Positions 1-64,000 of a DNA stretch of 64,000 bases are shown piece by piece; position 1 is the first letter of the stretch, and every line of letters begins with the position of its first letter. Source of the DNA: Nonomuraea sediminis (lineage in GTDB: Bacteria > Actinomycetota > Actinomycetes > Streptosporangiales > Streptosporangiaceae). The stretch spans positions 124,001-188,000 of the forward strand of contig NZ_JAHDTI010000005.1 of NCBI RefSeq assembly GCF_018531495.1. The letters run 5' to 3'. Made by a program: the position numbers and the translations under genes. A model generated the notes under the pieces. That model did not search any database. It saw only the letters and a list, made by a program, of their open reading frames with translations, and had not been told where the DNA came from.

Positions 1-1431
1 GGCCGCGAGCCGTGCGGGGAGACCGGCCCTCTCCTGGAGCTCCTCCCACTGCGCGCGGCGAAGGCGCAGGTAGAGCAGGTCCTTGAACGCGGCGAGGACG
101 CCGAGGTCGGAGACTGCGGCGCGGGACAGGTCGAGCCCGTACAGGCGCGGGCACGACAGAAGCGGCGCCAGGTCCACGGGACTGTCCGTACGCGGCGTCA
201 GCAGGCGCAATGTGGCGTGGCCCGCCAGCGGCGCCAGGTCGATCGCGTCCATGGACAGGGCGAGCAGCTCGACCGGCGTGTCGAGGAGCGGCGTCAGGTC
301 CGCCCCGGGCAGGTTCTCCACCGTGACCTGCCACAGGGTCGGCGCGCCTCGCAGCGGTCCGAAGTCGGCCCAGGGGGCGTTGCGTACCGTCAGATGTTCG
401 ATGTCGGGACGCATGCCCCGCATGGAGGCCGCGTCAGGGCCGGTGATCGTCAGTGAGCGGTTCTCCTCCGTCGGCTCTTCCCAGTCGACCCACAGCTCGC
501 CGTCCTCTTCCTGGTACGCGCCCGACCGCAGCGCCGCGATGTGCTGCCGCAGCAGGCCGGTCACCGAGTCGGCGACGTAGGCCGGGCCGTCGTCGTAGTG
601 CAGGCCCATGCGGATGACCTGGCCGGGCCGCCCGCCGGGGCCCGGCGCGAGGTCGACGGCCAGGAAGTCGCCGCCGGTGCTGGTGGCGAACGGGATCCAG
701 CCAGGGTGGTCCGACGCCCGGCGCACCGCGAGCGGCGGGCCGTCGCTGGTGATGAGCGGTCTTCGCAGGTGATCGCGCCACGTGCGCCCCCGGGCCCACC
801 AGCGGTTCTCCGGCCGGCTCTGGCTCCGCAGCAGTTCGAGGCCGAACCAGGGGTGCCGGTCGAGCAGTCCCTCACCGCCGTCGCCGTCGATGTGCTCGTA
901 CAGGGCCCGCAGGTCGTCGGGCAGCCCCGTCCCGAGCTGGGCACGGCGCGCCTCGGGGAGCGCTGGCGGGGGCGCGTACGTGTCCCGACCCAGGATCCGG
1001 TCGCGCTCGCGCAGGTACGCGCCGAGCAGGGCGACCGCCTCGCGCGGGTCCCCCGCCTGCGTGGCGTCCACCGGTCCCCGCTGGAACGCCGCGGGCTCGG
1101 GCGGCAGCGCGTGCCGGTCGAGCACGTACAGGAAGCCGCCCGCGTCGTCACGCTCAAGCGACTCGCTGACCACCGCCTCGAACCGTCCCCTGGCCTCGAC
1201 GACCAGCTCGACGGTCACCTGCTCGCCGGCCGGCCCGATCAGCGCGTGCACGGCGCGCAGCTCCTCATGCGGGTCGAGGTCGCCGCCACCCGGATGAGGC
1301 TCGAACCTCAGCCCGCTGTACCCCGACCCGTCCTGGCCGACCGCGAACCCCCGCAGCTCCGCCCTGCGCCACTTCGGTGGCGCCACCGCCGCGATCTTCT
1401 CGGCCAGGCCCCTGAGCACGTCGTCGATCAC
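1..1431 (-). CDS. SMI1/KNR4-like protein with leucine-rich C-terminal region, partial at left edge
   Basis: The frame is open from a GTG at 1431 to the window edge (477 codons, no stop), so the C-terminus is missing. A purine-rich CAAAGGG precedes the GTG. Residues about 185-330 contain LPDDLRALYEHIDGDGGEGL, HPWFGLELL, a TWRDHL segment, and then SDHPGWIPFATSTGGDFLAVDL and GRPGQVI. This is the typical SMI1/KNR4 (SUKH) series of acidic, tryptophan and glycine motifs. The remainder is a series of short repeats such as APLLDTPVELLALSM and APLLSCPRLYGLDLS that resemble leucine-rich repeats. SUKH domains are known from toxin-immunity proteins and cell-wall regulators; no toxin lies next to it here. 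It is divergent from the hydrolase at 1495, with 63 bp between. The family is fairly sure, the role is not. Confidence 0.75.
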   Translation of the reverse strand, partial: MIDDVLRGLAEKIAAVAPPKWRRAELRGFAVGQDGSGYSGLRFEPHPGGGDLDPHEELRAVHALIGPAGEQVTVELVVEARGRFEAVVSESLERDDAGGFLYVLDRHALPPEPAAFQRGPVDATQAGDPREAVALLGAYLRERDRILGRDTYAPPPALPEARRAQLGTGLPDDLRALYEHIDGDGGEGLLDRHPWFGLELLRSQSRPENRWWARGRTWRDHLRRPLITSDGPPLAVRRASDHPGWIPFATSTGGDFLAVDLAPGPGGRPGQVIRMGLHYDDGPAYVADSVTGLLRQHIAALRSGAYQEEDGELWVDWEEPTEENRSLTITGPDAASMRGMRPDIEHLTVRNAPWADFGPLRGAPTLWQVTVENLPGADLTPLLDTPVELLALSMDAIDLAPLAGHATLRLLTPRTDSPVDLAPLLSCPRLYGLDLSRAAVSDLGVLAAFKDLLYLRLRRAQWEELQERAGLPARLAA

Positions 1432-1494
1432 GCGGCCCTTTGTAGCATGTCCAGATCATCAAGCACGGCCGCGTGATCGAGAGGGGCGGCGTCC

Positions 1495-2328
1495 ATGGAC
1501 GGATGGCAGCTGACCGAGACGTTCTCCAGTTCATCCGGCGAGGTTCGCTGGGACCGCTGGGGAAACCCCGCAGGGCAGCCGGTGGTCCTTCTGCACGGCA
1601 CCCCCTTCTCCTCGTATGTCTGGCGCGGCATCGCCCGCTCTCTCGCCCGGGACCACCAGGTGTTCGTCTGGGACATGCCCGGCTACGGGGCGTCCGAGAT
1701 GTCCGCGGACCAGGATGTGTCCCTGGCCGCCCAGGGACGGGTCTTCACCGAGCTCCTGGCCCACTGGGGGCTGCGGGAACCTTTCGTGGTCGCCCACGAC
1801 TTCGGCGGCGCCGTCTCCTTGCGGGCGCATCTGCTGCACGGCGCCCGGTACCGGGCGCTCGCCCTGGTCGATCCGGTCGCGCTCGCGCCGTGGGGATCCC
1901 CCTTCTTCCGGCTGGTGGGCGAGCACTCGCAGGTCTTCGAACAGCTGCCGCCCGCGCTGCACCATGCCCTGGTCCGCGAGTACGTCAGCTCCGCCAGCAG
2001 CCCCGGCCTGCATCCCGCGGTCCTGGCCCGGCTCGTCCAGCCCTGGCTCGGGGATCCCGGTCAGGCGGCCTTCTACCGGCAGATCGCGCAGGCCGACCAG
2101 CGCTACACCGACGAAGTCCAGGGACGGTACGCCGAGATCGGCATCCCGACGCTGATCTGCTGGGGCCAGGACGACACCTGGATCCCCGTGGCGAAAGGGC
2201 AGGAGCTCACCGACCTGATCCCCGGCGCGACATGGGAACCGATCGCCGGCGCGGGCCATCTCGTCCAGGAGGACGCCCCCGCCGAACTCACAGCCGCCCT
2301 CATCGCCTTCCTCCAGAGTCGAGACTGA
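1495..2328 (+). CDS. alpha/beta hydrolase, Asp-nucleophile type (dehalogenase/epoxide hydrolase-like)
   Basis: This 277-residue cytoplasmic alpha/beta hydrolase has the oxyanion-hole motif LLHGTPFSS (about 32-40) and a nucleophile elbow AHDFGGA, which places Asp102 where most family members have Ser. The acid is probably Asp226 or Asp227 in WGQDDTW, and the base His255 in GAGHLVQED. An Asp nucleophile is typical of haloalkane dehalogenases and epoxide hydrolases, so one of those reactions is the best guess; the substrate cannot be read from sequence. GAGGGG about 8 bp before the ATG supports the start. It is divergent from the SMI1-like gene and is followed by the small monooxygenase-like gene at 2421. 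Confidence 0.85.
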   Translation: MDGWQLTETFSSSSGEVRWDRWGNPAGQPVVLLHGTPFSSYVWRGIARSLARDHQVFVWDMPGYGASEMSADQDVSLAAQGRVFTELLAHWGLREPFVVAHDFGGAVSLRAHLLHGARYRALALVDPVALAPWGSPFFRLVGEHSQVFEQLPPALHHALVREYVSSASSPGLHPAVLARLVQPWLGDPGQAAFYRQIAQADQRYTDEVQGRYAEIGIPTLICWGQDDTWIPVAKGQELTDLIPGATWEPIAGAGHLVQEDAPAELTAALIAFLQSRD

Positions 2329-2420
2329 CGGCAGGGCTCCCGGTCGAGATGTCCCAGGGGCCGGATCTATGGTGGATGGGAGAGCGCCGCGAGCCGAATG
2401 GCGTTCCGGGGGAGGCTGCG

Positions 2421-2717
2421 ATGAGGGAGCACTACGTCTGGGTGACGACACGCCGCATCAAGCCGGGCACGTTGGAAGACTTCGAGAGGGCCTGGCGCCC
2501 TACCCCGTATCCGGAGGGTCTGCGCCAGGCCTACGCGTACTGGTCCGAGGACGGGCAGGAGATCACCGGGGTGTCGTTCTGGGACACGAAGGAGTCGTGC
2601 GACGCCTGGCGGAGCTCCGAGAGCGAGACCCGTCGGCGTGAGGCCATGACTCCTTACGTGATCGAGGAGCGGGAAGGCTTCTACCGCGGCGGCGAACTCG
2701 CCGTACCCGTTCGGTAG
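2421..2717 (+). CDS. small antibiotic-biosynthesis-monooxygenase-like (dimeric alpha/beta barrel) protein
   Basis: The ATG at 2421 is preceded by GGGGGAGG at ideal distance, and 98 residues follow. The open frame extends upstream through the hydrolase gene, but only this start has a ribosome binding site. The opening strand HYVWVTTRRIKPGTLEDFERAW, the middle SEDGQEITGVSFWDTKESCDAW and the final EEREGFYRGG fit the ferredoxin-like fold of ABM/EthD/YdhR-type small proteins (often 90-110 residues, forming dimeric barrels). No conserved catalytic residue can be assigned. It may be cotranscribed with the hydrolase 92 bp upstream and converges with the ligase at 2727. Confidence 0.65.
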   Translation: MREHYVWVTTRRIKPGTLEDFERAWRPTPYPEGLRQAYAYWSEDGQEITGVSFWDTKESCDAWRSSESETRRREAMTPYVIEEREGFYRGGELAVPVR

Positions 2718-2726
2718 TCGCCGGCG

Positions 2727-3794
2727 TCAACCCGGGGCGTGGTCGGTCTCGATGCCCCGGGTGGCCGGGGTGAGAGTGGCCTCGGCGAGGAGGTTGGCGA
2801 ACTCGGCGAACGAGCCCGCGCTCTCCCACAGCGCACGCTGCCGTTCCGCGCCCGTGCCGCGCCGGGCGAGCTCGGTAAGCAGGCTCGCCAGCGGCTCCGC
2901 CGACAGCAGGCGTTGCGGGAGGGCGGGCAGGGCCTGCCTGCCGTGGCGGGCGGCCGCGGCCAGGGCCGTGAGGATCCGGTACTCCGGCACGCGCGGTGCG
3001 GGCCTGCCGTACGCGATGTCCTCGAGCGCGGCGGCGGTCATGGCGCGCACCAGCGCGACTATCAGGACGGTGTCCTCGACGCTCAGGCAGGTGTCCATGA
3101 GGCGGACCTCGATCGTCGGGTAGCGGGGCGACAGGCGGGCGTGGAAGTAGACGGCGCGCTCGTCGAGCGCTTTGCCCTGGAGTATCAGCGAGCGTACGGT
3201 CGCGTCGTAGTCACCGGTGCTGTGCCAGTGCTGCGGCGGCATCGCCGAGGGCCAGCGCGCCCAGCGGCGGTAGCGCCAGCTCGCCCACGTGGTCACGCGG
3301 TTGCCGGCGATGGGGGAATTGGCGCTCAGGGCGAGCAGCGCCGCCAGCCACGGGCGGAGCCGGACGAGCACCTGGAGTCCCGCCTCGCGCGACGGCACGC
3401 CGACATGGACGTGGCAGGCGCAGGTGCCGGCCTCGGCGACGATCCCCGCGTGCCGGAGGGCGAGCCTGCGGTAACGCACGTCGTCGGTCAGGTAGTCGAG
3501 CCCGAGCAGGGCGCCCGGGGCGACGCCCGAGGCCACGAGCAGGCAGCCGTACCTGGCCGCCGCGGCGGCGGTGATGGACCGCAGCTCGGTGATCTGCTCG
3601 CGGACCTCCTCGAGGTCGGCGCAGATGCCCGTCACGGTCTCGATCTGGTACAGCATGAGCTCGGACTTGACGCCTTCTTCCCCGACCGCGGCGAGCACCT
3701 GGGGAGCAGCCGGTGCGAGGTCCCCCGTCGCGGCATCCAGAAGCAGGAATTCCTCTTCGACACCGAGCGTGAGCGGTAAGGCGTGCTGCGACAT
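2727..3794 (-). CDS. YbdK-type carboxylate-amine ligase (glutamate-cysteine ligase family 2)
   Basis: This 355-residue protein begins with LTLGVEEEFLLLDAATGDL, the ATP-grasp-like glutamate-cysteine ligase signature with the metal-binding Glu cluster. It continues with the family motifs CHVHVGVPSREAGL (about 140-153), LSANSPIAG and TIEVRLMDTCLSVEDTV. YbdK homologues join a carboxylate to an amine with ATP, and E. coli YbdK has weak glutamate-cysteine ligase activity; the true substrate is unknown. The start is set by AGGAGGA about 8 bp before the ATG. Longer upstream extensions are not coding-like. It converges with the gene at 2421 with only 9 bp between stops. Confidence 0.87.
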   Translation of the reverse strand: MSQHALPLTLGVEEEFLLLDAATGDLAPAAPQVLAAVGEEGVKSELMLYQIETVTGICADLEEVREQITELRSITAAAAARYGCLLVASGVAPGALLGLDYLTDDVRYRRLALRHAGIVAEAGTCACHVHVGVPSREAGLQVLVRLRPWLAALLALSANSPIAGNRVTTWASWRYRRWARWPSAMPPQHWHSTGDYDATVRSLILQGKALDERAVYFHARLSPRYPTIEVRLMDTCLSVEDTVLIVALVRAMTAAALEDIAYGRPAPRVPEYRILTALAAAARHGRQALPALPQRLLSAEPLASLLTELARRGTGAERQRALWESAGSFAEFANLLAEATLTPATRGIETDHAPG

Positions 3795-3999
3795 CGCGGT
3801 CTCCTCCTGTGGCGTTCCTGTCCCTTCCATTAGGGGTGCATGACAGCCCTCCTGACTCGTGCCGCCACGACAATGTCGCCAACATGGCAAATATGGACAG
3901 GGGCCCCGGGTAATGAGGGCTTCGGCACTGACCTCAGAGTCCGAAACACATTCGGGAGATAAACCCGGCAAGAGAAACGGCGGATTGGCATTCCGCCGC

Positions 4000-4316
4000 G
4001 CTTGGCGGACCGGTCCGGCGGGAGCCTCACAGCGGTCGCGCTGACCTCGTGCGGCCGGAAGCGGCCAGTGCCGTCGAGCCCTATCGTCACGGTCACCGGC
4101 TCGGGGTCGGTCGCGCAGGTCGCCGCGATCGCGGCCGACAACCCCCGGGCCCGCCTTCCCGCCGAGCGCGTCCGCCTGCGCCAAGGGCTCGCCGCCGATG
4201 CTGCTCGGCTTCCTCAACTGCACCACCAGCAACGCGGGCCAGTCCAGCCTCTTCCTGCTCGGCTACGCGCGGCTGCCGCCCGACCTGCTCGCCAAGGTCC
4301 GCCGGCCTCTTCCATG
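4000..4316 (+). pseudogene. possible remnant of a secreted or cytosolic gene
   Basis: Two plus-strand frames in turn show coding-like composition. One reads TSCGRKRPVPSSPIVTVTGS followed by VAQVAAIAADNPRA. After a frame change near 4160 the other reads AKGSPPMLLGFLNCTTSNAG, QSSLFLLGYARLPPDLLAKV and ends at a TGA at 4314-4316. No start codon with a ribosome binding site opens either frame. The pattern fits a frameshifted, 5'-truncated gene. The parent family was not recognised, and it could be chance high-GC sequence. Confidence 0.25.
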
Positions 4317-4523
4317 ATCCGCCCGTACGGCAGGCCATTCACCGAAATCAGATTCCCAGCAGACTCGGCAAAATGGCGCCCGTAACGGGGGAATTAGCGA
4401 ATGGAACCCGCACGTACCCCTGCTGCGGCGGGAGATCGAACGCCGCAGTCGAAAGGGCCGGACCGGCCACCTCGCCGTTGGTCAAGCCCTGAGAACAATG
4501 CTTCAGCACACCGTGGACATTTT

Positions 4524-4566
4524 CAAGCGACCCGTCGATTCCGTAGCGATTAAACAAGCGACCCGT
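4524..4566. repeat. 12-bp direct repeat CAAGCGACCCGT
   Basis: CAAGCGACCCGT occurs exactly at 4524-4535 and again at 4555-4566, about three helical turns apart, in a lower-GC stretch about 120 bp before the cupredoxin start. It could be a pair of regulator sites or a leftover of recombination; nothing else distinguishes the two. Confidence 0.4.
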
Positions 4567-4684
4567 AAAGCTTACGCGCGCGCTGCTGGAGAATTCGTGG
4601 ACATGAGATTACTCGGAGGTGCGAGAGAATAGGGAAAACGATGCCATAGCTGACATCGAACGCCACGATGAAGGGATGGCGATC

Positions 4685-5083
4685 ATGTTTGCTGCGATTC
4701 GCTCAACAGGCGTATCCAGTCTGGCGATGGTGCTCGCATCGACCACCCTGACACTCACGATGGGCACGGGCACGAGCACGGCCGCCGTGGCGGCACCGCA
4801 AAGCGCGACGATGGCCAGCGCCGGAGTGACGCTGCACGACGGCCACATCTCGATGCGGCACGTCTTCCACCACGGCTCCGTCACCTTCACGATCAGGAAC
4901 GCGGGAACCGTTCCCCACGGCTTCGCCATCGCGGGGCGCGGAGTCAGCGCGAGGTCTGCCTTCCTCAACCCCGGCGGCTCGACCACGCTCACGGTCAAGC
5001 TGCACAGGGGCCGCTACTCGGTGTGGTGCCCGGTCGACGGTCACCGCTTCATGGGCATGTGGACGTGGATCGGCGTGCGGTAG
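4685..5083 (+). CDS. secreted cupredoxin-like copper-binding protein
   Basis: The 132-residue product has an N-terminal hydrophobic signal segment (about residues 8-40, ending near AAVAAP) and one cupredoxin domain. The likely type 1 copper ligands are visible in order: His in NAGTVPHGFAIAG, then Cys, His and Met in YSVWCPVDGHRFMGM. This is the plastocyanin/amicyanin-type arrangement of small electron carriers outside the membrane. AAGGGA 8 bp before the ATG at 4685 favours this start over the in-frame ATG at 4676 or upstream starts. No partner oxidase is adjacent; the multicopper oxidase at 38907 is the only other copper protein seen. Function in electron transfer or copper binding is inferred. 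Confidence 0.82.
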   Translation: MFAAIRSTGVSSLAMVLASTTLTLTMGTGTSTAAVAAPQSATMASAGVTLHDGHISMRHVFHHGSVTFTIRNAGTVPHGFAIAGRGVSARSAFLNPGGSTTLTVKLHRGRYSVWCPVDGHRFMGMWTWIGVR

Positions 5084-5096
5084 GGCGTCGTGCAGG

Positions 5097-6149
5097 CTAG
5101 ATGACCTGCCCGATCGTCCGGTCCACGATGAAACCGATGGACTCCAGCGAGTCCTTGTCCTGGAAGTTGTTCTGCCACACCACGATGAACCTGCGGCCTG
5201 AGTCGCCGTGCTCGACGATCGCGCCGTCCGAGGTCACCATCTGACCGGTCTTCAACGGGCCGAGGCCGATCTTCGAGTGGGTCACCGTGAAGGATCTGGG
5301 CGTCAGGGCTCGCCGGGTGAAGTCCATGTACGACGGATCATCGCCGACCGACGCGCTGGTGCCCAGCAATGCCAGCATGTCGTTCGAACCGGCCTGGTCG
5401 ACCAGGGTGCCGCTGAAGAGGTGCGCGTACAGGTTCGCCATGTCGAAGCAGGTCATCGCCTGGGCGACCATCCCGTCGTTGGCGCTGGGGATGCGCACCG
5501 CGGTCAGCGATTTGTTGAACGTGCCGGCGAGCCAGATCCCCGACTGCGCGGGAGGGAAGAAGAAACCGCCCGCCTTCAGCGCCCCGTTGATCCAGCTGTA
5601 GCCGAGCAGCCGGATGCACGCCGCCGCGGCGTCGTTGTCGCTGTTGATCATCATGCGGCGCAGGTTGGCCTGGAAGGCGCCGTTGAACTCGCAGGCCAGC
5701 CCGCCGTCGACCAGCGGGATGGTGGCGAAGATGCCCTCGTAGTTCGGCTGTCTCGGCACGCCGCTCAGGCCCGGCTCCGCGGCGATCGCGGGCACGGCGT
5801 CGCTGATCGGCTGGTCGAACTCGCTGTGCAGCAGGGCGAACAGTTCGCCCGGCGTGGACGATCCGGCCGCGAGGTTGTTGACGCTGCGCCGGAGTTCGAA
5901 CGCCGCGTACATGGCGGCGACCTTCAGCAGGCTGGCCGAGTAGAAGGTGTCGCCGAACCGATGTCCCGCGTGCTTGAAGTCCAGGGGTGAGGTCGTCTCG
6001 TCGATCGAGGCGATGGAGATCGCCACGCGCAGTGGGTGCTCGATGAGCGGGGACCGCAGCGCTTCCTCGATGGCGACTTCGAGAGCCGATCCCAGCGTGG
6101 GGTCGTCGCCCAGGAGCGTGGGATAAGGGTCGGGGAACGGCCCAGCCAT
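5097..6149 (-). CDS. serine beta-lactamase-like protein without signal peptide
   Basis: The 350-residue product carries the three active-site motifs of class A-type serine beta-lactamases and related penicillin-binding folds: SASLLK with Ser73 and Lys76, NSDN with Ser170-Asp171-Asn172, and LKTG at 299-302. A class A enzyme is normally exported and about 290 residues long. This one begins MAGPFPDPYPTLLG with no hydrophobic leader, so it appears cytoplasmic, and the spacing between the first two motifs is longer than usual because of a segment at about 95-160. It might act on a cytoplasmic ester or amide rather than on beta-lactams. It lies just downstream of the SARP regulator on the same strand (48 bp gap). 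Confidence 0.78.
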   Translation of the reverse strand: MAGPFPDPYPTLLGDDPTLGSALEVAIEEALRSPLIEHPLRVAISIASIDETTSPLDFKHAGHRFGDTFYSASLLKVAAMYAAFELRRSVNNLAAGSSTPGELFALLHSEFDQPISDAVPAIAAEPGLSGVPRQPNYEGIFATIPLVDGGLACEFNGAFQANLRRMMINSDNDAAAACIRLLGYSWINGALKAGGFFFPPAQSGIWLAGTFNKSLTAVRIPSANDGMVAQAMTCFDMANLYAHLFSGTLVDQAGSNDMLALLGTSASVGDDPSYMDFTRRALTPRSFTVTHSKIGLGPLKTGQMVTSDGAIVEHGDSGRRFIVVWQNNFQDKDSLESIGFIVDRTIGQVI

Positions 6150-6197
6150 GGGTGCCTCCGAGGTCTATGATCACCCAACGTAACATGAGGCGAACCG

Positions 6198-8942
6198 TTA
6201 GTCAGCGACCAGCGACGCCCGGATGCGGTCCAGGCGGGGTGAGGTGATGTCGAGGCTGTCGTAGATGGCCAGCGACCGGCGCAGGCACTCCTGACCCTCG
6301 TCGGGTTCGCCGAGCTCCACCAGGGTCTCGCCGCGCGCCAGCAGGGCGCGGGCCTCGTTGACCTGGTCCTCGATCTCGACCGACAACGCCAGTGCCTCGT
6401 CCGCCTGGGCGAGGGCCTGCTCCAGCTGCCCCGTCCGCAGATGCGCGTCGGCCAGCAGTACCAGGTTCTCGACGCTCATCTGCACGAGCCCCTGGGCGCG
6501 GTAGGCCTCCAGTGCCTCCGTGTAGCACGGGATGGCCTCGGCGTGCCGGCCGAGCGCCGTCAGCACGTCGCCCATGATCGAGACCTCGAAGTCCACGGTC
6601 TTGACGGGCCTGACGAGGCCGATGACGGCCGTGATGTGGACGAGGGCTTCCTCCGCCTGGTCGGTGCGGAGCTGGATCTGGGCGAGGTTCGTCAGTGCCC
6701 GCGCCTCGGCGGCCGGATCGCCTGACTCGCGCCCGGCCCGCACCGCCGCCAGCGCGACCTCGACGGCGGCCGGATAGTCGAGGCGGGTGGCGATGACCAG
6801 GGCGAGCAGTGTGGTGATCTCGCACAGCAGGATCCTGTCGCGGGCGTGGCCTGCGGCCGCGCGCAGCAACGGCTCGGCCTGGGCGTGCTCGCCGACCGTG
6901 AACAACACGCTGCCCAGGACGCAGACCGCGCCCGCGGCGGTCTCGAGGTCGCCGCGCGCCTCCGCGTCCTGTTTGACGGCCTCGGCGGCCTTGCGGAACT
7001 CCCGTTGGTGCACCATCCGGTCGACGCGCTCCTCGAGCAGCCGCAGCAGGCGTACTGCCACGGCGTCGCCGCGCTGCGCCACCACGGGCCAGATCCCCGG
7101 CAGCTCGGCGGCCAGCCAGCGGTCGGCCTCAGGGCTCCCCGCGAAGCGCAGGCCGCCGCCCTCGCGCGGACCCGCCCAGTACAGGGCCAGCCGCCACACC
7201 TCGCAGGCGCTCTGCAGGGTGGCGAGCAGGTGGACCACCAGCCGGTCCAGCGCCTGCTCGCGTTCCCCGTCGGCCTGCTGGCGCGCGTACACCTTGAGCA
7301 GGTCGTGGAAGCGGTAGCGGCCGGCCGAGGGGGACTCGAGCAGGCTGAGGTCGACCAGGTTCTCCAGCAGTTCTTCCGCCTCGTCCTCGTCGACGCCGAG
7401 GAGCGCGGCGGCCGACGACAGTGACAGGTCCTCGCTGTCGGGCACGGCGGCCAGCCGGAACGCGCGGGCGCAGCCGGGGTCGAGCTGGCGGTAGGACAGC
7501 TCGAAGCTGCTCTCCACGGCCAGGTCGCGCACGCGCAGCGCCCTGAGCCGGTCGCGCTCGCCGGCCAGCCTGTCCACCATCGACGTGATCGTCCACGTGC
7601 CGCGCGAGGCCAGCCGGGCTCCCGCGACGCGTACGGCCAGCGGCAGGTGACCGCACAGCTCGGCCAGCCGCCGCGCCTGCTCGGGCTCGGCCGCCACCCG
7701 CTCGGGACCGATGATCTTCGCGAGCAGCGTGACCGCCTCGTCCCCCTCGAGGACGGTCAGGTCGAGCACCCGCGCGCCGTCCAGCCCGAGCAGCCTGACC
7801 CGGCTGGTCACCAGCACGCCGCAGCCGTGGTCGCCGGGCACCAGCGGCGACACCTGCGCGGCGTCGGCCGCGTTGTCGAGCACGACGAGCATCCGCCTGC
7901 CGGACACGATCGACCGGAACAGCGCCGACCGTTCCTGCGGCTCGTCGGGGATCTCCTGATCGCCGACACCCAGCGCACGCAGGAACCCGGCCAGCGCCGC
8001 CACGGGATCCGCCGGGGCGGGCCCGGCCCCCTGCAGGTCCACATACAGCTGCCCGCCGGGGAAATCCCCCCGTACGGCGTGCGCGACATGCAGGGCGAGC
8101 GTCGTCTTCCCGACCCCGCCGATGCCCGAGACCACCGACACGACCGGGGCACGCTCCCGCTCTGTCCGCAGCTCCCCCACCAGCTCGTCCACCTGGGCGG
8201 CGCGGCCGGTGAAGTCGCCGATGTCCGGCGGGAGCTGCGCGGGGACGGGGGCCTGTGGACCGGCCGACAGGCCGCTGTGCAACCTCGCCAGCTCGGGCCC
8301 GGGATCGATGCCCAGCTCCTCGGCCAGGAGCTGCTGGAACTCCGCGTAGACGGCCTGCGCCTCCGCGTGCCGCCCGGCGGCGGCGTAGGCCCGCATGAGC
8401 AGGCCGCAGGGCCGCTCCCGCAGCGGGTGGCGGGCCACGACGTCCAGCAGCTCGGGTACGAGGCCGCCTGCCGCGCCCGCGGCCAGCTCCTGCTCGCAGG
8501 CCGCCTCGATCGCGGTCAGGCGGAGGTCGTCGAGCTGGGTGCGGGTGGCCTGGCCGTACCGGCCGGTCAGCTCGGGGACGGGGTCGCCGCGCCACAGCGC
8601 GAGCGCGCGGCGGTGCCGCCCCTGGGCGGTCAGTGTGTGGAACTCGGCGAGGTCGGTGCCGACGCCGCGCAGCGCGTAGCCGCCGCCGAGCCGGACGAGG
8701 TGCTCGTGGCCGAGGACCCCGCGCAGGCGCGAGACGTAGCTGCGGACCATCGGGGTGACCGTCGGCGCGGGATCGTCCTCCCACAGCGCGTCGATCAGCC
8801 GGTCAAGGCTGACGGGCCGCCCCTCGTCCAGGGCGAGGCAGGCCAGCAGGGCCCGCTGCCTGGGTGAACCCAGGTCCAGCGCCGTGCCGTCCCGCCAGGC
8901 CCGCACCGGCCCGAGAACCCCTACCCGCACCCCCGACGTCAT
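6198..8942 (-). CDS. SARP/AfsR-type transcriptional activator (BTAD, NB-ARC ATPase, TPR)
   Basis: The 914-residue regulator has an OmpR-like winged helix at about 5-95 (VRVGVLGPVRAWRDG to LVRLGGGYALRG) and a bacterial transcriptional activator domain at about 98-225 (ending LGIDPGPELARLH). An NB-ARC/STAND ATPase follows, with P-loop GIGGVGKT at 273-280 and a Walker B-like RMLVVLDNAAD. The last 300 residues are TPR helices. AfsR-type proteins bind direct repeats near promoters and switch with nucleotide or partner binding. A TAACCT box 6 bp before the ATG suggests a leaderless mRNA. It is divergent from the unknown pair at 9090 and 10418, its most likely target; no antibiotic cluster is next to it. 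Confidence 0.92.
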   Translation of the reverse strand: MTSGVRVGVLGPVRAWRDGTALDLGSPRQRALLACLALDEGRPVSLDRLIDALWEDDPAPTVTPMVRSYVSRLRGVLGHEHLVRLGGGYALRGVGTDLAEFHTLTAQGRHRRALALWRGDPVPELTGRYGQATRTQLDDLRLTAIEAACEQELAAGAAGGLVPELLDVVARHPLRERPCGLLMRAYAAAGRHAEAQAVYAEFQQLLAEELGIDPGPELARLHSGLSAGPQAPVPAQLPPDIGDFTGRAAQVDELVGELRTERERAPVVSVVSGIGGVGKTTLALHVAHAVRGDFPGGQLYVDLQGAGPAPADPVAALAGFLRALGVGDQEIPDEPQERSALFRSIVSGRRMLVVLDNAADAAQVSPLVPGDHGCGVLVTSRVRLLGLDGARVLDLTVLEGDEAVTLLAKIIGPERVAAEPEQARRLAELCGHLPLAVRVAGARLASRGTWTITSMVDRLAGERDRLRALRVRDLAVESSFELSYRQLDPGCARAFRLAAVPDSEDLSLSSAAALLGVDEDEAEELLENLVDLSLLESPSAGRYRFHDLLKVYARQQADGEREQALDRLVVHLLATLQSACEVWRLALYWAGPREGGGLRFAGSPEADRWLAAELPGIWPVVAQRGDAVAVRLLRLLEERVDRMVHQREFRKAAEAVKQDAEARGDLETAAGAVCVLGSVLFTVGEHAQAEPLLRAAAGHARDRILLCEITTLLALVIATRLDYPAAVEVALAAVRAGRESGDPAAEARALTNLAQIQLRTDQAEEALVHITAVIGLVRPVKTVDFEVSIMGDVLTALGRHAEAIPCYTEALEAYRAQGLVQMSVENLVLLADAHLRTGQLEQALAQADEALALSVEIEDQVNEARALLARGETLVELGEPDEGQECLRRSLAIYDSLDITSPRLDRIRASLVAD

Positions 8943-8948
8943 CGGGAC

Positions 8949-8980
8949 AGGTTAACGGCAATGAGTAGGGGGTTACTCAT
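8949..8980 (-). promoter_or_regulatory. leaderless -10 box and inverted repeat upstream of the SARP gene
   Basis: On the minus strand TAACCT (8949-8954) lies 6 bp before the ATG at 8942, a spacing typical of leaderless transcripts. Immediately upstream is a perfect inverted repeat ATGAGTA-N6-TACTCAT (8961-8967 and 8974-8980) in the place of the spacer and -35 region. It could let the regulator or another protein control both divergent directions. A second inverted pair, CGGACGGC (9022-9029) and GCCGTCCG (9054-9061), lies nearer to the gene at 9090. Confidence 0.5.
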
Positions 8981-9089
8981 GCGGCCGGCCCGGGCTGGGC
9001 GCAGGCTCGGGAGCGTCGGGGCGGACGGCTTGAGGGGCTTGGAACGTGCCAGGGCCGTCCGTCCCGTGACTCTTCAGAGGAGGTAGAGC

Positions 9090-10433
9090 ATGTCCCTCGA
9101 CGAACGCATCGCACTCACCCTCTACGACCGCATGTTCAAGGTGATCAGCGGAGAACCCGACTCCGGCATGGCCTCGGCCTTCGAGAGCGCCAACACCACG
9201 TTCGTGATGGCCCAGCGCGGCCTGGTGCTCAACGCCGCCGACTACCGCAACCCGTGGTCGCCCGGCAACACCGACGGCAGCATCCAGGCGGCCTTCAACA
9301 TCGCCTCACTGGTCGACGAGATCCCCGCGGTGAGCCACATGTACGCGCCGACCGGGCGGTCGGTGTCGGACGTGTACTCGAAGATGGTCAACACCGTGCA
9401 CGTCACGGAGCCGCCGCCCTCCCCCGAGATCCAGCACCAGCGGGACGAGCTGAACAAGGTGCTCGTCGAGCAGGTCAAGGACGACGAGGGCCGGACCGTG
9501 GAGCGCCCGACGGCGCTGGCGGACAACGAGCAGCGGGCCTTCAACAACTACCAGGACGCCTACATGGCCTACGTGGGGCAGTGGGCCGCCGCGCAGGCCG
9601 ACGAGAACCTGAAGCGGGTCTGGCCGATCGTCGGCGCCCAGGCGCTCCAGCGGCCCAGGCGGGCCTTCGCCGACTGGGGCGCCGCCGGCCGGGACCAGAT
9701 CAGGTCCACCAAGGCGCAGCTGGCCACGCTCAACGAGGGGCAGGTGGCCAGGGCCTTCGCCGACGCCCAGTTCCGCCTGCAGGCCTTCGAGCTGGTCAAC
9801 GTGCTCCAGGAGACCTTCTTCAGGACCACGATCGCGCCATCGGACTGGGCGGGCGCCGACGCGAGCACCTGGCCGACGTTCTCCTTCTCGGAGTCGACGC
9901 TGAACAACTCCTTCTCCTCCGAGGCCACCTCGTGGGGCGCGTCCGCCCAGGTGAACGTCGGACTGTGGAGCTTCGGCGGCGGCGTGTCGTCCTCCGACAG
10001 CCGCGTGAGCATGAGCGCCGACACCACCGACATCGGCCTGTCCTTCAAGTGGCGCATCTGCCCCATCTACCGCAAGTGGATGGACGCCAGCCTGTTCAAG
10101 CTGCCGAACTGGGACCTGGGATCGCTGTCGGGGGCCGGGGGCATCTCAGGCGGCGCCGACCCGCTGATGCCGCTCATCCCGCAGGCGCTGGTGATCGTCC
10201 GAGACGTGCACGTGACGGCGAACTGGTCACACCAGGACTCCGAGCGCATCGACTCGGCGATCAGCGGCTCGGCCAGCGTCGGCTACGGGCCGTTCGCCGT
10301 CGCGGGCAACTACAGCCACAGCTCGACCAGCGACAAGTTCAACGCGCACCGCACCGGCCAGGGCTTCGAGATCCCCGACATCCAGCTGCTCGGCTTCGTC
10401 TGCACGAAGGTGCCGCCGTGCCCTCCCAAGTAG
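9090..10433 (+). CDS. protein of unknown function with paired amphipathic beta segments (upstream partner)
   Basis: Not recognised. The ATG follows a strong AGAGGAGG. The 447-residue product is soluble by composition, without signal peptide or membrane helix. Residues 1-220 look mainly helical (for example LADNEQRAFNNYQDAYMAYV). Residues about 275-325 and 395-425 are rich in Ser, Gly and alternating hydrophobics, as in WGASAQVNVGLWSFGGGVSS and SGSASVGYGPFAVAGNYSHS, patterns that can form amphipathic beta-hairpins. The C-terminal part shares motifs with the next gene: LSFKWRICPIYRKW, then ANWSHQD and GYGPFAVAG, and a Cys-containing PPCP end. The next gene overlaps it by 16 bp. A pore-forming or self-assembling role is only a guess from these strands. 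Confidence 0.8.
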   Translation: MSLDERIALTLYDRMFKVISGEPDSGMASAFESANTTFVMAQRGLVLNAADYRNPWSPGNTDGSIQAAFNIASLVDEIPAVSHMYAPTGRSVSDVYSKMVNTVHVTEPPPSPEIQHQRDELNKVLVEQVKDDEGRTVERPTALADNEQRAFNNYQDAYMAYVGQWAAAQADENLKRVWPIVGAQALQRPRRAFADWGAAGRDQIRSTKAQLATLNEGQVARAFADAQFRLQAFELVNVLQETFFRTTIAPSDWAGADASTWPTFSFSESTLNNSFSSEATSWGASAQVNVGLWSFGGGVSSSDSRVSMSADTTDIGLSFKWRICPIYRKWMDASLFKLPNWDLGSLSGAGGISGGADPLMPLIPQALVIVRDVHVTANWSHQDSERIDSAISGSASVGYGPFAVAGNYSHSSTSDKFNAHRTGQGFEIPDIQLLGFVCTKVPPCPPK

Positions 10434-11548
10434 CGGCCGGCGCCCAGCTGTACGGTCACCTCGCCCAGCTGCTGGCTCCCGCCGACAGCCTCGCGGGCTC
10501 CTCCTCGATGGTGATCCTCGAACCCGCCGGGAAGGACGTGGGGGCCATGGCCTCCCTGGCGGGTCCCGCGGCCGCCGAGGCGCTGGCGGACCTCGCCAAC
10601 GCGATTCCCGCCGTCGCCTCCTCGTTCCTGGACACCGGGAGCTTCTACGACGACATCTGGAACTTCGTGCTCACCAGCGCGCTGCCGACAGGGCCGGTCG
10701 ACGACCCGGTCCGCGTCACCGTGGCCCGGGTCATCGCCGACAACCGCGCCAGTTTCGAGCTCATGACCCTGGCCCGGCTCGACCTGCCCGGTGACCTGTA
10801 CCACCCGGTGCGGGCCGCCCCCGCGGACTGGCTCGGCCACGACGGATGGAGCTCGGCGTCGTTCCGCGTCGGCGGCGAGGACGCCGATCCCCCGCCGCCG
10901 CCCTCGCCGGGCCTGTTCATCCCGGAGGACATCCCCGACCTGGTCTGGCGGGAGATCGAGCCGCTCGGCCCGGTGCCCATCGATCCGCTGATCAAGCCGC
11001 CGGGGATCTTCGTCCCGATCCGCGAGCAGCCGCCGCTGGAGGATCCGCGCGTGATCAAGCTGCTTGACAGGATACGGGCCAGGGAACCGCTCCTGCCGTC
11101 CGGCGGGCTGGTCTGGCGGGACGTCTTCACGGTGTCGCGCGCCGCCGAGGCGAGCGGGAAGGCGAGCCAGACCACGTCCAGGTTCCGGCTGTCGTTCGAC
11201 TACCGGGTGGTGGGCCTGCGCAGGCCTTGGCTGGAGCCTCAGCTGTGCCACCTGAGCGGGTGGATCATCCCCGGGCTGCCCGCGCACGGCCTGTCCACCG
11301 GGCTGCTCACGGACAACAAGGGGCTGCTGCCCGCCCTCACCACCCGGATGCTCGCGGTCCGCAACCTGGTGGTCGAGGCCGATTGGAGCGACGCCGACCG
11401 CCAGAAGGCCGCGAGCGGCGCCACGGTCTCCTTCGGCCCGTTCAAGGTGTCGGGCGAGGCCGCCTTCGACGGCACCCGCCTGACGCGCCCCGACCCGCAG
11501 GTCGTCGCCTGGCTGGCCACCGTCGTCCCGGCCTGCCCGGGCCCGTGA
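10418..11548 (+). CDS. protein of unknown function sharing a C-terminal domain with its upstream neighbour
   Basis: Not recognised. The GTG at 10418 lies inside the end of the previous gene (16-bp overlap) with GAAGG about 8 bp before, so translation is probably coupled. The 376-residue product has a helical N-terminal half (to about 130) and a proline-rich linker at about 150-215 (for example DADPPPPPSPGLFIPEDIPD). Its C-terminal domain matches the neighbour in order: LSFDYRVVGLRRPW, the W of CHLSGW, LLPALTTRMLAVRNLVVEAD, GATVSFGPFKVSGE and VVPACPG. No signal peptide or membrane helix is present. The two products probably form one complex or are alternative subunits; regulation by the divergent SARP protein is inferred from position. 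Confidence 0.8.
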   Translation: MPSQVAAGAQLYGHLAQLLAPADSLAGSSSMVILEPAGKDVGAMASLAGPAAAEALADLANAIPAVASSFLDTGSFYDDIWNFVLTSALPTGPVDDPVRVTVARVIADNRASFELMTLARLDLPGDLYHPVRAAPADWLGHDGWSSASFRVGGEDADPPPPPSPGLFIPEDIPDLVWREIEPLGPVPIDPLIKPPGIFVPIREQPPLEDPRVIKLLDRIRAREPLLPSGGLVWRDVFTVSRAAEASGKASQTTSRFRLSFDYRVVGLRRPWLEPQLCHLSGWIIPGLPAHGLSTGLLTDNKGLLPALTTRMLAVRNLVVEADWSDADRQKAASGATVSFGPFKVSGEAAFDGTRLTRPDPQVVAWLATVVPACPGP

Positions 11549-11562
11549 GCCTGCCGTACGGC

Positions 11563-12501
11563 TCAGGAAGCGGTCGTGGCCCGCCAGGACGAGGGGGTGA
11601 GGCCGCGGGCGCGTTTGAACGCGACGCTGAAGGCGAAGGCGTCCTCGTAGCCGACCCTGCGGGCCACGGTGGCGATCGTCGCGTCGGTGTCGCGCAGCAG
11701 ATCGGCCGCCAGGGTCATGCGCCAGCCGGTGAGGTAGGTGAGCGGGGGCTCGCCGACCAGGGCGGAGAAGCGCGCGGCGAAGGCGGCGCGGGACATGCCG
11801 ACCTCGATGGCCAGCGTGGCGACCGTCCAGCGGCGGGACGGATCCTCGTGCAGCAGGCGCAGGGCGTCGCCGACGGCGGGCTCGGTCAGCGCCCGCCACC
11901 AGGCGGGCAGCGCCGAGTCCTGACCGGCGCACCACGCCCGCAGCGCCAGGACGAGCACGAGGTCGAGCAGGCGGTCGAGGACGGCGTCCTGGCCGGGCTC
12001 GTCGCGGGCGGCCTCGGCGGCGAGCTGGTCGAGCGCCGCCCGGGTCCGCGGCCCGGCGGGCACGACCGCCAGCGGCGGCAGCAGGGACAGCAGGCGCTCG
12101 CCCACGTCGCCGCGGACCTCGTAGGCGCCCCTGAGCGTGATCGTGGCCCCGGGCAGCCCGTCGCCGTAGGTGCGCGGAGCCAGACTCCGCTGGATCCCGG
12201 CGGGCTCCTCGACGAAGTACTTCCTGCCTCCGCGGACCACGGCCTGCGCCGGTGTGGACGGGTCGTCGGCGATCGTGTAACGGCTGGTCCCGCTGATGAG
12301 GGCGATGTCGCCGGCGGCCAGGAGCGCGGGCGCGGCGTCGGTGTCGTCGAGCCGGATCGACGCCTGGCCGCCGAGCGTGGCCACGACCGTGAGCGGAGGG
12401 GCGTCGTCGAACGTCAGCGACCAGGGCGGACGCTGGATCAGCTGCCTGACCACCGCGTTCCTGGCCCGGGCCCGGTGCAGCAGATCGCTCAGAACGTCCA
12501 T
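11563..12501 (-). CDS. AraC-family regulator with cupin-type sensor domain
   Basis: In this 312-residue protein the N-terminal half (to about 200) has the cupin_6-type layout common in actinobacterial AraC regulators: RPPWSLTFDDAPPLTVVATL, ALLAAGDIALISG and YEVRGDVGERLLSLLP. The last 100 residues hold two helix-turn-helix motifs, WTVATLAIEVGMSRAAFAAR and ATIATVARRVGYEDAFAFSV followed by FKRARGLTPSSWR. A TAGCGT box 7 bp before the ATG at 12501 supports that start as a leaderless one; a GTG 9 bp further out is the alternative. It is divergent from the NmrA-like gene, its likely target. Confidence 0.88.
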   Translation of the reverse strand: MDVLSDLLHRARARNAVVRQLIQRPPWSLTFDDAPPLTVVATLGGQASIRLDDTDAAPALLAAGDIALISGTSRYTIADDPSTPAQAVVRGGRKYFVEEPAGIQRSLAPRTYGDGLPGATITLRGAYEVRGDVGERLLSLLPPLAVVPAGPRTRAALDQLAAEAARDEPGQDAVLDRLLDLVLVLALRAWCAGQDSALPAWWRALTEPAVGDALRLLHEDPSRRWTVATLAIEVGMSRAAFAARFSALVGEPPLTYLTGWRMTLAADLLRDTDATIATVARRVGYEDAFAFSVAFKRARGLTPSSWRATTAS

Positions 12502-12508
12502 GCCACCC

Positions 12509-12557
12509 ACGCTAGACGATCACAAAGGTATCGACGACGTTCTCCCATGGATCGTCT
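12509..12557. promoter_or_regulatory. AraC/NmrA divergent promoter region with 8-bp inverted repeat
   Basis: The minus-strand -10 box TAGCGT (12509-12514) is 7 bp before the AraC start. AGACGATC (12514-12521) and GATCGTCT (12550-12557) form a perfect inverted pair 28 bp apart, spanning the gap between the two divergent genes. Control by the AraC protein is inferred. I saw no convincing -35 box. Confidence 0.45.
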
Positions 12558-12583
12558 TGCCGCCGTGCGGTGTGCTGGACGGC

Positions 12584-13411
12584 ATGAAAGACATCCTTCT
12601 CATCGGGGGCACAGGCAAGACCGGTCGCCGCATCGTCCGACACCTCGAGTCCGCCGGCCAGCAGGTAAGGACGGCGTCGCGCAGCAGCGGGTTCGATCTG
12701 GACGACCCGGGCACCTGGGCTCCCGCGCTCGACGGCGTGATCGCCGCCTACGTCGTCGAGCCCGACCTACGGCCGGGCGTGAACCGCCAGGAACGCATCC
12801 CCCGGCTCGTGACCGAGGCGGTCGAGGCGGGCGTGCGGCGGCTGGTGCTGCTGTCGGCCCACGACGTCGGCAAGTTCGATGACGACCATCCGCTCAAGTC
12901 CGCCGAGCACGCGGTGCGCGGCTCCGGCGTCGGCTGGACCATCCTGCGGCCGACGTGGTTCTCGCAGAACTTCAGCGAGGCGTTCTGGCTGCCGGGGATC
13001 AAGCACGGGACCCTGTCACTGCCCACCGGCGACGGGCGCACGCCGTTCGTCGACGCCGAGGACATCGCCGAGGTCGCCGCGTCGGCGCTGACCGAGGACC
13101 GTCACGACGGCCAGGAGTACCAGCTGGCCGGCCCGCGGGCGATCAGCTTCGGTGAGGCCGTCGACCTCATCGGCAGGGCCACCGGGCGGACGATCCGCCA
13201 CCTCGACGTGGACCCCGACGGTTACGTCGAACACCAGGTCGCCAACGGTGTCCCGCGCGACGTCGCGCGGCTGCTCACCGGCCTGCTCGTGTCCGTCCGC
13301 GAGGGCCGGGCCGCCGCGCTGTCCGACGGCGTGGAGCGGGCCCTGGGCCGGCCGGCCAGGCCGTTCGAGGAGTACGTCACCGAGGCCGCCGCGGCGGGCG
13401 CCTTCGGCTGA
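12584..13411 (+). CDS. NmrA-like NAD(P)-binding oxidoreductase/isomerase
   Basis: This 275-residue atypical short-chain dehydrogenase starts with KDILLIGGTGKTGRRIVRHL, the NAD(P)-binding GGTGxTG motif. It continues with LVLLSAHDVGKFDDDHPLKS and WTILRPTWFSQNFSEAFW, typical of NmrA/YtfG (azoreductase- or quinone reductase-like) proteins. The canonical Tyr-x3-Lys catalytic pair is absent, as usual for this group, so it may be a sensor or reduce quinone-like compounds. The start ATG follows GGACGGC. The long upstream open frame overlaps the AraC gene and is not used. A GC-rich hairpin follows the stop. Confidence 0.85.
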   Translation: MKDILLIGGTGKTGRRIVRHLESAGQQVRTASRSSGFDLDDPGTWAPALDGVIAAYVVEPDLRPGVNRQERIPRLVTEAVEAGVRRLVLLSAHDVGKFDDDHPLKSAEHAVRGSGVGWTILRPTWFSQNFSEAFWLPGIKHGTLSLPTGDGRTPFVDAEDIAEVAASALTEDRHDGQEYQLAGPRAISFGEAVDLIGRATGRTIRHLDVDPDGYVEHQVANGVPRDVARLLTGLLVSVREGRAAALSDGVERALGRPARPFEEYVTEAAAAGAFG

Positions 13412-13418
13412 TAGGTCG

Positions 13419-13446
13419 CGCCGCCCCGCTCTTCTGCGGGACGGCG
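13419..13446 (+). terminator. GC-rich hairpin after the NmrA-like gene
   Basis: The sequence from 13419 to 13446 folds as an 11-bp stem with one mismatch (CGCCGCCCCGC against GCGGGACGGCG) and a TCTTCT loop, starting 8 bp after the stop codon. No T-tract follows, which is common for actinomycete terminators. Confidence 0.55.
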
Positions 13447-13534
13447 GCCCATCGGAGGAGAGTCGCCAGCCGCACGCTGGTCGGTGCTCTCACAGGGGTT
13501 AGATGCTCGATCACGCCGCGAGGTTCGGCCCGTG

Positions 13535-14857
13535 TCAGCGGATGCGCCTGGCCGCTCTGCCGCCCAGGTGGAGGAAGGCGATGTCGCCCGCGGCGTCCCG
13601 CAGGAAGCGGCCGACGGGACGGCCGGGATCCGTCGCGATCACCACGTCGTCGGAGCCTTCCACCAGGGCCAGCGGCATGTCGGGCATGCCCTCCACCCCG
13701 GCGTCAACGAGTTCGGGGCGCAGCACGAATCGGGCCGTCAGCTCCTTGTCGACCTCGAAGGTCCACTGGCCCGCGTCGTAGCTGCCCGCGTACTCCGGCG
13801 CGGGGTCGCGCAGTGCCGGCCGTACGGGCTGTGGCTTGGCGTCGAGCAGGTGCTCCAGGCACCAGTCGGTGACCAGCTTGCCCAGCTGCTTGCCGGGCGC
13901 GGAGTTGGTGAGCGTGGTGACGGCGAAGCCGCGCTCGGGCGCCAGCACGAACGTGGACAGCTGCAGGTTGCCGATGTTGCCGCCGTGGGTGACCAGCCGC
14001 ACGCCCGCCTGCTCCTCCAGCAGCCAGGGCAGCCCGATCCCGGTCCACGGCACCCCGACCTCGACGTGCTCGGCCTGCATCAGCTCCCTGGTGGCGGCGC
14101 CGATCGGCTCCTCGCCGCCCGCGCCCAGGTGGAAGGCGGCATAGCGGAGCTGGTCGCGCACCGACGACACCAGCCCGCCCTCGGGCATGCCCTCGCGGAA
14201 CAGTCCCCACGTGTGCGCGACCCGCGGCCCTTCCTCGCGTACGGCATGCCCGACGGCATGCGGTCGCGTGGCCACCTCCCACGGGAAGAAGAAGCTGTCG
14301 GTCATTCCCAGGGGGTCGAGCACGATGTGCCTGACAGCGCTCTCGTACGGCTCGCCGTACACGACCTCGACGATCCGGCCGAGCAGCCGGAACCCGGCGT
14401 TGTTGTAGGAGGCGAGCGTGCCGGGCGGGAAGAGCTGGGGCAGCCGGTCGTAGGTGTCGATCGAGCCGGCCAGCGCCGAGGTGTCCCAGCTGTCGCCGTC
14501 GTCGATGTCGCCGAGGAAGCCGCCGGTGTGGGTGAGCAGGTGCCGGATGGTCAGCTCCTCGGCGGCCCGCTCGTCGGCGAGCCTGAAGCCGGGGAGGTAG
14601 TGCCGGACGCGACCGTCCAGGTCGAGCCGGCTGCGCTCGACGAGATGCATGATCGCCGTGGCGGTGACCGTCTTGGTGGTCGAGCCGATCTGGAACAGCG
14701 TGTCGCCCGTCACGGGGGTGGGTGCGTCGACGCTGGTGACACCGGTGGTCAGGACGTGCTCCACGCCATCGAACAGCACGCCGACGGCGGCGCCGGGGAC
14801 GCGGAGGGATTCGGCCTCGCCGTCGAGCAGGCTCTGCAGGTGGTTGAGGTCAGCCAT
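13535..14857 (-). CDS. class C beta-lactamase-type serine hydrolase
   Basis: The 440-residue protein carries the family motifs STTK (Ser59, Lys62) in LFQIGSTTKTVTATAIMHL, the Tyr-x-Asn motif in ASYNNAGFRLLG and HGG in VTHGGNIGNL. This is the layout of AmpC/DD-peptidase/esterase EstB relatives. There is no signal peptide, so an intracellular esterase or amidase is more likely than a beta-lactamase. AGGA 8 bp before the ATG at 14857 decides the start; the open frame extends 25 codons upstream without another good site. It lies 81 bp downstream of the TetR gene on the same strand, and both may be read from the TetR promoter. Confidence 0.87.
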   Translation of the reverse strand: MADLNHLQSLLDGEAESLRVPGAAVGVLFDGVEHVLTTGVTSVDAPTPVTGDTLFQIGSTTKTVTATAIMHLVERSRLDLDGRVRHYLPGFRLADERAAEELTIRHLLTHTGGFLGDIDDGDSWDTSALAGSIDTYDRLPQLFPPGTLASYNNAGFRLLGRIVEVVYGEPYESAVRHIVLDPLGMTDSFFFPWEVATRPHAVGHAVREEGPRVAHTWGLFREGMPEGGLVSSVRDQLRYAAFHLGAGGEEPIGAATRELMQAEHVEVGVPWTGIGLPWLLEEQAGVRLVTHGGNIGNLQLSTFVLAPERGFAVTTLTNSAPGKQLGKLVTDWCLEHLLDAKPQPVRPALRDPAPEYAGSYDAGQWTFEVDKELTARFVLRPELVDAGVEGMPDMPLALVEGSDDVVIATDPGRPVGRFLRDAAGDIAFLHLGGRAARRIR

Positions 14858-14938
14858 TCGTTCATCCTGCTGGCCGGGAGGGTGACGGGCTTCGTCGACC
14901 CGCACCATTTCCGCGGCGCCGTTCGTGCTCACGTGCTT

Positions 14939-15532
14939 TCAGTGTGACTCCCCCGGGCCGGCCCCGACGAGCGACCGGGCCAGCCCCTCGGCCAGCGTGC
15001 CGGCGAGCTCGGGCAGGCGGTCGCGGTCTTCGAGCAGCAGGAACAGCCAGGCGAAGATCGGGCCGAGCAGGAGGGCGTGCACCGTCGCCGGGTCGGGGCG
15101 GCGTGACAGCTCGCCCCGGGCCACCGCCCTGTCGAGCACCTCGGTGACGCAGGTGCGCTCGGCCGCCACGAACGTCCCCGCGAACGCTGCGGCCATGGCC
15201 GGGTCCGCGTGCACGTCGGCCAGCAGGCCGGGCACCACCCCTGGCGGGGGCGTGGTCAGGTTCGTGACGATGTCGCGGGTGAGCGCGGCCAGGTCGGCGG
15301 CCAGCGAGCCCGCGTCGGGCGGGGTCTCCAGTTCCAGGCCGTGCATGACGGCAGCGAAGATCATTTCCTGCTTGGTGGCGTGGCGGCGGTAGATCGCCGC
15401 CTTGCCGACGCCTGCCCTGGCCGCCACGGCGTCCACCGTGAGCTGGGCGTATCCCTGCTCGGCCAGGAGCTCGCGGGCGGCGGCCGCGATGGCGCCGTCC
15501 ACCCGGGTGTCTCGAGGTCGGCCTGCCTTCAT
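14939..15532 (-). CDS. TetR/AcrR-family repressor
   Basis: The 197-residue regulator has an N-terminal helix-turn-helix domain (GRPRDTRVDGAIAAAARELL, then LTVDAVAARAGVGKAAIYRR, HATKQEMIFAAV) and a helical ligand-binding domain of the TetR_C_16-like type. The start at 15532 is the first Met before the GRPRD motif and lies 7 bp after a TAGACT box, indicating a leaderless mRNA. It faces the DUF6463-like membrane protein, with operator half-sites in both promoters, so it probably represses itself and that gene. The serine hydrolase follows on its own strand. Confidence 0.9.
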   Translation of the reverse strand: MKAGRPRDTRVDGAIAAAARELLAEQGYAQLTVDAVAARAGVGKAAIYRRHATKQEMIFAAVMHGLELETPPDAGSLAADLAALTRDIVTNLTTPPPGVVPGLLADVHADPAMAAAFAGTFVAAERTCVTEVLDRAVARGELSRRPDPATVHALLLGPIFAWLFLLLEDRDRLPELAGTLAEGLARSLVGAGPGESH

Positions 15533-15539
15533 GCCGGGC

Positions 15540-15646
15540 AGTCTATTGCGGAACCACCAGACTCGTAATGTGACGTAACCGACATTGCACCTGGAGTTCG
15601 GTGGGCGCATGATTCGGAACCATGAGTTCCGAAACTACTGGTTCCG
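15540..15646. promoter_or_regulatory. two divergent leaderless promoters with TetR operator half-sites
   Basis: The plus-strand promoter is TTGCAC (15585-15590), 17 bp, CATGAT (15608-15613), then 8 bp to the ATG at 15622. The minus-strand promoter is TTACGA (15563-15568), 17 bp, TAGACT (15540-15545), then 7 bp to the ATG at 15532. The half-site CGGAACC is found at 15549-15555, within the minus-strand spacer, and at 15615-15621; its complement GGTTCCG is at 15640-15646. The block 15615-15631 is a perfect inverted repeat CGGAAC-N5-GTTCCG that covers the plus-strand start codon. The layout fits steric repression by the TetR protein. Confidence 0.65.
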
Positions 15647-16056
15647 TTAAAAGAGTGGTGCGGGCCGGGGGGATCCTCGTGTTCCTGGCCTGCCTGCACC
15701 TGGTCTCGACCGCGCTGCTGAGCATGGAGCACATCCCTGGCTGGTTCCGGGGCGAGCTGTGGTTCTTCCCTCCAGGGCCGGACGACTTCGCGCACCTGGC
15801 GCCGGGCGTCGGCGCGTTCTGGCTGGTCTGGGGGAGCTTCGGCGTGCCGCTCGGGCTGGTCGGGGCGCTGGTCGTCGGCCTCGGACGGCGCGGCCAGGTG
15901 CCGGGCGCCTACCTCGGGATCGTCGTGACCCTGTGGGCTCTGTCCAGCGCCGCCGTACTGGAGCCCTCACCCTTCGTCCTCGCGGTGATCCCCGGCGTCA
16001 TGCTGCTGGCGGCCGCTCGCAAGCGCGGGGTCGTCGCCGAAGTGGTATCCGGGTAA
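15622..16056 (+). CDS. small four-helix membrane protein (DUF6463-like)
   Basis: The 144-residue product has four predicted membrane helices (about 15-35, 60-85, 95-115 and 118-135). The loop HIPGWFRGELWFFPPGPDDF between helices 1 and 2 resembles the DUF6463 family found beside TetR regulators in actinomycetes. Function is unknown. It is divergent from the TetR gene, and an operator-like inverted repeat overlaps its start codon, so it is very likely the main target of that repressor. Confidence 0.75.
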   Translation: MSSETTGSVKRVVRAGGILVFLACLHLVSTALLSMEHIPGWFRGELWFFPPGPDDFAHLAPGVGAFWLVWGSFGVPLGLVGALVVGLGRRGQVPGAYLGIVVTLWALSSAAVLEPSPFVLAVIPGVMLLAAARKRGVVAEVVSG

Positions 16057-16072
16057 TCGGGGGGATTGGTTC

Positions 16073-16101
16073 TTGGTGGGGGCCACTCGCGGGCCTAGCG
16101 T
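16073..16101 (+). promoter_or_regulatory. leaderless promoter of the gene at 16109
   Basis: TTGGTG (16073-16078), a 17-bp spacer and TAGCGT (16096-16101) are followed after 7 bp by the ATG at 16109. This is a good housekeeping-sigma promoter for a leaderless transcript, and no Shine-Dalgarno sequence is present. Confidence 0.6.
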
Positions 16102-16108
16102 CGCCGGC

Positions 16109-16579
16109 ATGATCAGTGTCGCTCCCGACTACGTCCACATCCGCAAGCGCCTGTCCTCCGGCGAGCGGCTCAGCCTGCCCGGGGTCGGCTTCAAGTGGTA
16201 CGACCTGCACGCCGAGGACCGCGAGATCCCCGAGGCGGTCCGCAAGGAGGCCCGCGACTTCGTCGCCGACCACCTGCCCGAGATCACCCCGGCGGGCGAG
16301 CTGGGCTTCGTCATCCTGCACCGCGTCGGCGACGCCTACCTGCTGCTCGTGTGCACCTGGCGCAACGAGAACGAGCTGTGGGAGACCGTCTACGGCAAGG
16401 CCGAAGGCGCCTTCGGCCTGCTGCGGTTCGACGAGACGCACAAGGGCACCTACTGCGTGTGGGAGCTGGGCGCCGTCCTCCACGAGCAGCAGGCCTGGAT
16501 CCGCTACCTGTTCTCCGCCCGCGACGACGCCGCCCGCCAGGCCTACCTCGCCGACCTGGCCCCCACCGCCCTCATCTGA
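16109..16579 (+). CDS. conserved-looking protein of unknown function
   Basis: Not recognised. The 156-residue soluble protein has no signal peptide or membrane helix. It has an aromatic-rich core (VGFKWYDLHAEDREIP, LLLVCTWRNENELWETVYGK, THKGTYCVWELGAVLHEQQA, WIRYLFSARDD), suggesting a small all-beta or alpha/beta domain with regular Trp residues. The start at 16109 is set by the promoter spacing; an in-frame upstream start at 16073 would lie inside the -35 box. It stands alone between the DUF6463-like gene and the flavin monooxygenase. Confidence 0.75.
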   Translation: MISVAPDYVHIRKRLSSGERLSLPGVGFKWYDLHAEDREIPEAVRKEARDFVADHLPEITPAGELGFVILHRVGDAYLLLVCTWRNENELWETVYGKAEGAFGLLRFDETHKGTYCVWELGAVLHEQQAWIRYLFSARDDAARQAYLADLAPTALI

Positions 16580-16633
16580 CCTCGCCCGAAGGAAGTCGCG
16601 TAGCGGTCCGTACGGTGCCGCGCGGATGCACGG

Positions 16634-17770
16634 TCAGGCGCGTTGCAGGGTGGCGGGTTCGGTGAGGCGGTTGCTGAAGCGGGCGAGCATGGAGGTCTGG
16701 GCGGTTTCGGGGAGGAGGCGGCCGATCATCGGGGGGATGCGCCAGTTGGCGGGGTTGCGCTTGGCCAACCGGGTGACCAGGGAGATGCGCGGGTAGCGGG
16801 TCTTCTCGTAGGCGCGCAGCCGTACCGCGGGGTCGTCGCCGCCCTTGGCGAGCTCGCGCCCGAGCACCCACGCGTCCTCGAGCGTCTGGTTGGCGCCCTG
16901 CCCCAGGGTGGGCGGCATGGTGTGGGCGGCGTCGCCGATCAGGGTGATGCGTCCCTCCCCCACCACCTCGCGGACCTTGTTCCAGTGGTGCCCGAAGAAG
17001 CCGAGATCCTCCTCCGACGCGGCGGCGAGCACCTCGGGGACGGGCGAGGCCCAGTGCCCGAACCTGCGCCTGAGCTCGGCCAGCGGCGCCGCGGGCCGCG
17101 GATCGGCGGGCGACCAGCGCACGTCGAACCACCACTGCAACAGGCCGTCGCCGCCCGGCATGAGCCCGCACGCGCCCTCCCGTCCGGTGATCATGAGATG
17201 GTGGTGCGTACGTGCGAGATCGATGTCGATCGGGCTGAGGCCCTGCCAGGTGCCGAAGGTGGCCGGCTGGACGGAGCCGTCACCCCACAGGTGGCGCCGT
17301 ACGACCGAGTGGTGGCCGTCGGCCCCGATGAGCAGGTCCCCGGTGGCCGTCGAGCCGTCGGCGAAGGTGGCCGTGACCTTGCCCTGGTCCTCGGTCACGC
17401 TCTGGCAGGCCATGCCGTACCTGACGAGGTCCTCGGGCAGGCCGTCGGACAGGCGTCGATGCAGGTCCTGGCGGGCGATCGCCTTGGTCTCGAAGCCGAA
17501 GCGGCCGGCCGCGTGGGCGAGGTCCATGCTGGTGCGCAACCGGCCGTCCGAGGTCAGCGCGTCGATCCGGTCGATGCGGCAGCCGACGCCGTCCAGGCTG
17601 ACGCCGAGATCGTGCAGTACGGCGGTGCCGTTGCTCCAGATGAGCACCGCCTTGCCGCCCGTCCGCCTGGTCGGGGCCTGCTCGAAGACCCGCACCCGGT
17701 GACCGTCGGCCAGCAGCGACCGCGCGACCGCGAGGCCGCCCACCCCGGCGCCGATGACAAGAACGTCCAT
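16634..17770 (-). CDS. FAD-dependent aromatic-ring-hydroxylase-type monooxygenase
   Basis: The 378-residue flavoprotein starts with DVLVIGAGVGGLAVARSLLA (Rossmann GxGxxG for the ADP of FAD). It contains the central DLLIGADGHHSVVR (DG motif) and the late RITLIGDAAHTMPPTLGQGA (GD motif contacting the ribityl chain). This is the set used by class A flavin monooxygenases that hydroxylate or epoxidise small molecules with NAD(P)H. The substrate is unknown. TGGAGGAGAT directly before the ATG marks the start. It is divergent from the MarR regulator with a strong operator between them, so it is probably induced by its substrate. Confidence 0.9.
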   Translation of the reverse strand: MDVLVIGAGVGGLAVARSLLADGHRVRVFEQAPTRRTGGKAVLIWSNGTAVLHDLGVSLDGVGCRIDRIDALTSDGRLRTSMDLAHAAGRFGFETKAIARQDLHRRLSDGLPEDLVRYGMACQSVTEDQGKVTATFADGSTATGDLLIGADGHHSVVRRHLWGDGSVQPATFGTWQGLSPIDIDLARTHHHLMITGREGACGLMPGGDGLLQWWFDVRWSPADPRPAAPLAELRRRFGHWASPVPEVLAAASEEDLGFFGHHWNKVREVVGEGRITLIGDAAHTMPPTLGQGANQTLEDAWVLGRELAKGGDDPAVRLRAYEKTRYPRISLVTRLAKRNPANWRIPPMIGRLLPETAQTSMLARFSNRLTEPATLQRA

Positions 17771-17775
17771 ATCTC

Positions 17776-17826
17776 CTCCACATCGGAGTATCTTCGATTC
17801 GAAGATACATCGCGGTGGAGTAGGTT
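17776..17826. promoter_or_regulatory. nested palindromic MarR operator and promoter
   Basis: TATCTTCG-ATT-CGAAGATA (17789-17807) is a perfect inverted repeat centred on 17798. An outer pair, CTCCAC (17776-17781) and GTGGAG (17815-17820), has exactly the same centre. For the MarR gene the -35 would be TTCGAA (17798-17803), inside the palindrome, then 17 bp to TAGGTT (17821-17826), then 6 bp to the GTG at 17833. The left arm also covers the ribosome binding site of the monooxygenase. Binding there could block both genes. Confidence 0.7.
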
Positions 17827-17832
17827 AGGAAA

Positions 17833-18282
17833 GTGGCCCACAAGCGTCCGGAAGACGCCGTCTTCCGCGAGTTCCTGATCGCGGTGCTGCTGCACAACGA
17901 GGCGGTCGCCGACCGGCTCGGCCTGCAACCGGTCGACGTCGCCGCCACGATCCTGCTGGAGATGCGCGGCCCGCTCGCCGTGGGAGCGATCTCCGAGGAG
18001 CTCGGGCTGCCGTCCGCCTCGACGACCCGGCTGATCGACCGGCTGGAGAAGGCGGGCTACGCGCGCAGGGTGCGCGGCGAGCGCGATCGCCGCACGGTCA
18101 CCGTGGAACTGGTCGAGGGCGGCCTTGACGACTACGACGCCGCCTGCGAGTCGTCCAGGCGGCACCTGGAGACGGTCGGCATGCACTACGGACCGGAGCA
18201 GGTGCCGCTGCTGCTGGACATGTTCGCCCGCGTCGGCCAGGCCTACCGTGCGGCCACCAGAGAACTGCGCGACAGGACCTAG
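17833..18282 (+). CDS. MarR-family regulator
   Basis: The 149-residue winged-helix regulator contains VAATILLEMRGPLAVGAISE, LGLPSASTTRLIDRLEKAGY and ARRVRGERDRRTVTVEL, the recognition helix and beta wing of MarR proteins. The GTG start follows a leaderless-type promoter. It is divergent from the FAD monooxygenase and shares with it a nested palindromic operator, so the simplest reading is a ligand-released repressor of that enzyme and of itself. Confidence 0.9.
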   Translation: MAHKRPEDAVFREFLIAVLLHNEAVADRLGLQPVDVAATILLEMRGPLAVGAISEELGLPSASTTRLIDRLEKAGYARRVRGERDRRTVTVELVEGGLDDYDAACESSRRHLETVGMHYGPEQVPLLLDMFARVGQAYRAATRELRDRT

Positions 18283-18293
18283 GCCCGATCGGG

Positions 18294-19178
18294 TCAGCCC
18301 AGCAGGGCGCGGGTGGCGGGGACGACCTCGCGAGCCCAGCGCAGCAGCTGGGTGGCGTCGGGGTTCTCCGGCCAGTAGACGAAGGTGTCGAAGCCCGTCT
18401 CGGTGGCCAGGGAGGCGAGGATCTTCGCCCACTCCCGCGCGCTGGTCCTGATCGGGTTCTCGCCCTCGAGCCGCACCGGCGCCGGGGCCTCGGTGATGTC
18501 GCCCACCAGCTGCGCCATCCGGGTGATCGAGGCGGGGTCCCGGCCGGCGTCGCCGGCGGCCTTGTCGATGATGTCCTGCGAGGCCCGCCACTTCTCGTAG
18601 GGCAGGTAGTGCGGGATCGGCGCCGCCCAGCCGTCCGCCAGCCGCCCGGTCACGGCGTGAGCGCGCGGGCCGACGCTGCCCACCCAGATGCCCACCCGGT
18701 GCAGCGGCGCGGGTCCCCCGTGCACGCCCTTGACCGTGTAGTGCTCACCCTCCACGCGTACCCGCTCGCCCGGCCGCCACATGGCGCGGATGATCTCGAT
18801 CCCCTCGACCATCGCCTGCAGCGCCTCGCCCGAGGTACGCGTGGGGCCGCCCATGGAGGCGATCGCCGGCCAGAAGCCGCCCGACCCGAGCCCCAGCTCG
18901 AACCGGCCGCCACTCAGCAGGTCGAGCCCGGCCGCCGCCTTGCCGAGCATCGCCGGGCCCCGTAGCGGCAGGTTGGCCACATCGGGGAACACCCGCAGCC
19001 GCTCGGTCTCGGTCAACACGGTGGCCATCAACGCGAACGCGTCCACGTGCTCGGCGGCATAGGGATGATCCTGCACGCCGAGCAGGTCGAGCCCTTCCCG
19101 ATCGGCCATCCTCGCCAGCTCGCGGATGGAGCTCACCTGCGCCGCCGTGGGCGCGAGCTGGATTCCGAACCTGGGCAT
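18294..19178 (-). CDS. LLM-class (probably F420-dependent) oxidoreductase
   Basis: The 294-residue luciferase-like TIM barrel begins PRFGIQLAPTAAQVSSIREL. It contains DLLGVQDHPYAAEHVDAFAL, LLSGGRFELGLGSGGFWPAI and a late RAWAKIL-type segment, as in LLM oxidoreductases that use coenzyme F420 in actinobacteria. The substrate is unknown. GAGAGG 8 bp before the ATG at 19178 selects this start over upstream in-frame codons. It converges with the MarR gene (11 bp apart). The TetR-like remnant lies upstream in the opposite direction. Confidence 0.87.
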   Translation of the reverse strand: MPRFGIQLAPTAAQVSSIRELARMADREGLDLLGVQDHPYAAEHVDAFALMATVLTETERLRVFPDVANLPLRGPAMLGKAAAGLDLLSGGRFELGLGSGGFWPAIASMGGPTRTSGEALQAMVEGIEIIRAMWRPGERVRVEGEHYTVKGVHGGPAPLHRVGIWVGSVGPRAHAVTGRLADGWAAPIPHYLPYEKWRASQDIIDKAAGDAGRDPASITRMAQLVGDITEAPAPVRLEGENPIRTSAREWAKILASLATETGFDTFVYWPENPDATQLLRWAREVVPATRALLG

Positions 19179-19249
19179 CAACGTACCTCTCTCGCTGTAC
19201 TCAATGAGATCTACGTTTCTACCCCGACCGCCCCGGTCAGGCACCCATC

Positions 19250-19513
19250 GGGGTCACCACCAGGCGGCAGGCGAACCGGACGATCGCGCCGTCCTGGCAG
19301 GAGGACCGGCCACCGGCGGCGATCCGTGGATCCGCGACCTCGTGGCCAACGGCATCGCGATCGGCCTGATCGCCCCCCACCCCAGCGCCGAACTGGTCAC
19401 CGTGGCGACCGAGGGCGTCTTCCACGCCCTGGACACCTGGGCCCTCGACCACCCCGGACGAACCCGGCCTCGGCGACACCCTCACCCTGTTCCTGGCCCG
19501 CCTCTGGCGCTAG
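19250..19513 (+). pseudogene. C-terminal remnant of a TetR-family regulator
   Basis: One frame reads DPWIRDLVANGIAIGLIAPH and VTVATEGVFHALDTWALDHP. After a shift near 19455 another frame continues DEPGLGDTLTLFLARLWR to a TAG at 19511-19513. This is the usual last stretch of a TetR ligand-binding domain, but the DNA-binding half is missing and the frame is broken. It lies head-to-head with the LLM oxidoreductase, which it may once have regulated. Confidence 0.5.
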
Positions 19514-19655
19514 GCATCTTGCGGGACGAACAGCTGTGTGCACCTAATGGGTAGTAGTTCCGGTCCTGCCTGTGTGCCCTTTCCGGACCGCTGACCGCCG
19601 ATGCCGACACGGAAGCGACGGCTCGCAGGCAGGCAGACCTGCGGGCGGGGGCGCC

Positions 19656-21239
19656 ATGGGGACGGTGAGCGGGGGCGGCCGTCGGATCCGCGCGGTGGCC
19701 GGCTTGGCGGTTGCCGTGCTGCTGGCGGCGGGGACCGCCGGGTGGAAGGACGAGGGGCCCAAACCGGCAGGCCCGCCCTCCTATGCCCCGGCGCCGTGTC
19801 CGAAACCGAACCTGGCCGGCGTCCCCGCGCTGGGCCCGCACTTCAGCTGCGGGTACCTGACCGTGCCGGAGAACCGTGCCAAGCCCGGCGGGCGCACCAT
19901 CAGGATCGCCGTGGCCCGGCTCGAGTCCACCGCGGCGCGGCCCAAGCCCGACCCGGTGGTGTGGCTGACCGGTGGGCCGGGCGGGTCCGGGCTGCTGGAT
20001 GCCTTCACCGTGACCAGGCTCAAGCCGGCGATCAATGCCGACCGGGACGTCGTCTTCGTCGATCAGCGCGGTACCGGACGCTCCGATCCGCTGCTGAACT
20101 GCCCGGAGATCGACGCGTTCACCCGCGAGTCCGTCACGCTGCTGTCCACCGACCCGGAAACCACCCGCAAGGGCGTCGAAGCGACCCGGGCGTGCCGCAC
20201 CCGGCTCGCCCGGATGGGCTACGACCTGGCGGCGTACAACACCACCGAGAACGCCGCAGACATCGCCGACCTGCGCACGGCGCTGGGCATCAAGGAATGG
20301 AACGTCTACGGGGTGTCCTACGGCACCGATCTGGCCCTCCAGCTGCTGCGCGACCACCCGCAGGGCATCCGCGCCATGGTCCTGGACTCCGTCGTCACGC
20401 CCCACCTCAACCTCCTGGACGGCTTGTGGCTCAATGCCGCCGACCAGTACAAGGCCATGTTCGCCGCCTGTACGGCCCAGCCGGCCTGCCGGGCGGCCTA
20501 CCCCGGCCTGCGGGCGGAGTTCACCGCGACCGTGCGGCGCCTGGACCGCGAACCGCTGTCCGTGACCGTGCCCGGCGAGGCGGGAGCCCTGGTGTTCGAC
20601 GGCTACCAGCTGGCCAACATGGTGGTGGTGGCGGCCCTGCCGCCCTGGGCGCTGACCACCGTGCCGGCCGCGGTGCACGCCCTGGCCTCCGGCAACGGCC
20701 TGCCCGCGGCCAAGACGGTCCTGGCGGGCCAGTCCCCGCCCGGCTTCGTCGGCTGGGGCCTGTTCTACGGGGTGGTCTGCCGTGAGCAGGCGGCCTTCAC
20801 CGACCGCCGGAAGGTGCGGGCCGCGGCCAAGGCCGCCCTGCCCGGCTTCCCCCGCCGGGTGCTGTCTCTGCTGCCGCAGCAGGAGTTCGTCGGCCGGATC
20901 TTCGCCGACTGCGCGGCCTGGGACGTCGGACGTGCCGATCCCCGGGTCACGGCACAGACCCGCAGCGACGTGCCCACCCTGTTGATGTCGGGAACCTTCG
21001 ACGGGCCCGCGGGGACGCGGTGGGCCGCGGCCGCCGCCACCGGCCTTTCCCACTCGCGCGCCCTGCTGTTTCCCGGGCTCGGCCACTCCGTGCTCCTGCA
21101 ATCAGGATGCGCCCGCACGATACTGGCCGGCTTCTTCGATCAGCCCGCCGGCGGCTACGACGCCTCCTGCGTCGACACGCTCACCGTTCCCCCGTTCGCC
21201 ACCGGCCGTCTTTCACGACCCAGGCCAGGAGCCCGATGA
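19656..21239 (+). CDS. secreted S33-family alpha/beta-hydrolase (tripeptidyl aminopeptidase-like)
   Basis: The 527-residue protein has an N-terminal signal sequence (RRIRAVAGLAVAVLLAAGTAG). The S33 peptidase pattern follows: FSCGYLTVPENRAKPGGRTI, VVWLTGGPGGSGLLD, the DQRGTGRSDP motif, nucleophile elbow GVSYGTDLALQ, acid in LLMSGTFDGPAGT, and catalytic His in FPGLGHSVLLQSG. Streptomyces Tap-type enzymes release peptides from N-termini outside the cell; some relatives are methyl- or arylesterases. The ATG at 19656 is chosen because it sits just before the signal sequence; a GTG 9 bp later is possible. Its last 59 bp overlap the opposing rhomboid-like gene. Confidence 0.85.
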   Translation: MGTVSGGGRRIRAVAGLAVAVLLAAGTAGWKDEGPKPAGPPSYAPAPCPKPNLAGVPALGPHFSCGYLTVPENRAKPGGRTIRIAVARLESTAARPKPDPVVWLTGGPGGSGLLDAFTVTRLKPAINADRDVVFVDQRGTGRSDPLLNCPEIDAFTRESVTLLSTDPETTRKGVEATRACRTRLARMGYDLAAYNTTENAADIADLRTALGIKEWNVYGVSYGTDLALQLLRDHPQGIRAMVLDSVVTPHLNLLDGLWLNAADQYKAMFAACTAQPACRAAYPGLRAEFTATVRRLDREPLSVTVPGEAGALVFDGYQLANMVVVAALPPWALTTVPAAVHALASGNGLPAAKTVLAGQSPPGFVGWGLFYGVVCREQAAFTDRRKVRAAAKAALPGFPRRVLSLLPQQEFVGRIFADCAAWDVGRADPRVTAQTRSDVPTLLMSGTFDGPAGTRWAAAAATGLSHSRALLFPGLGHSVLLQSGCARTILAGFFDQPAGGYDASCVDTLTVPPFATGRLSRPRPGAR

Positions 21240-21837
21240 CGAACCCGTAGACGGCCACCAGGCCGTGCCCGTTGCTCTGGGCGAACCATATCGCCAGCCC
21301 CAGCACGGGCACGGCGGCCGCGAGCAGCCGCCGTTTCGGGATCCGGGTCCGCAGCAGCAGCGCCGCCGCCAAGGTCGCCCCCAGGAAGTAGGTGGCCCCG
21401 GAACTGCCCGCGAAGTTGCGCGGATCCGTGCTCGGCCCGCCCATCCCGAGCAGCGCGTCGATCCGCTCCGGCAGGAAGATCCCGCCCGCGAAGAGCACCA
21501 CCGTCAGCGGCCCGCCCCAGAACCACTGCGCCAGCCCGGCCACGAGGGCCAGCGTCGCGATGTTCCACACGGTTCCGGCCACTCCCCCGTTCTGTATGAA
21601 GACCGAGGTCACCACCCGCCACCACCCGGTCTTGCGCGGGTCGTCGTCGAGGGCGTCCATCGCCCCTGCCCAGACCAGCTGGATCACGACCCCGGTCACT
21701 GCCAGCGCGGCCAGCCCCACCGCGACCCACGGAACGGACCTGCCGCCCAAGGATCCCCGCCCGACCAGCGCCAGCCCGCTGTTGATCATCATGACCATCA
21801 GCGCGGCCGTGGTCGCGAAGAACAGCACCCCACTCAC
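21181..21837 (-). CDS. rhomboid-like polytopic membrane protein
   Basis: The 218-residue product has about six hydrophobic helices. Two segments recall rhomboid intramembrane serine proteases: NFAGSSGATYFLGATLA, containing a GxSx-type Ser motif, and AQSNGHGLVAVYGFVIGLL, containing His in a glycine-rich helix. The usual HxxxHxxxN motif is not evident, so it may be a distant or inactive relative. The GTG start follows AAAGGGG. It is divergent from a TetR regulator whose operators lie in its promoter and 5' leader, and its 3' end overlaps the S33 peptidase gene on the other strand. Confidence 0.7.
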   Translation of the reverse strand: MSGVLFFATTAALMVMMINSGLALVGRGSLGGRSVPWVAVGLAALAVTGVVIQLVWAGAMDALDDDPRKTGWWRVVTSVFIQNGGVAGTVWNIATLALVAGLAQWFWGGPLTVVLFAGGIFLPERIDALLGMGGPSTDPRNFAGSSGATYFLGATLAAALLLRTRIPKRRLLAAAVPVLGLAIWFAQSNGHGLVAVYGFVIGLLAWVVKDGRWRTGER

Positions 21838-21850
21838 GGCAGCCCCTTTC

Positions 21851-21920
21851 GAACACTGTTTGAAACCGCCGCGGGCGACGCTAGCACAAGATTCAAACAG
21901 TGTTCAAAATGCGCTACGGT
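21851..21920. promoter_or_regulatory. divergent promoters with two inverted copies of a 14-bp TetR operator
   Basis: GAACACTGTTTGAA (21851-21864) recurs as its exact reverse complement TTCAAACAGTGTTC (21892-21905); each copy has the palindromic core AACACTGTT/AACAGTGTT. The TetR promoter is TTCAAA (21892-21897), 17 bp, TACGGT (21915-21920), then 6 bp to the ATG (leaderless), with one operator across its spacer. The opposite promoter reads TTGAAC, 18 bp, TAGCGT on the minus strand, with one operator over its -35 and the other in its 5' leader. Tight control of both genes by the TetR protein is likely. Confidence 0.75.
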
Positions 21921-21926
21921 ACGGCT

Positions 21927-22562
21927 ATGAAGCTCACCCAGGAGCGCATCGTCGACGCCGGGATGGCCACCTTCGCCGAGGTCGGCTACCACGGCCTGTC
22001 CATGCGCCAGGTGGCCCAGCGCCTCCACGCCAGGGCGGGCAGCCTCTACTACCACGTCAAGAACAAGGACGACCTGCTCGCGCTGATGGCCGACCGCGTC
22101 TGCCACCACGCCTACGACGCGGGTACGGTCGCCATGGAAGCCCTCCCGCCCGAGGCCACCTGGCGGGACCGGGTCGAGGCCCAGGCCGTCACCCTCCGCC
22201 GGAGCCTGGTGGAGCATCCCGGCGGCGCCATCCTGCTGGCCGACAGCCCCAAGATGCTCAGCACCGGAGGCCTGTCCCTGATGGAACGCCTCCTGCGCAC
22301 CCTGCTGGACGCCGGCGTCCCCGCCGAGCACAGCGGCATCGCCGCCGACACCCTCCTGAGCTATATCACCGGGTTCGTCCTGCAGGAGCAGAGCGAGTCC
22401 GAGCTGCCCGCCATCACCGCTGAGCGCTACGCCGACCTGCGCAGCCGCTTCCCCCTGACCATCGAGCAAACCCCGCGCCACAGCCAGGACGAGAAGTTCC
22501 GCCGGAGTGTCCAGCTGCTCTGCACGGCCGTCGAATCCCTCATCACGGCGCGAGTGTCTTGA
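21927..22562 (+). CDS. TetR-family repressor with TetR_C1-like sensor domain
   Basis: The 211-residue protein starts KLTQERIVDAGMATFAEVGY and its recognition helix region is LSMRQVAQRLHARAGSLYYH, followed by VKNKDDLLALMAD. The all-helical C-terminal domain, with HPGGAILLADSPKMLSTGG and LLSYITGFVLQEQ, resembles the tetracycline-repressor-type sensor fold. The ATG is placed 6 bp after a -10 box, indicating a leaderless mRNA. It probably represses itself and the rhomboid-like gene. Its last 20 bp overlap the end of the opposing LLM oxidoreductase gene. Confidence 0.9.
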   Translation: MKLTQERIVDAGMATFAEVGYHGLSMRQVAQRLHARAGSLYYHVKNKDDLLALMADRVCHHAYDAGTVAMEALPPEATWRDRVEAQAVTLRRSLVEHPGGAILLADSPKMLSTGGLSLMERLLRTLLDAGVPAEHSGIAADTLLSYITGFVLQEQSESELPAITAERYADLRSRFPLTIEQTPRHSQDEKFRRSVQLLCTAVESLITARVS

Positions 22563-23478
22563 GGGTGGCCGTGCCGCCGGGGTCGCGGTCGGTGCTGACC
22601 GGCACCAGGGCGACCTCGTCCACGCCTGCCTCGGCATAGGCGGACAGCCGCTCCCTCACCTCCGCGGCGTCGCCGAGGAGGGCGACCGAGGCGACCAGTT
22701 CGTCGGGCACGGCCTCAAGCAGCTCCCTGGGATGGGGCAGGGTGCGGGCGAAGGCCACGACGTCGGCGAAGCCGGCCTCGGCGAACATCTCGCCGTACCC
22801 GGGCGCCGCCAGGTAGCCCACCACCGCACGGCGGATCCGGTCGATCGCCTCCCTGTCGGGGTCCACGGCGGCGATGACCCAGGCGGCCACGGTCACGGCC
22901 CGGTTCACCGTACGCGCGAGCCGGGCGGCGGAGGCGGGCGTGACGAGGTTGAGCACCATCCGGTCTGCCAGCGCGGCGGTGCGGACGGCCGACGGGCCGA
23001 AGGCCGCGACCGTGAGGCGCGAGCGCGGGGCGGGCAGGCGCAGGCGGTAGCCGTTGCTCGCCACGCAGGAACCGGCGTAGGCGGAGCGCTCGCCGTCGAG
23101 CAGCGGCCGGAGGGCCTGGACGGCCTCGCGCAGCGCGGTCGCCGGCCGGGCGCGCGAGCGGCCGTGCCATCCCTCGACGACGAGCGGGCTCGAGGTCCCG
23201 ATGGCCACGTCCACCTGCCGCCCTGTCAGGTCCGCGACGGAGGCGGCGCCCATGGCGATCATCATCGGATCGCGGACGGCCACCGCCAGCGGCCCGACGG
23301 TCAGCCGGATCCGCCGCGTGGCCAGCCCGATCGCGGTGGCCAGGGCGAAGGCGTCGTAGGTGGCCATCTCTCCCACCCACAGCTCGGGGAACCCGAGCTC
23401 GTCGGCCGCGCGGGCGGTCACCAGCGCCTCCGATGCGGGCCTGTCCTGCCACAGCCCCAGCGAGACGGAAAGCCTCAT
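22543..23478 (-). CDS. LLM-class oxidoreductase in the carotenoid-oxygenase operon
   Basis: The 311-residue luciferase-like barrel begins MRLSVSLGLWQDRPASEALV. It contains ELWVGEMATYDAFALATAIG, RRIRLTVGPLAVAVRDPMMI, the ADLTGRQVDVAIGTSSPLVV segment and a late ELVASVALLGDAAEVRERL, typical of F420-dependent LLM enzymes. Its ATG overlaps the thiolase stop by 4 bp (ATGA), so it is translated together with that gene as the third gene of a carotenoid oxygenase-thiolase-LLM operon. A redox step on an acyl or terpenoid intermediate is inferred from that context only. Confidence 0.86.
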   Translation of the reverse strand: MRLSVSLGLWQDRPASEALVTARAADELGFPELWVGEMATYDAFALATAIGLATRRIRLTVGPLAVAVRDPMMIAMGAASVADLTGRQVDVAIGTSSPLVVEGWHGRSRARPATALREAVQALRPLLDGERSAYAGSCVASNGYRLRLPAPRSRLTVAAFGPSAVRTAALADRMVLNLVTPASAARLARTVNRAVTVAAWVIAAVDPDREAIDRIRRAVVGYLAAPGYGEMFAEAGFADVVAFARTLPHPRELLEAVPDELVASVALLGDAAEVRERLSAYAEAGVDEVALVPVSTDRDPGGTATLKTLAP

Positions 23479-24614
23479 ACCCGCTCCAGCAGAACGGCCG
23501 ACCCGGATCCCGCGGCGCCCGAGACCGCCGCCACGCCGTACCGGGCGCCGCGGCGGTGGAGCTCGTCGACGCAGGCCGCGATGAGGATGGCCCCGGTGGC
23601 GCCGAAGGCGTGCCCCATCGCGATGGTCCCGCCGTTGACGTTGAACCGGTCGTCGCCGACCCCGAGGTCGCGCTGGAACTTCAGGCACAGCGCCGCGAAG
23701 GCCTCGGCGAACTCGAACACCTCCACCTCGTCGGCCGACAGCCCCGCGCCGACGAGGACCTGGGTCACCGCCCGCTGCCCGGCGGTGAGCATGGTGACCG
23801 GGTCGGAGACGGCCGTGGCGCCGCCGACCACCCGGGCCAGGGGCGCGAGGTCCAGATCGGTGCCCACGAGCACCAGCCCGGCGGCGTCGCACAGGCTGGG
23901 CGAGGTGCCCCTGGTGTGCAGGTGGCGGATCTCGCTCAGCTCGGGCAGGTGCTTGAGGACGACCGCGTCCTGCGCGGGGGTCCCGGCGAAGGCGGGCTCC
24001 ATCCCCGCGAAGGCCTCGATCGTGAGGCCCGGCCGTACGTGCTCGTCGCGCTCGAGCCCGTTCAGCAGGACCAGTGACCGGTCGTAGCGCCCGCCGGCCC
24101 ACGCGGAGGCGGCCAGAGTCTGGGTGCGCAGGCCGTACAGGTCCAGCTCGGAGCGGGTGTAGCCCTCGAGGGTGGCGACCGTGTCGGCGGCGACGCCCAT
24201 GTGGATGGAGCCGACCGGCAGCGACCACAGCGGGCCGCGGTCGGAGAACATCGGCACGCGCGAGACCGACTCCACCCCGCCCGCGACGACGGTACGGCAG
24301 GCCCCGGAGGAGACCAGCGCGGCGGCGGTGCGGACGGCGTCGATGCCGGAGGTGCAGTAGCGGTTGACGGTCATGCCGGGCGCCTCGAAGCCCGAGGTGA
24401 GGGCGGCGGTGCGGGCCAGGTTGCCGCCCTGCTCGCCGTGCTGCGTGGCGCAGCCGACGATCAGGTCGTCGGCCATGGTGACCCCGGTACGCTCGGCCAG
24501 CGCGCCGAGCAGGCCTTCGAGCATGGCCAGCGGCGTGACATCGGCCAGGCCGCCGCCGGGGCGGGCCTTGCCGCGCGGGGTGCGGACGCAGTCGTAGACG
24601 TAGACGTCGTTCAT
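23475..24614 (-). CDS. thiolase-family acyltransferase, C-terminal catalytic Cys replaced
   Basis: This 379-residue thiolase begins VYVYDCVRTPRGKARPGGGL. It has the acyl-accepting Cys87 in VNRYCTSGIDA and the His motif in NVNGGTIAMGHAFGATGA (His335). The usual final CxGGGxG loop is replaced by VSGAAGSGSAVLL, with Ser365 where the second catalytic Cys of biosynthetic or degradative thiolases would stand. Thiolases break or form beta-ketoacyl-CoA thioesters; loss of the second Cys resembles SCP2-type enzymes but in a different sequence context. It overlaps the carotenoid oxygenase stop and the LLM start by 4 bp each, so the three genes form one operon. Confidence 0.88.
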   Translation of the reverse strand: MNDVYVYDCVRTPRGKARPGGGLADVTPLAMLEGLLGALAERTGVTMADDLIVGCATQHGEQGGNLARTAALTSGFEAPGMTVNRYCTSGIDAVRTAAALVSSGACRTVVAGGVESVSRVPMFSDRGPLWSLPVGSIHMGVAADTVATLEGYTRSELDLYGLRTQTLAASAWAGGRYDRSLVLLNGLERDEHVRPGLTIEAFAGMEPAFAGTPAQDAVVLKHLPELSEIRHLHTRGTSPSLCDAAGLVLVGTDLDLAPLARVVGGATAVSDPVTMLTAGQRAVTQVLVGAGLSADEVEVFEFAEAFAALCLKFQRDLGVGDDRFNVNGGTIAMGHAFGATGAILIAACVDELHRRGARYGVAAVSGAAGSGSAVLLERV

Positions 24615-26038
24615 CGCAGCTGCTCCGCGCGGACCCAGGTGGCGTGGAAGCCGAGCGGCACCCGTTGCGGCAGCAGCACGCGGGCGATCGGCCCTTCGGA
24701 TAGGCGGGACGCGGCCAGGATCCGCACCTCGGAGCCGCTTTCCGAGGTGACGAAGCTGACCAGGTAGCCGTCGTCCTCGCCGGTCGAGCCGTCGCGCGGG
24801 GCGAAGGGCGCCTCGCTGCCGTAGACGCCGGGGCCGTAGGAGTAGGTCTCCTTGGCGCCGGTGAGGTTGTCGTAGCGGACCAGCCCGTCGAACAGGTTGG
24901 TCTCGGCGTCGGCCACGGACACGTTGTAGGCATAGCGGGTGCGGTAGCCGGTGGAGCGGGCGTCGATCGAGGGGAACTCGGTGTTGTGGTCGGCGTCCAC
25001 GTACTCCTCGGACGTGCGGCCCGTCCGCAGGTCGAAGCGGTAGCGGTACATCCGCGCGTCGAGCTTCAGATACGAGATCATCCGTGCCAGCGGCGAGCCC
25101 TGGCCCGCGGGCGCCGGGCGGGAGACCCGGCACACGTCCAGGACGATCTCCTCGTCCTCCTCCCAGGCGTTGACGACGTGGTAGATGTAGCACGGCTTGG
25201 CCTCGAACCAGCGGACCTCATGACCGCGCCGCGGAATCACCCCGAAGCGCGACGGCAGCTCCCTGTTGAACGTCAGCTTGTAACGCCCCAGCCGCGCCGC
25301 GTCGAGATCCTGATAGAGCGGCAGATCCATGAGAATCGCGTAGTTCTCGGTGATCGCCATGTCGTGCGGCAGCCGCGCCCCCGGCAGGTCCAGCTCCACG
25401 CTGTGCTCGACCCGGCCGCTCGGCCCGACCACGCCGTAGCGCAGGTACGGCGGGCGCGGCCCGTAGTCGAACCAGAACAGCTCCCCCGTGCGCTCGTCCA
25501 CCTTCGGATGCGCCATGAAGTCGCCGTTGAGCGTGTCCAGGAAGGTGTCCGCCCCCAGCGTCTCCAGCGACAGCGGATCCAGCCCGTACGGCGAGCCGCA
25601 CAGATACCACGACGCGAGCACCCGCCCCCGGTGGAAGATCAGGTCGGTGTTGGCCGTGTCCTTGAACGGCAGCCCACGCGCGTTGCCGAACGGATTGCCC
25701 TTGGGGTTCTCCATGACGCCGGTCCACAGGGCCCTCCCCGCGGCCGACTCGGCCTCGAAGGCCCGGGTACGCACCCACCGGTTGCGGTAGCGGGCGCGGC
25801 CGTTCTCGAAGTGCACGGCGTGAACCATGCCGTCGCCGTCGAACCAGTGGTAGCGCCCCTTCATCGGGAAGCGGGCGTTGGGCCCGTTGCGCAGGTAGAC
25901 GCCGTTGAGGTCCGTGGGGATCCGCCCGATCACCGTCAGCTCGTCGGCGGTGATCTCGTCCTGGACCGGGGCGTAGACGCCCAGGAGATACGGGTTCCGC
26001 TCGCCCGACTCGTCAAGGATCACGACACTTTCGGCCAT
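24611..26038 (-). CDS. carotenoid (retinal pigment epithelium 65-family) cleavage oxygenase
   Basis: The 475-residue protein has the seven-bladed propeller signature of carotenoid/stilbene cleavage oxygenases and the four iron-binding His in order: His177 in MAHPKVD, His225 in LPHDMAI, His287 in YIYHVVNAW and His465 in GFHATWV. It opens with LNGVYLRNGPNARF and GRYHWFDGDGMVHAV. These enzymes split a C=C bond with O2 using non-haem Fe(II). Substrates include carotenoids, apocarotenals and stilbenoids; here the linked thiolases and acyl-CoA synthetase suggest the cleavage product is degraded. The ATG lies 6 bp after a TAGTTT box, so the mRNA is probably leaderless. First gene of the operon. Confidence 0.92.
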   Translation of the reverse strand: MAESVVILDESGERNPYLLGVYAPVQDEITADELTVIGRIPTDLNGVYLRNGPNARFPMKGRYHWFDGDGMVHAVHFENGRARYRNRWVRTRAFEAESAAGRALWTGVMENPKGNPFGNARGLPFKDTANTDLIFHRGRVLASWYLCGSPYGLDPLSLETLGADTFLDTLNGDFMAHPKVDERTGELFWFDYGPRPPYLRYGVVGPSGRVEHSVELDLPGARLPHDMAITENYAILMDLPLYQDLDAARLGRYKLTFNRELPSRFGVIPRRGHEVRWFEAKPCYIYHVVNAWEEDEEIVLDVCRVSRPAPAGQGSPLARMISYLKLDARMYRYRFDLRTGRTSEEYVDADHNTEFPSIDARSTGYRTRYAYNVSVADAETNLFDGLVRYDNLTGAKETYSYGPGVYGSEAPFAPRDGSTGEDDGYLVSFVTSESGSEVRILAASRLSEGPIARVLLPQRVPLGFHATWVRAEQLR

Positions 26039-26044
26039 GCTCGG

Positions 26045-26103
26045 AAACTACGATAGGCGAAGCCAGGCGTCAATTGACGCGCTGACTTTTGTTTTCGTAG
26101 TGT
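26045..26103. promoter_or_regulatory. shared divergent promoter built on a perfect palindrome
   Basis: GCGTCAATTGACGC (26067-26080) is a perfect 14-bp palindrome that supplies a TTGACG -35 box to each strand. Rightward: TTGACG (26074-26079), 18 bp, TAGTGT (26098-26103). Leftward: TTGACG (reverse of 26068-26073), 17 bp, TAGTTT (reverse of 26045-26050), then 6 bp to the carotenoid oxygenase ATG. Outer inverted repeats ACTACGA (26047-26053) and TCGTAGT (26095-26101) share the same centre within half a base. The two overlapping -35 boxes probably make the directions mutually exclusive or controlled by one regulator. Confidence 0.7.
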
Positions 26104-26132
26104 TGCGGCCATCACACCCCATGGGAGTCGCG

Positions 26133-27650
26133 ATGACGCATTCCGCGGAACGGATCGCCCGCTACACCGCCGAGGGATGGTGGACGGGGGACACGATCGA
26201 CCAGCTCCTCATGACGCACGTGGCGGCCCGTCCCGGTGAACCGGCGATCGTGGACCCGCTCAACAAGGCCGACGGCCCGATCAGGCGGCTGACCTGGGGG
26301 CAGCTCGGCGCCGAGGTGTCCAGGGTGGCCGGCGTCCTGCACGCCCGGGGCATCGGTCCCGGCGACGTGGTGGCCGTCCAGCTGCCCAACGGCGTGGACC
26401 TGGCGGTGAGCTTCCTGGCGATCATCCGGCTCGGTGCCACGGTCACGCCGTTTCCCGTGCAGTACCGCGAGTACGAGCTGGCCCAGTTACTGCCGCTGTC
26501 CGGCGCCCGGCTGCTGGTCACCGGCGGCGAGTCCAGGGCGCCTGCCGGCACCCCGACGCTGTCGTGGCCGATGGACGCCTCCGGCCCGGCAGCGCCTGCG
26601 CGCGAGGCCGACCCCGCCGAGCGGGTGACGATCTGCTGGACCTCCGGCACCGAGGCCACCCCGAAGGGCGTGCCACGCTGCCACTACGACTGGCTCGCGG
26701 TCGAGGCCGTCTGCACGGCGGCGCCCGCGCTCACCGCCGGCGACGTGATCCTCAACCCGTTCCCCATGGTCAACATGGCCGGGATCGGCGGCGTCTTCCT
26801 GCCTTGGCTGCGGGTCGGCGCGCTGCTGGTCCAGCACCACCCCTTCGACCTGCCCACCTACCTCGCCCAGCTCGCCGAGGAGAACGTCACCTACACCCTG
26901 GCCCCGCCCGCGCTGCTCACCATGCTCCTGGACCGGCAGGTCGGGCTACCCTCCTCCCTGACCAGGATCGGCTCGGGCTCGGCCCCGCTGCCGCCGCCGA
27001 TGGTGCGCGGCTGGCAGGAGCGGCACGACATCTCGATCATCAACTTCTTCGGCTCCAACGAGGGCACCTGCCTGCTGTCGGACCCCGCCCGCATGCCGGA
27101 TCCCGAGATCCGCGCCCGCTTCTTCCCCCGGCCCGCCATACCCGTGCGCACCAAGCTCGTCACCCCGGACGGCGAGGAGATCACCGAGCCCGGGACGCCC
27201 GGCGAGCTGCGGCTGAGCGGCCCGACCGTCTTCGCGGGATACCTGCCCGGCACCGCCACGACCGACCCGTTCGACGAGGACGGCTACCTCAGGACCGGCG
27301 ACCTGTTCGAGATCGCCGGCGAGCACGGGCAGTACCTGCGCTATGTCGACCGCGCCAAGGACATCATCATCCGCGGCGGCATGAACATCGCCCCCGCCGA
27401 GCTGGAGGCCCTGCTCGCCGGGCACCCGTCGATCGCCGAGGTCGCGGTCGCCGGCTACCCCGACGAGGTGCTCGGCGAGAAGGTCTGCGCGGTCGTGGTC
27501 GCCAAGGGTGAGATCTCGCTGGAGTCGGTCGTGGCCTTCCTGCGCGACAAGGGCATCGCCTCCTACAAGCTTCCCGAACGGCTGGAGCTCGTGGACGCGC
27601 TGCCCAGGAACCCTGTCGGCAAGATCCTCAAGAGGGAGCTGAAGCTGTGA
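26133..27650 (+). CDS. acyl-CoA synthetase / AMP-dependent ligase
   Basis: The 505-residue ANL-superfamily enzyme has the ATP-binding loop CWTSGTEATPKGVP (about 168-181), the FGSNEGT motif, the DGYLRTGDLFEIAG motif, the hinge YVDRAKDIIIRGGMNIAP and the C-terminal catalytic Lys in PRNPVGKILKRELKL. It activates a carboxylic acid to an acyl-AMP and then a CoA thioester. GGGAG 5-6 bp before the ATG at 26133 is preferred; an in-frame ATG at 26121 lacks a good site. It is the first gene rightward from the shared promoter and overlaps the SCP2-type thiolase by 4 bp, which fits activation of an oxidised cleavage product followed by beta-oxidation. Confidence 0.9.
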   Translation: MTHSAERIARYTAEGWWTGDTIDQLLMTHVAARPGEPAIVDPLNKADGPIRRLTWGQLGAEVSRVAGVLHARGIGPGDVVAVQLPNGVDLAVSFLAIIRLGATVTPFPVQYREYELAQLLPLSGARLLVTGGESRAPAGTPTLSWPMDASGPAAPAREADPAERVTICWTSGTEATPKGVPRCHYDWLAVEAVCTAAPALTAGDVILNPFPMVNMAGIGGVFLPWLRVGALLVQHHPFDLPTYLAQLAEENVTYTLAPPALLTMLLDRQVGLPSSLTRIGSGSAPLPPPMVRGWQERHDISIINFFGSNEGTCLLSDPARMPDPEIRARFFPRPAIPVRTKLVTPDGEEITEPGTPGELRLSGPTVFAGYLPGTATTDPFDEDGYLRTGDLFEIAGEHGQYLRYVDRAKDIIIRGGMNIAPAELEALLAGHPSIAEVAVAGYPDEVLGEKVCAVVVAKGEISLESVVAFLRDKGIASYKLPERLELVDALPRNPVGKILKRELKL

Positions 27651-28828
27651 TCCGCATCCTGGGCGGTTACCAGACCGACTTCGCCCGCTCCGGCGCCGGC
27701 CTGTTCGAGCTGCTGCGCGAGGCCTCGCTCGGCGCCCTGGAGGCGGCGGCCGTACCGGCGCGGGACGTGCAGGTCGCGCACGTCGGCAATCTGGCGGGCG
27801 AGCTGTTCGCCGGGCAGGCCCAGCTGGGCGGCATGATCGCCACGATCGACCCGGCGTGGGCGATGCTGCCGGCCTCCCGGCACGAGGCCGCGTGCGCCTC
27901 AGGATCGATGGCGGTCCTGGCGGCGATGGCCGACCTGGAGGCGGGCCGCTACGACGTCGCGCTGGTCGTCGGCGTCGAGTTGATGCGCAACGTCGGCGCC
28001 AAGCAGGCCGCGCAGCACCTGGGCTGCGCGGCCTGGGCGGGGCGCGAGGCCCAGCACGCCGACTTCCCCTGGCCCGCGCTGTTCGCCTCGATCGCCGACG
28101 AGGTGGACGAGCGTTCCGGGCTCTCCCACGACCACCTGGCGCGCATCGCTGAGATCAACCACGGCAACGCGCTGCGCAACCCGCTCGCGCAGACCCGCTC
28201 CTGGTCGTTCCCTCCCGGCTGCTTCGGCCAGGACGACACCCTCAACCCGGTGGTCGAGGGGCGGCTGCGCAAGTACGACTGCGGCCGCATCACCGACGGC
28301 GCCGCCGCCGTCATCCTCGCCTCGGACCGGTACGGCAGGCCGGGGCCGGCCGTCTCCGGCTGGGGCCACCGTACGGCGCCGATGCTGCTGGCGGACAAGC
28401 TGGCCACGCGCGAGCCGTACCTCTTCCCCCACCTGCGGCGGGCCGTCCTGGACACCTACGCCCGCGCGGGCCTGGAGGGCCCCGCCGACGTGGACGTGAT
28501 CGAGACCCACGACTGCTTCACCATCACCGAGTACGTGGCCCTCGACCACCTGGGGCTCACGCCGCCGGGAGAGTCCTGGCGGGCGATCGAGTCCGGCATG
28601 ATCGACTTCGACGGCTCCCTGCCGGTCAACCCGTCGGGCGGGCTGATCGGGCTCGGCCATCCCGTCGGCGCCACCGGGGTCCGGATGCTGCACGACGCGG
28701 CCCGCCAGGTCTCCGGTACGGCGGGCGACTGCCAGGTCCCCGGCGCCAGGACGGCGCTCACGCTCAACCTCGGCGGCAGTTGCACGACGGTCGCCCTGTT
28801 CGCCGTGACCGCTCAGAATCCGCGGTAG
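27647..28828 (+). CDS. SCP2/SCPx-type thiolase
   Basis: The 393-residue thiolase-family protein has Cys83 in HEAACASGSMAVLAAM, the internal HDCFTITEYVALDHLGL and the His motif NPSGGLIGLGHPVGATGVR. It ends with ALTLNLGGSCTTVALF, as in sterol-carrier-protein-X thiolases, which act on branched or sterol side-chain 3-ketoacyl-CoAs. The GTG start overlaps the acyl-CoA synthetase stop (GTGA). With the second thiolase of the divergent operon it gives the cluster two thiolytic steps, which favours a long or branched isoprenoid-like substrate. Confidence 0.88.
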   Translation: MIRILGGYQTDFARSGAGLFELLREASLGALEAAAVPARDVQVAHVGNLAGELFAGQAQLGGMIATIDPAWAMLPASRHEAACASGSMAVLAAMADLEAGRYDVALVVGVELMRNVGAKQAAQHLGCAAWAGREAQHADFPWPALFASIADEVDERSGLSHDHLARIAEINHGNALRNPLAQTRSWSFPPGCFGQDDTLNPVVEGRLRKYDCGRITDGAAAVILASDRYGRPGPAVSGWGHRTAPMLLADKLATREPYLFPHLRRAVLDTYARAGLEGPADVDVIETHDCFTITEYVALDHLGLTPPGESWRAIESGMIDFDGSLPVNPSGGLIGLGHPVGATGVRMLHDAARQVSGTAGDCQVPGARTALTLNLGGSCTTVALFAVTAQNPR

Positions 28829-28939
28829 CTCCCGTCCCCGCCTGCGCCGTCGGTTCGGAGTAGTCGGTGCGGATCACCAGCAGGGGGTACGAGAAAATGC
28901 CGAGCATCCGCCACATCCTGGCGGACATACTGGGGCGTT

Positions 28940-29494
28940 GTGACGATCTTCTATGTGGTCCAGCATGCCGAGAAGCTGCCGGATCCAGGTGATCCCGGAC
29001 TCACCGAGCTCGGCCGTCGCCAGGCTGCCCGCACCGCCCGGTGGCTTGGCGAGGCAGGGCTCGCGGCGGTCTTCAGCAGCCCGATGCGGCGCGCCCGGGA
29101 GACCGCCGAGGCCATCGCGTCGGCGACCGGCCTCCCCGTGGTCGAGGACGTCCGGCTACGCGAGCGGATGAACTGGGACGGCGCCCAGCCGATCGAGGAG
29201 TTCCTGGCCGACTGGGCCACCTCGGTTCGCGACCGCTCCTTCGTGCCCCCGACCGGCGATTCCTCGCAACAGGCGGCCGCCAGGTTCCAGGGTTTTCTCC
29301 GCGACCTGGCGGAGGCGGCGGGACCGATCGCGGTGTGCACGCACGGCGGCGTCACGGTCGATCTCCTGCGCACGCTGATCGGCGACCGGGCATTGGCACC
29401 GAGCCTGCTCGAGAACGGCGTCCCACCCTGCGCGATCACCACCATCGACGGGCAGGTGGTGCGGAGCGTCGCCGCTGTCCACCACCTGGCCTGA
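28940..29494 (+). CDS. histidine phosphatase-family protein with QHA instead of RHG
   Basis: The 184-residue protein of the phosphoglycerate mutase-like fold begins TIFYVVQHAEKLPDPGDPGL and continues TELGRRQAARTARWL, VFSSPMRRARETAEAIA and the second His in IAVCTHGGVTVDLLR. The catalytic motif, normally RHG or RHA, is QHA here, so the first phosphate-binding Arg is missing; the substituted residue was checked on the DNA. The enzyme may be weak or bind a different substrate. A CATACT box 8 bp before the GTG suggests a leaderless mRNA. It stands alone and converges with the DUF899 gene. Confidence 0.82.
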   Translation: MTIFYVVQHAEKLPDPGDPGLTELGRRQAARTARWLGEAGLAAVFSSPMRRARETAEAIASATGLPVVEDVRLRERMNWDGAQPIEEFLADWATSVRDRSFVPPTGDSSQQAAARFQGFLRDLAEAAGPIAVCTHGGVTVDLLRTLIGDRALAPSLLENGVPPCAITTIDGQVVRSVAAVHHLA

Positions 29495-29498
29495 GGCG

Positions 29499-30254
29499 TC
29501 ACCGGTTGTCGTACTCGTCGTGGCGGCGGAACCAGAAGGTGCCCTCGCCCTCGTTGCGGCCGAGAGGGGCGCGGTCCAGCCACTGGTACATGCCCCAGAG
29601 GCCGTCCAGCCCCCGGGCGTACGCCGAGTAGGTGTGGTAGACGACGCCGTCCTCGATCGCGAACGCGCTCATGCCGGGGCTCTCGCGGGTGTAGGTCGGC
29701 CAGTCCGTGCCGACCGGCGACAGCTCGCTCGGCCAGGGGTTCTGAGGTCTGAAGTCCTGGTCGCGGTAGTTGTAGGTGGTGTGGCCCGAGCGCCACTCCT
29801 CCTCGGTGTGCGCCACCCCGAAGTCGTGGTTGAAGTCGCCGCCGAACGACGACGCCCAGGGGAAGCTCCACCCCATCCGCTGCTTGTACTCCCGCAGCTT
29901 GGCCAGCGGGGCCCGCGACACCGCGCAGAGCGTGACGTCGTGGTTGGCGAGGTGGACGGCGAACCCGTCGAAGCCGTCCGCGATCGCCGAGCAGCTCGGG
30001 CATCCCGCCTGGTAGTCGGGCCCGAACATGAAGTGGTAGACGAGCAGCTGCGATCTGCCCCTGAAGAGGTCCGCGAGGGACGCCCTGCCCTCATCGGTCT
30101 CGAAGTCGTACTCCTTGTCGACGCGGACCCACGGCAGCTCCTGACGCCACCGCGCCAGCTCGTCGCCTCGTCTGGTCAGCTCCTTCTCGGCCTCGAGCAG
30201 CTTCACCCGGGCCTCGAGCCACTCCTCGCGCGTGCCGGTCCTGTGAGCGGTCAT
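29499..30254 (-). CDS. DUF899 family thioredoxin-like protein
   Basis: The 251-residue protein has the DUF899 hallmarks: EKELTRRGDELARWRQELPW near the start, LADLFRGRSQLLVYHFMFGP, CPSCSAIADGF (a thioredoxin-like CxxC at the end of the first strand-turn) and a C-terminal VYHTYSAYARGLDGLWGMY. The family is cytoplasmic and widespread in actinomycetes and proteobacteria, with no firm reaction. GGGAGGGA about 6 bp before the ATG at 30254 defines the start; the frame extends 19 codons further without a good site. It converges with the phosphatase gene (4 bp between stops). Confidence 0.9.
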   Translation of the reverse strand: MTAHRTGTREEWLEARVKLLEAEKELTRRGDELARWRQELPWVRVDKEYDFETDEGRASLADLFRGRSQLLVYHFMFGPDYQAGCPSCSAIADGFDGFAVHLANHDVTLCAVSRAPLAKLREYKQRMGWSFPWASSFGGDFNHDFGVAHTEEEWRSGHTTYNYRDQDFRPQNPWPSELSPVGTDWPTYTRESPGMSAFAIEDGVVYHTYSAYARGLDGLWGMYQWLDRAPLGRNEGEGTFWFRRHDEYDNR

Positions 30255-30361
30255 CGTTTCCCTCCCTTCCTCGGCGGCGCGGGCAGGCAGGAGATCCCAG
30301 GTGACGACCATGCCCCAGCGCCACCACTTTCAGCATCAGTCCCGGACATGACCGGACGCAA

Positions 30362-30392
30362 GTCGTGGGGATCCCGGCCGGATCCCCACGAC
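30362..30392. terminator. perfect 13-bp stem hairpin
   Basis: GTCGTGGGGATCC (30362-30374), a 5-base CGGCC loop and GGATCCCCACGAC (30380-30392) form a perfect stem. On the minus strand it begins 2 bp after the stop of the short secreted-peptide frame at 30395. No T-tract follows on either strand. It probably ends transcription from the secreted-protein genes to its right. Confidence 0.65.
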
Positions 30393-30394
30393 GC

Positions 30395-30592
30395 TTACTC
30401 GGGGTCGGCACCGGGCGGGCCGCACATGGGACCGTTCGGGCCGGTGGTGCAGGGAGCAGGGGGTTGAGCCTGTGCCTGGGCAGGCAGGGACAGGGTCCCC
30501 ACGAAGGCCGCGGCCGACAGCGCGACGGCGACGACGCTGATTGCGGGACGGAGACTCCGCGCGGCGGGGTCAGGTGGGACCCCGCTCCCAGG
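30395..30592 (-). pseudogene. short signal-peptide-bearing frame without a normal start codon
   Basis: The minus-strand frame ending in TAA at 30395-30397 encodes RPAISVVAVALSAAAFVGTL, an AQAQA cleavage-like end and a short mature part PPAPCTTGPNGPMCGPPGAD. It looks like a tiny secreted peptide with one Cys pair. Back to the in-frame TGA at 30593 there is no ATG, GTG or TTG, so either the start was lost or a rare codon is used. It lies between the frameshifted secreted gene and a strong hairpin. Confidence 0.35.
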
Positions 30593-31085
30593 TCAGCTTC
30601 CGCAGATGACCGTTGAATGAAGGATTCCCTGGGCGTGATTGGCGGGATGCGAACGTGAATAGACGGTCCAGGCGTTCTCGCCGGAGCGGTAGGAGTCCGT
30701 GATGGTCATACCGGGCTCGCTTCTGGGATGGTGACTGCCGCCACCGCCGCCGTAAAGCACCGTTCCTGCCGGACATTCCGCGGTGGCCGATGTGTATTCG
30801 CCGGCTCCGAAGAAGAGCGGACCGCTTATCCACTGGCCGCCGCCGAGGATCCGCATACCGTCCGGACAGTGGAGAAGGGAGATTTCCCTGGCGCCGTTCG
30901 GGCCGACATTGAACGGGGTGCCGCGGACTTCTTTGTAGTCGGTGAGGCCGCTTCCGCAGACCGCGTAGCCGCGCGATCTTACGTTGCGGAGGCCCATCAT
31001 CAGCGGCAGTAGCCGACGCGGACAGACCCATCCCCAGGACCGCGGTCAGCGATATGCCCGTCACCAGAAGCATTTTCCTACCCAC
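30593..31085 (-). pseudogene. secreted protein gene broken by a frameshift after its signal peptide
   Basis: From a GTG at 31085 (ATG at 31073 is an alternative) one frame encodes a textbook signal peptide, MLLVTGISLTAVLGMGLSAS followed by ATA. That frame then turns into non-coding-like Arg-rich sequence. A second frame, open from about 31000 to 30593, continues the mature domain: VCGSGLTDYKEVRGTPFNVG, EISLLHCPDGMRILGGGQWI, SATAECPAGTVLYGGGGGSH and HSTVICGS at the end, with four Cys. A single-base change near 31000-31010 would join them. It is either a recent pseudogene or a sequencing error. The family was not recognised. Confidence 0.6.
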
Positions 31086-31215
31086 CGGATTCTCCCGCCC
31101 CTATAGCCGTCAACTCCTTGACGCAAGGGACGCTACCCGCGACTCGAATACCCCGACCGGCGCCGTTCCGATCAGCGGACCAGCCGGTGTCAACACGGCA
31201 TCGCGCGCGTCTGGC

Positions 31216-32124
31216 TCACTGCGCTCCTGCTGGGGGAATGGCGAAGTGCATGGCGGTGCGGCGTAGGGGGTGGCCGCACGAGCGGCACCGGAGGTAGGGG
31301 CGGAAGGGCTTGCCGCAGGTCCGGTGGGTGATCTCGAGGTCCGTGCCCGAGTACCAGCGCTGCGCCCAGTCGACGATGACGGCGAAGATGCCGAAGAAGT
31401 CCAGCCCCTTGTCCGTCAGGCGGTACCGCGGGCGCGCGCCCGGCTCCTCCACGGCCAGCACGCCCAGCTCCGTGAACCGCCGCAGCCGGTGCGACAGCAC
31501 CGAAGGGGCCACGCCCAGCTCGGACTGGAAGTCGGCGAAACGCCGCATCCCCAGGAAGGCCGCCGCCAGGATCACCGTGCTCCACCGGTCACCCAGCAGC
31601 TCGAACGTCTCAGGGAAGTACGACAGCGGGTCCCGCTCACCCCGCACGGTCCTGCGATGGTGCCGCGGCACCGTCACCTGCGCGAACGTCGCCTCCCCCC
31701 GCACCGTCACGGTGTCCCGCGCGGTCACGGGCGCCTGCCCGCAGCTCTCGCACCCCAGCTCGACATCGGTACGGTTGCCACAGGCGTCATGCGTCAGCTC
31801 AGGCAACCCGACCCGGCGCGGCACCCACCGGCGCTCCCACGACCAGATCTCCACCAGCAGCGGCCACAGCTCGATCGCCCGCTCGGTCAGCAGGTACTCG
31901 GTCCGCGTCCGCCCCTGCTCCCGATAGGGCACGGGCCGCAGCAGATCCCCGGCCACCATCTCCTTGAGCCGGTTGGCCAGCACCGACTCGGACATGCCCA
32001 GCTCGTCCCGCCAGTCGGCGAAGCGCCTGATGTGCAGGAGGAAGGCCCGCTGCAGGATCAGCAGCGTCCACTGGTCGCAGATCGCCAGCAACGCCTGCCC
32101 GATCGCGCTCGGCCGCTCAGCCAC
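31216..32124 (-). CDS. tandem HxlR-type regulator (two fused winged-helix units)
   Basis: The 302-residue protein is an internal duplication. Unit 1 has QALLAICDQWTLLILQRAFL, RRFADWRDELGMSESVLANR and LKEMVAGDLLRPVPY. Unit 2 has FELLGDRWSTVILAAAFLGM, RRFADFQSELGVAPSVLSHR and LRRFTELGVLAVEE. Each is a full HxlR winged helix, and each is followed by a similar Cys tail: CGNRTDVELGCESCG and CGKPFRPYLRCRSCG. HxlR proteins normally act as dimers of single units, so this chain may be a covalent dimer. GGAGGGGG before the GTG at 32124 supports that start over longer ones. The target is unknown; a reductase remnant lies just upstream. Confidence 0.85.
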   Translation of the reverse strand: MAERPSAIGQALLAICDQWTLLILQRAFLLHIRRFADWRDELGMSESVLANRLKEMVAGDLLRPVPYREQGRTRTEYLLTERAIELWPLLVEIWSWERRWVPRRVGLPELTHDACGNRTDVELGCESCGQAPVTARDTVTVRGEATFAQVTVPRHHRRTVRGERDPLSYFPETFELLGDRWSTVILAAAFLGMRRFADFQSELGVAPSVLSHRLRRFTELGVLAVEEPGARPRYRLTDKGLDFFGIFAVIVDWAQRWYSGTDLEITHRTCGKPFRPYLRCRSCGHPLRRTAMHFAIPPAGAQ

Positions 32125-32155
32125 CCACGCCCCCTCCGCCGACGAGCTACTTCGC

Positions 32156-32329
32156 CTATAAAAGCATGCCAGGCCGAGGGCGAAGGCGTGCCCGCCGACG
32201 TCGGCCGCCGCCACGGCGACGGTGCCACGTGGTCGCCCCCGGTGGCTTCCCCTCCCAGCCGTTGGTCAGGTCGAACACGTGCCGCCCGACCACCAGCGCG
32301 CCGATGCCCTCCCAGATCGGCCTGCTCAT
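32156..32329 (-). pseudogene. remnant of a RibD-C/dihydrofolate-reductase-like gene
   Basis: A 57-codon minus-strand frame starts MSRPIWEGIGALVVGRHVFD and continues LTNGWEGKPPGATTW, the pattern of the middle of RibD C-terminal (dihydrofolate-reductase-like) proteins. It then runs into Arg-rich non-coding translation. Another frame of the same strand seems to hold the following part (VAVAAADVGGHAFALGLA). Both ends of the parent gene are missing. Such reductases are common neighbours of HxlR regulators, so this may be the former target of the gene at 31216. Confidence 0.45.
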
Positions 32330-32411
32330 CACGTCTCCCGGATGTGCCGCCCCTGCCGTGCAACACGATAATCGGCTCGAACAAAGCCGTCGCGGCTGTC
32401 ATCGTGGCGAG

Positions 32412-33116
32412 ATGGGCGTACGGAAAGCGGTGCCGGTCGACTACGACGACGATCCCGAGCGCTTCGCCGCCAACCTGACGGCGAAGGCCAGGTACGCCTC
32501 CGGCGACGTGCACCCCATCGTCGCCGCTCGATTGGTCGCGGAGGGCGCCTCCCCGATACTCGACGCGGGGGGCGGGACCGGGCCGCTGGCGCGTCTGCTG
32601 GCCGACGCCGGGGTGCCGGCCGTGGTGGCGGACATCGCCGAGCACGTACGGCAGGCGCCGCGGCCCGCCGTACAGGCCGACGCGCGGGCGTTGCCGTTCG
32701 CCGATGCGGTCTTCGGCGCCGTGGCGGGCCTGTGGATGCTGTACCACTTCGCCGACCCGATCCCGGTGCTCAGGGAAATGCGCCGGGTGCTGCGGCCGGG
32801 CGGCCTGCTCGCGGTCTCGGCGCCCAGCCGGCGCAACGACCCGGAGCTGGCGGCCGTCCTGCCGGACTGGGGCGCCCCGTTGAGCTTCGACGCCGAGTCG
32901 GCGCCCGCCGTGGTCGGCGAGGTCCTGGACGTGGTGGCGGTGACGTCGTGGGACGAACCGATGCTGCGGCTGCCCGACCGGCGGGCCGTGGCCCTCTATC
33001 TGCGCGGCCGGGGTCTGGCCGAGGCGGCGGCTCGGGATGCGGCGCTTCGCGTCGAGGCTCCGGTGCGGGTGACGAAACGAGGAGCGCTGGTCTGGGCGGT
33101 CAGGCGATGCCGTTGA
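32412..33116 (+). CDS. SAM-dependent methyltransferase (class I, UbiE/COQ5-like)
   Basis: The 234-residue protein has motif I ILDAGGGTGPLARLLADAG (SAM-binding GxGxG-type loop), the acidic strand end VVADIAEHV, the motif ALPFADAVFGAVAGLWMLYH, and LREMRRVLRPGGLLAVSAP. These are the features of small-molecule methyltransferases of the Methyltransf_11 type. The substrate is unknown. The ATG at 32412 follows GGCGAG. Its last 17 bp overlap the opposing TetR gene. Confidence 0.83.
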   Translation: MGVRKAVPVDYDDDPERFAANLTAKARYASGDVHPIVAARLVAEGASPILDAGGGTGPLARLLADAGVPAVVADIAEHVRQAPRPAVQADARALPFADAVFGAVAGLWMLYHFADPIPVLREMRRVLRPGGLLAVSAPSRRNDPELAAVLPDWGAPLSFDAESAPAVVGEVLDVVAVTSWDEPMLRLPDRRAVALYLRGRGLAEAAARDAALRVEAPVRVTKRGALVWAVRRCR

Positions 33117-33831
33117 GCAATGTTTGCAGGCCGCGTTCGAACTGGTCCTTCAGTCCCTGCTCGTCCATGGGTGGGGCGGGGGCGTCGTCGCTGGTTCGCG
33201 GGTCGCGGCCGGCCAGGAGGGCCTCGGTGTGCGGGTACTGGCCGGTGGCCAGCTGGGCCATGCCGTACTCGATGAGGGCGTTGGTGGTCTCGGGGTCGGA
33301 CTGCGCCGTCCTGGCGCGCGCGTACGACTCCCCCGTGCGCAGGGCGCTGCCGAAGACGTAGGAGTCCACCAGCGCCAGCAGGTCGAACTTGGCCGTGTCG
33401 TCCATCCCGGTGCCGGCGAGCGCGGCCAGGCACTGCTCGAAGTGGCGCATGGCGTTCGGGCCGAGCTGGGCCCCCTGCAGCGAGACGACCGCCCACGGGT
33501 GACGGACCAGCGCCGCCCAGGTGCGCCGGGCGATCATGGTGATCGCGTCCCGCCAGTGCTCCGGCAGTTCCCCCTCGGGCACCAGCGCCTCGGCCATCAG
33601 CGCGTCGTCCATCAGGGCGACGAGCTCGTCCTTGGTCTTCACGTAGTTGTAGAGGGTCATGGTGGCCGCGCCCAGCTTCGAGGCCACGTTGCGCATGGAC
33701 ACCGCGTCGAAGCCCTCCTGGTCGGCGATCCGCAACGCTGCCGCGGCGATCTGCGCACGGCTGAAGCGCGGGCCACGGGTCTGCGGTTCCGGCCGCGCCC
33801 AGATCGGCAGCGCACTCTCCTCCGTTGACAT
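33100..33831 (-). CDS. TetR-family repressor with TetR_C1-like domain
   Basis: The 243-residue regulator has an extended N-terminus (to about 20, SALPIWARPEPQTRGPRFSR), a DNA-binding domain including FDAVSMRNVASKLGAATMTL and YNYVKTKDELVALMDD, and a long C-terminal domain with RHPWAVVSLQGAQLGPNAMR, like Tet-repressor-type sensors. The ATG at 33831 lies 7 bp after TACGCT, consistent with a leaderless mRNA. It faces the small ORF and oxidoreductase at 33902-35046 across a region full of ACGTAC-type inverted repeats, which it probably binds. Confidence 0.9.
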   Translation of the reverse strand: MSTEESALPIWARPEPQTRGPRFSRAQIAAAALRIADQEGFDAVSMRNVASKLGAATMTLYNYVKTKDELVALMDDALMAEALVPEGELPEHWRDAITMIARRTWAALVRHPWAVVSLQGAQLGPNAMRHFEQCLAALAGTGMDDTAKFDLLALVDSYVFGSALRTGESYARARTAQSDPETTNALIEYGMAQLATGQYPHTEALLAGRDPRTSDDAPAPPMDEQGLKDQFERGLQTLLNGIA

Positions 33832-33890
33832 GACGTACAGCGTACATATAACGTACGGCATACGTTATCAACGTACGTCGTACGCCATAT
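33832..33890. promoter_or_regulatory. TetR operator region with repeated GTAC/ACGTAC motifs
   Basis: ATAACGTA-CGGCA-TACGTTAT (33848-33868) is a perfect inverted repeat with 8-bp arms. Around it, GTAC-centred words (ACGTAC, CGTAC, ACGTACG) recur from 33834 to 33884, including ACGTACGTCGTACG to the right. The minus-strand -10 box TACGCT (33839-33844) is 7 bp before the TetR start. The stretch is much lower in GC than its surroundings. Two or more repressor dimers could bind here. Confidence 0.65.
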
Positions 33891-33901
33891 CTGGAGGAAC
33901 G

Positions 33902-34105
33902 ATGATCCGCGATTTACTCCACCGGACGACGCACCTCGTGCCCGGAGTCCCCGAGCACGCCGACCTGCCGCCCGGCCACCAGGGCAGGACGCGGCACGGC
34001 CGTTCGTGGAATCACTCGGCGCATCACTCAGCCGCCCGTCCGCCGCGCGTGCTGGTGGGCTGGCAGCGCAGGATCGCCGCCTTCTTCGGCCAGGAGCCGT
34101 CGTGA
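33902..34105 (+). CDS. 67-residue His/Arg-rich small protein, translationally coupled
   Basis: Not recognised. TCTGGAGGAACG before the ATG is one of the best ribosome binding sites in the window, and the stop overlaps the next gene's GTG (GTGA). The product is rich in His, Arg and Pro (for example MIRDLLHRTTHLVPGVPEHA and ending WQRRIAAFFGQEPS). Its composition is close to out-of-frame high-GC translation in the middle, so it might instead be a leader whose translation opens the oxidoreductase start. No membrane helix is present. Confidence 0.5.
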   Translation: MIRDLLHRTTHLVPGVPEHADLPPGHQGRTRHGRSWNHSAHHSAARPPRVLVGWQRRIAAFFGQEPS

Positions 34106-35046
34106 AGGCCGTGGTCCTCCACGAGCTCGGCCAGCCGCCCCGCGTCGAGGACGTTCCCGAGCCCGTGCCCGCGGACGGCCAGGAACTCGTACAGGTCACG
34201 GCCTGCCCGCTGACCAACTTCGACCGGGCGCACGCCGCGGGAACCCACTACTCCAAGCCCGCGGCACTGCCGGCGGTCCTGGGCTTCATCGCCGCCGGGC
34301 GGCTGGGCGACGGCACCCGGGTGCTGTTCGGCTCGCCCGCGGGGACCATGGCCGAGTACGCCGTCACCGCCCGCGAGTGGTGCAAGGAGATCCCCGACGG
34401 CCTGGACGACGAGACCGCGGCCGCCGCGCAGAACCCGGCGCTGTCGGCATGGATGGGGCTGGACTGGCGGGGCAAGCTCGAGCCGGGGCAGAACGTGCTG
34501 ATCCTCGGCGCCACCGGCGTCACGGGAAAGCTGGCCGTCCAGCTCGCCAGGCGGATGGGCGCGGGGCGCGTCGTGGCGGCCGGCCGTAACGAGGGCGTCC
34601 TGGCAGAACTGCCGCGGCTCGGCGCCGACGCCACCATCCAGCTCTCCCAGCCCGACGACGCGCTGCGCGAGGCCTTTGCCGCCCATGACTACCACGTCGT
34701 CCTCGACTACCTGTGGGGACACCCGACCGAGGTGCTGCTGAGCTCCCTGGGAACCACCGACATGGAACTCCGGCATGCGCCGATCCGGCTGGTCCAGGTC
34801 GGGGTCATGGCCGGCTCGCACATCAGCCTGCCCGCCGAGGTGCTGCGCAGCAGCAGCCTGGAGATCGTCGGCGCCGGGAGCGGCAACGCCGCGCCCGTCG
34901 ACCTCATCACCGCCAAGCTCCACGAGCTGATGGTCCTGCTGGCGAAAGGCGAGCTGCGCATCGACGTCAACCGGGTCCCGCTCGCCGAGGCCCGGACGGT
35001 GTGGGACCTCGACCAGCGGGGCCGGCGGACCGTGCTGATCCCCTAA
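34102..35046 (+). CDS. zinc-free MDR-type NADPH:quinone oxidoreductase-like protein
   Basis: The 314-residue medium-chain dehydrogenase/reductase begins KAVVLHELGQPPRVEDVPEP. It lacks the catalytic and structural zinc cysteines and has the nucleotide-binding loop VLILGATGVTGKLAVQLARR (about 133-152). This resembles quinone oxidoreductases and enoyl reductases. The GTG start follows CAGGAG and overlaps the small upstream ORF by 4 bp. Being divergent from the TetR gene, it is the likely target of that repressor, as in many redox-stress or drug-response pairs. It converges with the cupin gene (4-bp overlap of ends). Confidence 0.87.
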   Translation: MKAVVLHELGQPPRVEDVPEPVPADGQELVQVTACPLTNFDRAHAAGTHYSKPAALPAVLGFIAAGRLGDGTRVLFGSPAGTMAEYAVTAREWCKEIPDGLDDETAAAAQNPALSAWMGLDWRGKLEPGQNVLILGATGVTGKLAVQLARRMGAGRVVAAGRNEGVLAELPRLGADATIQLSQPDDALREAFAAHDYHVVLDYLWGHPTEVLLSSLGTTDMELRHAPIRLVQVGVMAGSHISLPAEVLRSSSLEIVGAGSGNAAPVDLITAKLHELMVLLAKGELRIDVNRVPLAEARTVWDLDQRGRRTVLIP

Positions 35047-35405
35047 CCGACGGGAATGAACAGGGCCTCGAACGGCGCTTCGCCGACGCCGGCGGTGACG
35101 TGCCCCGACCCGGTGGTGTCGGCGGCGAGCACCAGGTCACCGGGGCCGAAGCGGCGGCTGCTGCCGTCGCTGACCGTCACCTCGATCGTCCCGCGCAGCA
35201 TCACCACCCACTGCTCGCGCGGCGCCGGGTGCGCGGTGCTGTCGAACGCGGCGCTCCGCAAGAACTGCACGCCGCCGCTCGACGGCACCGCGCCCACCGC
35301 CATGTCCGGCACCCCGTCGGCCACCCGCTGCGTGGCCAGAGTGATCTCGCCGTCCTCGAACGCCGATCCGCCGTCCAGGGTGCGGGCGATCCTGGTGAAA
35401 CGCAT
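35043..35405 (-). CDS. small cupin-domain protein
   Basis: The 120-residue product is a single cupin barrel. HPAPREQWVVMLRGTIEVTV corresponds to cupin motif 1, though with one His rather than the usual HxH, and FGPGDLVLAADTTGSGHVT to motif 2. Metal binding is therefore uncertain. Its ATG overlaps the last base of the NTF2-like gene's stop (TGATG), so the two are cotranslated. The pair may act on or bind one small molecule. Confidence 0.82.
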   Translation of the reverse strand: MRFTRIARTLDGGSAFEDGEITLATQRVADGVPDMAVGAVPSSGGVQFLRSAAFDSTAHPAPREQWVVMLRGTIEVTVSDGSSRRFGPGDLVLAADTTGSGHVTAGVGEAPFEALFIPVG

Positions 35406-35824
35406 CAGCTCGCCCCGATGAACTGGTGGTCGGTGCGGATCCGGCCTTCACCGTCCAGCGCCACCACGTCCAGCCCGCCCCCGACGACCTCGCGCGTGGC
35501 GGTCGACACCATCGACCACCGGATGGCGATCACGTTGGACAGCAGGACGGACGGCTCCCCCGCGGCCTCGAAGACGTGCTCGCCCGGCTCGACGAACATC
35601 TCGTAGGCCCGGGTCACCCTGGCCTCCAGCGCGTCGTACCCGTGGACCTCCAGCGGAGGCACGGGAAAGGCGATCGCGGCGGCGGCAGCGCGGATCTCCT
35701 CGGGCGGGTCCACCAGCACCTGGTTGCCATCGGGCGCCCACAGCTCGCGGATGAGCGCGCTGCGCGTGGCGGGGTCGGGCTCGTTCCAGAGGGCGACGTA
35801 ACGGTCTGCCAATTCTTTGCTCAT
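35405..35824 (-). CDS. NTF2-like/SnoaL-type small protein
   Basis: The 139-residue protein has a cone-shaped NTF2-like pattern: SKELADRYVALWNEPDPATR, SALIRELWAPDGNQVLVDPP, ALEARVTRAYEMFVEPGEHV and the ending DGEGRIRTDHQFIGAS. Relatives include SnoaL-type cyclases, ketosteroid isomerase-like proteins and many of unknown role. The ATG at 35824 is preferred over the first Met three codons upstream. It is the first gene of a two-gene unit with the cupin and is divergent from the XRE regulator. Confidence 0.8.
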   Translation of the reverse strand: MSKELADRYVALWNEPDPATRSALIRELWAPDGNQVLVDPPEEIRAAAAAIAFPVPPLEVHGYDALEARVTRAYEMFVEPGEHVFEAAGEPSVLLSNVIAIRWSMVSTATREVVGGGLDVVALDGEGRIRTDHQFIGAS

Positions 35825-35859
35825 GTGCAGCATGGTGCTGGCTTGCCTGCCGTACCGCG

Positions 35860-35902
35860 ATTCCCTGCAGGGAATGGCGCCGCATCAGGCATCCGGTATG
35901 AA
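35860..35902. promoter_or_regulatory. 16-bp perfect palindrome between NTF2-like and XRE genes
   Basis: ATTCCCTGCAGGGAAT (35860-35875) is a perfect palindrome in the 85-bp gap between the divergent genes. For the XRE gene a TATGAA box (35897-35902) lies 7 bp before the ATG at 35910, which suggests a leaderless mRNA. The palindrome is well placed to be the operator of the XRE protein, acting in both directions. Confidence 0.6.
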
Positions 35903-35909
35903 TAGCGAC

Positions 35910-36698
35910 ATGACGGTGTTGGCGGAACCTGACCAGTTCGCTCACGAGCTGCGGCGGTGGCGGACGCGCCGCCGCTTCAGCCAGCTCGACCTCGCGATCA
36001 GAGCCGACACGACCCAGCGGCACCTGAGCTTCCTCGAGCAGGGCCGCTCTCGTCCCGGACGCGCCATGGTGGTACGGCTGGCCGAGTCGCTCGGCCTGTC
36101 GCTGCGCGACCGCAACGACCTCCTGCTCGCCGCGGGCTTCGCCCCCGTCTACGCGGAGTCGAGCCTCGACGCCCCCGAGCTCGGCCCGGTGCGCGAGGCC
36201 CTCGATCGCATCCTCGATGGCCACCTGCCCTACCCGGCGGTGGTCGTCAAGCCGTACGGCGAGCTGGTCGCGGCCAACGCGGCCTTCGCCGTCCTGTCCG
36301 AGGGCGCCGCGCCCGCGCTGCTCGAGCCGCCGATCAACGTGCTGCGCCTCGCCCTGCACCCCGACGGGATGGGCCGCCGGGTCGAGAACCTGGCCGAGTG
36401 GGGCCGCCACATCACCGGCAATCTCCGCGACCAGCTGCGCCAGAGCCCCGACCCCGGCCTGGACGGGTTCGTCGCCGAGCTCGACGGCTACCTTCCCGAC
36501 GCGGACCCGCCCGCCGGCCATCTCGGCTTCGCCGTACCGCTGCGCCTGCGCGTGCCCGAGGGCGAGCTCCGCCTCATCACCACGCTCACCTCCTTCGCCA
36601 CCGCGGTCGACGTCACCCTGTCCGAGCTGCGCCTGGAAGCCTTCCTCCCCGCCGACGCTGAGACCGCCGAGATCCTCACCCGGCGCGCCCGATCCTGA
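35910..36698 (+). CDS. XRE-family regulator with MmyB-like ligand-binding domain
   Basis: The 262-residue protein has an N-terminal helix-turn-helix (ELRRWRTRRRFSQLDLAIRA, TTQRHLSFLEQGRSRPGRAM). The C-terminal domain of the MmyB type contains PVREALDRILDGHLPYPAVV, VVKPYGELVAANAAFAVLSE and NVLRLALHPDGMGRRVENLA. MmyB-like domains bind fatty-acid-like ligands in some actinobacterial regulators. The start is chosen from the -10 spacing; an ATG 12 bp upstream is possible. It probably controls the divergent NTF2/cupin genes. Confidence 0.9.
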   Translation: MTVLAEPDQFAHELRRWRTRRRFSQLDLAIRADTTQRHLSFLEQGRSRPGRAMVVRLAESLGLSLRDRNDLLLAAGFAPVYAESSLDAPELGPVREALDRILDGHLPYPAVVVKPYGELVAANAAFAVLSEGAAPALLEPPINVLRLALHPDGMGRRVENLAEWGRHITGNLRDQLRQSPDPGLDGFVAELDGYLPDADPPAGHLGFAVPLRLRVPEGELRLITTLTSFATAVDVTLSELRLEAFLPADAETAEILTRRARS

Positions 36699-36765
36699 CG
36701 TCAAGACCTGCACATCTACGGCGAGCCGACGAGGTGCTCGGCACCGTTGTCGTGAACATGCAGGT

Positions 36766-38388
36766 GTGAGTGGATCGGAGAAGGCCGCATCGGCGAGGCT
36801 CGTCCTGCTGACGCTGGCGTCGGGGCAGTTCCTGATGGCGCTCGACACGTCCGTGATGAACGTGGCGATCGCGACGGTGGCCAAGGACGTGGGGACCACG
36901 GTGGCCGGGGTCCAGGGCGCGATCGCGGCGTACACGCTGGTCATGGCCGTCCTCATGATCCCCGGCGGCAAGCTCGGGGCGATCATCGGCCGTAAGCGCG
37001 CGTTCACGATCGGGTGCGTGATCTACGGCTGCGGATCGTTCACCACGTCGATAGCCCCGAACCTGCCCGTTCTGCTGCTGGGCTGGTCGTTTCTCGAAGG
37101 GGTCGGTGCGGCGCTGATCCTGCCCGCGATCGTGGCGCTGGTCGCGGGAAACTTCGTCAAGGAGCAGCGGCCGGCCGCCTACGGGCTGGTGGCGGCGGCA
37201 GGGGCGATCGCGATCGCGGTCGGTCCTCTCATCGGCGGGCTCGCCACGACCTACTTCTCCTGGCGGTGGGTGTTCGCAGGGGAAGTCGTGATCGTGCTGG
37301 TCATCCTGCTGCTCGCCCGGCGGGTGGCCGACGCGCCACCGGACCGCCACCCGCGCATCGACGTCATCGGGGCCGTCCTGTCGGCGCTGGGGCTCGGGGT
37401 CTTCGTCTACGGCGTGCTGCAATCGGATGTGTGGGGCTGGTTCGCCCCCAAGCCGGGCGGGCCCTCCTGGTTCGGGATCTCACCGGTCGTGTGGCTCATG
37501 CTGGCGGGTGTGTTCCTGATCTGGCTGTTCATGCAGTGGGAGCGCCACGTCGTGCGGCGGGGCAAGGAACCCCTGGTGGACCCCGAGTTGCTGCGCAACC
37601 GGCAGCTCGTGGGCGGCCTGACGATGTTCTTCTTCCAGTACCTGACGCAGATGGGCGTCTTCGTCGTCATCCCGCTGTATCTGTCGGTCGCGCTCGGGCT
37701 GTCCGCCCTGGCCACCGGCGCGCGCATCATGCCGCTCTCCCTGCCGCTGCTGGTGGCCGCGCTGGCCATCCCCCGCCTGCTTCCCCAGGCCTCCCCGCGG
37801 CGGCTGGTGCGCGCGGGGATGCTGTCCGTGATCCTGGGCGCGGTCGTGCTGCTCGCGGCGCTGGAGGCCGGTTCGGGGCCCGAGATCGTCACCGTTCCGC
37901 TGCTGCTGATCGGCCTGGGCATGGGCACGCTGGCCTCCCAGCTCGGAGCGGTCACCGTCTCGGCGGTGCCGGACGAACGCAGCGCGGAGGTCGGCGGCGT
38001 CCAGAACACCGTCACGAACCTGGGCGCCTCCATCGGCACCGCGCTCGCCTCCTCGATCATGATCACCATGCTGACGACCTCGTTCCTCACCGCCGTGGAG
38101 CTCAACCCGGCGATCCCCGCGCAGGTCAAGCAGCAGGCGCAGGTCCAGCTCGTCGCCGGCGTGCCCTTCCTGTCAGACGCCCAGCTGAAGACCGCCCTCG
38201 ACGAGGCCGGCATGCCCGCCGAGGTGACCCAGGCGGCGCTGCAGGCCAACGCCGACGCCCGCATCGTCGGGCTCAAGGCCGCCCTGGCCATCCTCGTGCT
38301 CACCGGACTCATCTCGCTGTTCTTCGTGCACCTGATCCCCAGCGTCCAGCCGGGATCCACCGGCCGGACCGGCGAAGGAGCCACATAA
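36766..38388 (+). CDS. MFS transporter, DHA2 (14-helix drug-efflux) family
   Basis: The 540-residue protein has about 14 membrane helices. It opens with LVLLTLASGQFLMALDTSVM NVAI-type motif D1 and has the motif A-like loop GGKLGAIIGRKRAFTIG and motif C-like GAIAIAVGPLIGGLATTYFS WRWVF. This is the EmrB/QacA group of proton-driven exporters. The long upstream open frame belongs to the XRE gene region; the GTG at 36766 is the first sensible start before helix 1. No local regulator is directly attached. The 175 bp after it separate it from the oxidase pair. Confidence 0.88.
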   Translation: MSGSEKAASARLVLLTLASGQFLMALDTSVMNVAIATVAKDVGTTVAGVQGAIAAYTLVMAVLMIPGGKLGAIIGRKRAFTIGCVIYGCGSFTTSIAPNLPVLLLGWSFLEGVGAALILPAIVALVAGNFVKEQRPAAYGLVAAAGAIAIAVGPLIGGLATTYFSWRWVFAGEVVIVLVILLLARRVADAPPDRHPRIDVIGAVLSALGLGVFVYGVLQSDVWGWFAPKPGGPSWFGISPVVWLMLAGVFLIWLFMQWERHVVRRGKEPLVDPELLRNRQLVGGLTMFFFQYLTQMGVFVVIPLYLSVALGLSALATGARIMPLSLPLLVAALAIPRLLPQASPRRLVRAGMLSVILGAVVLLAALEAGSGPEIVTVPLLLIGLGMGTLASQLGAVTVSAVPDERSAEVGGVQNTVTNLGASIGTALASSIMITMLTTSFLTAVELNPAIPAQVKQQAQVQLVAGVPFLSDAQLKTALDEAGMPAEVTQAALQANADARIVGLKAALAILVLTGLISLFFVHLIPSVQPGSTGRTGEGAT

Positions 38389-38562
38389 CCCGCCAGGTGT
38401 ACTCCCGGGGGCGTAGATCCGGCGGGCTTTCGTCCCTGCGTGGTACGGGCGAATGCGCTTTCTGTGTGACGTTCCGCGAGCGCGGGTGGACGACGATTTC
38501 GGGTCATGAGGACCCGGCGTGCCGATCGTCGTCCGGGTCTCGACCCGTTGAGGGAGACACCC

Positions 38563-38910
38563 ATGTTCTTGCGCATCGCGATCACGATCCAGACCATCGC
38601 CCTGCTGGTGCAGGCCATCACCGCCGGGCTGCTGCTGTCCACGGCCGGCGGGCGGACGGCGCACATGACCACGGCCATCGCCGTGGCGGTCGCCGTGCTG
38701 CTGCACCTGGTCGCCGCGCTGATGACGCGGCGGCGGAACGCCATCTCGCCCGCTGTGACCATGCTCCTGGCGACGCTGGTCCAGATCGCGCTGGGCGTGA
38801 GCCACGTGAAGGCCGTACACGTGCCGCTCGGCGTGATGATGTTCGGCGCGAGCATGATGCGGCTCGGGCAGGTCTGGCCGGCCCGCCGTACCGACGCGGT
38901 CGCGGCGTGA
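38563..38910 (+). CDS. small membrane protein coupled to the multicopper oxidase
   Basis: The 115-residue product has three to four hydrophobic segments (about 3-30, 35-55, 64-83 and 86-104), with several Met and His near their ends (MLLATLVQIALGVSHVKAVH, VPLGVMMFGASMMRLGQVW). GAGGGAG about 7 bp before the ATG marks the start. Its stop overlaps the oxidase GTG (GTGA), so the two are made together. Family not recognised. A role in membrane anchoring, electron entry or copper delivery to the oxidase is inferred from coupling only. Confidence 0.8.
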   Translation: MFLRIAITIQTIALLVQAITAGLLLSTAGGRTAHMTTAIAVAVAVLLHLVAALMTRRRNAISPAVTMLLATLVQIALGVSHVKAVHVPLGVMMFGASMMRLGQVWPARRTDAVAA

Positions 38911-40322
38911 GGCTCACCAGGCGGCAGGCGCTGCTCGGCCTGGGCGGGGCAGCGCTGACCCTCTCGGGCTGCTCGCTGCTGCGCGGCACCCCGCAGCCCG
39001 CGCAGCTGAACGGCACCGCGCGGCTGCCCACGCCGTACGCCGTGCCGCTGCCACGGCCCGCGGTGGCCAAGCCGTACAAGAGCGACGGCCAAGCCGACTA
39101 CTACGAGCTCGTGCAGCGCGTGGCCGAGGTGGAGATCCTGCCCGGCCTGCGCACCCCGATCTGGGGGTACGGCGGGCAGTTCCCCGGACCCACCATCCAG
39201 GCGCGCAGCGGGCGCAGGACCGTGGTGCGCGTCACGAACACGCTCGGCGTGCCGACCGTCACCCATTTACACGGCGGGCACACCCCGCCGGACTCCGACG
39301 GCTACCCCACCGACCTGGTCCAGCCGGGGACCCACCGCGACTACGTCTTCCCGCTGGAGCAGCGGGCGGCCACGCTGTGGTACCACGACCACCGCATGGA
39401 CCAGACCGGGCCGCAGGTGTGGCGCGGGCTGGCCGGCCTCTTCCTGGTCGGCGACGAGGAGGAGGCCGCGCTGCCGCTGCCGCACGGCGAGCGGGACGTG
39501 CCGCTGCTGATCTGCGACCGCTCCTTCAACTCCGACGGCACCATGCCCTACCCGCCGCGCCACGACGAGACGTACATGGGCGGCGTGCTGGGCAACGTCA
39601 TCCTGGTCAACGGCGCGCCCTGGCCGTGGCTCGGCGTCGACCGGGCCCGCTACCGGCTGCGGTTGCTCAACGCCTCCAACGCGCGCGCCTACGAGCTGGC
39701 CCTGTCGCCCGGCGGCACGCTGACCCAGATCGGCAGCGACGGCGGCCTGCTCGCCGCCCCGCGCCGCCTGGACCGGGTACGGCTGGCGCCGGGGGAACGC
39801 GCGGACGTGGTGGTCGACTTCGCCGCCTACCGCGTCGGCGACCAGGTCGAGCTGCGCAACCTGCTCGGTGACGGCCCGCAGGCCAGGGTGATGCGCTTCA
39901 CCGTGGAGCGGAACGCCCGCGACGACTCGGCGGTGCCCGCGACGCTGTCACGTGTCGAACGGCTCGACCCCGCCCAGGCCACGGTCACCCGCGACTTCGA
40001 GTTCAGCAGCGGCGGCCCCGGCTGGCTGATCAACGGCAAGCCCTTCGACGCCCGGCGGGTCGACGCCCGCCCGCGCCTCGGCCAGCTCGAGATCTGGCGG
40101 CTGACCAGCGACGTCGCCCACCCCTTCCATCTGCACCTGAACTCCTTCCAGCTGGTGTCGGACGACGGGCCCGCGGAGTGGAAGGACACCCTCGAGCTGC
40201 GGGAGGCGCAGACGGTGGAGATAATCACCCGCTTCACCGGCTACCGGGGCCGATACGTCCTGCACTGCCACAACCTCGAACACGAGGACATGGCCATGAT
40301 GAGCACCTTCGAGGTGATCTGA
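38907..40322 (+). CDS. Tat-exported lipoprotein multicopper oxidase
   Basis: The 471-residue protein begins with a twin-arginine signal and lipobox: LTRRQALLGLGGAALTLSGC, lipid-modified Cys22. All four copper motifs of three-domain multicopper oxidases are present: THLHGGHTPPDSDGYP, WYHDHRMDQTGP, HPFHLHLNSF and HCHNLEHEDMAMMSTF, the last with the Cys-His-x3-His-x4-Met set for type 1 copper. It resembles CueO/SufI/CotA-like oxidases, which oxidise metals or phenolics with O2. It would be anchored outside the membrane. It is cotranslated with the small membrane protein at 38563. Confidence 0.93.
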   Translation: MRLTRRQALLGLGGAALTLSGCSLLRGTPQPAQLNGTARLPTPYAVPLPRPAVAKPYKSDGQADYYELVQRVAEVEILPGLRTPIWGYGGQFPGPTIQARSGRRTVVRVTNTLGVPTVTHLHGGHTPPDSDGYPTDLVQPGTHRDYVFPLEQRAATLWYHDHRMDQTGPQVWRGLAGLFLVGDEEEAALPLPHGERDVPLLICDRSFNSDGTMPYPPRHDETYMGGVLGNVILVNGAPWPWLGVDRARYRLRLLNASNARAYELALSPGGTLTQIGSDGGLLAAPRRLDRVRLAPGERADVVVDFAAYRVGDQVELRNLLGDGPQARVMRFTVERNARDDSAVPATLSRVERLDPAQATVTRDFEFSSGGPGWLINGKPFDARRVDARPRLGQLEIWRLTSDVAHPFHLHLNSFQLVSDDGPAEWKDTLELREAQTVEIITRFTGYRGRYVLHCHNLEHEDMAMMSTFEVI

Positions 40323-40524
40323 GGGCTCAGCCGGAGACGGCGCGGGCGAGGCTGTCCTCGATCTGCGCCGCCCAGCCTGACCTGCCGATCACGGAGGATC
40401 CATGTCCTAAAAGGGCGATGTCCTCAACATGCGCGCTCCGGCCTGTAGCCTCCTCAGTCACGTGAACATGATCGCGACAACCTGGCCTCCGGCAAGCGGG
40501 AGCGTCAGGAAGGGGGCTTGCTCG

Positions 40525-41238
40525 ATGAGATCGGTCAGGGCGGGGCTGATGACCGTGACCGCGGCGGTGCTGGCCGGCACCGCCGTACCCGCGCACGCCG
40601 ACACAGGCGAGAACTACGGCCAGTACTCGCGCATGGCCGAGCGCAGCGCGGGCCAGTACTGGGCCGACGGCAAGGTGGCGGGCCAGTGGGCGTGGAAGCC
40701 GCAGTCCTCGACCACGTCGGGCATCAGCTGGGGCGATCCGGCCACGTGGCCGCCGAGCTACTCCGAGACGTTCGTGCACCGCGGCGACTGGGTGATGCTG
40801 GACGGCTGGGCGGACAACGGGACGTACTACAAGCTGCGCATCACCAAGGAGCAGATCGGCGACGCGCGCTGCGAGAACCTGCGGCCGCTCGCGTCGTCGG
40901 GGTCGCAGCACTACGTCAAATGGGACATCCCAGCGGCCGCGTACTGCCTGAAGGCCTGGGGGACCATCACCGAGGAGTCCTCGGGGAAGGTCGTCACGTT
41001 CGGGCACACCCAGATCTGGTCGCCGCCCGCCCCCTGCTCCAACGCCTACGACCGGGGGCAGACCTGCATCAAGCAGTGGGAGTCGTGGTGGGACGACCAG
41101 GGCACGCCCGGTAAGCCGATCACCAGGAAGCTGGAGCGCGACCAGTTCATCGCCAAGGGCATCGGCATGGCCTTCAAGATCCAGCAGTACTTCCCCAAGT
41201 CGTGGCGCGCCGACCTGCACGACCACTGGACCTGGTGA
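40525..41238 (+). CDS. secreted protein of unknown function
   Basis: Not recognised. The 237-residue product has a signal peptide (RAGLMTVTAAVLAGTAVPAH, cleavage after AHA). The mature part is rich in Trp and Tyr (GQYSRMAERSAGQYWADGKV, WKPQSSTTSGISWGDPATWP), with four Cys (in ARCENL, AAYCLKAW, APCSNAY and QTCIKQW) that may pair. AGGAAGGGGG about 9 bp before the ATG supports the start at 40525. It looks like a compact extracellular beta-rich domain; no catalytic motif is visible. Confidence 0.8.
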   Translation: MRSVRAGLMTVTAAVLAGTAVPAHADTGENYGQYSRMAERSAGQYWADGKVAGQWAWKPQSSTTSGISWGDPATWPPSYSETFVHRGDWVMLDGWADNGTYYKLRITKEQIGDARCENLRPLASSGSQHYVKWDIPAAAYCLKAWGTITEESSGKVVTFGHTQIWSPPAPCSNAYDRGQTCIKQWESWWDDQGTPGKPITRKLERDQFIAKGIGMAFKIQQYFPKSWRADLHDHWTW

Positions 41239-41320
41239 CCAACTCCTGGGCCTTGACAGCTTGGTGAAAGCTGGAGTCCCTAAGATCAGAGGCCACAACT
41301 TTGCTCTGCTTGGAGGACAT

Positions 41321-41815
41321 ATGGACACCTTGCGCGTGATCGCGCTGATGGCCGCGACGCTGACGATGGGCTTCGTGGCAGGCGCTTTCGTCCTCTACTG
41401 GCACACGGTCATGCCCGGCCTGGCCAAGACCGACGACCGGACGTTCGTCGGCGCCTTCCAGGCGATGGACCGGGCGATCATCAACCCCTGGTTCATGGCG
41501 GGGGGCTTCATGGGCGCGCTGCTGTTCACGATCCTGGCCGGGGTCCTGTACTGGGGCAAGGCGCCGTTCATCTGGATCGCCGTGGCGTTCGTGCTCTACC
41601 TGATCGCGTTCGTCATCACGATCGCGGTCAACGTTCCGATGAACGACGCCCTCAAGGCGGCCGGCAACCCGGCCACCATCGACGTCGCCGCGGCCCGTGA
41701 GCGCTTCGACGAGGCCAAGTGGGCAAGCTTCAACCTCGTGCGCGTCATCACCTCCACCATCGCCTTCGGCCTGCTGGCCTGGGCCCTCACGCTCGTCGGC
41801 AAGTCGGGCAGCTAG
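41321..41815 (+). CDS. DUF1772/anthrone-oxygenase-like membrane protein
   Basis: The 164-residue product has four membrane helices (about 5-27, 55-75, 80-102 and 140-160). The conserved features GAFVLYWHTVMPGLAKTDDR, FVGAFQAMDRAIINPWFM and NVPMNDALKAAGNP are typical of the DUF1772 family, which includes anthrone oxygenases but is mostly uncharacterised. GGAGG before the ATG at 41321 fixes the start. Its last 4 bp overlap the end of the opposing SARP gene. Confidence 0.85.
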   Translation: MDTLRVIALMAATLTMGFVAGAFVLYWHTVMPGLAKTDDRTFVGAFQAMDRAIINPWFMAGGFMGALLFTILAGVLYWGKAPFIWIAVAFVLYLIAFVITIAVNVPMNDALKAAGNPATIDVAAARERFDEAKWASFNLVRVITSTIAFGLLAWALTLVGKSGS

Positions 41816-44541
41816 CGGGCCCGCCCCACGGTGATCTGGTCCCGCGCCGCCTTGATCTCCTGGGCCCTCGGGTCGGCCAGCTCGGCCATGATCAGGTAGC
41901 CGGCGTTGGTGACGTCCCGCGCCAGGCCGGGGTGTCCGGCCTGGACGAGGATCTGGCCGAGCTCGGCCAGATCCAGGGCCTCCCAACGGCGGTTGCGCAG
42001 GCTCCTGTTGAGCGTGACGGCCTCCCGCATGCAGCGGATCGACCTGGCGATGTCGCCCATGGCCCGGTGCGCCCTGGCCGTGTGGCGCAGGCATTCGGCC
42101 ATCGCCGCGCGCTCGCCCAGCTCGGTGTAGATCGCCTGCGCCTCGTGCAGGCAGCTCAGCGCCTTCTCGTACTCGCCGTTGATGGTGTAGGCGACGCCCA
42201 GGTTGTCCAGGTTGATCGCCCTGCCGCGCGTGTAGCCGAGCCGCTCGCAGCGTGCCAGCGCCAGCGTCGCGTACCGGTAGGCCTCCTCGTGATGGCCGGC
42301 CTCGGCGTGGACCAGGCTGATGTTGCCCAGCATCATGGTCTCGCCCCGCTCGTGCCGTACCTGTCTGAACTTCTCCAGCGCCCGGTGGAAGTAGCCCAAC
42401 GCGAGGTCGTTCTCGCCCTTGTCCAGGTGGATGCAGCCGACGGAGTTCAAGGTGTAGGCCTCGCCGGCGGGCTCGTCCGCCGCTCTCGCGGCCCGTACGG
42501 CATGCTCGAGCAGATCCAGGCCATCGCGCCACGGGATCCTGGCGTCCAGGAAGGACGTCATCGCCATCGTGGTGCGCCAGGCGTAGCCCGCCCACCCGTT
42601 GGCCGCGGCCCAGCCGATCACCGCGCGCAGGCACTCGTACTCCCGCTCGAACCAGGTCAGCGCCGCCGCGGCGTCGGCCAGGAACGGCACGGGGGTCCTG
42701 CTCTCGTAGGGGGCCACAAAGTCGCGGCGGCGATTCGGGTGCAGCGTGCGGTCGGCGTTGACGGCGGCGAACAGGTACCAGTCGAGCAGGCGCCGCCGCG
42801 CGAACGTGTCCGCCGGATCGGCCAGGTCGACGGCGTACAGGCGGATCAGGTCGTGCAGCTCGTAGCGGTGCGGGCGGCGCTGCTCGAGCAGGTGGACGGC
42901 GACGAGCTGGTCCAGGGACTCCCGCGCCCGCACGATCGGCACGTCGGCCAGTGCCGCCGCGGTCTCCAGCCCGATCTCGCCGACCGGGTGCTGGCCCAGC
43001 ATGCGGAACATCGCGGCCGCGTCGGCGCTCAGCGCGGTGTACGACCCCGCCAGCGCGGCACGCAGATCCCCCAGCGGGCCGTCGCCGCTCAGCCTGGCCT
43101 TCTCGTCCTCCAGCGCCTCGACCACCTCGGTCACCGTCGGCGTCCGCAGGACGCGCTCGGCCACGATCGCGATGGCCAGGGGCAGGCTGTCGCAGAGGTT
43201 GACGAGCTTGATCACGGCGCCCGGGTCGCTGGCGGCCTTGTCGGGTCCGATGGTGGCGGTGAGCAGCGCGGCGCCCTGCTCCTCGGAGAGCGGGCCCAGG
43301 GTGACGCGGTGCGCGCCGTCCCTGATGGACAGGCTGCGCAGCTGGTTGCGGCTGGTGACGATGACCAGGCCCGAGGTGCCGGGCAGGAGCGGGCGGACCT
43401 GGTCGGCGTCGCGGGCGTTGTCCAGCAGGATGAGGGCCGGGCGGTCGGCCAGCGCGGTGCGCAGCAGCGCCGAGCGCTCCTCGATGCCGCTGGGGATCAG
43501 CGCGCTCTCCACGCCGAGCGAGCGCAGCAGCGTCTCGGCGGCGGTCGCCGGCGACATCGCGGCGCCGGGTCCGTAACCGCGCAGGTTCAAGTACAGCTGG
43601 ACATCGGGGAAGCGGGGGGCGATGCGGTGGGCCCAGTGCAGGGCCAGCGTGGTCTTGCCGGTGCCGGGCGCGCCGTCGATGGTCACGATGACCGGGGAGG
43701 CTTCGGTGCCCGTGCCGAGCGTGGCGTCGAGCTGCGCCAGCTCCTCGTGACGGCCGTTGAAGGTGACCATGTCGTGGGGCAGCTGGCGTGGCCGGGGTTG
43801 CTCACCGGCCGTGGCGCCGCCCAGCAGGATGGTGCGGTGCAGTTGGAGCAGCCGCGCGCTCGGATCGATGCCGAGTTCCTCGCTCAGTACGGCTCGGATG
43901 CGGTGGAAGGCGTCCAGCGCGTCGGAGCGCCGTCCCGCCTCGTGCAGGGCGGAGATCAGGCGGAGCCACAGACCCTCGCGGGTCGGGTAGCGGTTGGCCA
44001 GCTCCCACAGCTCGGGCACGGATCCCCCTGGTGGGCCCTGCGCCAGCTCCAGGTCGATGCGCCGCTCGGTGGCTCTGAACCACTCCTCCGTCAGTTGCGG
44101 GATCACCTCGTGGTCGAGCCAGGTGGCGCTCACCCCGCTGAAGGGCCGTTCGTGCCATAAGCGCAGCCCGGCCCGTAACAGCTCGAGCTCGTCCCGCGCG
44201 CCGCCGGCCCGCGACAGGGAGTCGCGGAAGCGGTGCACGTCGACCTGGTCGGGCGGGACCCTGATCAGGTAGCCACCCTCGGGGGCGGTCAGGATGAGGT
44301 GGCGTCCGAGCAGCTTCCGCAGCCGGGTCACGTAGGTGTGCACCGCGCTTCGCGGGCTGTCGGGCAGGCGCTCCGGCCAGAGCCGGTCGGCGATCGTCGC
44401 CACGGACACCGGCTCGTCGGCCGACAGCAGCAGCGACACCAGGACCACGCGTAGCTGGCCGGGAGGAATCGTGACGAGGCGCTCTCCGAGGCGGACCTTC
44501 CACGGGCCGAGCACCTGGAAGGTGACGTCGTCGGAGCTCAT
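41812..44541 (-). CDS. second SARP/AfsR-type activator (BTAD, NB-ARC, TPR)
   Basis: The 909-residue regulator has a winged helix at about 5-95 (VTFQVLGPWKVRLGE to LTAPEGGYLIRV) and a BTAD domain at about 98-240 (ending LGIDPSARLLQLHRTILLGG). An NB-ARC ATPase follows, with P-loop GAPGTGKT at 290-297 and Walker B-like ALILLDNARDADQVRPLLP. TPR repeats run to the end (YTLNSVGCIHLDKGENDLAL and similar). It is unrelated at the detailed level to the first SARP protein apart from the shared architecture. The ATG at 44541 is chosen because the winged helix starts there; the frame extends 38 codons upstream. Target unknown; the MFS gene lies upstream on the same strand. Confidence 0.9.
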   Translation of the reverse strand: MSSDDVTFQVLGPWKVRLGERLVTIPPGQLRVVLVSLLLSADEPVSVATIADRLWPERLPDSPRSAVHTYVTRLRKLLGRHLILTAPEGGYLIRVPPDQVDVHRFRDSLSRAGGARDELELLRAGLRLWHERPFSGVSATWLDHEVIPQLTEEWFRATERRIDLELAQGPPGGSVPELWELANRYPTREGLWLRLISALHEAGRRSDALDAFHRIRAVLSEELGIDPSARLLQLHRTILLGGATAGEQPRPRQLPHDMVTFNGRHEELAQLDATLGTGTEASPVIVTIDGAPGTGKTTLALHWAHRIAPRFPDVQLYLNLRGYGPGAAMSPATAAETLLRSLGVESALIPSGIEERSALLRTALADRPALILLDNARDADQVRPLLPGTSGLVIVTSRNQLRSLSIRDGAHRVTLGPLSEEQGAALLTATIGPDKAASDPGAVIKLVNLCDSLPLAIAIVAERVLRTPTVTEVVEALEDEKARLSGDGPLGDLRAALAGSYTALSADAAAMFRMLGQHPVGEIGLETAAALADVPIVRARESLDQLVAVHLLEQRRPHRYELHDLIRLYAVDLADPADTFARRRLLDWYLFAAVNADRTLHPNRRRDFVAPYESRTPVPFLADAAAALTWFEREYECLRAVIGWAAANGWAGYAWRTTMAMTSFLDARIPWRDGLDLLEHAVRAARAADEPAGEAYTLNSVGCIHLDKGENDLALGYFHRALEKFRQVRHERGETMMLGNISLVHAEAGHHEEAYRYATLALARCERLGYTRGRAINLDNLGVAYTINGEYEKALSCLHEAQAIYTELGERAAMAECLRHTARAHRAMGDIARSIRCMREAVTLNRSLRNRRWEALDLAELGQILVQAGHPGLARDVTNAGYLIMAELADPRAQEIKAARDQITVGRAR

Positions 44542-44733
44542 CCGTTCATCACCAATCCCCGATCCGCTTGCCCGCGAGACCGGATAGGCCCCCGAAATGA
44601 CGACCGTGTGAACGGCCCCTCCCCCACCTGGATGGTACAACTCAGGGCCTGACATGGCTCTGACTAAACACCGGCACTGTGAAAGGATCGTGACAGAGGG
44701 TCACCTCCGGACAATGGCATGAAACGGACACGA

Positions 44734-45936
44734 TCACCGTGCGGGCTCCGGTGACTCCTGACGTAGCCGGGCCCAGGTGAAGGCGCAAGGGATCGCCAGC
44801 AGGACGGCCGCGGCACCGGCCAGGGTGATCGCCCAGCCCGCGCCCACCCGGTCGGCCACCACACCCACGAGCAGCGCGCCGGCGCCCTGCACGGTCGTCA
44901 CGCCGGTCGACAGCACGCCGAGCCCGCGCGCCCTGCCGTAATCGGGAAGCCTGCGCGCGAAGCTCGCGCCCAGCTGCGTGTGGTAGGCCATGGAGAACGC
45001 CCCGGAGATCGCGAACAGCGCGACGGACCCGAGGAGCGGCAGGTACAGGAACCCGAAGAGCAGCGGGATCCCCGCGACCACGGCCAGCACCCCGATCAGC
45101 CGGATCCTGACGGGTTCCGACAGCAGCCGGGTGAACAGGAACGCCCCGATCACGCTGCCCGCCGGATCGGCCGCCATCAGGATGCCGACCGCGACGGCCC
45201 CCTGACCGAGATCGTCGGCGTACGGCGCGGCCAGCGCCTCCGGTGCCACGTGGAGCCCGCACAGCCAGGCGAGCAGCAGGAGGACGACCAGCCCCGGGTC
45301 CTTCCACACCGACCACTTCACGCCTGCCTCGCCGCGGCCGCGCGGAGCCGGAGCGGGCCGCCTGGTCACGCCGCCCCACACCAGCGCCGCGGACACCAGG
45401 AACGTCAGCGCGTCCAGCGCCAGCCCCAGGCTGGGGCTCAGCACGGCGATCAGCGCGCCACCGCCCGCGAACCCGGCCAGTTGGGCGGCCTGGATCGTCA
45501 TGTGCCTGATGGCCAGCCCGATCGTGTAGCTCTCCCCCTCGAGCACGTCGTTGAGCAGTGCCAGCTGCGCCGCCTTGAACGGCCCGTGCAACGTCGTGAG
45601 CGCCGCCAGCAGCACGCACAGCAGCCACAGCGGCGTCCCGGGGACGGCCATGAGCAGCACGAGCACGCCCCGCGCCACGTCGGCGACGACCATGACGTTC
45701 CGCCGCGGATACCTGTCCGCCAGCCCCGACAGCAGCAGCCCGCCCGCCATCGACGGCAGATAGCTCAGGGCGTAGGTGAGCCCGGTCAGCCCCGCCGAGG
45801 CCGTCCGGTCGTACACCAGCACCGCCAGCGCGACGCGCGCCAGCTGGTCGCCCAGGATGGAGGCCAGCTCGGCCAGCCACATCGCCCGAAACTCGTGTAC
45901 GGCCAGCACCGCCGCATAGGTCACCCGTCCGCTCAC
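44734..45936 (-). CDS. MFS transporter (MFS_3/enterobactin-exporter-like)
   Basis: The 400-residue protein has about 12 membrane helices. It contains FRAMWLAELASILGDQLARV ALAVLVYDRTASAG near the start, LSGLADRYPRRNVMVVADVA (motif A) and VLEGESYTIGLAIRHMTIQA, typical of the MFS_3 group that includes siderophore and macrolide exporters. GTG starts at 45936 and 45966 are both possible; neither has a clear ribosome binding site, and homology-like helix spacing favours 45936. It precedes the SARP gene on the same strand by 192 bp. Confidence 0.87.
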   Translation of the reverse strand: MSGRVTYAAVLAVHEFRAMWLAELASILGDQLARVALAVLVYDRTASAGLTGLTYALSYLPSMAGGLLLSGLADRYPRRNVMVVADVARGVLVLLMAVPGTPLWLLCVLLAALTTLHGPFKAAQLALLNDVLEGESYTIGLAIRHMTIQAAQLAGFAGGGALIAVLSPSLGLALDALTFLVSAALVWGGVTRRPAPAPRGRGEAGVKWSVWKDPGLVVLLLLAWLCGLHVAPEALAAPYADDLGQGAVAVGILMAADPAGSVIGAFLFTRLLSEPVRIRLIGVLAVVAGIPLLFGFLYLPLLGSVALFAISGAFSMAYHTQLGASFARRLPDYGRARGLGVLSTGVTTVQGAGALLVGVVADRVGAGWAITLAGAAAVLLAIPCAFTWARLRQESPEPAR

Positions 45937-45989
45937 ATCCGCAACGTAATGAGAACCCGCTGTCACGAGCCTGGCGCGGCCCTGTCGCC

Positions 45990-46265
45990 CGCCCGTCCTC
46001 GATCGGTGTCAGCCCGCGCCCACCCCCACGACCGTGGGGTACACGGTCCCCAAGAAGGCGTGCACGGCCATGAGCGCCGCGACCCGCCGCACGGCGGGAC
46101 TGCCCCTCGTACAGCCGGCCGACAAGCTCGGCGAGCGCTGCGAGTTCGCCAACAACCCCGGGCAGCGCGGCAACTACCGCCGGCCGAGCGTCTTCAGCAA
46201 GGGCCCGCTGACCAGGTTCACCGTGAAGCAGGTCGGCACCAGCAAGGCGGGCCGCCGGCCACCCG
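45990..46265 (+). pseudogene. fragment of a secreted DUF3558-like gene
   Basis: Between the MFS gene and the MerR gene one plus-strand frame keeps strong GC-rich third positions from about 45990 to 46265. It reads CQPAPTPTTVGYTVPKKACT, AMSAATRRTAGLPLVQPADK, LGERCEFANNPGQRGNYRRP and SVFSKGPLTRFTVKQVGTSK, then becomes Arg-rich. The Pro-rich linker followed by a Cys-containing ACTAMSAAT start and a second ERCEF Cys resembles DUF3558-type lipoproteins. There is no start codon or export signal, and the 3' end is lost. Confidence 0.35.
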
Positions 46266-46345
46266 GCGATGACCGCGGTCATCGACGACGCCGGTCACTG
46301 CTGCGGGTGTGGCCGCGCGGCTTTTACGGGCGTCTCGCCCGCGTC

Positions 46346-46801
46346 TCAGCCGGGCGGGTCCGGTGGCTCGTGGAAGTCGGCGTGGGCTTCGCGAAGGGAC
46401 CGGCCTTCCAGGCGGGCGAGGACGATGGCGCCGAAGTTGGGGCACTGCAGGATGTCGTCATGACCGCAGCGCAGACTGTGTTCGATGGCCTCGCGGGCGG
46501 CCTGGGCCTTGGCGATCCGCTCGTCGAGCTCTTCCAGCTTGCGCACCTGGAGCCGCCGCCACTCCTCGGGCGCCACCCCGCGCGCGGCGAGCAGCGCCTT
46601 CTGCTCGGCCAGCGAGAACCCGGCGTCACGCAGCAGCAGGATGGCGCCAACCAGCGTGACGGCCGATTCGGGGTAGCGCCGCTGCCCCGAGATCCTGTCG
46701 GGGGCGGGAAGCAGCCCGAGCTCCTCCCAGTAGCGCAGCGCCGAGGTGGCGACCCCGGCGCGGCGCGCCAGCTCACCGACGGTCAGCAGTGGCTCGGACA
46801 T
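46346..46801 (-). CDS. MerR-family regulator
   Basis: The 151-residue protein has LLTVGELARRAGVATSALRY WEELGLLPAPDRISGQRRYP, the MerR helix-turn-helix and wing, and a coiled-coil helix (QVRKLEELDERIAKAQAARE). A short C-terminal segment LRCGHDDILQCPNFGAIVLA carries two Cys. The Cys pair could sense metal, oxidants or a haem-like ligand, similar in layout to SoxR-type regulators but without their CxxCxC cluster. A perfect operator overlaps its own start region, so autoregulation is likely. It is divergent from a methyltransferase gene. Confidence 0.9.
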   Translation of the reverse strand: MSEPLLTVGELARRAGVATSALRYWEELGLLPAPDRISGQRRYPESAVTLVGAILLLRDAGFSLAEQKALLAARGVAPEEWRRLQVRKLEELDERIAKAQAAREAIEHSLRCGHDDILQCPNFGAIVLARLEGRSLREAHADFHEPPDPPG

Positions 46802-46803
46802 CT

Positions 46804-46833
46804 TGCCTTCAAGCGTACTTGAAGGCGTTGGCT
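46804..46833. promoter_or_regulatory. MerR operator in an elongated promoter spacer
   Basis: GCCTTCAAG-CGTA-CTTGAAGGC (46805-46826) is a perfect inverted repeat with 9-bp arms, directly upstream of the MerR start and facing the methyltransferase. On the plus strand TTGCCT (46804-46809), 18 bp and TTGGCT (46828-46833) could form a weak promoter 7 bp before the GTG at 46841, with the operator in the spacer, as MerR-type activators require. The site resembles SoxR-box symmetry (CTTGAAGG) but has a different spacing. Confidence 0.65.
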
Positions 46834-46840
46834 GTCAGCC

Positions 46841-47482
46841 GTGAAGACAACGATGAAGCAGACCATCCTCATGGCCGTCGTCCGCCAGTTCGGCCGTCCC
46901 CGGGGCGCGGCGGGGAGCGTGGCCGGCTGGGTGATGGCCCATCGCGACTCCAACCGCCTGCGCAACAGCTGGGTCGCCGCCCTGCTCGACGTCCGGCCCG
47001 AGGAGAAGGTCCTGGAGGTCGGCTTCGGTCCCGGTCTCGCCGTCGCCGAGCTGAGCCGCCGGGTCGGCCCCTCGGGGCACGTCTACGGCGTCGACCACTC
47101 AGCCGTGATGCTCCGGCAGGCGTCCCGGCGCAACGCCGCCGCCGTCAGGGCCGGGCGCGTCACGCTCATCCAGGGCGCCGTCGACCGGCTGCCGCCCGCC
47201 CTCGACGGGCCCTTCGACGCCGTCCTGGCCGTCAACTCCCTCGGCTTCTGGCCGGACCCCGCCGAGCGCCTCGACGACCTGCGCCGGCGACTCGCGCCCG
47301 GCGGCCGCATCGCGATCGTCTCCCAGCCGCGCACCCCGGGCGCCACGAGGAACACCTCGCTCGAGGCCGCCCGCACGATCACGGCACTCCTCCAGTCGGC
47401 CGGCTTCTCCCAGCCGAGAACCGAACTCCTCGACCTCGCCCCACCCGTCGCCTGCGTCCTCGCCGTCAACCCCGGCCGCTGA
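46841..47482 (+). CDS. SAM-dependent methyltransferase divergent from MerR
   Basis: The 213-residue class I methyltransferase has motif I EKVLEVGFGPGLAVAELSRR, the acidic strand end GVDHSAVMLRQA and post-motifs PFDAVLAVNSLGFWPDPAER and LRRRLAPGGRIAIVSQPR. Substrate unknown. A GTG at 46841 or ATG at 46853 can start it; the promoter spacing favours the GTG. Being divergent from the MerR gene with a shared operator, it is the likely target of that regulator. Confidence 0.82.
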   Translation: MKTTMKQTILMAVVRQFGRPRGAAGSVAGWVMAHRDSNRLRNSWVAALLDVRPEEKVLEVGFGPGLAVAELSRRVGPSGHVYGVDHSAVMLRQASRRNAAAVRAGRVTLIQGAVDRLPPALDGPFDAVLAVNSLGFWPDPAERLDDLRRRLAPGGRIAIVSQPRTPGATRNTSLEAARTITALLQSAGFSQPRTELLDLAPPVACVLAVNPGR

Positions 47483-47635
47483 GCTCGAAGGCCCGCGGGC
47501 CGCGGACCGAGCGGTCGTCCACCCTTCGCCCTAGGCCTCACCCGGAATGGGCAAACTCTGCGTGCTGCGTCCCCTCTGATGCCTGTTTGGTGGGTAGTGC
47601 CCGAAGGGCGAGATCGAATGGGGGGAGCACGTCCG

Positions 47636-48685
47636 ATGAGAGCGACATTGATCTACGGGGCAGGCGACGTGCGGGTGGAGACCGTTCCCGACCCGGTGCT
47701 GCGCGAGCCCACCGACGCCGTCGTGCGCGTGGTGCGCTCGTGCATCTGCGGCAGCGACCTGTGGCCCTACGCCTCCATGCCGCCGACCGAGTACGGCGAG
47801 CGCATCGGCCACGAGTTCCTGGGAGTCGTGGAGGACGTGGGCGGCGAGGTGTCGGGGATCCGGCGCGGCGACCTGGTGGTGGCCCCGTTCGCCTACCAGG
47901 ACAACACCTGCCGGTTCTGCGTCGAGGGCTTGCAGACCTCGTGCCCGAACGGCGGCTTCTGGGCCCGTGACGGCGTGGACGGCGCGCAGGGCGAGGCCGT
48001 GCGGGTGCCGCAGGCCCAGGGCACGCTGGTGAAGCTGCCCGTCGGCGAGGACTCCGAGCTGCTGCCGGGGCTGCTGGCCCTGTCGGACGTGTACCCCACC
48101 GGCCACCACGCCGCGGTCAAGGCCGGGGTCGGCCCGCGCACGGCGGTGACGGTGATCGGCGACGGCGCCGTCGGGCTGCTGGCGGTGCTGGCCGCCAGGC
48201 GGCTGGGCGCCGAGCGGATCCTGCTGCTGGGCAGGCACAAGGACCGCACGGATCTCGGCGTCGAGTACGGTGCCACGGACGTGGTCGGCGAGCGCGGCGA
48301 GGCGGGCGTCGAGCGGGTCAGGGAGCTGACCGGCGGTGACGGGACACATGCCGTACTGGAGTGCGTCGGCACCGAGCAGGCGCTGGAGACGGCGTTCGGC
48401 GTGGTCCGCGACGGCGGGACGGTGAGCAGGGTCGGCGCGCCGCAGTACGAGCTGGGGCCGATCGGGTTCGAGATGTTCATGCGCAACGTCACTCTCACGG
48501 GTGGCGTGTCACCGGCCAGGGCCTACATCGAGGAGCTGATGCCCGACGTGCTCGAGGGCAGGGTGCGGCCGGGCAAGGTCTTCGACCGCACGGTGGGCCT
48601 GGACGGCGTGCCGGACGGCTACCGCGCGATGGCCGCCCGTCAGGCACTCAAGGTCCTCATCGATCCCGCGGAGACGGCCCGATGA
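47636..48685 (+). CDS. zinc-dependent alcohol dehydrogenase
   Basis: The 349-residue MDR enzyme retains the catalytic zinc ligands (Cys in RSCICGSDLWPY, His-Glu in IGHEFLGVV) and the NAD(P) loop VTVIGDGAVGLLAVLAARRL. It shows partial retention of the structural zinc lobe (NTCRFCVEGLQTSCPNGGFW). It resembles glutathione-independent formaldehyde or threonine-type dehydrogenases. GGGGGA about 10 bp before the ATG supports the start. The next gene overlaps its stop by 4 bp (ATGA). Confidence 0.9.
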   Translation: MRATLIYGAGDVRVETVPDPVLREPTDAVVRVVRSCICGSDLWPYASMPPTEYGERIGHEFLGVVEDVGGEVSGIRRGDLVVAPFAYQDNTCRFCVEGLQTSCPNGGFWARDGVDGAQGEAVRVPQAQGTLVKLPVGEDSELLPGLLALSDVYPTGHHAAVKAGVGPRTAVTVIGDGAVGLLAVLAARRLGAERILLLGRHKDRTDLGVEYGATDVVGERGEAGVERVRELTGGDGTHAVLECVGTEQALETAFGVVRDGGTVSRVGAPQYELGPIGFEMFMRNVTLTGGVSPARAYIEELMPDVLEGRVRPGKVFDRTVGLDGVPDGYRAMAARQALKVLIDPAETAR

Positions 48686-49056
48686 GCTGGACCAGCACCG
48701 AACTCGACGCGATCGGGACCGCCGAGGAGCTGGAGATCTCGCCGACGCAAGGCGACGGGACGCCGCAGGGCCCTGTGACGATCTGGGTCGTCCGCGTCGG
48801 CGACGACCTCTATGTCCGCTCCTACCGTGGCCGAGAAGGCGCCTGGTTCCAGACCACGCAGATCCGCCACGAGGGCCACATCCAGGCGGGCGGCATCGAC
48901 AAGGACGTCACCTTCGCGGAGGAGAAAGACCCGCAGGTCAACGACCAGATCGACACCGTCTACCAGACCAAGTACAGCAGGTACGGCCCGCGCTACGTCG
49001 ACCCGATGCTGGCCGACGAGGCCCGCTCCACGACGCTCAAACTGTTGCCGCGGTGA
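48682..49056 (+). CDS. DUF2255 family protein
   Basis: The 124-residue protein has the DUF2255 pattern of a small flavin-reductase-like barrel: SWTSTELDAIGTAEELEISP, TIWVVRVGDDLYVRSYRGRE GAWFQ and a final VYQTKYSRYGPRYVDPML. The family has no firm function and often follows oxidoreductases. It is translationally coupled to the alcohol dehydrogenase (4-bp ATGA overlap), so both probably belong to one detoxification or redox step. Confidence 0.85.
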   Translation: MSWTSTELDAIGTAEELEISPTQGDGTPQGPVTIWVVRVGDDLYVRSYRGREGAWFQTTQIRHEGHIQAGGIDKDVTFAEEKDPQVNDQIDTVYQTKYSRYGPRYVDPMLADEARSTTLKLLPR

Positions 49057-49070
49057 CGCAGGAGTCCGGA

Positions 49071-50054
49071 TCATCCGGCCTTGGGCAGTCCCGGTTGCGT
49101 CACCGATATCGGCTCCACGTCGTAGCGCAGACCTCGCCATGACGGGTGGCGCAGGCGGTGGTCGGGGGTCCACTCGCCGTACTGCACCTCGCCGACCAGC
49201 GCGGGCCGCACCCAACGCGCGCCCCTGGCGACGTCCCGCGGCACGTCGTCGACCGGCGGGTCCTGGAGTTCCAGCGGCGCCAGCCGTTCGCGCAGGTCGT
49301 TCAGCATGGCGTCGGTGAAGCCCGTCCCGACGTGCCCGATGAACCGCAGCCGCCCGTTCTCGTCGTGCGCCCCCAGCAGGAGCGATCCGAGCGTGCCCGC
49401 CCTGCGGCCCTCGCCCGGCTTCCAGCCGATGATGATCACGTCCTGGTGCTTCACGTTCTTGATCTTGATCCAGTACGGCGACCGGCGGCCGGGCGTGTAA
49501 GGCGAGGTCAGCCGCTTGCACACGACACCCTCCAGCCCGAGCTGATCCGCCAGCCGCAGCGCCGCCACCGGGTCGCCCGTGAACGCGACGGGCACCTCCC
49601 AGCGCGCTCCCGGTTCGACGATCTTCTCCAGGAGCCGCCGCCGCTCCACGTAGGAGGAGTGGATCACCGGGTCCGCGTCCAGGTGCATGATGTCGAACGC
49701 CAGGTAGGTGACCGGCACCGCCCGCACCAGCTCCGCCACCCGGGCCGGGTGGCGCACGTGCATCCGGTTCTGCAGCCGGCTGAAGCTCGGCCGTCCCGCC
49801 TCGTCCCAGGCCACGATCTCGCCGTCCAGCACCACGTCGTGCCGCCGCACCGCGCCCGCGATCATCCGCAGCTCGGGATAGGCCGCCGTCACGTCGCGCA
49901 GGTTGCGGGACATGATCGTGACCGCGCCGCCCTCGACGTAGAGTACGGCGCGCACCCCGTCCCACTTCATCTCCGCGGCCCACGCCTCCCGGTCTGCGAC
50001 GGGAGGCAGGCTTCCGAGCTGGGCCATCATGGGCGCGTATCGCGGCAGCGCCAT
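49071..50054 (-). CDS. ATP-dependent DNA ligase (LigC/LigD-type)
   Basis: The 327-residue ligase has the nucleotidyltransferase motif I EMKWDGVRAVLY (lysine that forms the AMP adduct), then motif III YLAFDIMHLDAD, motif IV EGVVCKRLTSPYTPGR and motif V SPYWIKIKNVKHQD, followed by a C-terminal OB fold (GARWVRPALVGEVQYGEWT). Actinomycetes carry several such ligases; LigD ones join ends with Ku, but no Ku or polymerase domain is nearby. The ATG at 50054 is chosen as the Met nearest the conserved start. Function in double-strand-break or nick repair is inferred. Confidence 0.9.
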   Translation of the reverse strand: MALPRYAPMMAQLGSLPPVADREAWAAEMKWDGVRAVLYVEGGAVTIMSRNLRDVTAAYPELRMIAGAVRRHDVVLDGEIVAWDEAGRPSFSRLQNRMHVRHPARVAELVRAVPVTYLAFDIMHLDADPVIHSSYVERRRLLEKIVEPGARWEVPVAFTGDPVAALRLADQLGLEGVVCKRLTSPYTPGRRSPYWIKIKNVKHQDVIIIGWKPGEGRRAGTLGSLLLGAHDENGRLRFIGHVGTGFTDAMLNDLRERLAPLELQDPPVDDVPRDVARGARWVRPALVGEVQYGEWTPDHRLRHPSWRGLRYDVEPISVTQPGLPKAG

Positions 50055-50124
50055 GCAGCCAGGCGTACCCGTTCGGCGACCCGGTAGGGCCAAGACAGGG
50101 TCTACGGCTGGTCAGGAACCACCG

Positions 50125-50679
50125 TCACGCCGTGAAGCTGACCTCGGCGGTGGCGACCGTGCCGCCGAGGCGGCCGGGGGCGCGCTGCTCCTGCCAGTAG
50201 AGGTTGGTGTGGGCGATCACCTGGTCGGGGGGCGGCGCGCCGTACGGGCTGAGGTCTTCGGTGGTGTGCGCGTCCTGGACGAGCGTCGCGTCGTAGCCGC
50301 GCACGATGGCCCCGTGCAGGGTCGAGCGGATGCACGCGTCGGTCTGCGCCCCGGCGACCACCAGGTGCCCCACCCCGCGCTCGGCCAGCCGCGCCTCCAG
50401 GTCGGTGTCCTCGAAGGAGTCGAGGTAGGTCTTGTGCACCAGCGGCTCGGAGTCGTCGCGGACCAGCTCGGGCACGTACTGCCAGGTGTCGCTGCCGAGC
50501 GGGAGATGCTCGTCGGAGTGCTGCACCCACAGCACGGGCACGTTCTCCGCGCGGGCCTTGCCGAGCAAGGTGCTGATGTTGGCGATGACGCCGTCGCGGT
50601 TGTGGGCGCCGGCCATCACGCCGTTCTGGACGTCGATGACGAGCAGCGCCGTGTTCGGCCGGTCGGGCAGGGTCGTCAT
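50125..50679 (-). CDS. isochorismatase-family cysteine hydrolase
   Basis: The 184-residue protein has the catalytic triad of the family: Asp in TALLVIDVQNGVM, Lys in VHKTYLDSF and the nucleophile Cys in VVAGAQTDACIRSTL. Members hydrolyse N-carbamoyl compounds, nicotinamide or isochorismate; the substrate here is unknown. It lies between the DNA ligase and the YcaQ-like gene on the same strand, with about 50 bp on each side. Confidence 0.9.
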   Translation of the reverse strand: MTTLPDRPNTALLVIDVQNGVMAGAHNRDGVIANISTLLGKARAENVPVLWVQHSDEHLPLGSDTWQYVPELVRDDSEPLVHKTYLDSFEDTDLEARLAERGVGHLVVAGAQTDACIRSTLHGAIVRGYDATLVQDAHTTEDLSPYGAPPPDQVIAHTNLYWQEQRAPGRLGGTVATAEVSFTA

Positions 50680-50725
50680 GGGTGCCTCCTTCGTGGGTCT
50701 CCTACGGTACGGCGGGCCACCGGCA

Positions 50726-51832
50726 TCAGGTCGCCCGGCGCAGATCGAGTCCGAGCCAGCCCGCCAGGCCGGCGATCTCCGCGTCGACCGCGGCGGTCAT
50801 CGCGTCGGTGAAGGGCTGGTCCTGGTGGACGGCGTTGACCGTGAACACGCCGGCCTTGCGGTCGGCGGTGGCGTCGAGCTTGCCCACCAGCCGGTCGCCC
50901 CACAGGATCGGCAGCGCGAAGTAGCCCCACCGGCGTTTGGCGGCGGGCTTGTACATCTCCAGCTGGTAGTCGAACTCGAAGAGCTCCTGGGCGCGGGTGC
51001 GGTCGTGCACGAGGCGGTCGAACGGCGACAGCAGCGCCGCCCGCCCTTCGAACCCCCCGTCGAGCATCGCGGGGTCGACCCGCCACTCGCCCTTGACGCC
51101 CTCGACGACCGCCGGCTCTCCCGCCTCGCGCACGTCGGCGGGCTCGACGGGGAACTCCCCGGTGCGGGCGCGGGCGACCCCCAGCGCGCGCAGCCGCCGC
51201 CGGTCCCGCTCCCGCACGGCCTCCTCGACCGGCAGCGCGGGACCGTCGGGGTAGACCCGCTCGGCCAGGTCCCACAGCCGGTCGCGGCCCTTGCGACCGG
51301 CCACGGCGACCTCGCCGCGCTGCACCATGAACTCCAGCAGCTGGGTGACGTTCTTGTTGTTCGTCCAGCCGGTGGAGCTCCACGGCTGGTCGGTGGAGTC
51401 GGGCAGCTCCCGCGAGGGCAACGGCCCCCGGTCGCGCAGGCGGTCGAGAATGTCCCTGCGGCAGCGGTCGTTGGCCTGGACCCAGTCGCGGTACTGCCGC
51501 CGCCAGCCCGTCAGCTCCCCGCTGCCCGGCCAGACTGCCATGGCGGCGCGGTAGAGCGCCAGATCCTCGGCGGGCCGCACCAGGGCCCGCAGCTCGACCA
51601 ACCGCCGATCCTCCAGCGCCGCCCGCAGATCGCTCGGCGAGTAGGCGGCCCCGAGCCTGCTCCAGGCCACCAGGTCGGCGCTGGGCGCGACCGCGCTGAT
51701 CGGATCGAGCTGCAGCAGGGTCAGCCCGCGCACCACCGACAGCAGGCCGTCCGGCCGTTCGCGCTGCAGGAGCTGGGCGCGCACGGCCGCCCGCCGCGCG
51801 TCCTGACGGCTGAGCTGATGCACCTTGGCCAT
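50726..51832 (-). CDS. YcaQ/AlkX-like winged-helix DNA glycosylase family protein
   Basis: The 368-residue protein has the HTH_42 pattern: LSRQDARRAAVRAQLLQRER, a central STGWTNNKNVTQLLEFMVQR GEVAVAGRKGRDRLWDLAER and the late motif LLSPFDRLVHDRTRAQELFE, LEMYKPAAKRRWGYFALPIL. E. coli YcaQ and Streptomyces AlkX/Orf1-type members unhook interstrand crosslinks or alkylated bases. The two key residues of the QxD motif cannot be placed with certainty. Together with the ligase it suggests DNA repair, but the pair is split by the isochorismatase. Confidence 0.87.
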   Translation of the reverse strand: MAKVHQLSRQDARRAAVRAQLLQRERPDGLLSVVRGLTLLQLDPISAVAPSADLVAWSRLGAAYSPSDLRAALEDRRLVELRALVRPAEDLALYRAAMAVWPGSGELTGWRRQYRDWVQANDRCRRDILDRLRDRGPLPSRELPDSTDQPWSSTGWTNNKNVTQLLEFMVQRGEVAVAGRKGRDRLWDLAERVYPDGPALPVEEAVRERDRRRLRALGVARARTGEFPVEPADVREAGEPAVVEGVKGEWRVDPAMLDGGFEGRAALLSPFDRLVHDRTRAQELFEFDYQLEMYKPAAKRRWGYFALPILWGDRLVGKLDATADRKAGVFTVNAVHQDQPFTDAMTAAVDAEIAGLAGWLGLDLRRAT

Positions 51833-51872
51833 GGGGCCAGAGCCTATGACCCGCCACCGACAAACAGGCCAA

Positions 51873-51911
51873 GCCCGCTTGGCCGGCCCCCCTCAGGCCG
51901 GCCAAGCGGGC
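51873..51911. terminator. 16-bp perfect stem, probable bidirectional terminator
   Basis: GCCCGCTTGGCCGGCC (51873-51888), a 7-base CCCCTCA loop and GGCCGGCCAAGCGGGC (51896-51911) form an uninterrupted stem between the YcaQ-like gene start and the deacetylase end. There is no T-tract. It probably ends the operon coming from 53810 before the next gene on the same strand. Confidence 0.75.
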
Positions 51912-51951
51912 GCTGTTCGGCCGGTAGGCGCGGACACGCGGCCGGGCTTCA

Positions 51952-52680
51952 TCAGCGGAGCAGTTCCGTCACGGTGACGGGACGCAGCCCGCGGCGGTGG
52001 AGGCCGTCGAGGATACGGGGCAGGGCCGCCAGAGTCTGGGGATGGCCCAGGTGCAGGCTGACGATGCTGCCAGGCCGTACGGCACGCAGCACGTTCCCGG
52101 TGATCGCCCGCTCCCCCGGATCCAGGTAGTCGCCGGAGTCCACGTCGTAGGACAGGCACGTCCGGTAGCCGGCCGCCCTGGCCAGCTCCCGGATGAGCGA
52201 GGTGGCGTGACGGGCGGCCGACTGCCGGAACCAGACGCCGCTGGAGCCGGTCAGCGCGTTCAGCCGGGCGGCGCAGTCCTCGATCTCCGCGCGGGCACTG
52301 TTCCTGGGCAGGGCCGAGACGTCCACGTGGTGCATGGTGTGGTTGCCCAGGTCGTGGCCGGCTCCGGTGACGCGGTCGGCGATCGACCTGTTGAGCCAGG
52401 TCCCGACCGCCATCACGGTGACGTGGGCGTGGTGCCGTTCGACGGTGCCGAGGAGCCGTTCGGCCAGGCCGTACGGGCCCGCGCCGTGGAAGGTGAGCGC
52501 GACCATGGGACGGTCGCGCCGGCCGTGCACCACCTCACCCGGCAGCCTGACCGGCGTCGCGACCGGCGGCTTGACCGGCACTGGGGAAGCGGGCGCCCGG
52601 ACGGCGGGCTCCGCGGGCGAGCCGCAGGCAGCCAGCGGCAGCAGGCCGACGGAGGCGAGCAGGTGGCGGCGGTCGATCAC
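51952..52680 (-). CDS. polysaccharide deacetylase-fold lipoprotein with altered motif 1
   Basis: The 242-residue protein has a lipobox signal (LLASVGLLPLAAC, Cys19), a Pro-rich linker and a NodB-type domain. Motif 2 is intact in HDLGNHTMHHVDVS (His114, His117/118), but motif 1, normally TFDDG, reads ALTFHGAGPYG, so the catalytic base and metal-binding Asp are lost. The motif 3 region (VWFRQSAARHAT) has Arg but not the RxPxG form. It may be inactive, or belong to a divergent subfamily binding glycans. The GTG start overlaps the propeller gene's stop (GTGA). Confidence 0.8.
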   Translation of the reverse strand: MIDRRHLLASVGLLPLAACGSPAEPAVRAPASPVPVKPPVATPVRLPGEVVHGRRDRPMVALTFHGAGPYGLAERLLGTVERHHAHVTVMAVGTWLNRSIADRVTGAGHDLGNHTMHHVDVSALPRNSARAEIEDCAARLNALTGSSGVWFRQSAARHATSLIRELARAAGYRTCLSYDVDSGDYLDPGERAITGNVLRAVRPGSIVSLHLGHPQTLAALPRILDGLHRRGLRPVTVTELLR

Positions 52681-53810
52681 CGGAAGACCCCCGTGTGGCC
52701 GAGGGAGTAGCGGCCTGGCTGTGGGTACACGCACAGGCCGTGCGGCCCCTGACCCACGCTGATCTTGTGCAGCAGCTTCCCTGTCGCGGTGGAGAAGACG
52801 TACACGACGCCGTTGTAGCGCCCGGCGAGCCACAGCTGCCTGCCGTCGGCGGACACGCCGCCCATGTCGGGAGATCCGCCGCCGGGGATGCGCCAGCGCT
52901 GGACCACCTTCTGCTTGGCGAAGGAGACGACGGAGACGGAGCCCTCGTCGCGGTTGGAGACGTACAGCCGGCGGGCGTCGCGGCTGACGTACAGTCCGTG
53001 CGCGCCCCGGCCGGTGCGCAGGAAACCTGTCCGGTTCATGGTGCGGGCGTTGATGATCCACACGCCGTCGGCCATCATGTCGGCCACGTAGAACAGGCGG
53101 CCGTCGGGCGAGAGCTTGACGTCCTGCGGCATGTTCATCCCGCCGAGCGTCTTCAGCACCCGGTGGTGCCGCCAGTCGACGACGACGAGCTGGCCGGAGA
53201 ACTCGCAGCTCAGCAGGAACCTCGAGCCGTCGGCGGTGAAGTCGCCGTGGTTGACGCCCCTGCAGGGCAGGTTGATCGAGCGGATCAGCCGCATCGTGTG
53301 CGGGTTGCGGAAGTCGAGCCGGTTGTTCCGCTCGGCCATCACCAGGGCGTAGGAGCCGTCGGGGGTGAAGTACAGGTTGTACGGGTCGTCGACGGGGACC
53401 GGTCTGCCCGGGCGGCCGGTCACCGGGTTGATCGGGGTGAGCTGGTTGCCGTCGTTGTCGTTGACCCACAGGGTCTTCAGGTCCCATGAGGGCACGACGT
53501 GCTGCGGCCGCCTGCCCACCTGGTAGTGGTGGACGACCTTGTAGGTGCGCGGGTTGATCACGTCGAGGGTGTTGGACTCGCTGTTGGGCACGTACACCCG
53601 CGGCTTCAGGTCCGCGACCTTCGGGCTCAGCATCCCCGGCGCGTCGTGGGAGTAGACGTTCGCCGCCTTCTTGTGCTGTGCGACCGAGTGCGCACGCGAA
53701 GGCGACGGGGAGGGCGTGGGGGTGGGGGTAGGCGCGGGATCGGCCGCCCTGGAGGGCGCGGCACTGCAGGACGTCACCAGCAGCACGCTCACGACCACGA
53801 ACCGTCTCAT
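52677..53810 (-). CDS. YVTN/PQQ-type beta-propeller lipoprotein
   Basis: The 377-residue product has a lipobox signal (VVVSVLLVTSC, Cys15-16 region), a Pro/Thr/Ser linker and six to seven propeller blades with repeated SNRDEGSVSVVSFAKQKVVQ, GLYVSRDARRLYVSN and GVSADGRQLWLAGRYNGVVY patterns, each ending in a surface blade of the YVTN type. Such propellers bind partners at the cell surface. It is followed by the NodB-fold lipoprotein, 4-bp overlap, so the two are cotranslated and may act on the same envelope polymer. Confidence 0.85.
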   Translation of the reverse strand: MRRFVVVSVLLVTSCSAAPSRAADPAPTPTPTPSPSPSRAHSVAQHKKAANVYSHDAPGMLSPKVADLKPRVYVPNSESNTLDVINPRTYKVVHHYQVGRRPQHVVPSWDLKTLWVNDNDGNQLTPINPVTGRPGRPVPVDDPYNLYFTPDGSYALVMAERNNRLDFRNPHTMRLIRSINLPCRGVNHGDFTADGSRFLLSCEFSGQLVVVDWRHHRVLKTLGGMNMPQDVKLSPDGRLFYVADMMADGVWIINARTMNRTGFLRTGRGAHGLYVSRDARRLYVSNRDEGSVSVVSFAKQKVVQRWRIPGGGSPDMGGVSADGRQLWLAGRYNGVVYVFSTATGKLLHKISVGQGPHGLCVYPQPGRYSLGHTGVFR

Positions 53811-53955
53811 GAGGCAAACCCTAGGAAGCATCCAGCCAGCGTCGGCTAAGCACCGGGTTAACGCCGCGCTGACCTCGGACCTTTTGCCGAATCCGGACCG
53901 AACACACGACTCTCGGGAGGCGGTCCATGGCAGTGATCGCTGTAAGAAAGGCGGC

Positions 53956-55335
53956 GTGAAAAAATGGCTGGCGGTCATAGCGGTCGCCTACGTTGCCGTG
54001 CAACTGCTGGTCGTGACGCCGCGTATGGGCCTGGGCTGGGACGAAGCCGTCTATGTCAGCCAGGTCAACCCGCGCGTGCCCGCCGCCGAGTTCACCGCGC
54101 CGCGCGCCCGGGGCATCCCGCTGCTGGTCTCGCCGATCGTGGTGCTCACGTCGTCGGTGACCGCGCTGCGGATCTACCTGAGCCTCGCCTCCGGCCTGGC
54201 CCTGTACCTGTCGTTCGGCACCTGGCTGCGGCTGCGGCTGGGCGCGGTGGTCCCGCTGGCCGCATTGCTGTTCTCCTCGCTGTGGCTGGCGATCTTCTAC
54301 GGCAACGAGGCCATGCCGAACATGTGGGTGGCCTTCGGCGCGGTGGCCGCCGCGGGCTGCTACCTCCAGATCACCAGAGGTGAAGGCGGCCGCGGCGCGC
54401 TGGCCGGGCTGGCCGTGAGCGTCGGCCTGGTCGCGCTGGTGCGGCCCTCCGACAGCCTGTGGCTGGCGCTCCCGCTGCTGGCCGCCCTCCTCCTGGTACG
54501 GCGGGGCCGCCGCGGCCTCGCGCTCGCCGTGATCGGCGGGCTCGTGGCAGGTTGGGTGGAGTGGATCGCCGAGGCCTGGATCCGCTTCGGCGGCCTGGCC
54601 GCGCGCTGGCAGGCCGCCGCGGCCGACAACCGCACGGGCCTGACGTCCTCCCTGATCAAGCACGCCAGGGCGCTCGACGGGCCGCTGCTGTGCCGCCCGC
54701 CGACCGCGTGCGGCGCGGTCCTGATGCCCTGGCTGGTGTGGTGGATCACCATCCCGCTGCTGGCGGGCTTGGGGCTGTACGCCGCGCGGGACCGGCTGCC
54801 CGAGGTGGGGCTCGCGGCCGCCACGGGGGTGTCGCTGGCCCTGCCGTACCTCTTCTTCGTCGACTACGCGGCGCCGCGCTTCCTGCTGCCCTGCTACGCG
54901 CTGCTGGCGATCCCGATCGCCAAGGGGGCCGACTGGATGCTGACGTGGCGGCCGCGCGTGGTCGGCGTGGGGCTGGTCGCGCTCGGGCTGGCCGCGCACT
55001 TCGCGCTGCAGGGGCTGGCGCTGTGGGTGTCCAATCCGATGCGGCTCGCGACCAGGAAGGCCGACGAGGTCATCGCCGGCCGCCTGGCCGCGATGGGCCT
55101 CACGCGGCCGTGCTTCCTGTACGGCGACGACGCCGTGCAGGTCGCCTACTACGTCGGCTGCCGATCGTTCGGCGTGCGCGTCTGGCCCACCACCCCTGCC
55201 CTGCCCAGACCTCTCGCCAGTACCGCTGGCGAGCACGTCGCCGTGATTGCCCGCGGCGACGCCGTCCCGGCGCCCTTCCTCCGGACCTGGGGCAAGAACC
55301 CCCTCACCCGGGGATGGACCGCCTACCTACCGTGA
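53956..55335 (+). CDS. polytopic membrane protein of glycosyltransferase-39/PMT-like layout
   Basis: The 459-residue protein has about 11 membrane helices. The first extracellular loop, GLGWDEAVYVSQVNPRVPAA, contains the conserved acidic WDE-like motif of GT-C dolichyl-phosphate-type glycosyltransferases (ArnT/PMT group), where the Asp binds the lipid donor. The C-terminal part is soluble (TRPCFLYGDDAVQVAYYVGC). GGCGGC with AAAGG precedes the GTG. It is divergent from the propeller gene and is followed by a methyltransferase 13 bp later. A sugar or glycosyl transfer on the envelope is inferred. Confidence 0.78.
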   Translation: MKKWLAVIAVAYVAVQLLVVTPRMGLGWDEAVYVSQVNPRVPAAEFTAPRARGIPLLVSPIVVLTSSVTALRIYLSLASGLALYLSFGTWLRLRLGAVVPLAALLFSSLWLAIFYGNEAMPNMWVAFGAVAAAGCYLQITRGEGGRGALAGLAVSVGLVALVRPSDSLWLALPLLAALLLVRRGRRGLALAVIGGLVAGWVEWIAEAWIRFGGLAARWQAAAADNRTGLTSSLIKHARALDGPLLCRPPTACGAVLMPWLVWWITIPLLAGLGLYAARDRLPEVGLAAATGVSLALPYLFFVDYAAPRFLLPCYALLAIPIAKGADWMLTWRPRVVGVGLVALGLAAHFALQGLALWVSNPMRLATRKADEVIAGRLAAMGLTRPCFLYGDDAVQVAYYVGCRSFGVRVWPTTPALPRPLASTAGEHVAVIARGDAVPAPFLRTWGKNPLTRGWTAYLP

Positions 55336-55347
55336 AAGGGAGATGAC

Positions 55348-56118
55348 ATGGGTACCCTGACAAATCGCTCAAATCCCGTCTATCAGCTGCGCTACGCGCT
55401 GCGTAATCCCAAGAAGGTGCCGCCCTACATGCGGCGCATGGCGCGCGACCTGTGGCTGCGCGCCACCACCAAGGGGCACGTCGGCTACTACCGCGCCGTC
55501 ATGAAGTCGGACGTGGCCCGCGACCCCGAGGGCGCCGTCGGCAGCCACACCCACAAGCGCTGGCTGGAGCTGGGCAAGCTCCAGTTCGAGTACCTGCTGC
55601 GCCACGGGCTCAAGCCGGACCACCGGGTCCTCGAGATCGGCTGCGGCAACCTGCGCGCCGGCTGGCGCTTCATCGACTACCTCGACGCGGGCAACTACTA
55701 CGGCCTCGACATCTCGCCCGACATCCTGCTGTCCGCCAACAAGACCGTGGTACGGCACGGCCTGCAGGGCAAGGAGCCGACCCTGAGGCTGGTCGACAAC
55801 CTCACCTTCGACTTCCTGCCCGACCAGCGCTTCGACGTGGTGCACGCGCACAGCGTCTTCTCGCACACCCCCATCACGGTCATCGACGAGTGCCTGGCCC
55901 ACGTGGGCCGGATCATGCGGCCGGACGGCCACTTCGACTTCACCTTCGACAGGACCGTCGGCACCGAGCACCACGTGCTGCGCGAGGACTTCTACTACCG
56001 CACCGAGACCCTCGTCGAGCTGGCGGCCAGGCACGGCTTCACGGCCACGTTCATGAAGGACTGGGAGAAGGGACCGCACAAACAGTCCAAGCTCCGCCTC
56101 ACCGCCCGGCTACCGTGA
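55348..56118 (+). CDS. SAM-dependent methyltransferase
   Basis: The 256-residue protein has motif I RVLEIGCGNLRAGWRFIDYL, the ligand strand end GNYYGLDISPDILLSANKTV, and FDVVHAHSVFSHTPITVIDE with the late HFDFTFDRTVGTEHHVLRED. It resembles class I methyltransferases of glycan or phenolic substrates. AAAGGGAG precedes the ATG closely. It is 13 bp downstream of the GT-C-like gene, with the metallophosphatase 5 bp further, so the three form one operon. Confidence 0.85.
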   Translation: MGTLTNRSNPVYQLRYALRNPKKVPPYMRRMARDLWLRATTKGHVGYYRAVMKSDVARDPEGAVGSHTHKRWLELGKLQFEYLLRHGLKPDHRVLEIGCGNLRAGWRFIDYLDAGNYYGLDISPDILLSANKTVVRHGLQGKEPTLRLVDNLTFDFLPDQRFDVVHAHSVFSHTPITVIDECLAHVGRIMRPDGHFDFTFDRTVGTEHHVLREDFYYRTETLVELAARHGFTATFMKDWEKGPHKQSKLRLTARLP

Positions 56119-56122
56119 GGGC

Positions 56123-57001
56123 ATGCGCCTGCTGCCCGTAACGGCGGCCGCGGCGATCGCGCTCTCCGCGTGCACCGCTCCCGGTCCGCCCGCCACCCCG
56201 ACCACGCAGGCGCCGGCCCCTGCCACGTCGCCCCCGCGAGCCACGCCCTCGCGGAGCGGCTTCATCGCCCTGGGCGACTTCGGTACGGCAGGCAGCGACC
56301 AGCGCGCGGTCGCCAAGGCCATGGGCCGCTGGGCCGATGCCGGGCACCGCGTCGACGCGCTGGTCAGCACCGGGGACAACGTCTACCCCGACGGCGACCC
56401 CGAGCGGTTCGACGAGGCCATCGACCAGCCCTACTCCCGCTGGCGCGGCTCGATCTGGGCCACGCTCGGCAACCACGACGAACAGGACGGCAACGGACCC
56501 GACCAGCTGACACACCTCGACCTGCCCGGGCTGCCCTACGCCCGGCAACTGGCCGGCGTGCAGGTGCTCTTCCTCGACGCCAACCACCCCGACCAGGCCC
56601 AGGCCCGCTGGCTCGACGAGCGGCTGTCGGCGCCAGGGCCGCGCTTCCGCGTCGTCGTCTTCCACCAGCCCGCCTGGTCCTGCTCCGAGCACGGTTCGAC
56701 GGCCGCGGTGGACCGGCTCTGGGTGCCGGTGTTCGAGCGGCACCGGGTCGCGCTCGTGCTGAACGGCCACGACCACAACTACCAGCGCTTCGTCTCCCCC
56801 GCCGGCGTCACCTACGTGGTCACCGGAGGCGGCGGCGCCGCCCTCTACGCCCTGCGCGCCTGCCACGGCACGCCGGAGCGGGTGGCGGCAGCCGTACGCC
56901 ATCACTTCACCGCGGTCGAGGTCACCCGGGACGCGCTGACCCTCACGGCCGTCGACCCGAACGGCAAGCCTTTCGACCGCGCCGTCATCCGGGCCGGGTG
57001 A
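56123..57001 (+). CDS. exported metallophosphoesterase lipoprotein (purple acid phosphatase/alkaline type)
   Basis: The 292-residue protein has a lipobox (AAAAIALSAC, Cys17), a Pro-rich linker and a calcineurin-type domain with all dimetal motifs: GDFGTAGSDQ, GDNVYPDGD, GNHDEQDG, VVFHQPAWSC and GHDHNYQRF. It probably removes phosphate from an external substrate. It is the last gene of the three-gene operon with the GT-C-like protein and methyltransferase, and converges with araA (6 bp between stops). Confidence 0.9.
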   Translation: MRLLPVTAAAAIALSACTAPGPPATPTTQAPAPATSPPRATPSRSGFIALGDFGTAGSDQRAVAKAMGRWADAGHRVDALVSTGDNVYPDGDPERFDEAIDQPYSRWRGSIWATLGNHDEQDGNGPDQLTHLDLPGLPYARQLAGVQVLFLDANHPDQAQARWLDERLSAPGPRFRVVVFHQPAWSCSEHGSTAAVDRLWVPVFERHRVALVLNGHDHNYQRFVSPAGVTYVVTGGGGAALYALRACHGTPERVAAAVRHHFTAVEVTRDALTLTAVDPNGKPFDRAVIRAG

Positions 57002-57007
57002 GGCCGG

Positions 57008-58462
57008 TCAGAAGCCCTGGGCGAGCCGGTAGTAGGCCTGGTTCCAGCGCAGCTCCTTGGCGAACTGGCGAGACGTGGTCGCGGAGTCGATGACCAGGAG
57101 TTCGACCCCGAGCATGTCGGCCAGGTCGGAGAGCTCCTCGACGCCGACCGCGGTGGACAGCACGGTGTGGTGCGGGGCGCCCGCCGTGAGCCACGCCTCG
57201 GCGGAGGTGCGCAGGTCGGGCCGGGGACGCCAGACCGCGCGGGCCACGGGCAGCCGGGGCAGCGGCTCGGGCGGCGCGACGACGTCGATCTCGTTGGCCA
57301 CCAGGCGGAACCTGTCGCCCAGGTCCGCCAGCCCCACCACCACGCCCGGTCCCGGCTGGGCGTCGAACACCAGCCGCACCGGGTCCTCCCTCCCGCCGAT
57401 GCCCAGCGGGTGGATCTCGCACGACGGCGTGCCCGAGGCGATCGTCGGGCACACCTCCAGCATGTGCGCGCCGAGGATGAGCTCCTCCCCCGGCGTCAGG
57501 TGGTAGGTGTAGTCCTCCATGAAGGACGTGCCGCCGGGCGCCATGGCCTTCATCGTGCGCAGCAGCACGCTGGTCTTCCAGTCGCCCTCGCCGCCGAAGC
57601 CGTAGCCGTCGGCCATGAGCCGCTGCACGGCCAGCCCGGGTAGCTGCCGCAGCCCGCCGAGGTCCTCGAAGTTCGTGGTGAACGCCCTGAAGTCGCCCGC
57701 CTCCAGGAACGCGCGCAGGCCCAGCTCGATCCTGGCCGCGTACCGCAGCGACTCGTGCCGCTCTCCCAGCAGCTCGGCGGCCACCTTATATAGATCCTGA
57801 TATTTCGAGACAAGCTGGGTGATGTCCGCATCGGGGACCGCCTCCACAGCCTCGACCAGCTCGTTGACGCCGTAGGTGTTGACCGAGACGCCGAAGCGGA
57901 GCTGCGCCTCGACCTTGTCCCCCTCGGTGACGGCCACGTCGCGCATGTTGTCGCCGAACCTGGCCAGCTTGAGCCCACGCAGCTCACGCGCTCCCTCGGC
58001 GGCCCGCGCCCAGGCGGAGATCCTGGCCGCGACGGCAGGGTCGCTGACGTGTCCGGCCACGGTCTTGCGGGCCACGCCGAGCCTGGTCTGGATGTGGCCG
58101 AACTCCCTGTCGCCGTGCGCGGCCTGGTTGAGGTTCATGAAGTCCATGTCGATGGAGCTCCACGGCAGCGCCACGTTGGCCTGGGTGTGCAGGTGCAGCA
58201 GCGGCTTGCGCAGCGTGTCCAGCCCGGCGATCCACATCTTGGCCGGGGAGAAGGTGTGCATCCACGCGATCACGCCCGAGCACCGGTCGTCGGCGTTGGC
58301 CTCGAGCATCACCCGCCTGATGGCCGCGGCGTCGGTGAGCACCGGCTGCCACGTAACGGGCACCGGCAGCTCGGCGGCGATGGCGCGGGACTGCTCGGCC
58401 ACCTGCCGCAGCGTGGCCTCGCCGTACAATCCCTGGCTGCCGGTCAGAAACCAGATGGTCAA
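57008..58462 (-). CDS. araA: L-arabinose isomerase
   Basis: The 484-residue enzyme interconverts L-arabinose and L-ribulose with Mn(II). It opens [20 protein letters not shown] and contains [64 protein letters not shown] and [20 protein letters not shown], all close to E. coli-type AraA. The start is a TTG at 58462: the first codons match family starts, and GAGGAG lies 6-8 bp upstream. No ATG or GTG precedes the conserved start. It is the last gene of the operon, two bases after the araD stop. Confidence 0.95.
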
Positions 58463-58464
58463 CG

Positions 58465-59106
58465 CTAGCTCCTCTGCCCATAGACGTTCTGGTAGCGGTC
58501 GTAGAGGCGATCGATGTCGGCGGACGGGATCGGCACGGGCTGGCCCAACTGGCGGGCCACGTGCACGGTGCGGGCCACGTCCTCGCACATCACGGCCGCC
58601 TTGACGGCGGCCTTCGGGTCCTTCCCGATGGTGAACACGCCGTGGTTCCTCATCAGTACGGCGGGCGAACGGTGACCCTTCAACGTCGCCACGATGCCCT
58701 GCCCGATGGAGTCGTCGCCGATCAGCGCGAACGGCCCGACCGGGATCTCACCGCCGAACTCGTCGGCCATCGCGGTCAGCACGCACGGGATCGCCTCGCC
58801 CCGCGAGGCCCACGCGGAGGCGTAGGTGGAGTGCGTGTGCACCACCCCGCCCACCTCGGGCAGGTGCCGGTAGACGTAGGCGTGCGCGGCCGTGTCGCTG
58901 GAGGGCGCGTGGTCCCCTTCGACGAGGTTGCCGTCAAGGTCGCAGACGACCATCTTGTCCGGGGTGAGCTCCTGGTAGGAGACCCCGGAGGGCTTGATGA
59001 CGAACAGGTCCTCACCGGGGACGCGGCCGGAGACGTTGCCCGCGGTCCAGGCGACCAGGTTGTTGCGCACGAGCTCGGCGTGCAGGTCGCAGACGGTCCT
59101 TCTCAT
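58465..59106 (-). CDS. araD: L-ribulose-5-phosphate 4-epimerase
   Basis: The 213-residue class II aldolase/epimerase has the substrate-binding [11 protein letters not shown] and [20 protein letters not shown], and the zinc ligands in [18 protein letters not shown] and a downstream His in [14 protein letters not shown]. It converts L-ribulose 5-phosphate to D-xylulose 5-phosphate, which feeds the pentose phosphate pathway. Its ATG overlaps the araB stop by 4 bp. Confidence 0.95.
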
Positions 59107-60749
59107 GCCCTGGCCCCGTTCCTGATCGCGCGCAGCGTGTGCGCCATCCGCCCGTCGGCGAAGATCTCGTGCAGCGTGCGGTACTCGGTGTAGAGCCGGT
59201 CGTAGGCGTCGGCCCGCTCCTGGTCCGGCACGTAGGCCGCCTCGGCGCGCCGGCCCATCGCCGCGGCGGCCTTCTGGATGTCCGGGTAGGCCCCGGCGGC
59301 GACGGCCGCGTGGATGGCCGAGCCGAGCGCGGGCCCCTGGTCGGAGCCGATCACCGACAGCGGGCGGCGCAGCACGTCGGCGTAGACCTGCAGCAGGAAC
59401 CGGTTCCTCAGCAACCCGCCGGCCACGACGAACTCGGTCACGGGCACGCCGGACTTCTCGAAGGTCTCCACGATCGTCCTGGCGCCGAACGCGGTGGACT
59501 CGATGAGCGCCCGGTAGACGTCCTCGGGCGCGGTGGCCAGCGTCTGACCGACGATCACACCGGACAGGTCGTGGTCCACCAGCACCGACCTGTTCCCGCC
59601 GAACCAGTCCAGGGCGACCAGGCCGTGCTCGCCGACGGCCTGCCGCTCGGCCAGCGCGGTGAGGTGCTCGTGCACGCTGATGCCCTGCTCGGCGGCCCGC
59701 TCGATGTAGGAGGCGGGCACGAAGCGGTCGGCGAACCAGGCGAAGATGTCCCCGACGGCCGACTGCCCGGCCTCGTATCCCCACAGCCCGGGGACGATGC
59801 CGTCCTTGACGACGCCGCACATGCCCGGCACCTCGGCCAGGCGGTCGGACGGCATCACGTGGCAGGTGGACGTGCCCATGATCGCCACCATCTGCCCCGG
59901 CCGGACCGCGTCGGCGGCGGCCGCGGTGACGTGCGCGTCCACGTTGCCGACCGACACCGCGATCCCTTCCGGCAGGCCTGTCCAGGCTGCCGCCCGCGCG
60001 GTCAGCCGCCCTGCCAGGCCGCCGAGGGGCGCCAGGTCCGGTACGGCGAGCTTGCCGACGAGGGAGGGGAAGTCCGGGTGCAGCTCGGCCAGGAACGACG
60101 CCGAGGGGTACGCGTCGTCCTGGAAGATCCCCTTGTACCCGGCGGTGCAGGCGTTGCGGGTCTCCACGCCGGTCAGCTGCCACACGATCCAGTCGGCGGC
60201 CTCGATCCAGCGCTCGGCCCTGCCGTACACGCCGGGGTCCTCCTCCAGCACCTGCAGGGCCTTGGCGAACTCCCACTCGGAGGAGATCTTGCCGCCGTAG
60301 CGGGGCAGCCAGGGCTCGGCCCGCGCGGCGGCCAGCGCGTTGATGCGGTCGGCGTGCGACTGGGCGGCGTGGTGCTTCCACAGCTTCGGCCAGGCGTGCG
60401 GCAGCGACGGCGTCTCGAAGCAAAGCGGGGTGCCGTCCGCGGTGACCGGCAGCACGGTGCAGGCGGTGAAGTCGGTCCCGATGCCGATCACCTGCTCGGG
60501 CGCGACCCCCGCCGCCTCCAGTGCCCGGGGCACGGCCAGGCGGAGCACGTCGATCCAGTCCTGCGGCGACTGCAGCGCCCAGTCGGGCCCGAGCCGCACG
60601 TCCGTGCCGGGCAACGCGGTGTCGATGACGCCGTGCGCGTACTCGTGGACCGCGCTGCCCACCTCGGTGCCGTCGTGGACGGAGACCACCACGGCGCGGC
60701 CGGACAGCGTGCCGAAGTCGACGCCGACCACATGGCTGTTAACGTTCAC
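59103..60749 (-). CDS. araB: L-ribulokinase
   Basis: The 548-residue FGGY-family sugar kinase starts HVVGVDFGTLSGRAVVVSVH. It has GIGTDFTACTVLPVTADGTP, the domain boundary SVGNVDAHVTAAAADAVRPG, IMGTSTCHVM and the C-terminal AGGLLRNRFLLQVYADVLRR, all of the AraB type. It phosphorylates L-ribulose with ATP. The GTG start overlaps the LacI stop (GTGA). A 14-bp LacI-type operator covers the start codon, so the araBDA genes can be blocked separately from the upstream transporter genes. Confidence 0.95.
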   Translation of the reverse strand: MNVNSHVVGVDFGTLSGRAVVVSVHDGTEVGSAVHEYAHGVIDTALPGTDVRLGPDWALQSPQDWIDVLRLAVPRALEAAGVAPEQVIGIGTDFTACTVLPVTADGTPLCFETPSLPHAWPKLWKHHAAQSHADRINALAAARAEPWLPRYGGKISSEWEFAKALQVLEEDPGVYGRAERWIEAADWIVWQLTGVETRNACTAGYKGIFQDDAYPSASFLAELHPDFPSLVGKLAVPDLAPLGGLAGRLTARAAAWTGLPEGIAVSVGNVDAHVTAAAADAVRPGQMVAIMGTSTCHVMPSDRLAEVPGMCGVVKDGIVPGLWGYEAGQSAVGDIFAWFADRFVPASYIERAAEQGISVHEHLTALAERQAVGEHGLVALDWFGGNRSVLVDHDLSGVIVGQTLATAPEDVYRALIESTAFGARTIVETFEKSGVPVTEFVVAGGLLRNRFLLQVYADVLRRPLSVIGSDQGPALGSAIHAAVAAGAYPDIQKAAAAMGRRAEAAYVPDQERADAYDRLYTEYRTLHEIFADGRMAHTLRAIRNGARA

Positions 60750-60750
60750 A
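60737..60750. promoter_or_regulatory. LacI-type operator at the lacI/araB junction
   Basis: TGTTAACGTTCACA (60737-60750) matches its own reverse complement at 12 of 14 positions around a central AACGTT, as in LacI-family operators such as TGTGAACGTTCACA. It covers the araB GTG and the LacI stop codon. It is most simply read as a target of the LacI protein encoded just upstream. Confidence 0.6.
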
Positions 60751-61768
60751 TCACACTCCAGGTGCTGGCGCGCTCCACCAGGCGGGGACGCACGACGAGC
60801 CGTTCGTAGGTGTCGGGGCCTGCGGTGTCGATCTGCCTGAGCAGCACCTCGATGCTGTGGCGGCCGACGACGTCGAAGTCCTGCCTGACGGTGGTGAGCG
60901 GCGGCGAGAAGAACTCCGACTCCGGGATGTCGTCGAAGCCGACGATGCTGATCTGCTCGGGCACCTTCACGCCCGCCTCGGTGAAGGCGCGCAGCGCGCC
61001 GAGCGCCATCTGGTCGTTGGCCAGGAAGACGGCGGTGACCTCGGCCATCGCCGCCAGGCGCCGGCCCGCCTCGTAGCCGGCGCGCGGGCTCCAGTCGCCG
61101 GGCAGCACCTCCGGCACCGGGCGGCCGGCCTCCCGCAGCACGCCGCGCCAGCCCTCGTGGCGGCCCTCGGCCTCCAGCCAGTCGGAGGGGCCGCTGACGT
61201 GCCAGACCGTCTCGTGGCCCAGGTCGAGCAGGTGTCGGGTGGCCAGGCGGGCGCCCTCCACCTGGTCGATGCAGACGACCGAGACGTCGGCGCTGTGCGA
61301 GCCCTCCACGGCGACGGCCGGCAGGCCGGGCGGCAGGCTCTCCAGCGCGCGTGCCGCCGAACGCTGGGGTGCGACCACCACGACGCCGTCCACGCCCTGC
61401 TCGGCCAGATAGCCGATGGCGTCGCGGACGCTGGCGGCGTCGATCGACTTCAGGCTCACGATGCTGACGAAGTAGCCGGCCGTCCTGGCGGCCTGCTCGA
61501 TCCCGTAGATCGTGCTGGCCGGGCCGTACAGCGTGGTGTCGAAGCTGACCACGCCGAGCGTCCTGGAACGGCTGGTGACCAGGGCCCTGGCCACCAGGTT
61601 GCGCCGGTAGCCGAGCCGGTCGATGGCGTCGAGCACCCTGGCGCGCGTCTCGCCGCGCACATTCGGGTGATCGTTGAGCACGCGCGAGACGGTCTGGTGG
61701 GAGACCCCGGCGGCCCTCGCCACGTCGGACATCACCGGCGGGCGGGGCCTGTCGGCGGCTGCCGTCAT
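60746..61768 (-). CDS. LacI-family arabinose regulator
   Basis: The 340-residue repressor has the N-terminal MSDVARAAGVSHQTVSRVLN DHPNVRGETRARVLDAIDRL GYRRNLVARAL domain, with the hinge-like segment typical of LacI proteins, and a periplasmic-binding-fold sensor (VVSFDTTLYGPASTIYGIEQ, VFLANDQMALGALRAFTEAG, ISIVGFDDIPESEFFSPPLT). Its place between the permease and araB, with an operator at its own 3' end, indicates control of L-arabinose use, with L-arabinose or a derivative as the likely ligand. ATGA overlap with the permease stop. Confidence 0.92.
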   Translation of the reverse strand: MTAAADRPRPPVMSDVARAAGVSHQTVSRVLNDHPNVRGETRARVLDAIDRLGYRRNLVARALVTSRSRTLGVVSFDTTLYGPASTIYGIEQAARTAGYFVSIVSLKSIDAASVRDAIGYLAEQGVDGVVVVAPQRSAARALESLPPGLPAVAVEGSHSADVSVVCIDQVEGARLATRHLLDLGHETVWHVSGPSDWLEAEGRHEGWRGVLREAGRPVPEVLPGDWSPRAGYEAGRRLAAMAEVTAVFLANDQMALGALRAFTEAGVKVPEQISIVGFDDIPESEFFSPPLTTVRQDFDVVGRHSIEVLLRQIDTAGPDTYERLVVRPRLVERASTWSVM

Positions 61769-62982
61769 CGTGCGGCCCCGGCGCGGCGCTTGGTCCACAC
61801 GTCGAAGGCCACGGCCGCCAGCAGGACGGCGCCCTTGACGAGCATCACCCGCTCGCTCGGCGAGCCGATCAGGGACATGCCGTTGTTGATCACGGCCATG
61901 ATGAGCCCGCCGGTGATCGCGCCCACGACCTTGCCCACGCCGCCCTGCACGGCCGCGCCGCCGATGAACGCGGCGGCGATGGCGTCCAGCTCGAAGTTGG
62001 CGCCCGCCGTCGGACCCGCCTGGTTGAGCCGGCCGGCGAAGATGACGCCGGCGACGGCCGCGAGCACGCCCATGTTGACGAAGATCCAGAAGACGATCTG
62101 CTTGACCTTGATCCCGGACAGCACCGCGGCCTGCAGGTTGCCGCCGATGGCGTAGATCCGCCGGCCGAACACGGTGCGGTTGGCCATCACCGAGTAGCCG
62201 AGCACCAGGGCGGCCAGCAGCACCAGCACCCACGGCAGGTTCTTGAAGCGGGCCAGCTGCACGATCAGGAACAGGATCAGCGCCGCGGCGGCGGCCATCT
62301 TGACCACGAACACCGCCACGGAGTCCACCTCCTGGCCGTAACCGCGGCGGGCGCTGCGGGTGCGCCACTGCGCGGCGACCATGCCTGCGACGGCGATCAG
62401 CCCGATCAGCAGGCTGAACAGGTCCGCCCCGCCCAGCGGGCCGAGCCCGACGTTGCCCAGGTAGCCGTTGGTGAAGCCGTTGGCCAGCGTGCGGACCGGG
62501 TCGGGGAAGGGCCCGATGCCCTGGTTGCCCAGCACGGTCAGGGTGAGCGCGCGGAAGAGCAGCATCCCGGCCAGCGTCACGATGAAGGCGGGGATGCCGA
62601 AGTAGGCGATCCAGTATCCCTGCCAGGCGCCGATCAGCCCGCCCGCCACGATCGTGATCACCAGGGCGAGCGGCCACGGCAGCCCCAGGTTCACCATCAG
62701 GACCGCGGCCAGCGAGCCCGTCACGGCCACCACCGAGCCCACCGACAGGTCGATGTGCCCGGCGATGATGATCAGGATCATGCCGATGGCCAGGATGAGC
62801 ACGTAGGAGTTCTGGACGATGATGTTGGAGATGTTCTGCGGCTGGAGCAGCGCGCCGTCGGTCAGCACCGAGAACAGCACGACGATCAGCGCGAAGGCGA
62901 TGTAGATGCCGCTGGAGCGCAGGTTGATCCTCATCCGGGTCGGCCTGCTCGCTGTCTCCCGCCGGATCTCGGTGAGGGTCAT
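61765..62982 (-). CDS. sugar ABC transporter permease (MmsB/GguB-like)
   Basis: The 405-residue inner-membrane permease has about ten helices and the family segments [48 protein letters not shown] and the EAA-like loop [20 protein letters not shown]. This is the multiple-monosaccharide (ChvE-GguA-GguB-type) transporter group, which carries L-arabinose, D-galactose and others. It overlaps the ATPase stop and the LacI start by 4 bp each, so import, regulation and catabolism are made from one message. Confidence 0.92.
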
Positions 62983-64000
62983 CGCGTCGTTCCTTTGGTC
63001 ATGAGGTGCATGAGCCCTTCCTGGGTGGCCTGGCTCCGCGGCACCTCGCCGGTGATGCGGCCCTCGCAGAGGGCGTAGATGCGGTCGCACAGTCCGAGCA
63101 GCTCGGGCAGTTCGGAGGAGATGACCAGCACCGCCCGGCCCTCGTCGGCCAGGCGGTTGATGATCGTGTAGATCTCGTACTTGGCGCCGACGTCGATGCC
63201 CCTGGTGGGCTCGTCCAGGATCAGGACGTCGGGCTCGGTGAGGATCCACTTCGACAGCACGACCTTCTGCTGGTTGCCGCCGCTGAGCTTGCCGACCACG
63301 GCCGACACCGTGGGCGTCTTGATGTTCATGCTCTGGCGGAAGTCCTCGGCGACGCGGTACTCCCTGCCCTCGTCGACCCATCCGCCGCTGAGCGCGGCCG
63401 CGGAGATGTTGCGCTTGACGTCGTCGATGAGGTTGAGCCCGTAGCGCTTGCGGTCCTCGGTGGCGTAGGCGATGCCGTGCCTGATCGCGTCCTGGACGGT
63501 GCGCACCTCGATCGGCCGGCCGTCCTTGACGATCTTGCCGGTGATGTGCGTGCCGTAGCTGCGGCCGAACACGCTCATCGCCAGTTCGGTACGGCCGGCG
63601 CCCATCAACCCGGCCAGGCCGACGATCTCCCCGCGCCGCAGCGACAGGCTCGCCCCGTCGACCACCTTCCTGCCGGGCTGCGACGGGCTGTGGACCGTCC
63701 AGTCCTCGATCCGCAGCACCTCCTCACCGATCTTCGGCTCGTGCGCGGGAAAGCGGTTGTCCAGGGTCCGCCCGACCATCCCGGCGATGATCCGGTTCTC
63801 GCTGATGCCCTCGGCGGGCAGGGTCTCGATCGTCCGCCCGTCGCGGATGATCGTGACGGAGTCGGCGATCGCGATGACCTCGTTGAGCTTGTGCGAGATG
63901 ATCACGCAGGTGATGCCCTCGTCCCGCAGCCCGCGCAGCAGGTCGAGCAGGTGCTCGGAGTCGTCGTCGTTGAGCGCGGCGGTGGGCTCGTCCAGGATGA
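62979..64000 (-). CDS. sugar ABC transporter ATP-binding protein, partial at right edge
   Basis: The visible part begins in the first nucleotide-binding domain just at Walker B ([20 protein letters not shown]) and then [20 protein letters not shown]. The second domain is complete but has a degenerate Walker A ([20 protein letters not shown]), with signature [20 protein letters not shown] and [20 protein letters not shown]. This is the double-domain ATPase of monosaccharide importers (GguA/XylG/AraG type). Its 5' end, promoter and the binding protein are outside the window. It overlaps the permease start (ATGA). Confidence 0.93.

What the first reader, a model, noticed from the sequence alone, without database searches (positions are those of the whole stretch)
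6198..11548. SARP regulator facing a coupled pair of unknown proteins with a shared C-terminal domain
The products at 9090 and 10418 share an ordered set of motifs in their last 120-150 residues: LSFxYR/WR-type, RxW, a long strand before xADWS/ANWSH, GPFxVxG and a PxCP end. Their N-terminal halves differ. They overlap by 16 bp and face a SARP/AfsR protein with an inverted repeat in its leaderless promoter. Two linked, diverged copies of one domain fused to different N-termini suggest a two-subunit assembly; the Ser/Gly-rich alternating strands hint at a hairpin-forming, perhaps membrane-inserting, part. I know no described family with this pairing.
Basis: partly seen in the sequence, partly recalled or inferred. 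Interest (0 to 1): 0.72.

Follow-up and report, generated by a model that had tools for sequence, protein, structure and literature searches.

The report
Paired paralogues, probable two-part pore
Two neighbouring genes in a soil actinomycete encode full-length sister proteins of an unnamed, patchily spread family that probably work together, most likely as a two-part membrane pore tied to the bacterial cell wall.

Summary
The products at 9090-10433 (P1) and 10418-11548 (P2) share a real C-terminal domain and overlap by 16 bp. Their N-terminal halves are homologous too, so they are diverged full-length paralogues. The pair recurs: 15 of 17 loci with a P1-type gene have a P2-type gene beside it, in scattered actinomycetes (10 of 394 genomes of the class) and on alphaproteobacterial plasmids, and the partners diverge in step. 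The facing SARP is not part of the module. No library tested names the family. P1 carries two Gly/Ser-rich stretches whose aligned columns alternate as membrane beta-hairpins would; P2 lacks the first and keeps a short form of the second in 10 of 15. Wall-binding or wall-cutting domains were found in or beside the pair in 8 of 17 loci, well above chance in the 12 genomes counted, and proteases in 2. Best reading: a two-component pore, P1 inserting, P2 assembling or anchoring. The pore is inferred: both AlphaFold models were unusable, no fold match was significant, a single-sequence test of the hairpins failed, and membership of MACPF, CDC or gasdermin families is not shown.

The parts
6198..8942 (-). 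SARP/AfsR-type regulator (winged helix, BTAD, NB-ARC, TPR); divergent neighbour, not conserved with the pair
   Evidence: Pfam; relatives
8961..8980 (.). perfect inverted repeat ATGAGTA-N6-TACTCAT, 18 bp from the SARP start codon; one of six such sites (at most 1 mismatch) in this genome
9090..10433 (+). P1, 447 aa, proposed membrane-inserting subunit
9090..9824 (+). P1 N-terminal region (residues 1-245), mostly helical in a low-confidence model, homologous to the N-terminal region of P2
9921..10004 (+). P1 candidate beta-hairpin 1 (residues 278-305; tip around Leu292-Trp293), absent from P2
10035..10430 (+). P1 shared C-terminal domain (residues 316-447)
10260..10325 (+). P1 candidate beta-hairpin 2 (residues 391-412; tip around Gly400-Pro401-Phe402); P2 has a shorter form with the same Gly-Pro-Phe
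10418..11548 (+). P2, 376 aa, GTG start overlapping the end of P1 by 16 bp; paralogue without hairpin 1, proposed assembly or anchoring subunit
11183..11545 (+). P2 shared C-terminal domain (residues 256-376)

Best explanation
P1 and P2 are the two co-expressed subunits of a membrane pore. Shown: they are full-length paralogues, tandem and co-inherited; P1 carries two conserved stretches whose aligned columns alternate like beta-hairpins; P2 lacks the first stretch and has the second shortened (10 of 15 keep its Gly-Pro-Phe core) or replaced (5 of 15). Inferred: the two proteins assemble; P1 supplies two beta-hairpins per subunit to a barrel through the membrane, in the order strand - hairpin - two strands - hairpin - strand that MACPF, CDC and gasdermin pores use (order recalled; two hairpins per protomer from PMC11952106); P2 keeps the assembly surfaces, inserts less or not at all, and starts or anchors the assembly. 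In many loci the anchor would be a peptidoglycan-binding module on P2 or on a neighbouring wall enzyme, so that membrane damage is coupled to wall damage. Most of these proteins and neighbouring wall enzymes show no convincing signal peptide, so a cell-lysing use from inside (holin-endolysin or bacterial-gasdermin style) and release to attack neighbours (bacteriocin or CDCL style) are about equally likely; I cannot separate them.
For: Full-length paralogy: hhalign N-terminal halves E 2.3e-17, C-terminal parts E 8.6e-34; 15 of 15 column-shuffled controls below 0.5%. P2 adjacent in 15 of 17 loci; gaps -32 to +81 bp in the 13 measured. Co-divergence r 0.942 over 15 pairs, 0 of 20000 permutations as high, highest 0.674. 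Hairpin columns: the observed alternation is the best possible arrangement for strand 1a (p 0.0022) and 1b (p 0.0079), 12 of 16 P1s; p 0.029 and 0.032 for 2a and 2b, 13 of 16 P1s. G/S/T/N/A/H fraction of the hairpin-1 slot 0.44-0.74 in 14 P1s, 0.28-0.48 in 13 P2s, slightly overlapping. Wall domains in or beside the pair in 8 of 17 loci. In the 12 genomes of the G series that hold the family, 6 of 111 PG_binding_1 and LysM sites lie at the pair, about 0.24 expected, Poisson 2e-7; 5 of 12 genomes have one there, p 2e-6. Proteases beside the pair in 2 of 17: subtilase plus PG_binding_1, and Trypsin_2. P1 is more conserved than P2 in 20 of 20 comparable pairs, as if P2 faced a varying partner or target.
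Against: No structure supports it: AlphaFold mean pLDDT 39.7 for P1 and 47.7 for its C-terminal part; Foldseek against the PDB gave 0 matches at E up to 0.001 (a bacterial gasdermin ranks 30th at E 5.9, which means nothing). No sequence match to MACPF, CDC or gasdermin and none of weight to solved proteins. A single-sequence amphipathicity test failed: 2 of 32 P1 segments reached 0.05 or less, and 2 of 30 P2 segments did as well, so it does not tell P1 from P2. The column test came afterwards, with my own scale, strand limits and hand-written tip patterns; one column more in strand 2a only flips the parity. Two of 17 loci lack a P2, one with a 959-aa single form. In 9 of 17 loci, the window included, no wall domain was found (not every neighbour was scanned), and the four genomes added last to the count have none at the pair. 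No immunity gene was recognised. The S. meliloti proteins have signal peptides, unlike the rest.
Confidence: 0.47

Rival explanations
1. A cell-wall-associated two-subunit structure (adhesive, fibre or surface layer component) that does not make pores; the Gly/Ser-rich strands are stacking strands or surface loops.
For: Recurrent peptidoglycan-binding modules; weak Pfam resemblance to Fil_haemagg_2 in 1 of 10 members and to Porin_4 in 4 of 10; failed single-sequence hairpin test.
Against: Two discrete hairpin-like slots, the first missing from P2; no convincing signal peptide in most members; rare and patchy.
Confidence: 0.22
2. The pair is an antibacterial effector set carried by mobile DNA that acts by another means than a pore, with wall hydrolases opening the wall of a neighbour.
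For: Plasmid copies in four Alphaproteobacteria, likely exchange between phyla (60% identity between an actinobacterial and a Rhizobium P1), faster P2 divergence.
Against: No relative in the phage collection or in four viral-contig scans; no immunity gene recognised; no convincing signal peptides in Actinobacteria. Secretion systems were not searched for.
Confidence: 0.15
3. A regulated metabolic or stress protein complex under SARP control, unrelated to membranes.
For: The facing SARP and the palindrome.
Against: The SARP is not conserved with the pair; the palindrome stands near other starts; in the cross-comparison of 14 neighbourhoods few neighbour genes were shared apart from the pair itself and wall-domain genes.
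Confidence: 0.1

Closest known systems
CDC-like two-component toxins of Bacteroidota (CDCL-S/CDCL-L; PMC11169675: abstract, section 6 and passages seen; PMC11952106: abstract and section 10 seen)
   Same: Adjacent paralogous genes, often of unequal length, sometimes three (as in S. meliloti here), some on mobile DNA; one subunit is the membrane platform and many copies of the other build the barrel with two hairpins each; protease activation (a protease was found beside the pair in 2 of 17 loci here).
   Different: No match to PF01289 or PF01823 here; the CDCL pairs analysed carry lipoprotein signal peptides, most of these proteins carry none by a simple scan; no immunity lipoprotein seen; the roles of P1 and P2 are inferred only.
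Bacterial gasdermins (PMC9612521: passages seen)
   Same: Proteins without export signals (recalled), proteases encoded beside them, endolysin-like lysozymes or amidases sometimes encoded nearby and likened there to holin-endolysin systems; two hairpins per protomer (PMC11952106).
   Different: No sequence match; a paralogous partner and peptidoglycan-binding fusions are not mentioned in the passages seen; gasdermins are shorter (recalled).
Phage holin-endolysin cassettes (recalled; compared with gasdermin operons in PMC9612521)
   Same: Membrane damage coupled to wall hydrolases, some here without evident signal peptides.
   Different: No phage relatives found; no conserved transmembrane helix: a 19-residue hydropathy scan reaches 1.6 in 1 of 16 P1s and 4 of 15 P2s, the window's at 1.34 and 1.15.

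Membership tests
MACPF/CDC superfamily | sequence match to PF01823 (MACPF) or PF01289 (Thiol_cytolysin) | tested here: not met
   no hit for P1 or P2 at E up to 1, nor for the 10 members of A1 at E up to 0.05; PF01823 also found in 0 of 246 genomes of the class
MACPF/CDC superfamily | twisted sheet with two transmembrane hairpins per protomer | tested here: inconclusive
   strand/hairpin order fits by sequence, single-sequence test failed, models too poor, no significant fold match
MACPF/CDC superfamily | conserved di-glycine and helix-turn-helix motif | not tested
   named in PMC11952106 section 10; no reliable structural register here
Two-component CDCL toxins | adjacent paralogous gene pairs | tested here: met
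   15 of 17 loci; paralogy
Two-component CDCL toxins | lipoprotein signal peptides | tested here: not met
   N-termini judged by eye and a hydrophobicity scan, not by a signal-peptide program; only the S. meliloti set looks exported; two other N-termini (G843 P1, G914 P2 with uncertain start) score high without looking like signals
Bacterial gasdermins | sequence match to gasdermin models | tested here: not met
   no such hit in Pfam or PADLOC at E up to 1 for P1 and P2; that these libraries hold gasdermin models is recalled
Bacterial gasdermins | activating protease encoded next to it | tested here: inconclusive
   protease found beside the pair in 2 of 17 loci, none seen beside it in the window; not every neighbour was scanned
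SARP/AfsR regulators (6198-8942) | winged helix plus BTAD, with NB-ARC and TPR in the large form | tested here: met
   BTAD 1.1e-30, Trans_reg_C 1.5e-8, NB-ARC 4.9e-15, TPR_12 6.4e-18

The most novel reading that the evidence does not exclude
P1/P2 define a previously undescribed superfamily of two-component giant-pore proteins of Actinobacteria and Alphaproteobacteria, in which a paralogue that lacks the first hairpin and in some lineages carries a peptidoglycan-binding module seeds or anchors a ring of two-hairpin subunits, and which works with signal-less wall hydrolases as a holin-endolysin-like lysis device.
Probability: 0.25. Interest if true: 0.85.

Novelty: new variant of a known kind. 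Interest (0 to 1): 0.62.

Why it matters
If the reading is right, this is a new family of paired pore proteins outside Bacteroidota and outside the known MACPF, CDC and gasdermin sequences, with a built-in link to the cell wall. It would give some Actinobacteria (a class in which 0 of 246 sampled genomes have a Pfam-detectable MACPF) a two-subunit lysis or antagonism system, and a new case of how a paralogue that inserts less controls a beta-barrel pore. Even if it is not a pore, a co-evolving, horizontally moving paralogue pair with no name in four libraries and a strong tie to peptidoglycan modules deserves a structure.

Tried and rejected
Known families: Pfam, NCBIfam, PADLOC and PHROGs gave nothing usable for P1 and P2 (P1 relatives). 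The Porin_4 hit (2e-5, below Pfam's cut-off) covers 46 residues around hairpin 2 and was not taken as homology. PDB sequence searches with two proteins and four profiles gave only chance-level hits, the best E 0.012 to a ribosomal protein on the helical part.

Structure: P1 with a 6-row alignment and its C-terminal part with 6 rows gave mean pLDDT 39.7 and 47.7; treated as unusable. Foldseek's best rows were coronavirus receptor-binding domains at E 0.28 and worse; ignored. The second aligner was not available.

Phage origin: no relative in phages or in four viral-contig scans.

SARP-plus-pair as a unit: rejected, because relatives do not keep it. Palindrome as a private operator: rejected, because five more near-exact copies stand in the genome, some 3-34 bp from other ORF starts.

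Single-sequence amphipathicity of the hairpins: not significant for P1, nor different from P2; the column test was made second.

A P1-P2 fusion in G146: rejected; the 959-aa protein has a P1-type N-terminus, a long insert and a P1-type C-terminus.

The first count of wall domains covered 8 of the 12 G-series genomes that hold the family and left out four without such a domain at the pair; those four were counted afterwards and the odds recomputed on all 12. The plasmid records and Streptomyces sp. t39 are not in that count.
Full report
What is there. The window holds a SARP/AfsR-type regulator (6198-8942, minus), a 147-bp gap with a perfect 7-bp inverted repeat (8961-8980), and two plus-strand genes, P1 (9090-10433, 447 aa) and P2 (10418-11548, 376 aa, GTG), that overlap by 16 bp. 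With P1 as query the genome (12.09 Mb) shows P1 itself, P2, and one place at E 0.89.

P1 residues 307-445 match P2 at E 6.5e-10, 34% identity. Profiles built from 14 P1-type and 13 P2-type proteins match over their C-terminal parts at E 8.6e-34 and over their N-terminal halves at E 2.3e-17; within one sub-group of four the N-terminal halves match at E 2.5e-10; 15 of 15 column-shuffled controls stay below 0.5% probability. P1 and P2 are therefore full-length paralogues. P2 has shed parts, above all the Gly/Ser-rich stretch before the shared domain.

Distribution. P1 finds relatives in 9 of 394 genomes of the class at E up to 0.001; a 10-row profile finds 10 of 394, 3 of 396 in a sample of the phylum and 4 of 250 in the family; the window's own genome counts in each, and the samples overlap. 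Named relatives are Microbispora siamensis (the same contig as G299) and Streptomyces sp. t39, and plasmids of Acuticoccus, Rhizobium, Sinorhizobium meliloti and Neorhizobium. No relative was found in phages or in four viral-contig scans. The spread looks horizontal: the Rhizobium P1 is 60% identical to that of actinomycete G026, and a protein of about 150 residues beside the pair is 63% identical between G843 (same family as the window's genome) and Neorhizobium.

Pairing. I examined 17 loci with a P1-type gene: the window, 11 further G genomes (G299 read as L016), Streptomyces sp. t39, and four plasmids. 15 have a P2-type gene adjacent on the same strand; gaps measured in 13 range from -32 to +81 bp. 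In S. meliloti the order is P2, P1, third paralogue. The exceptions are Acuticoccus (an OmpA-family gene follows P1) and G146, with one 959-aa protein holding a P1-type start, a long insert and a P1-type end. Distances between P1s and between P2s correlate at r 0.942 over 15 pairs; 0 of 20000 permutations reach that, the highest being 0.674. This shows inheritance as a unit; it does not by itself prove contact. P1 is the slower partner in 20 of 20 pairs with P1 identity of 30% or more.

Anatomy of P1. Two stretches flank the conserved Arg-x-Trp region of the shared domain: residues about 278-305 and about 391-412 in the window. Lined up on their tips (Gly-Leu-Trp/Phe-Ser and Gly-Tyr/Trp-Gly-Pro-Phe), the column means alternate hydrophobic and small-polar: strand 1a p 0.0022, 1b p 0.0079 (12 of 16 P1s; the other four, a sub-group with longer stretches, do not line up), 2a p 0.029 and 2b p 0.032 (13 of 16). 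These p values rank the observed arrangement among all ways of assigning the columns; the scale, the strand limits and the tip patterns were mine, and adding one column to 2a only flips the parity. A prior test on single sequences failed: 2 of 32 P1 segments and 2 of 30 P2 segments reached 0.05. The slot of hairpin 1 holds 44-74% G/S/T/N/A/H in 14 P1s against 28-48% in 13 P2s. In P2 the second slot is shorter but keeps Gly-Pro-Phe in 10 of 15, or is filled with other material, such as a long linker (L018, L020) or an insert that holds cysteines (L043). The order strand, hairpin, two strands, hairpin, strand is that of MACPF, CDC and gasdermin pores as I recall it; two hairpins per subunit is stated in PMC11952106, section 10. 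I regard this as a resemblance, not a proof.

Surroundings of relatives. Peptidoglycan-linked domains were found in or beside the pair in 8 of 17 loci: an SLT/PG_binding_1 gene directly before P1 (L016), SH3_3 at the end of P2 (L017), a subtilase with PG_binding_1 downstream (L018), a PG_binding_1/Phage_lysozyme2 gene directly before P1 and LysM at the end of P2 (L019), a GH25 gene directly after P2 (L020), LysM in the second piece of the interrupted P2 (L021), PG_binding_1 at the end of P2 (L023), an OmpA-family gene after P1 (L025). That SH3_3 and OmpA domains bind the wall is recalled. Neighbours were scanned by choice, not all, so 8 is a lower bound. To see whether this is chance, PG_binding_1 and LysM sites were counted in all 12 G genomes that hold the family: 111 sites, six of them at the pair, in 5 of 12 genomes. 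With a 13-kb zone per genome about 0.24 are expected (Poisson 2e-7; 5 of 12 genomes, p 2e-6). The zone width was my choice, and the sites at the pair were known before the count. A protease stands beside the pair in two loci (L018 subtilase, L022 Trypsin_2). Apart from S. meliloti, the P1s, P2s and these wall enzymes show no convincing signal peptide to the eye or a simple scan (the OmpA-family gene of L025 does); two other N-termini score high in that scan (G843 P1, G914 P2). There is no conserved transmembrane helix, although a 19-residue hydropathy scan reaches 1.6 in 1 of 16 P1s and 4 of 15 P2s.

Regulation. The SARP is ordinary and not part of a conserved unit. Among the ORFs of 13 other loci only one matches it, in Microbispora: an NB-ARC/TPR protein, 36% identical over 687 residues and without a BTAD hit. 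Neorhizobium has a BTAD-like regulator scoring below Pfam's cut-off. The palindrome has five more copies at one mismatch in the genome, 0 in the reversed control, some within 3-34 bp of other ORF starts.

Mechanism. I judge a two-component pore most likely (0.47, lowered from 0.5 when I saw that most P2s keep the core of hairpin 2): P1 inserts two hairpins, P2 inserts less or not and seeds or anchors, and wall modules couple it to the wall. The published comparison is close in logic: CDCL pairs are adjacent paralogues, the long one a membrane platform that recruits many short ones, both protease-activated (PMC11169675: abstract, section 6, passages); some bacterial gasdermin operons carry endolysin-like genes and have been likened to holin-endolysin systems (PMC9612521, passages). 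Whether the target is the cell itself or a neighbour cannot be told: lack of signals and the lysozyme neighbours speak for the first, plasmids and fast P2 change for the second.

Limits. There is no usable structure. No family, PDB or fold search gave a relative of known function. Two literature searches aimed at the family itself: by six accession numbers, 0 papers, and by topic, three papers of which only the titles and the start of the abstracts were seen. Three more searches looked for comparison systems. That is not proof that the family is undescribed. The N-terminus of the G122 P1 may be cut by its contig end, the L024 contig is only 6 kb, and the L021 P2 is used only up to its interruption.

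Noticed in passing
window 8961-8980; L050-L054: The palindrome ATGAGTA-N6-TACTCAT has five more copies (1 mismatch) in the genome against 0 for the reversed control, most with a run of G or C in the spacer and some close to the starts of unrelated ORFs: perhaps a genome-wide promoter element.
   Followed up: partly
L044:9738-10205 and L028:4123-4596: A protein of about 150 residues and unknown family beside the pair is 63% identical between an actinomycete and a Neorhizobium plasmid, more conserved than P1 or P2 there; a candidate third component or immunity protein.
   Followed up: partly
L027:2817-6790: An S. meliloti plasmid carries three tandem paralogues with signal peptides, and two TIR-domain genes lie about 4 kb on.
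   Followed up: partly
L048:5397-8273: A 959-aa single-gene form with a P1-type start and end and a long insert; a 131-aa protein without a Pfam hit that by eye resembles a small amidase lies 0.5 kb on.
   Followed up: partly
window 5097-6149: Beta-lactamase-type serine hydrolase domain (Beta-lactamase2, 2.4e-9) without an evident signal peptide, next to the SARP.
   Followed up: no
window 4619-5083: Small protein that by eye looks like an exported cupredoxin.
   Followed up: no
L021:6852-8564: The P2 gene of G129 is split into two frames, with LysM in the second; real break or sequencing error not decided, and left as it is.
   Followed up: no
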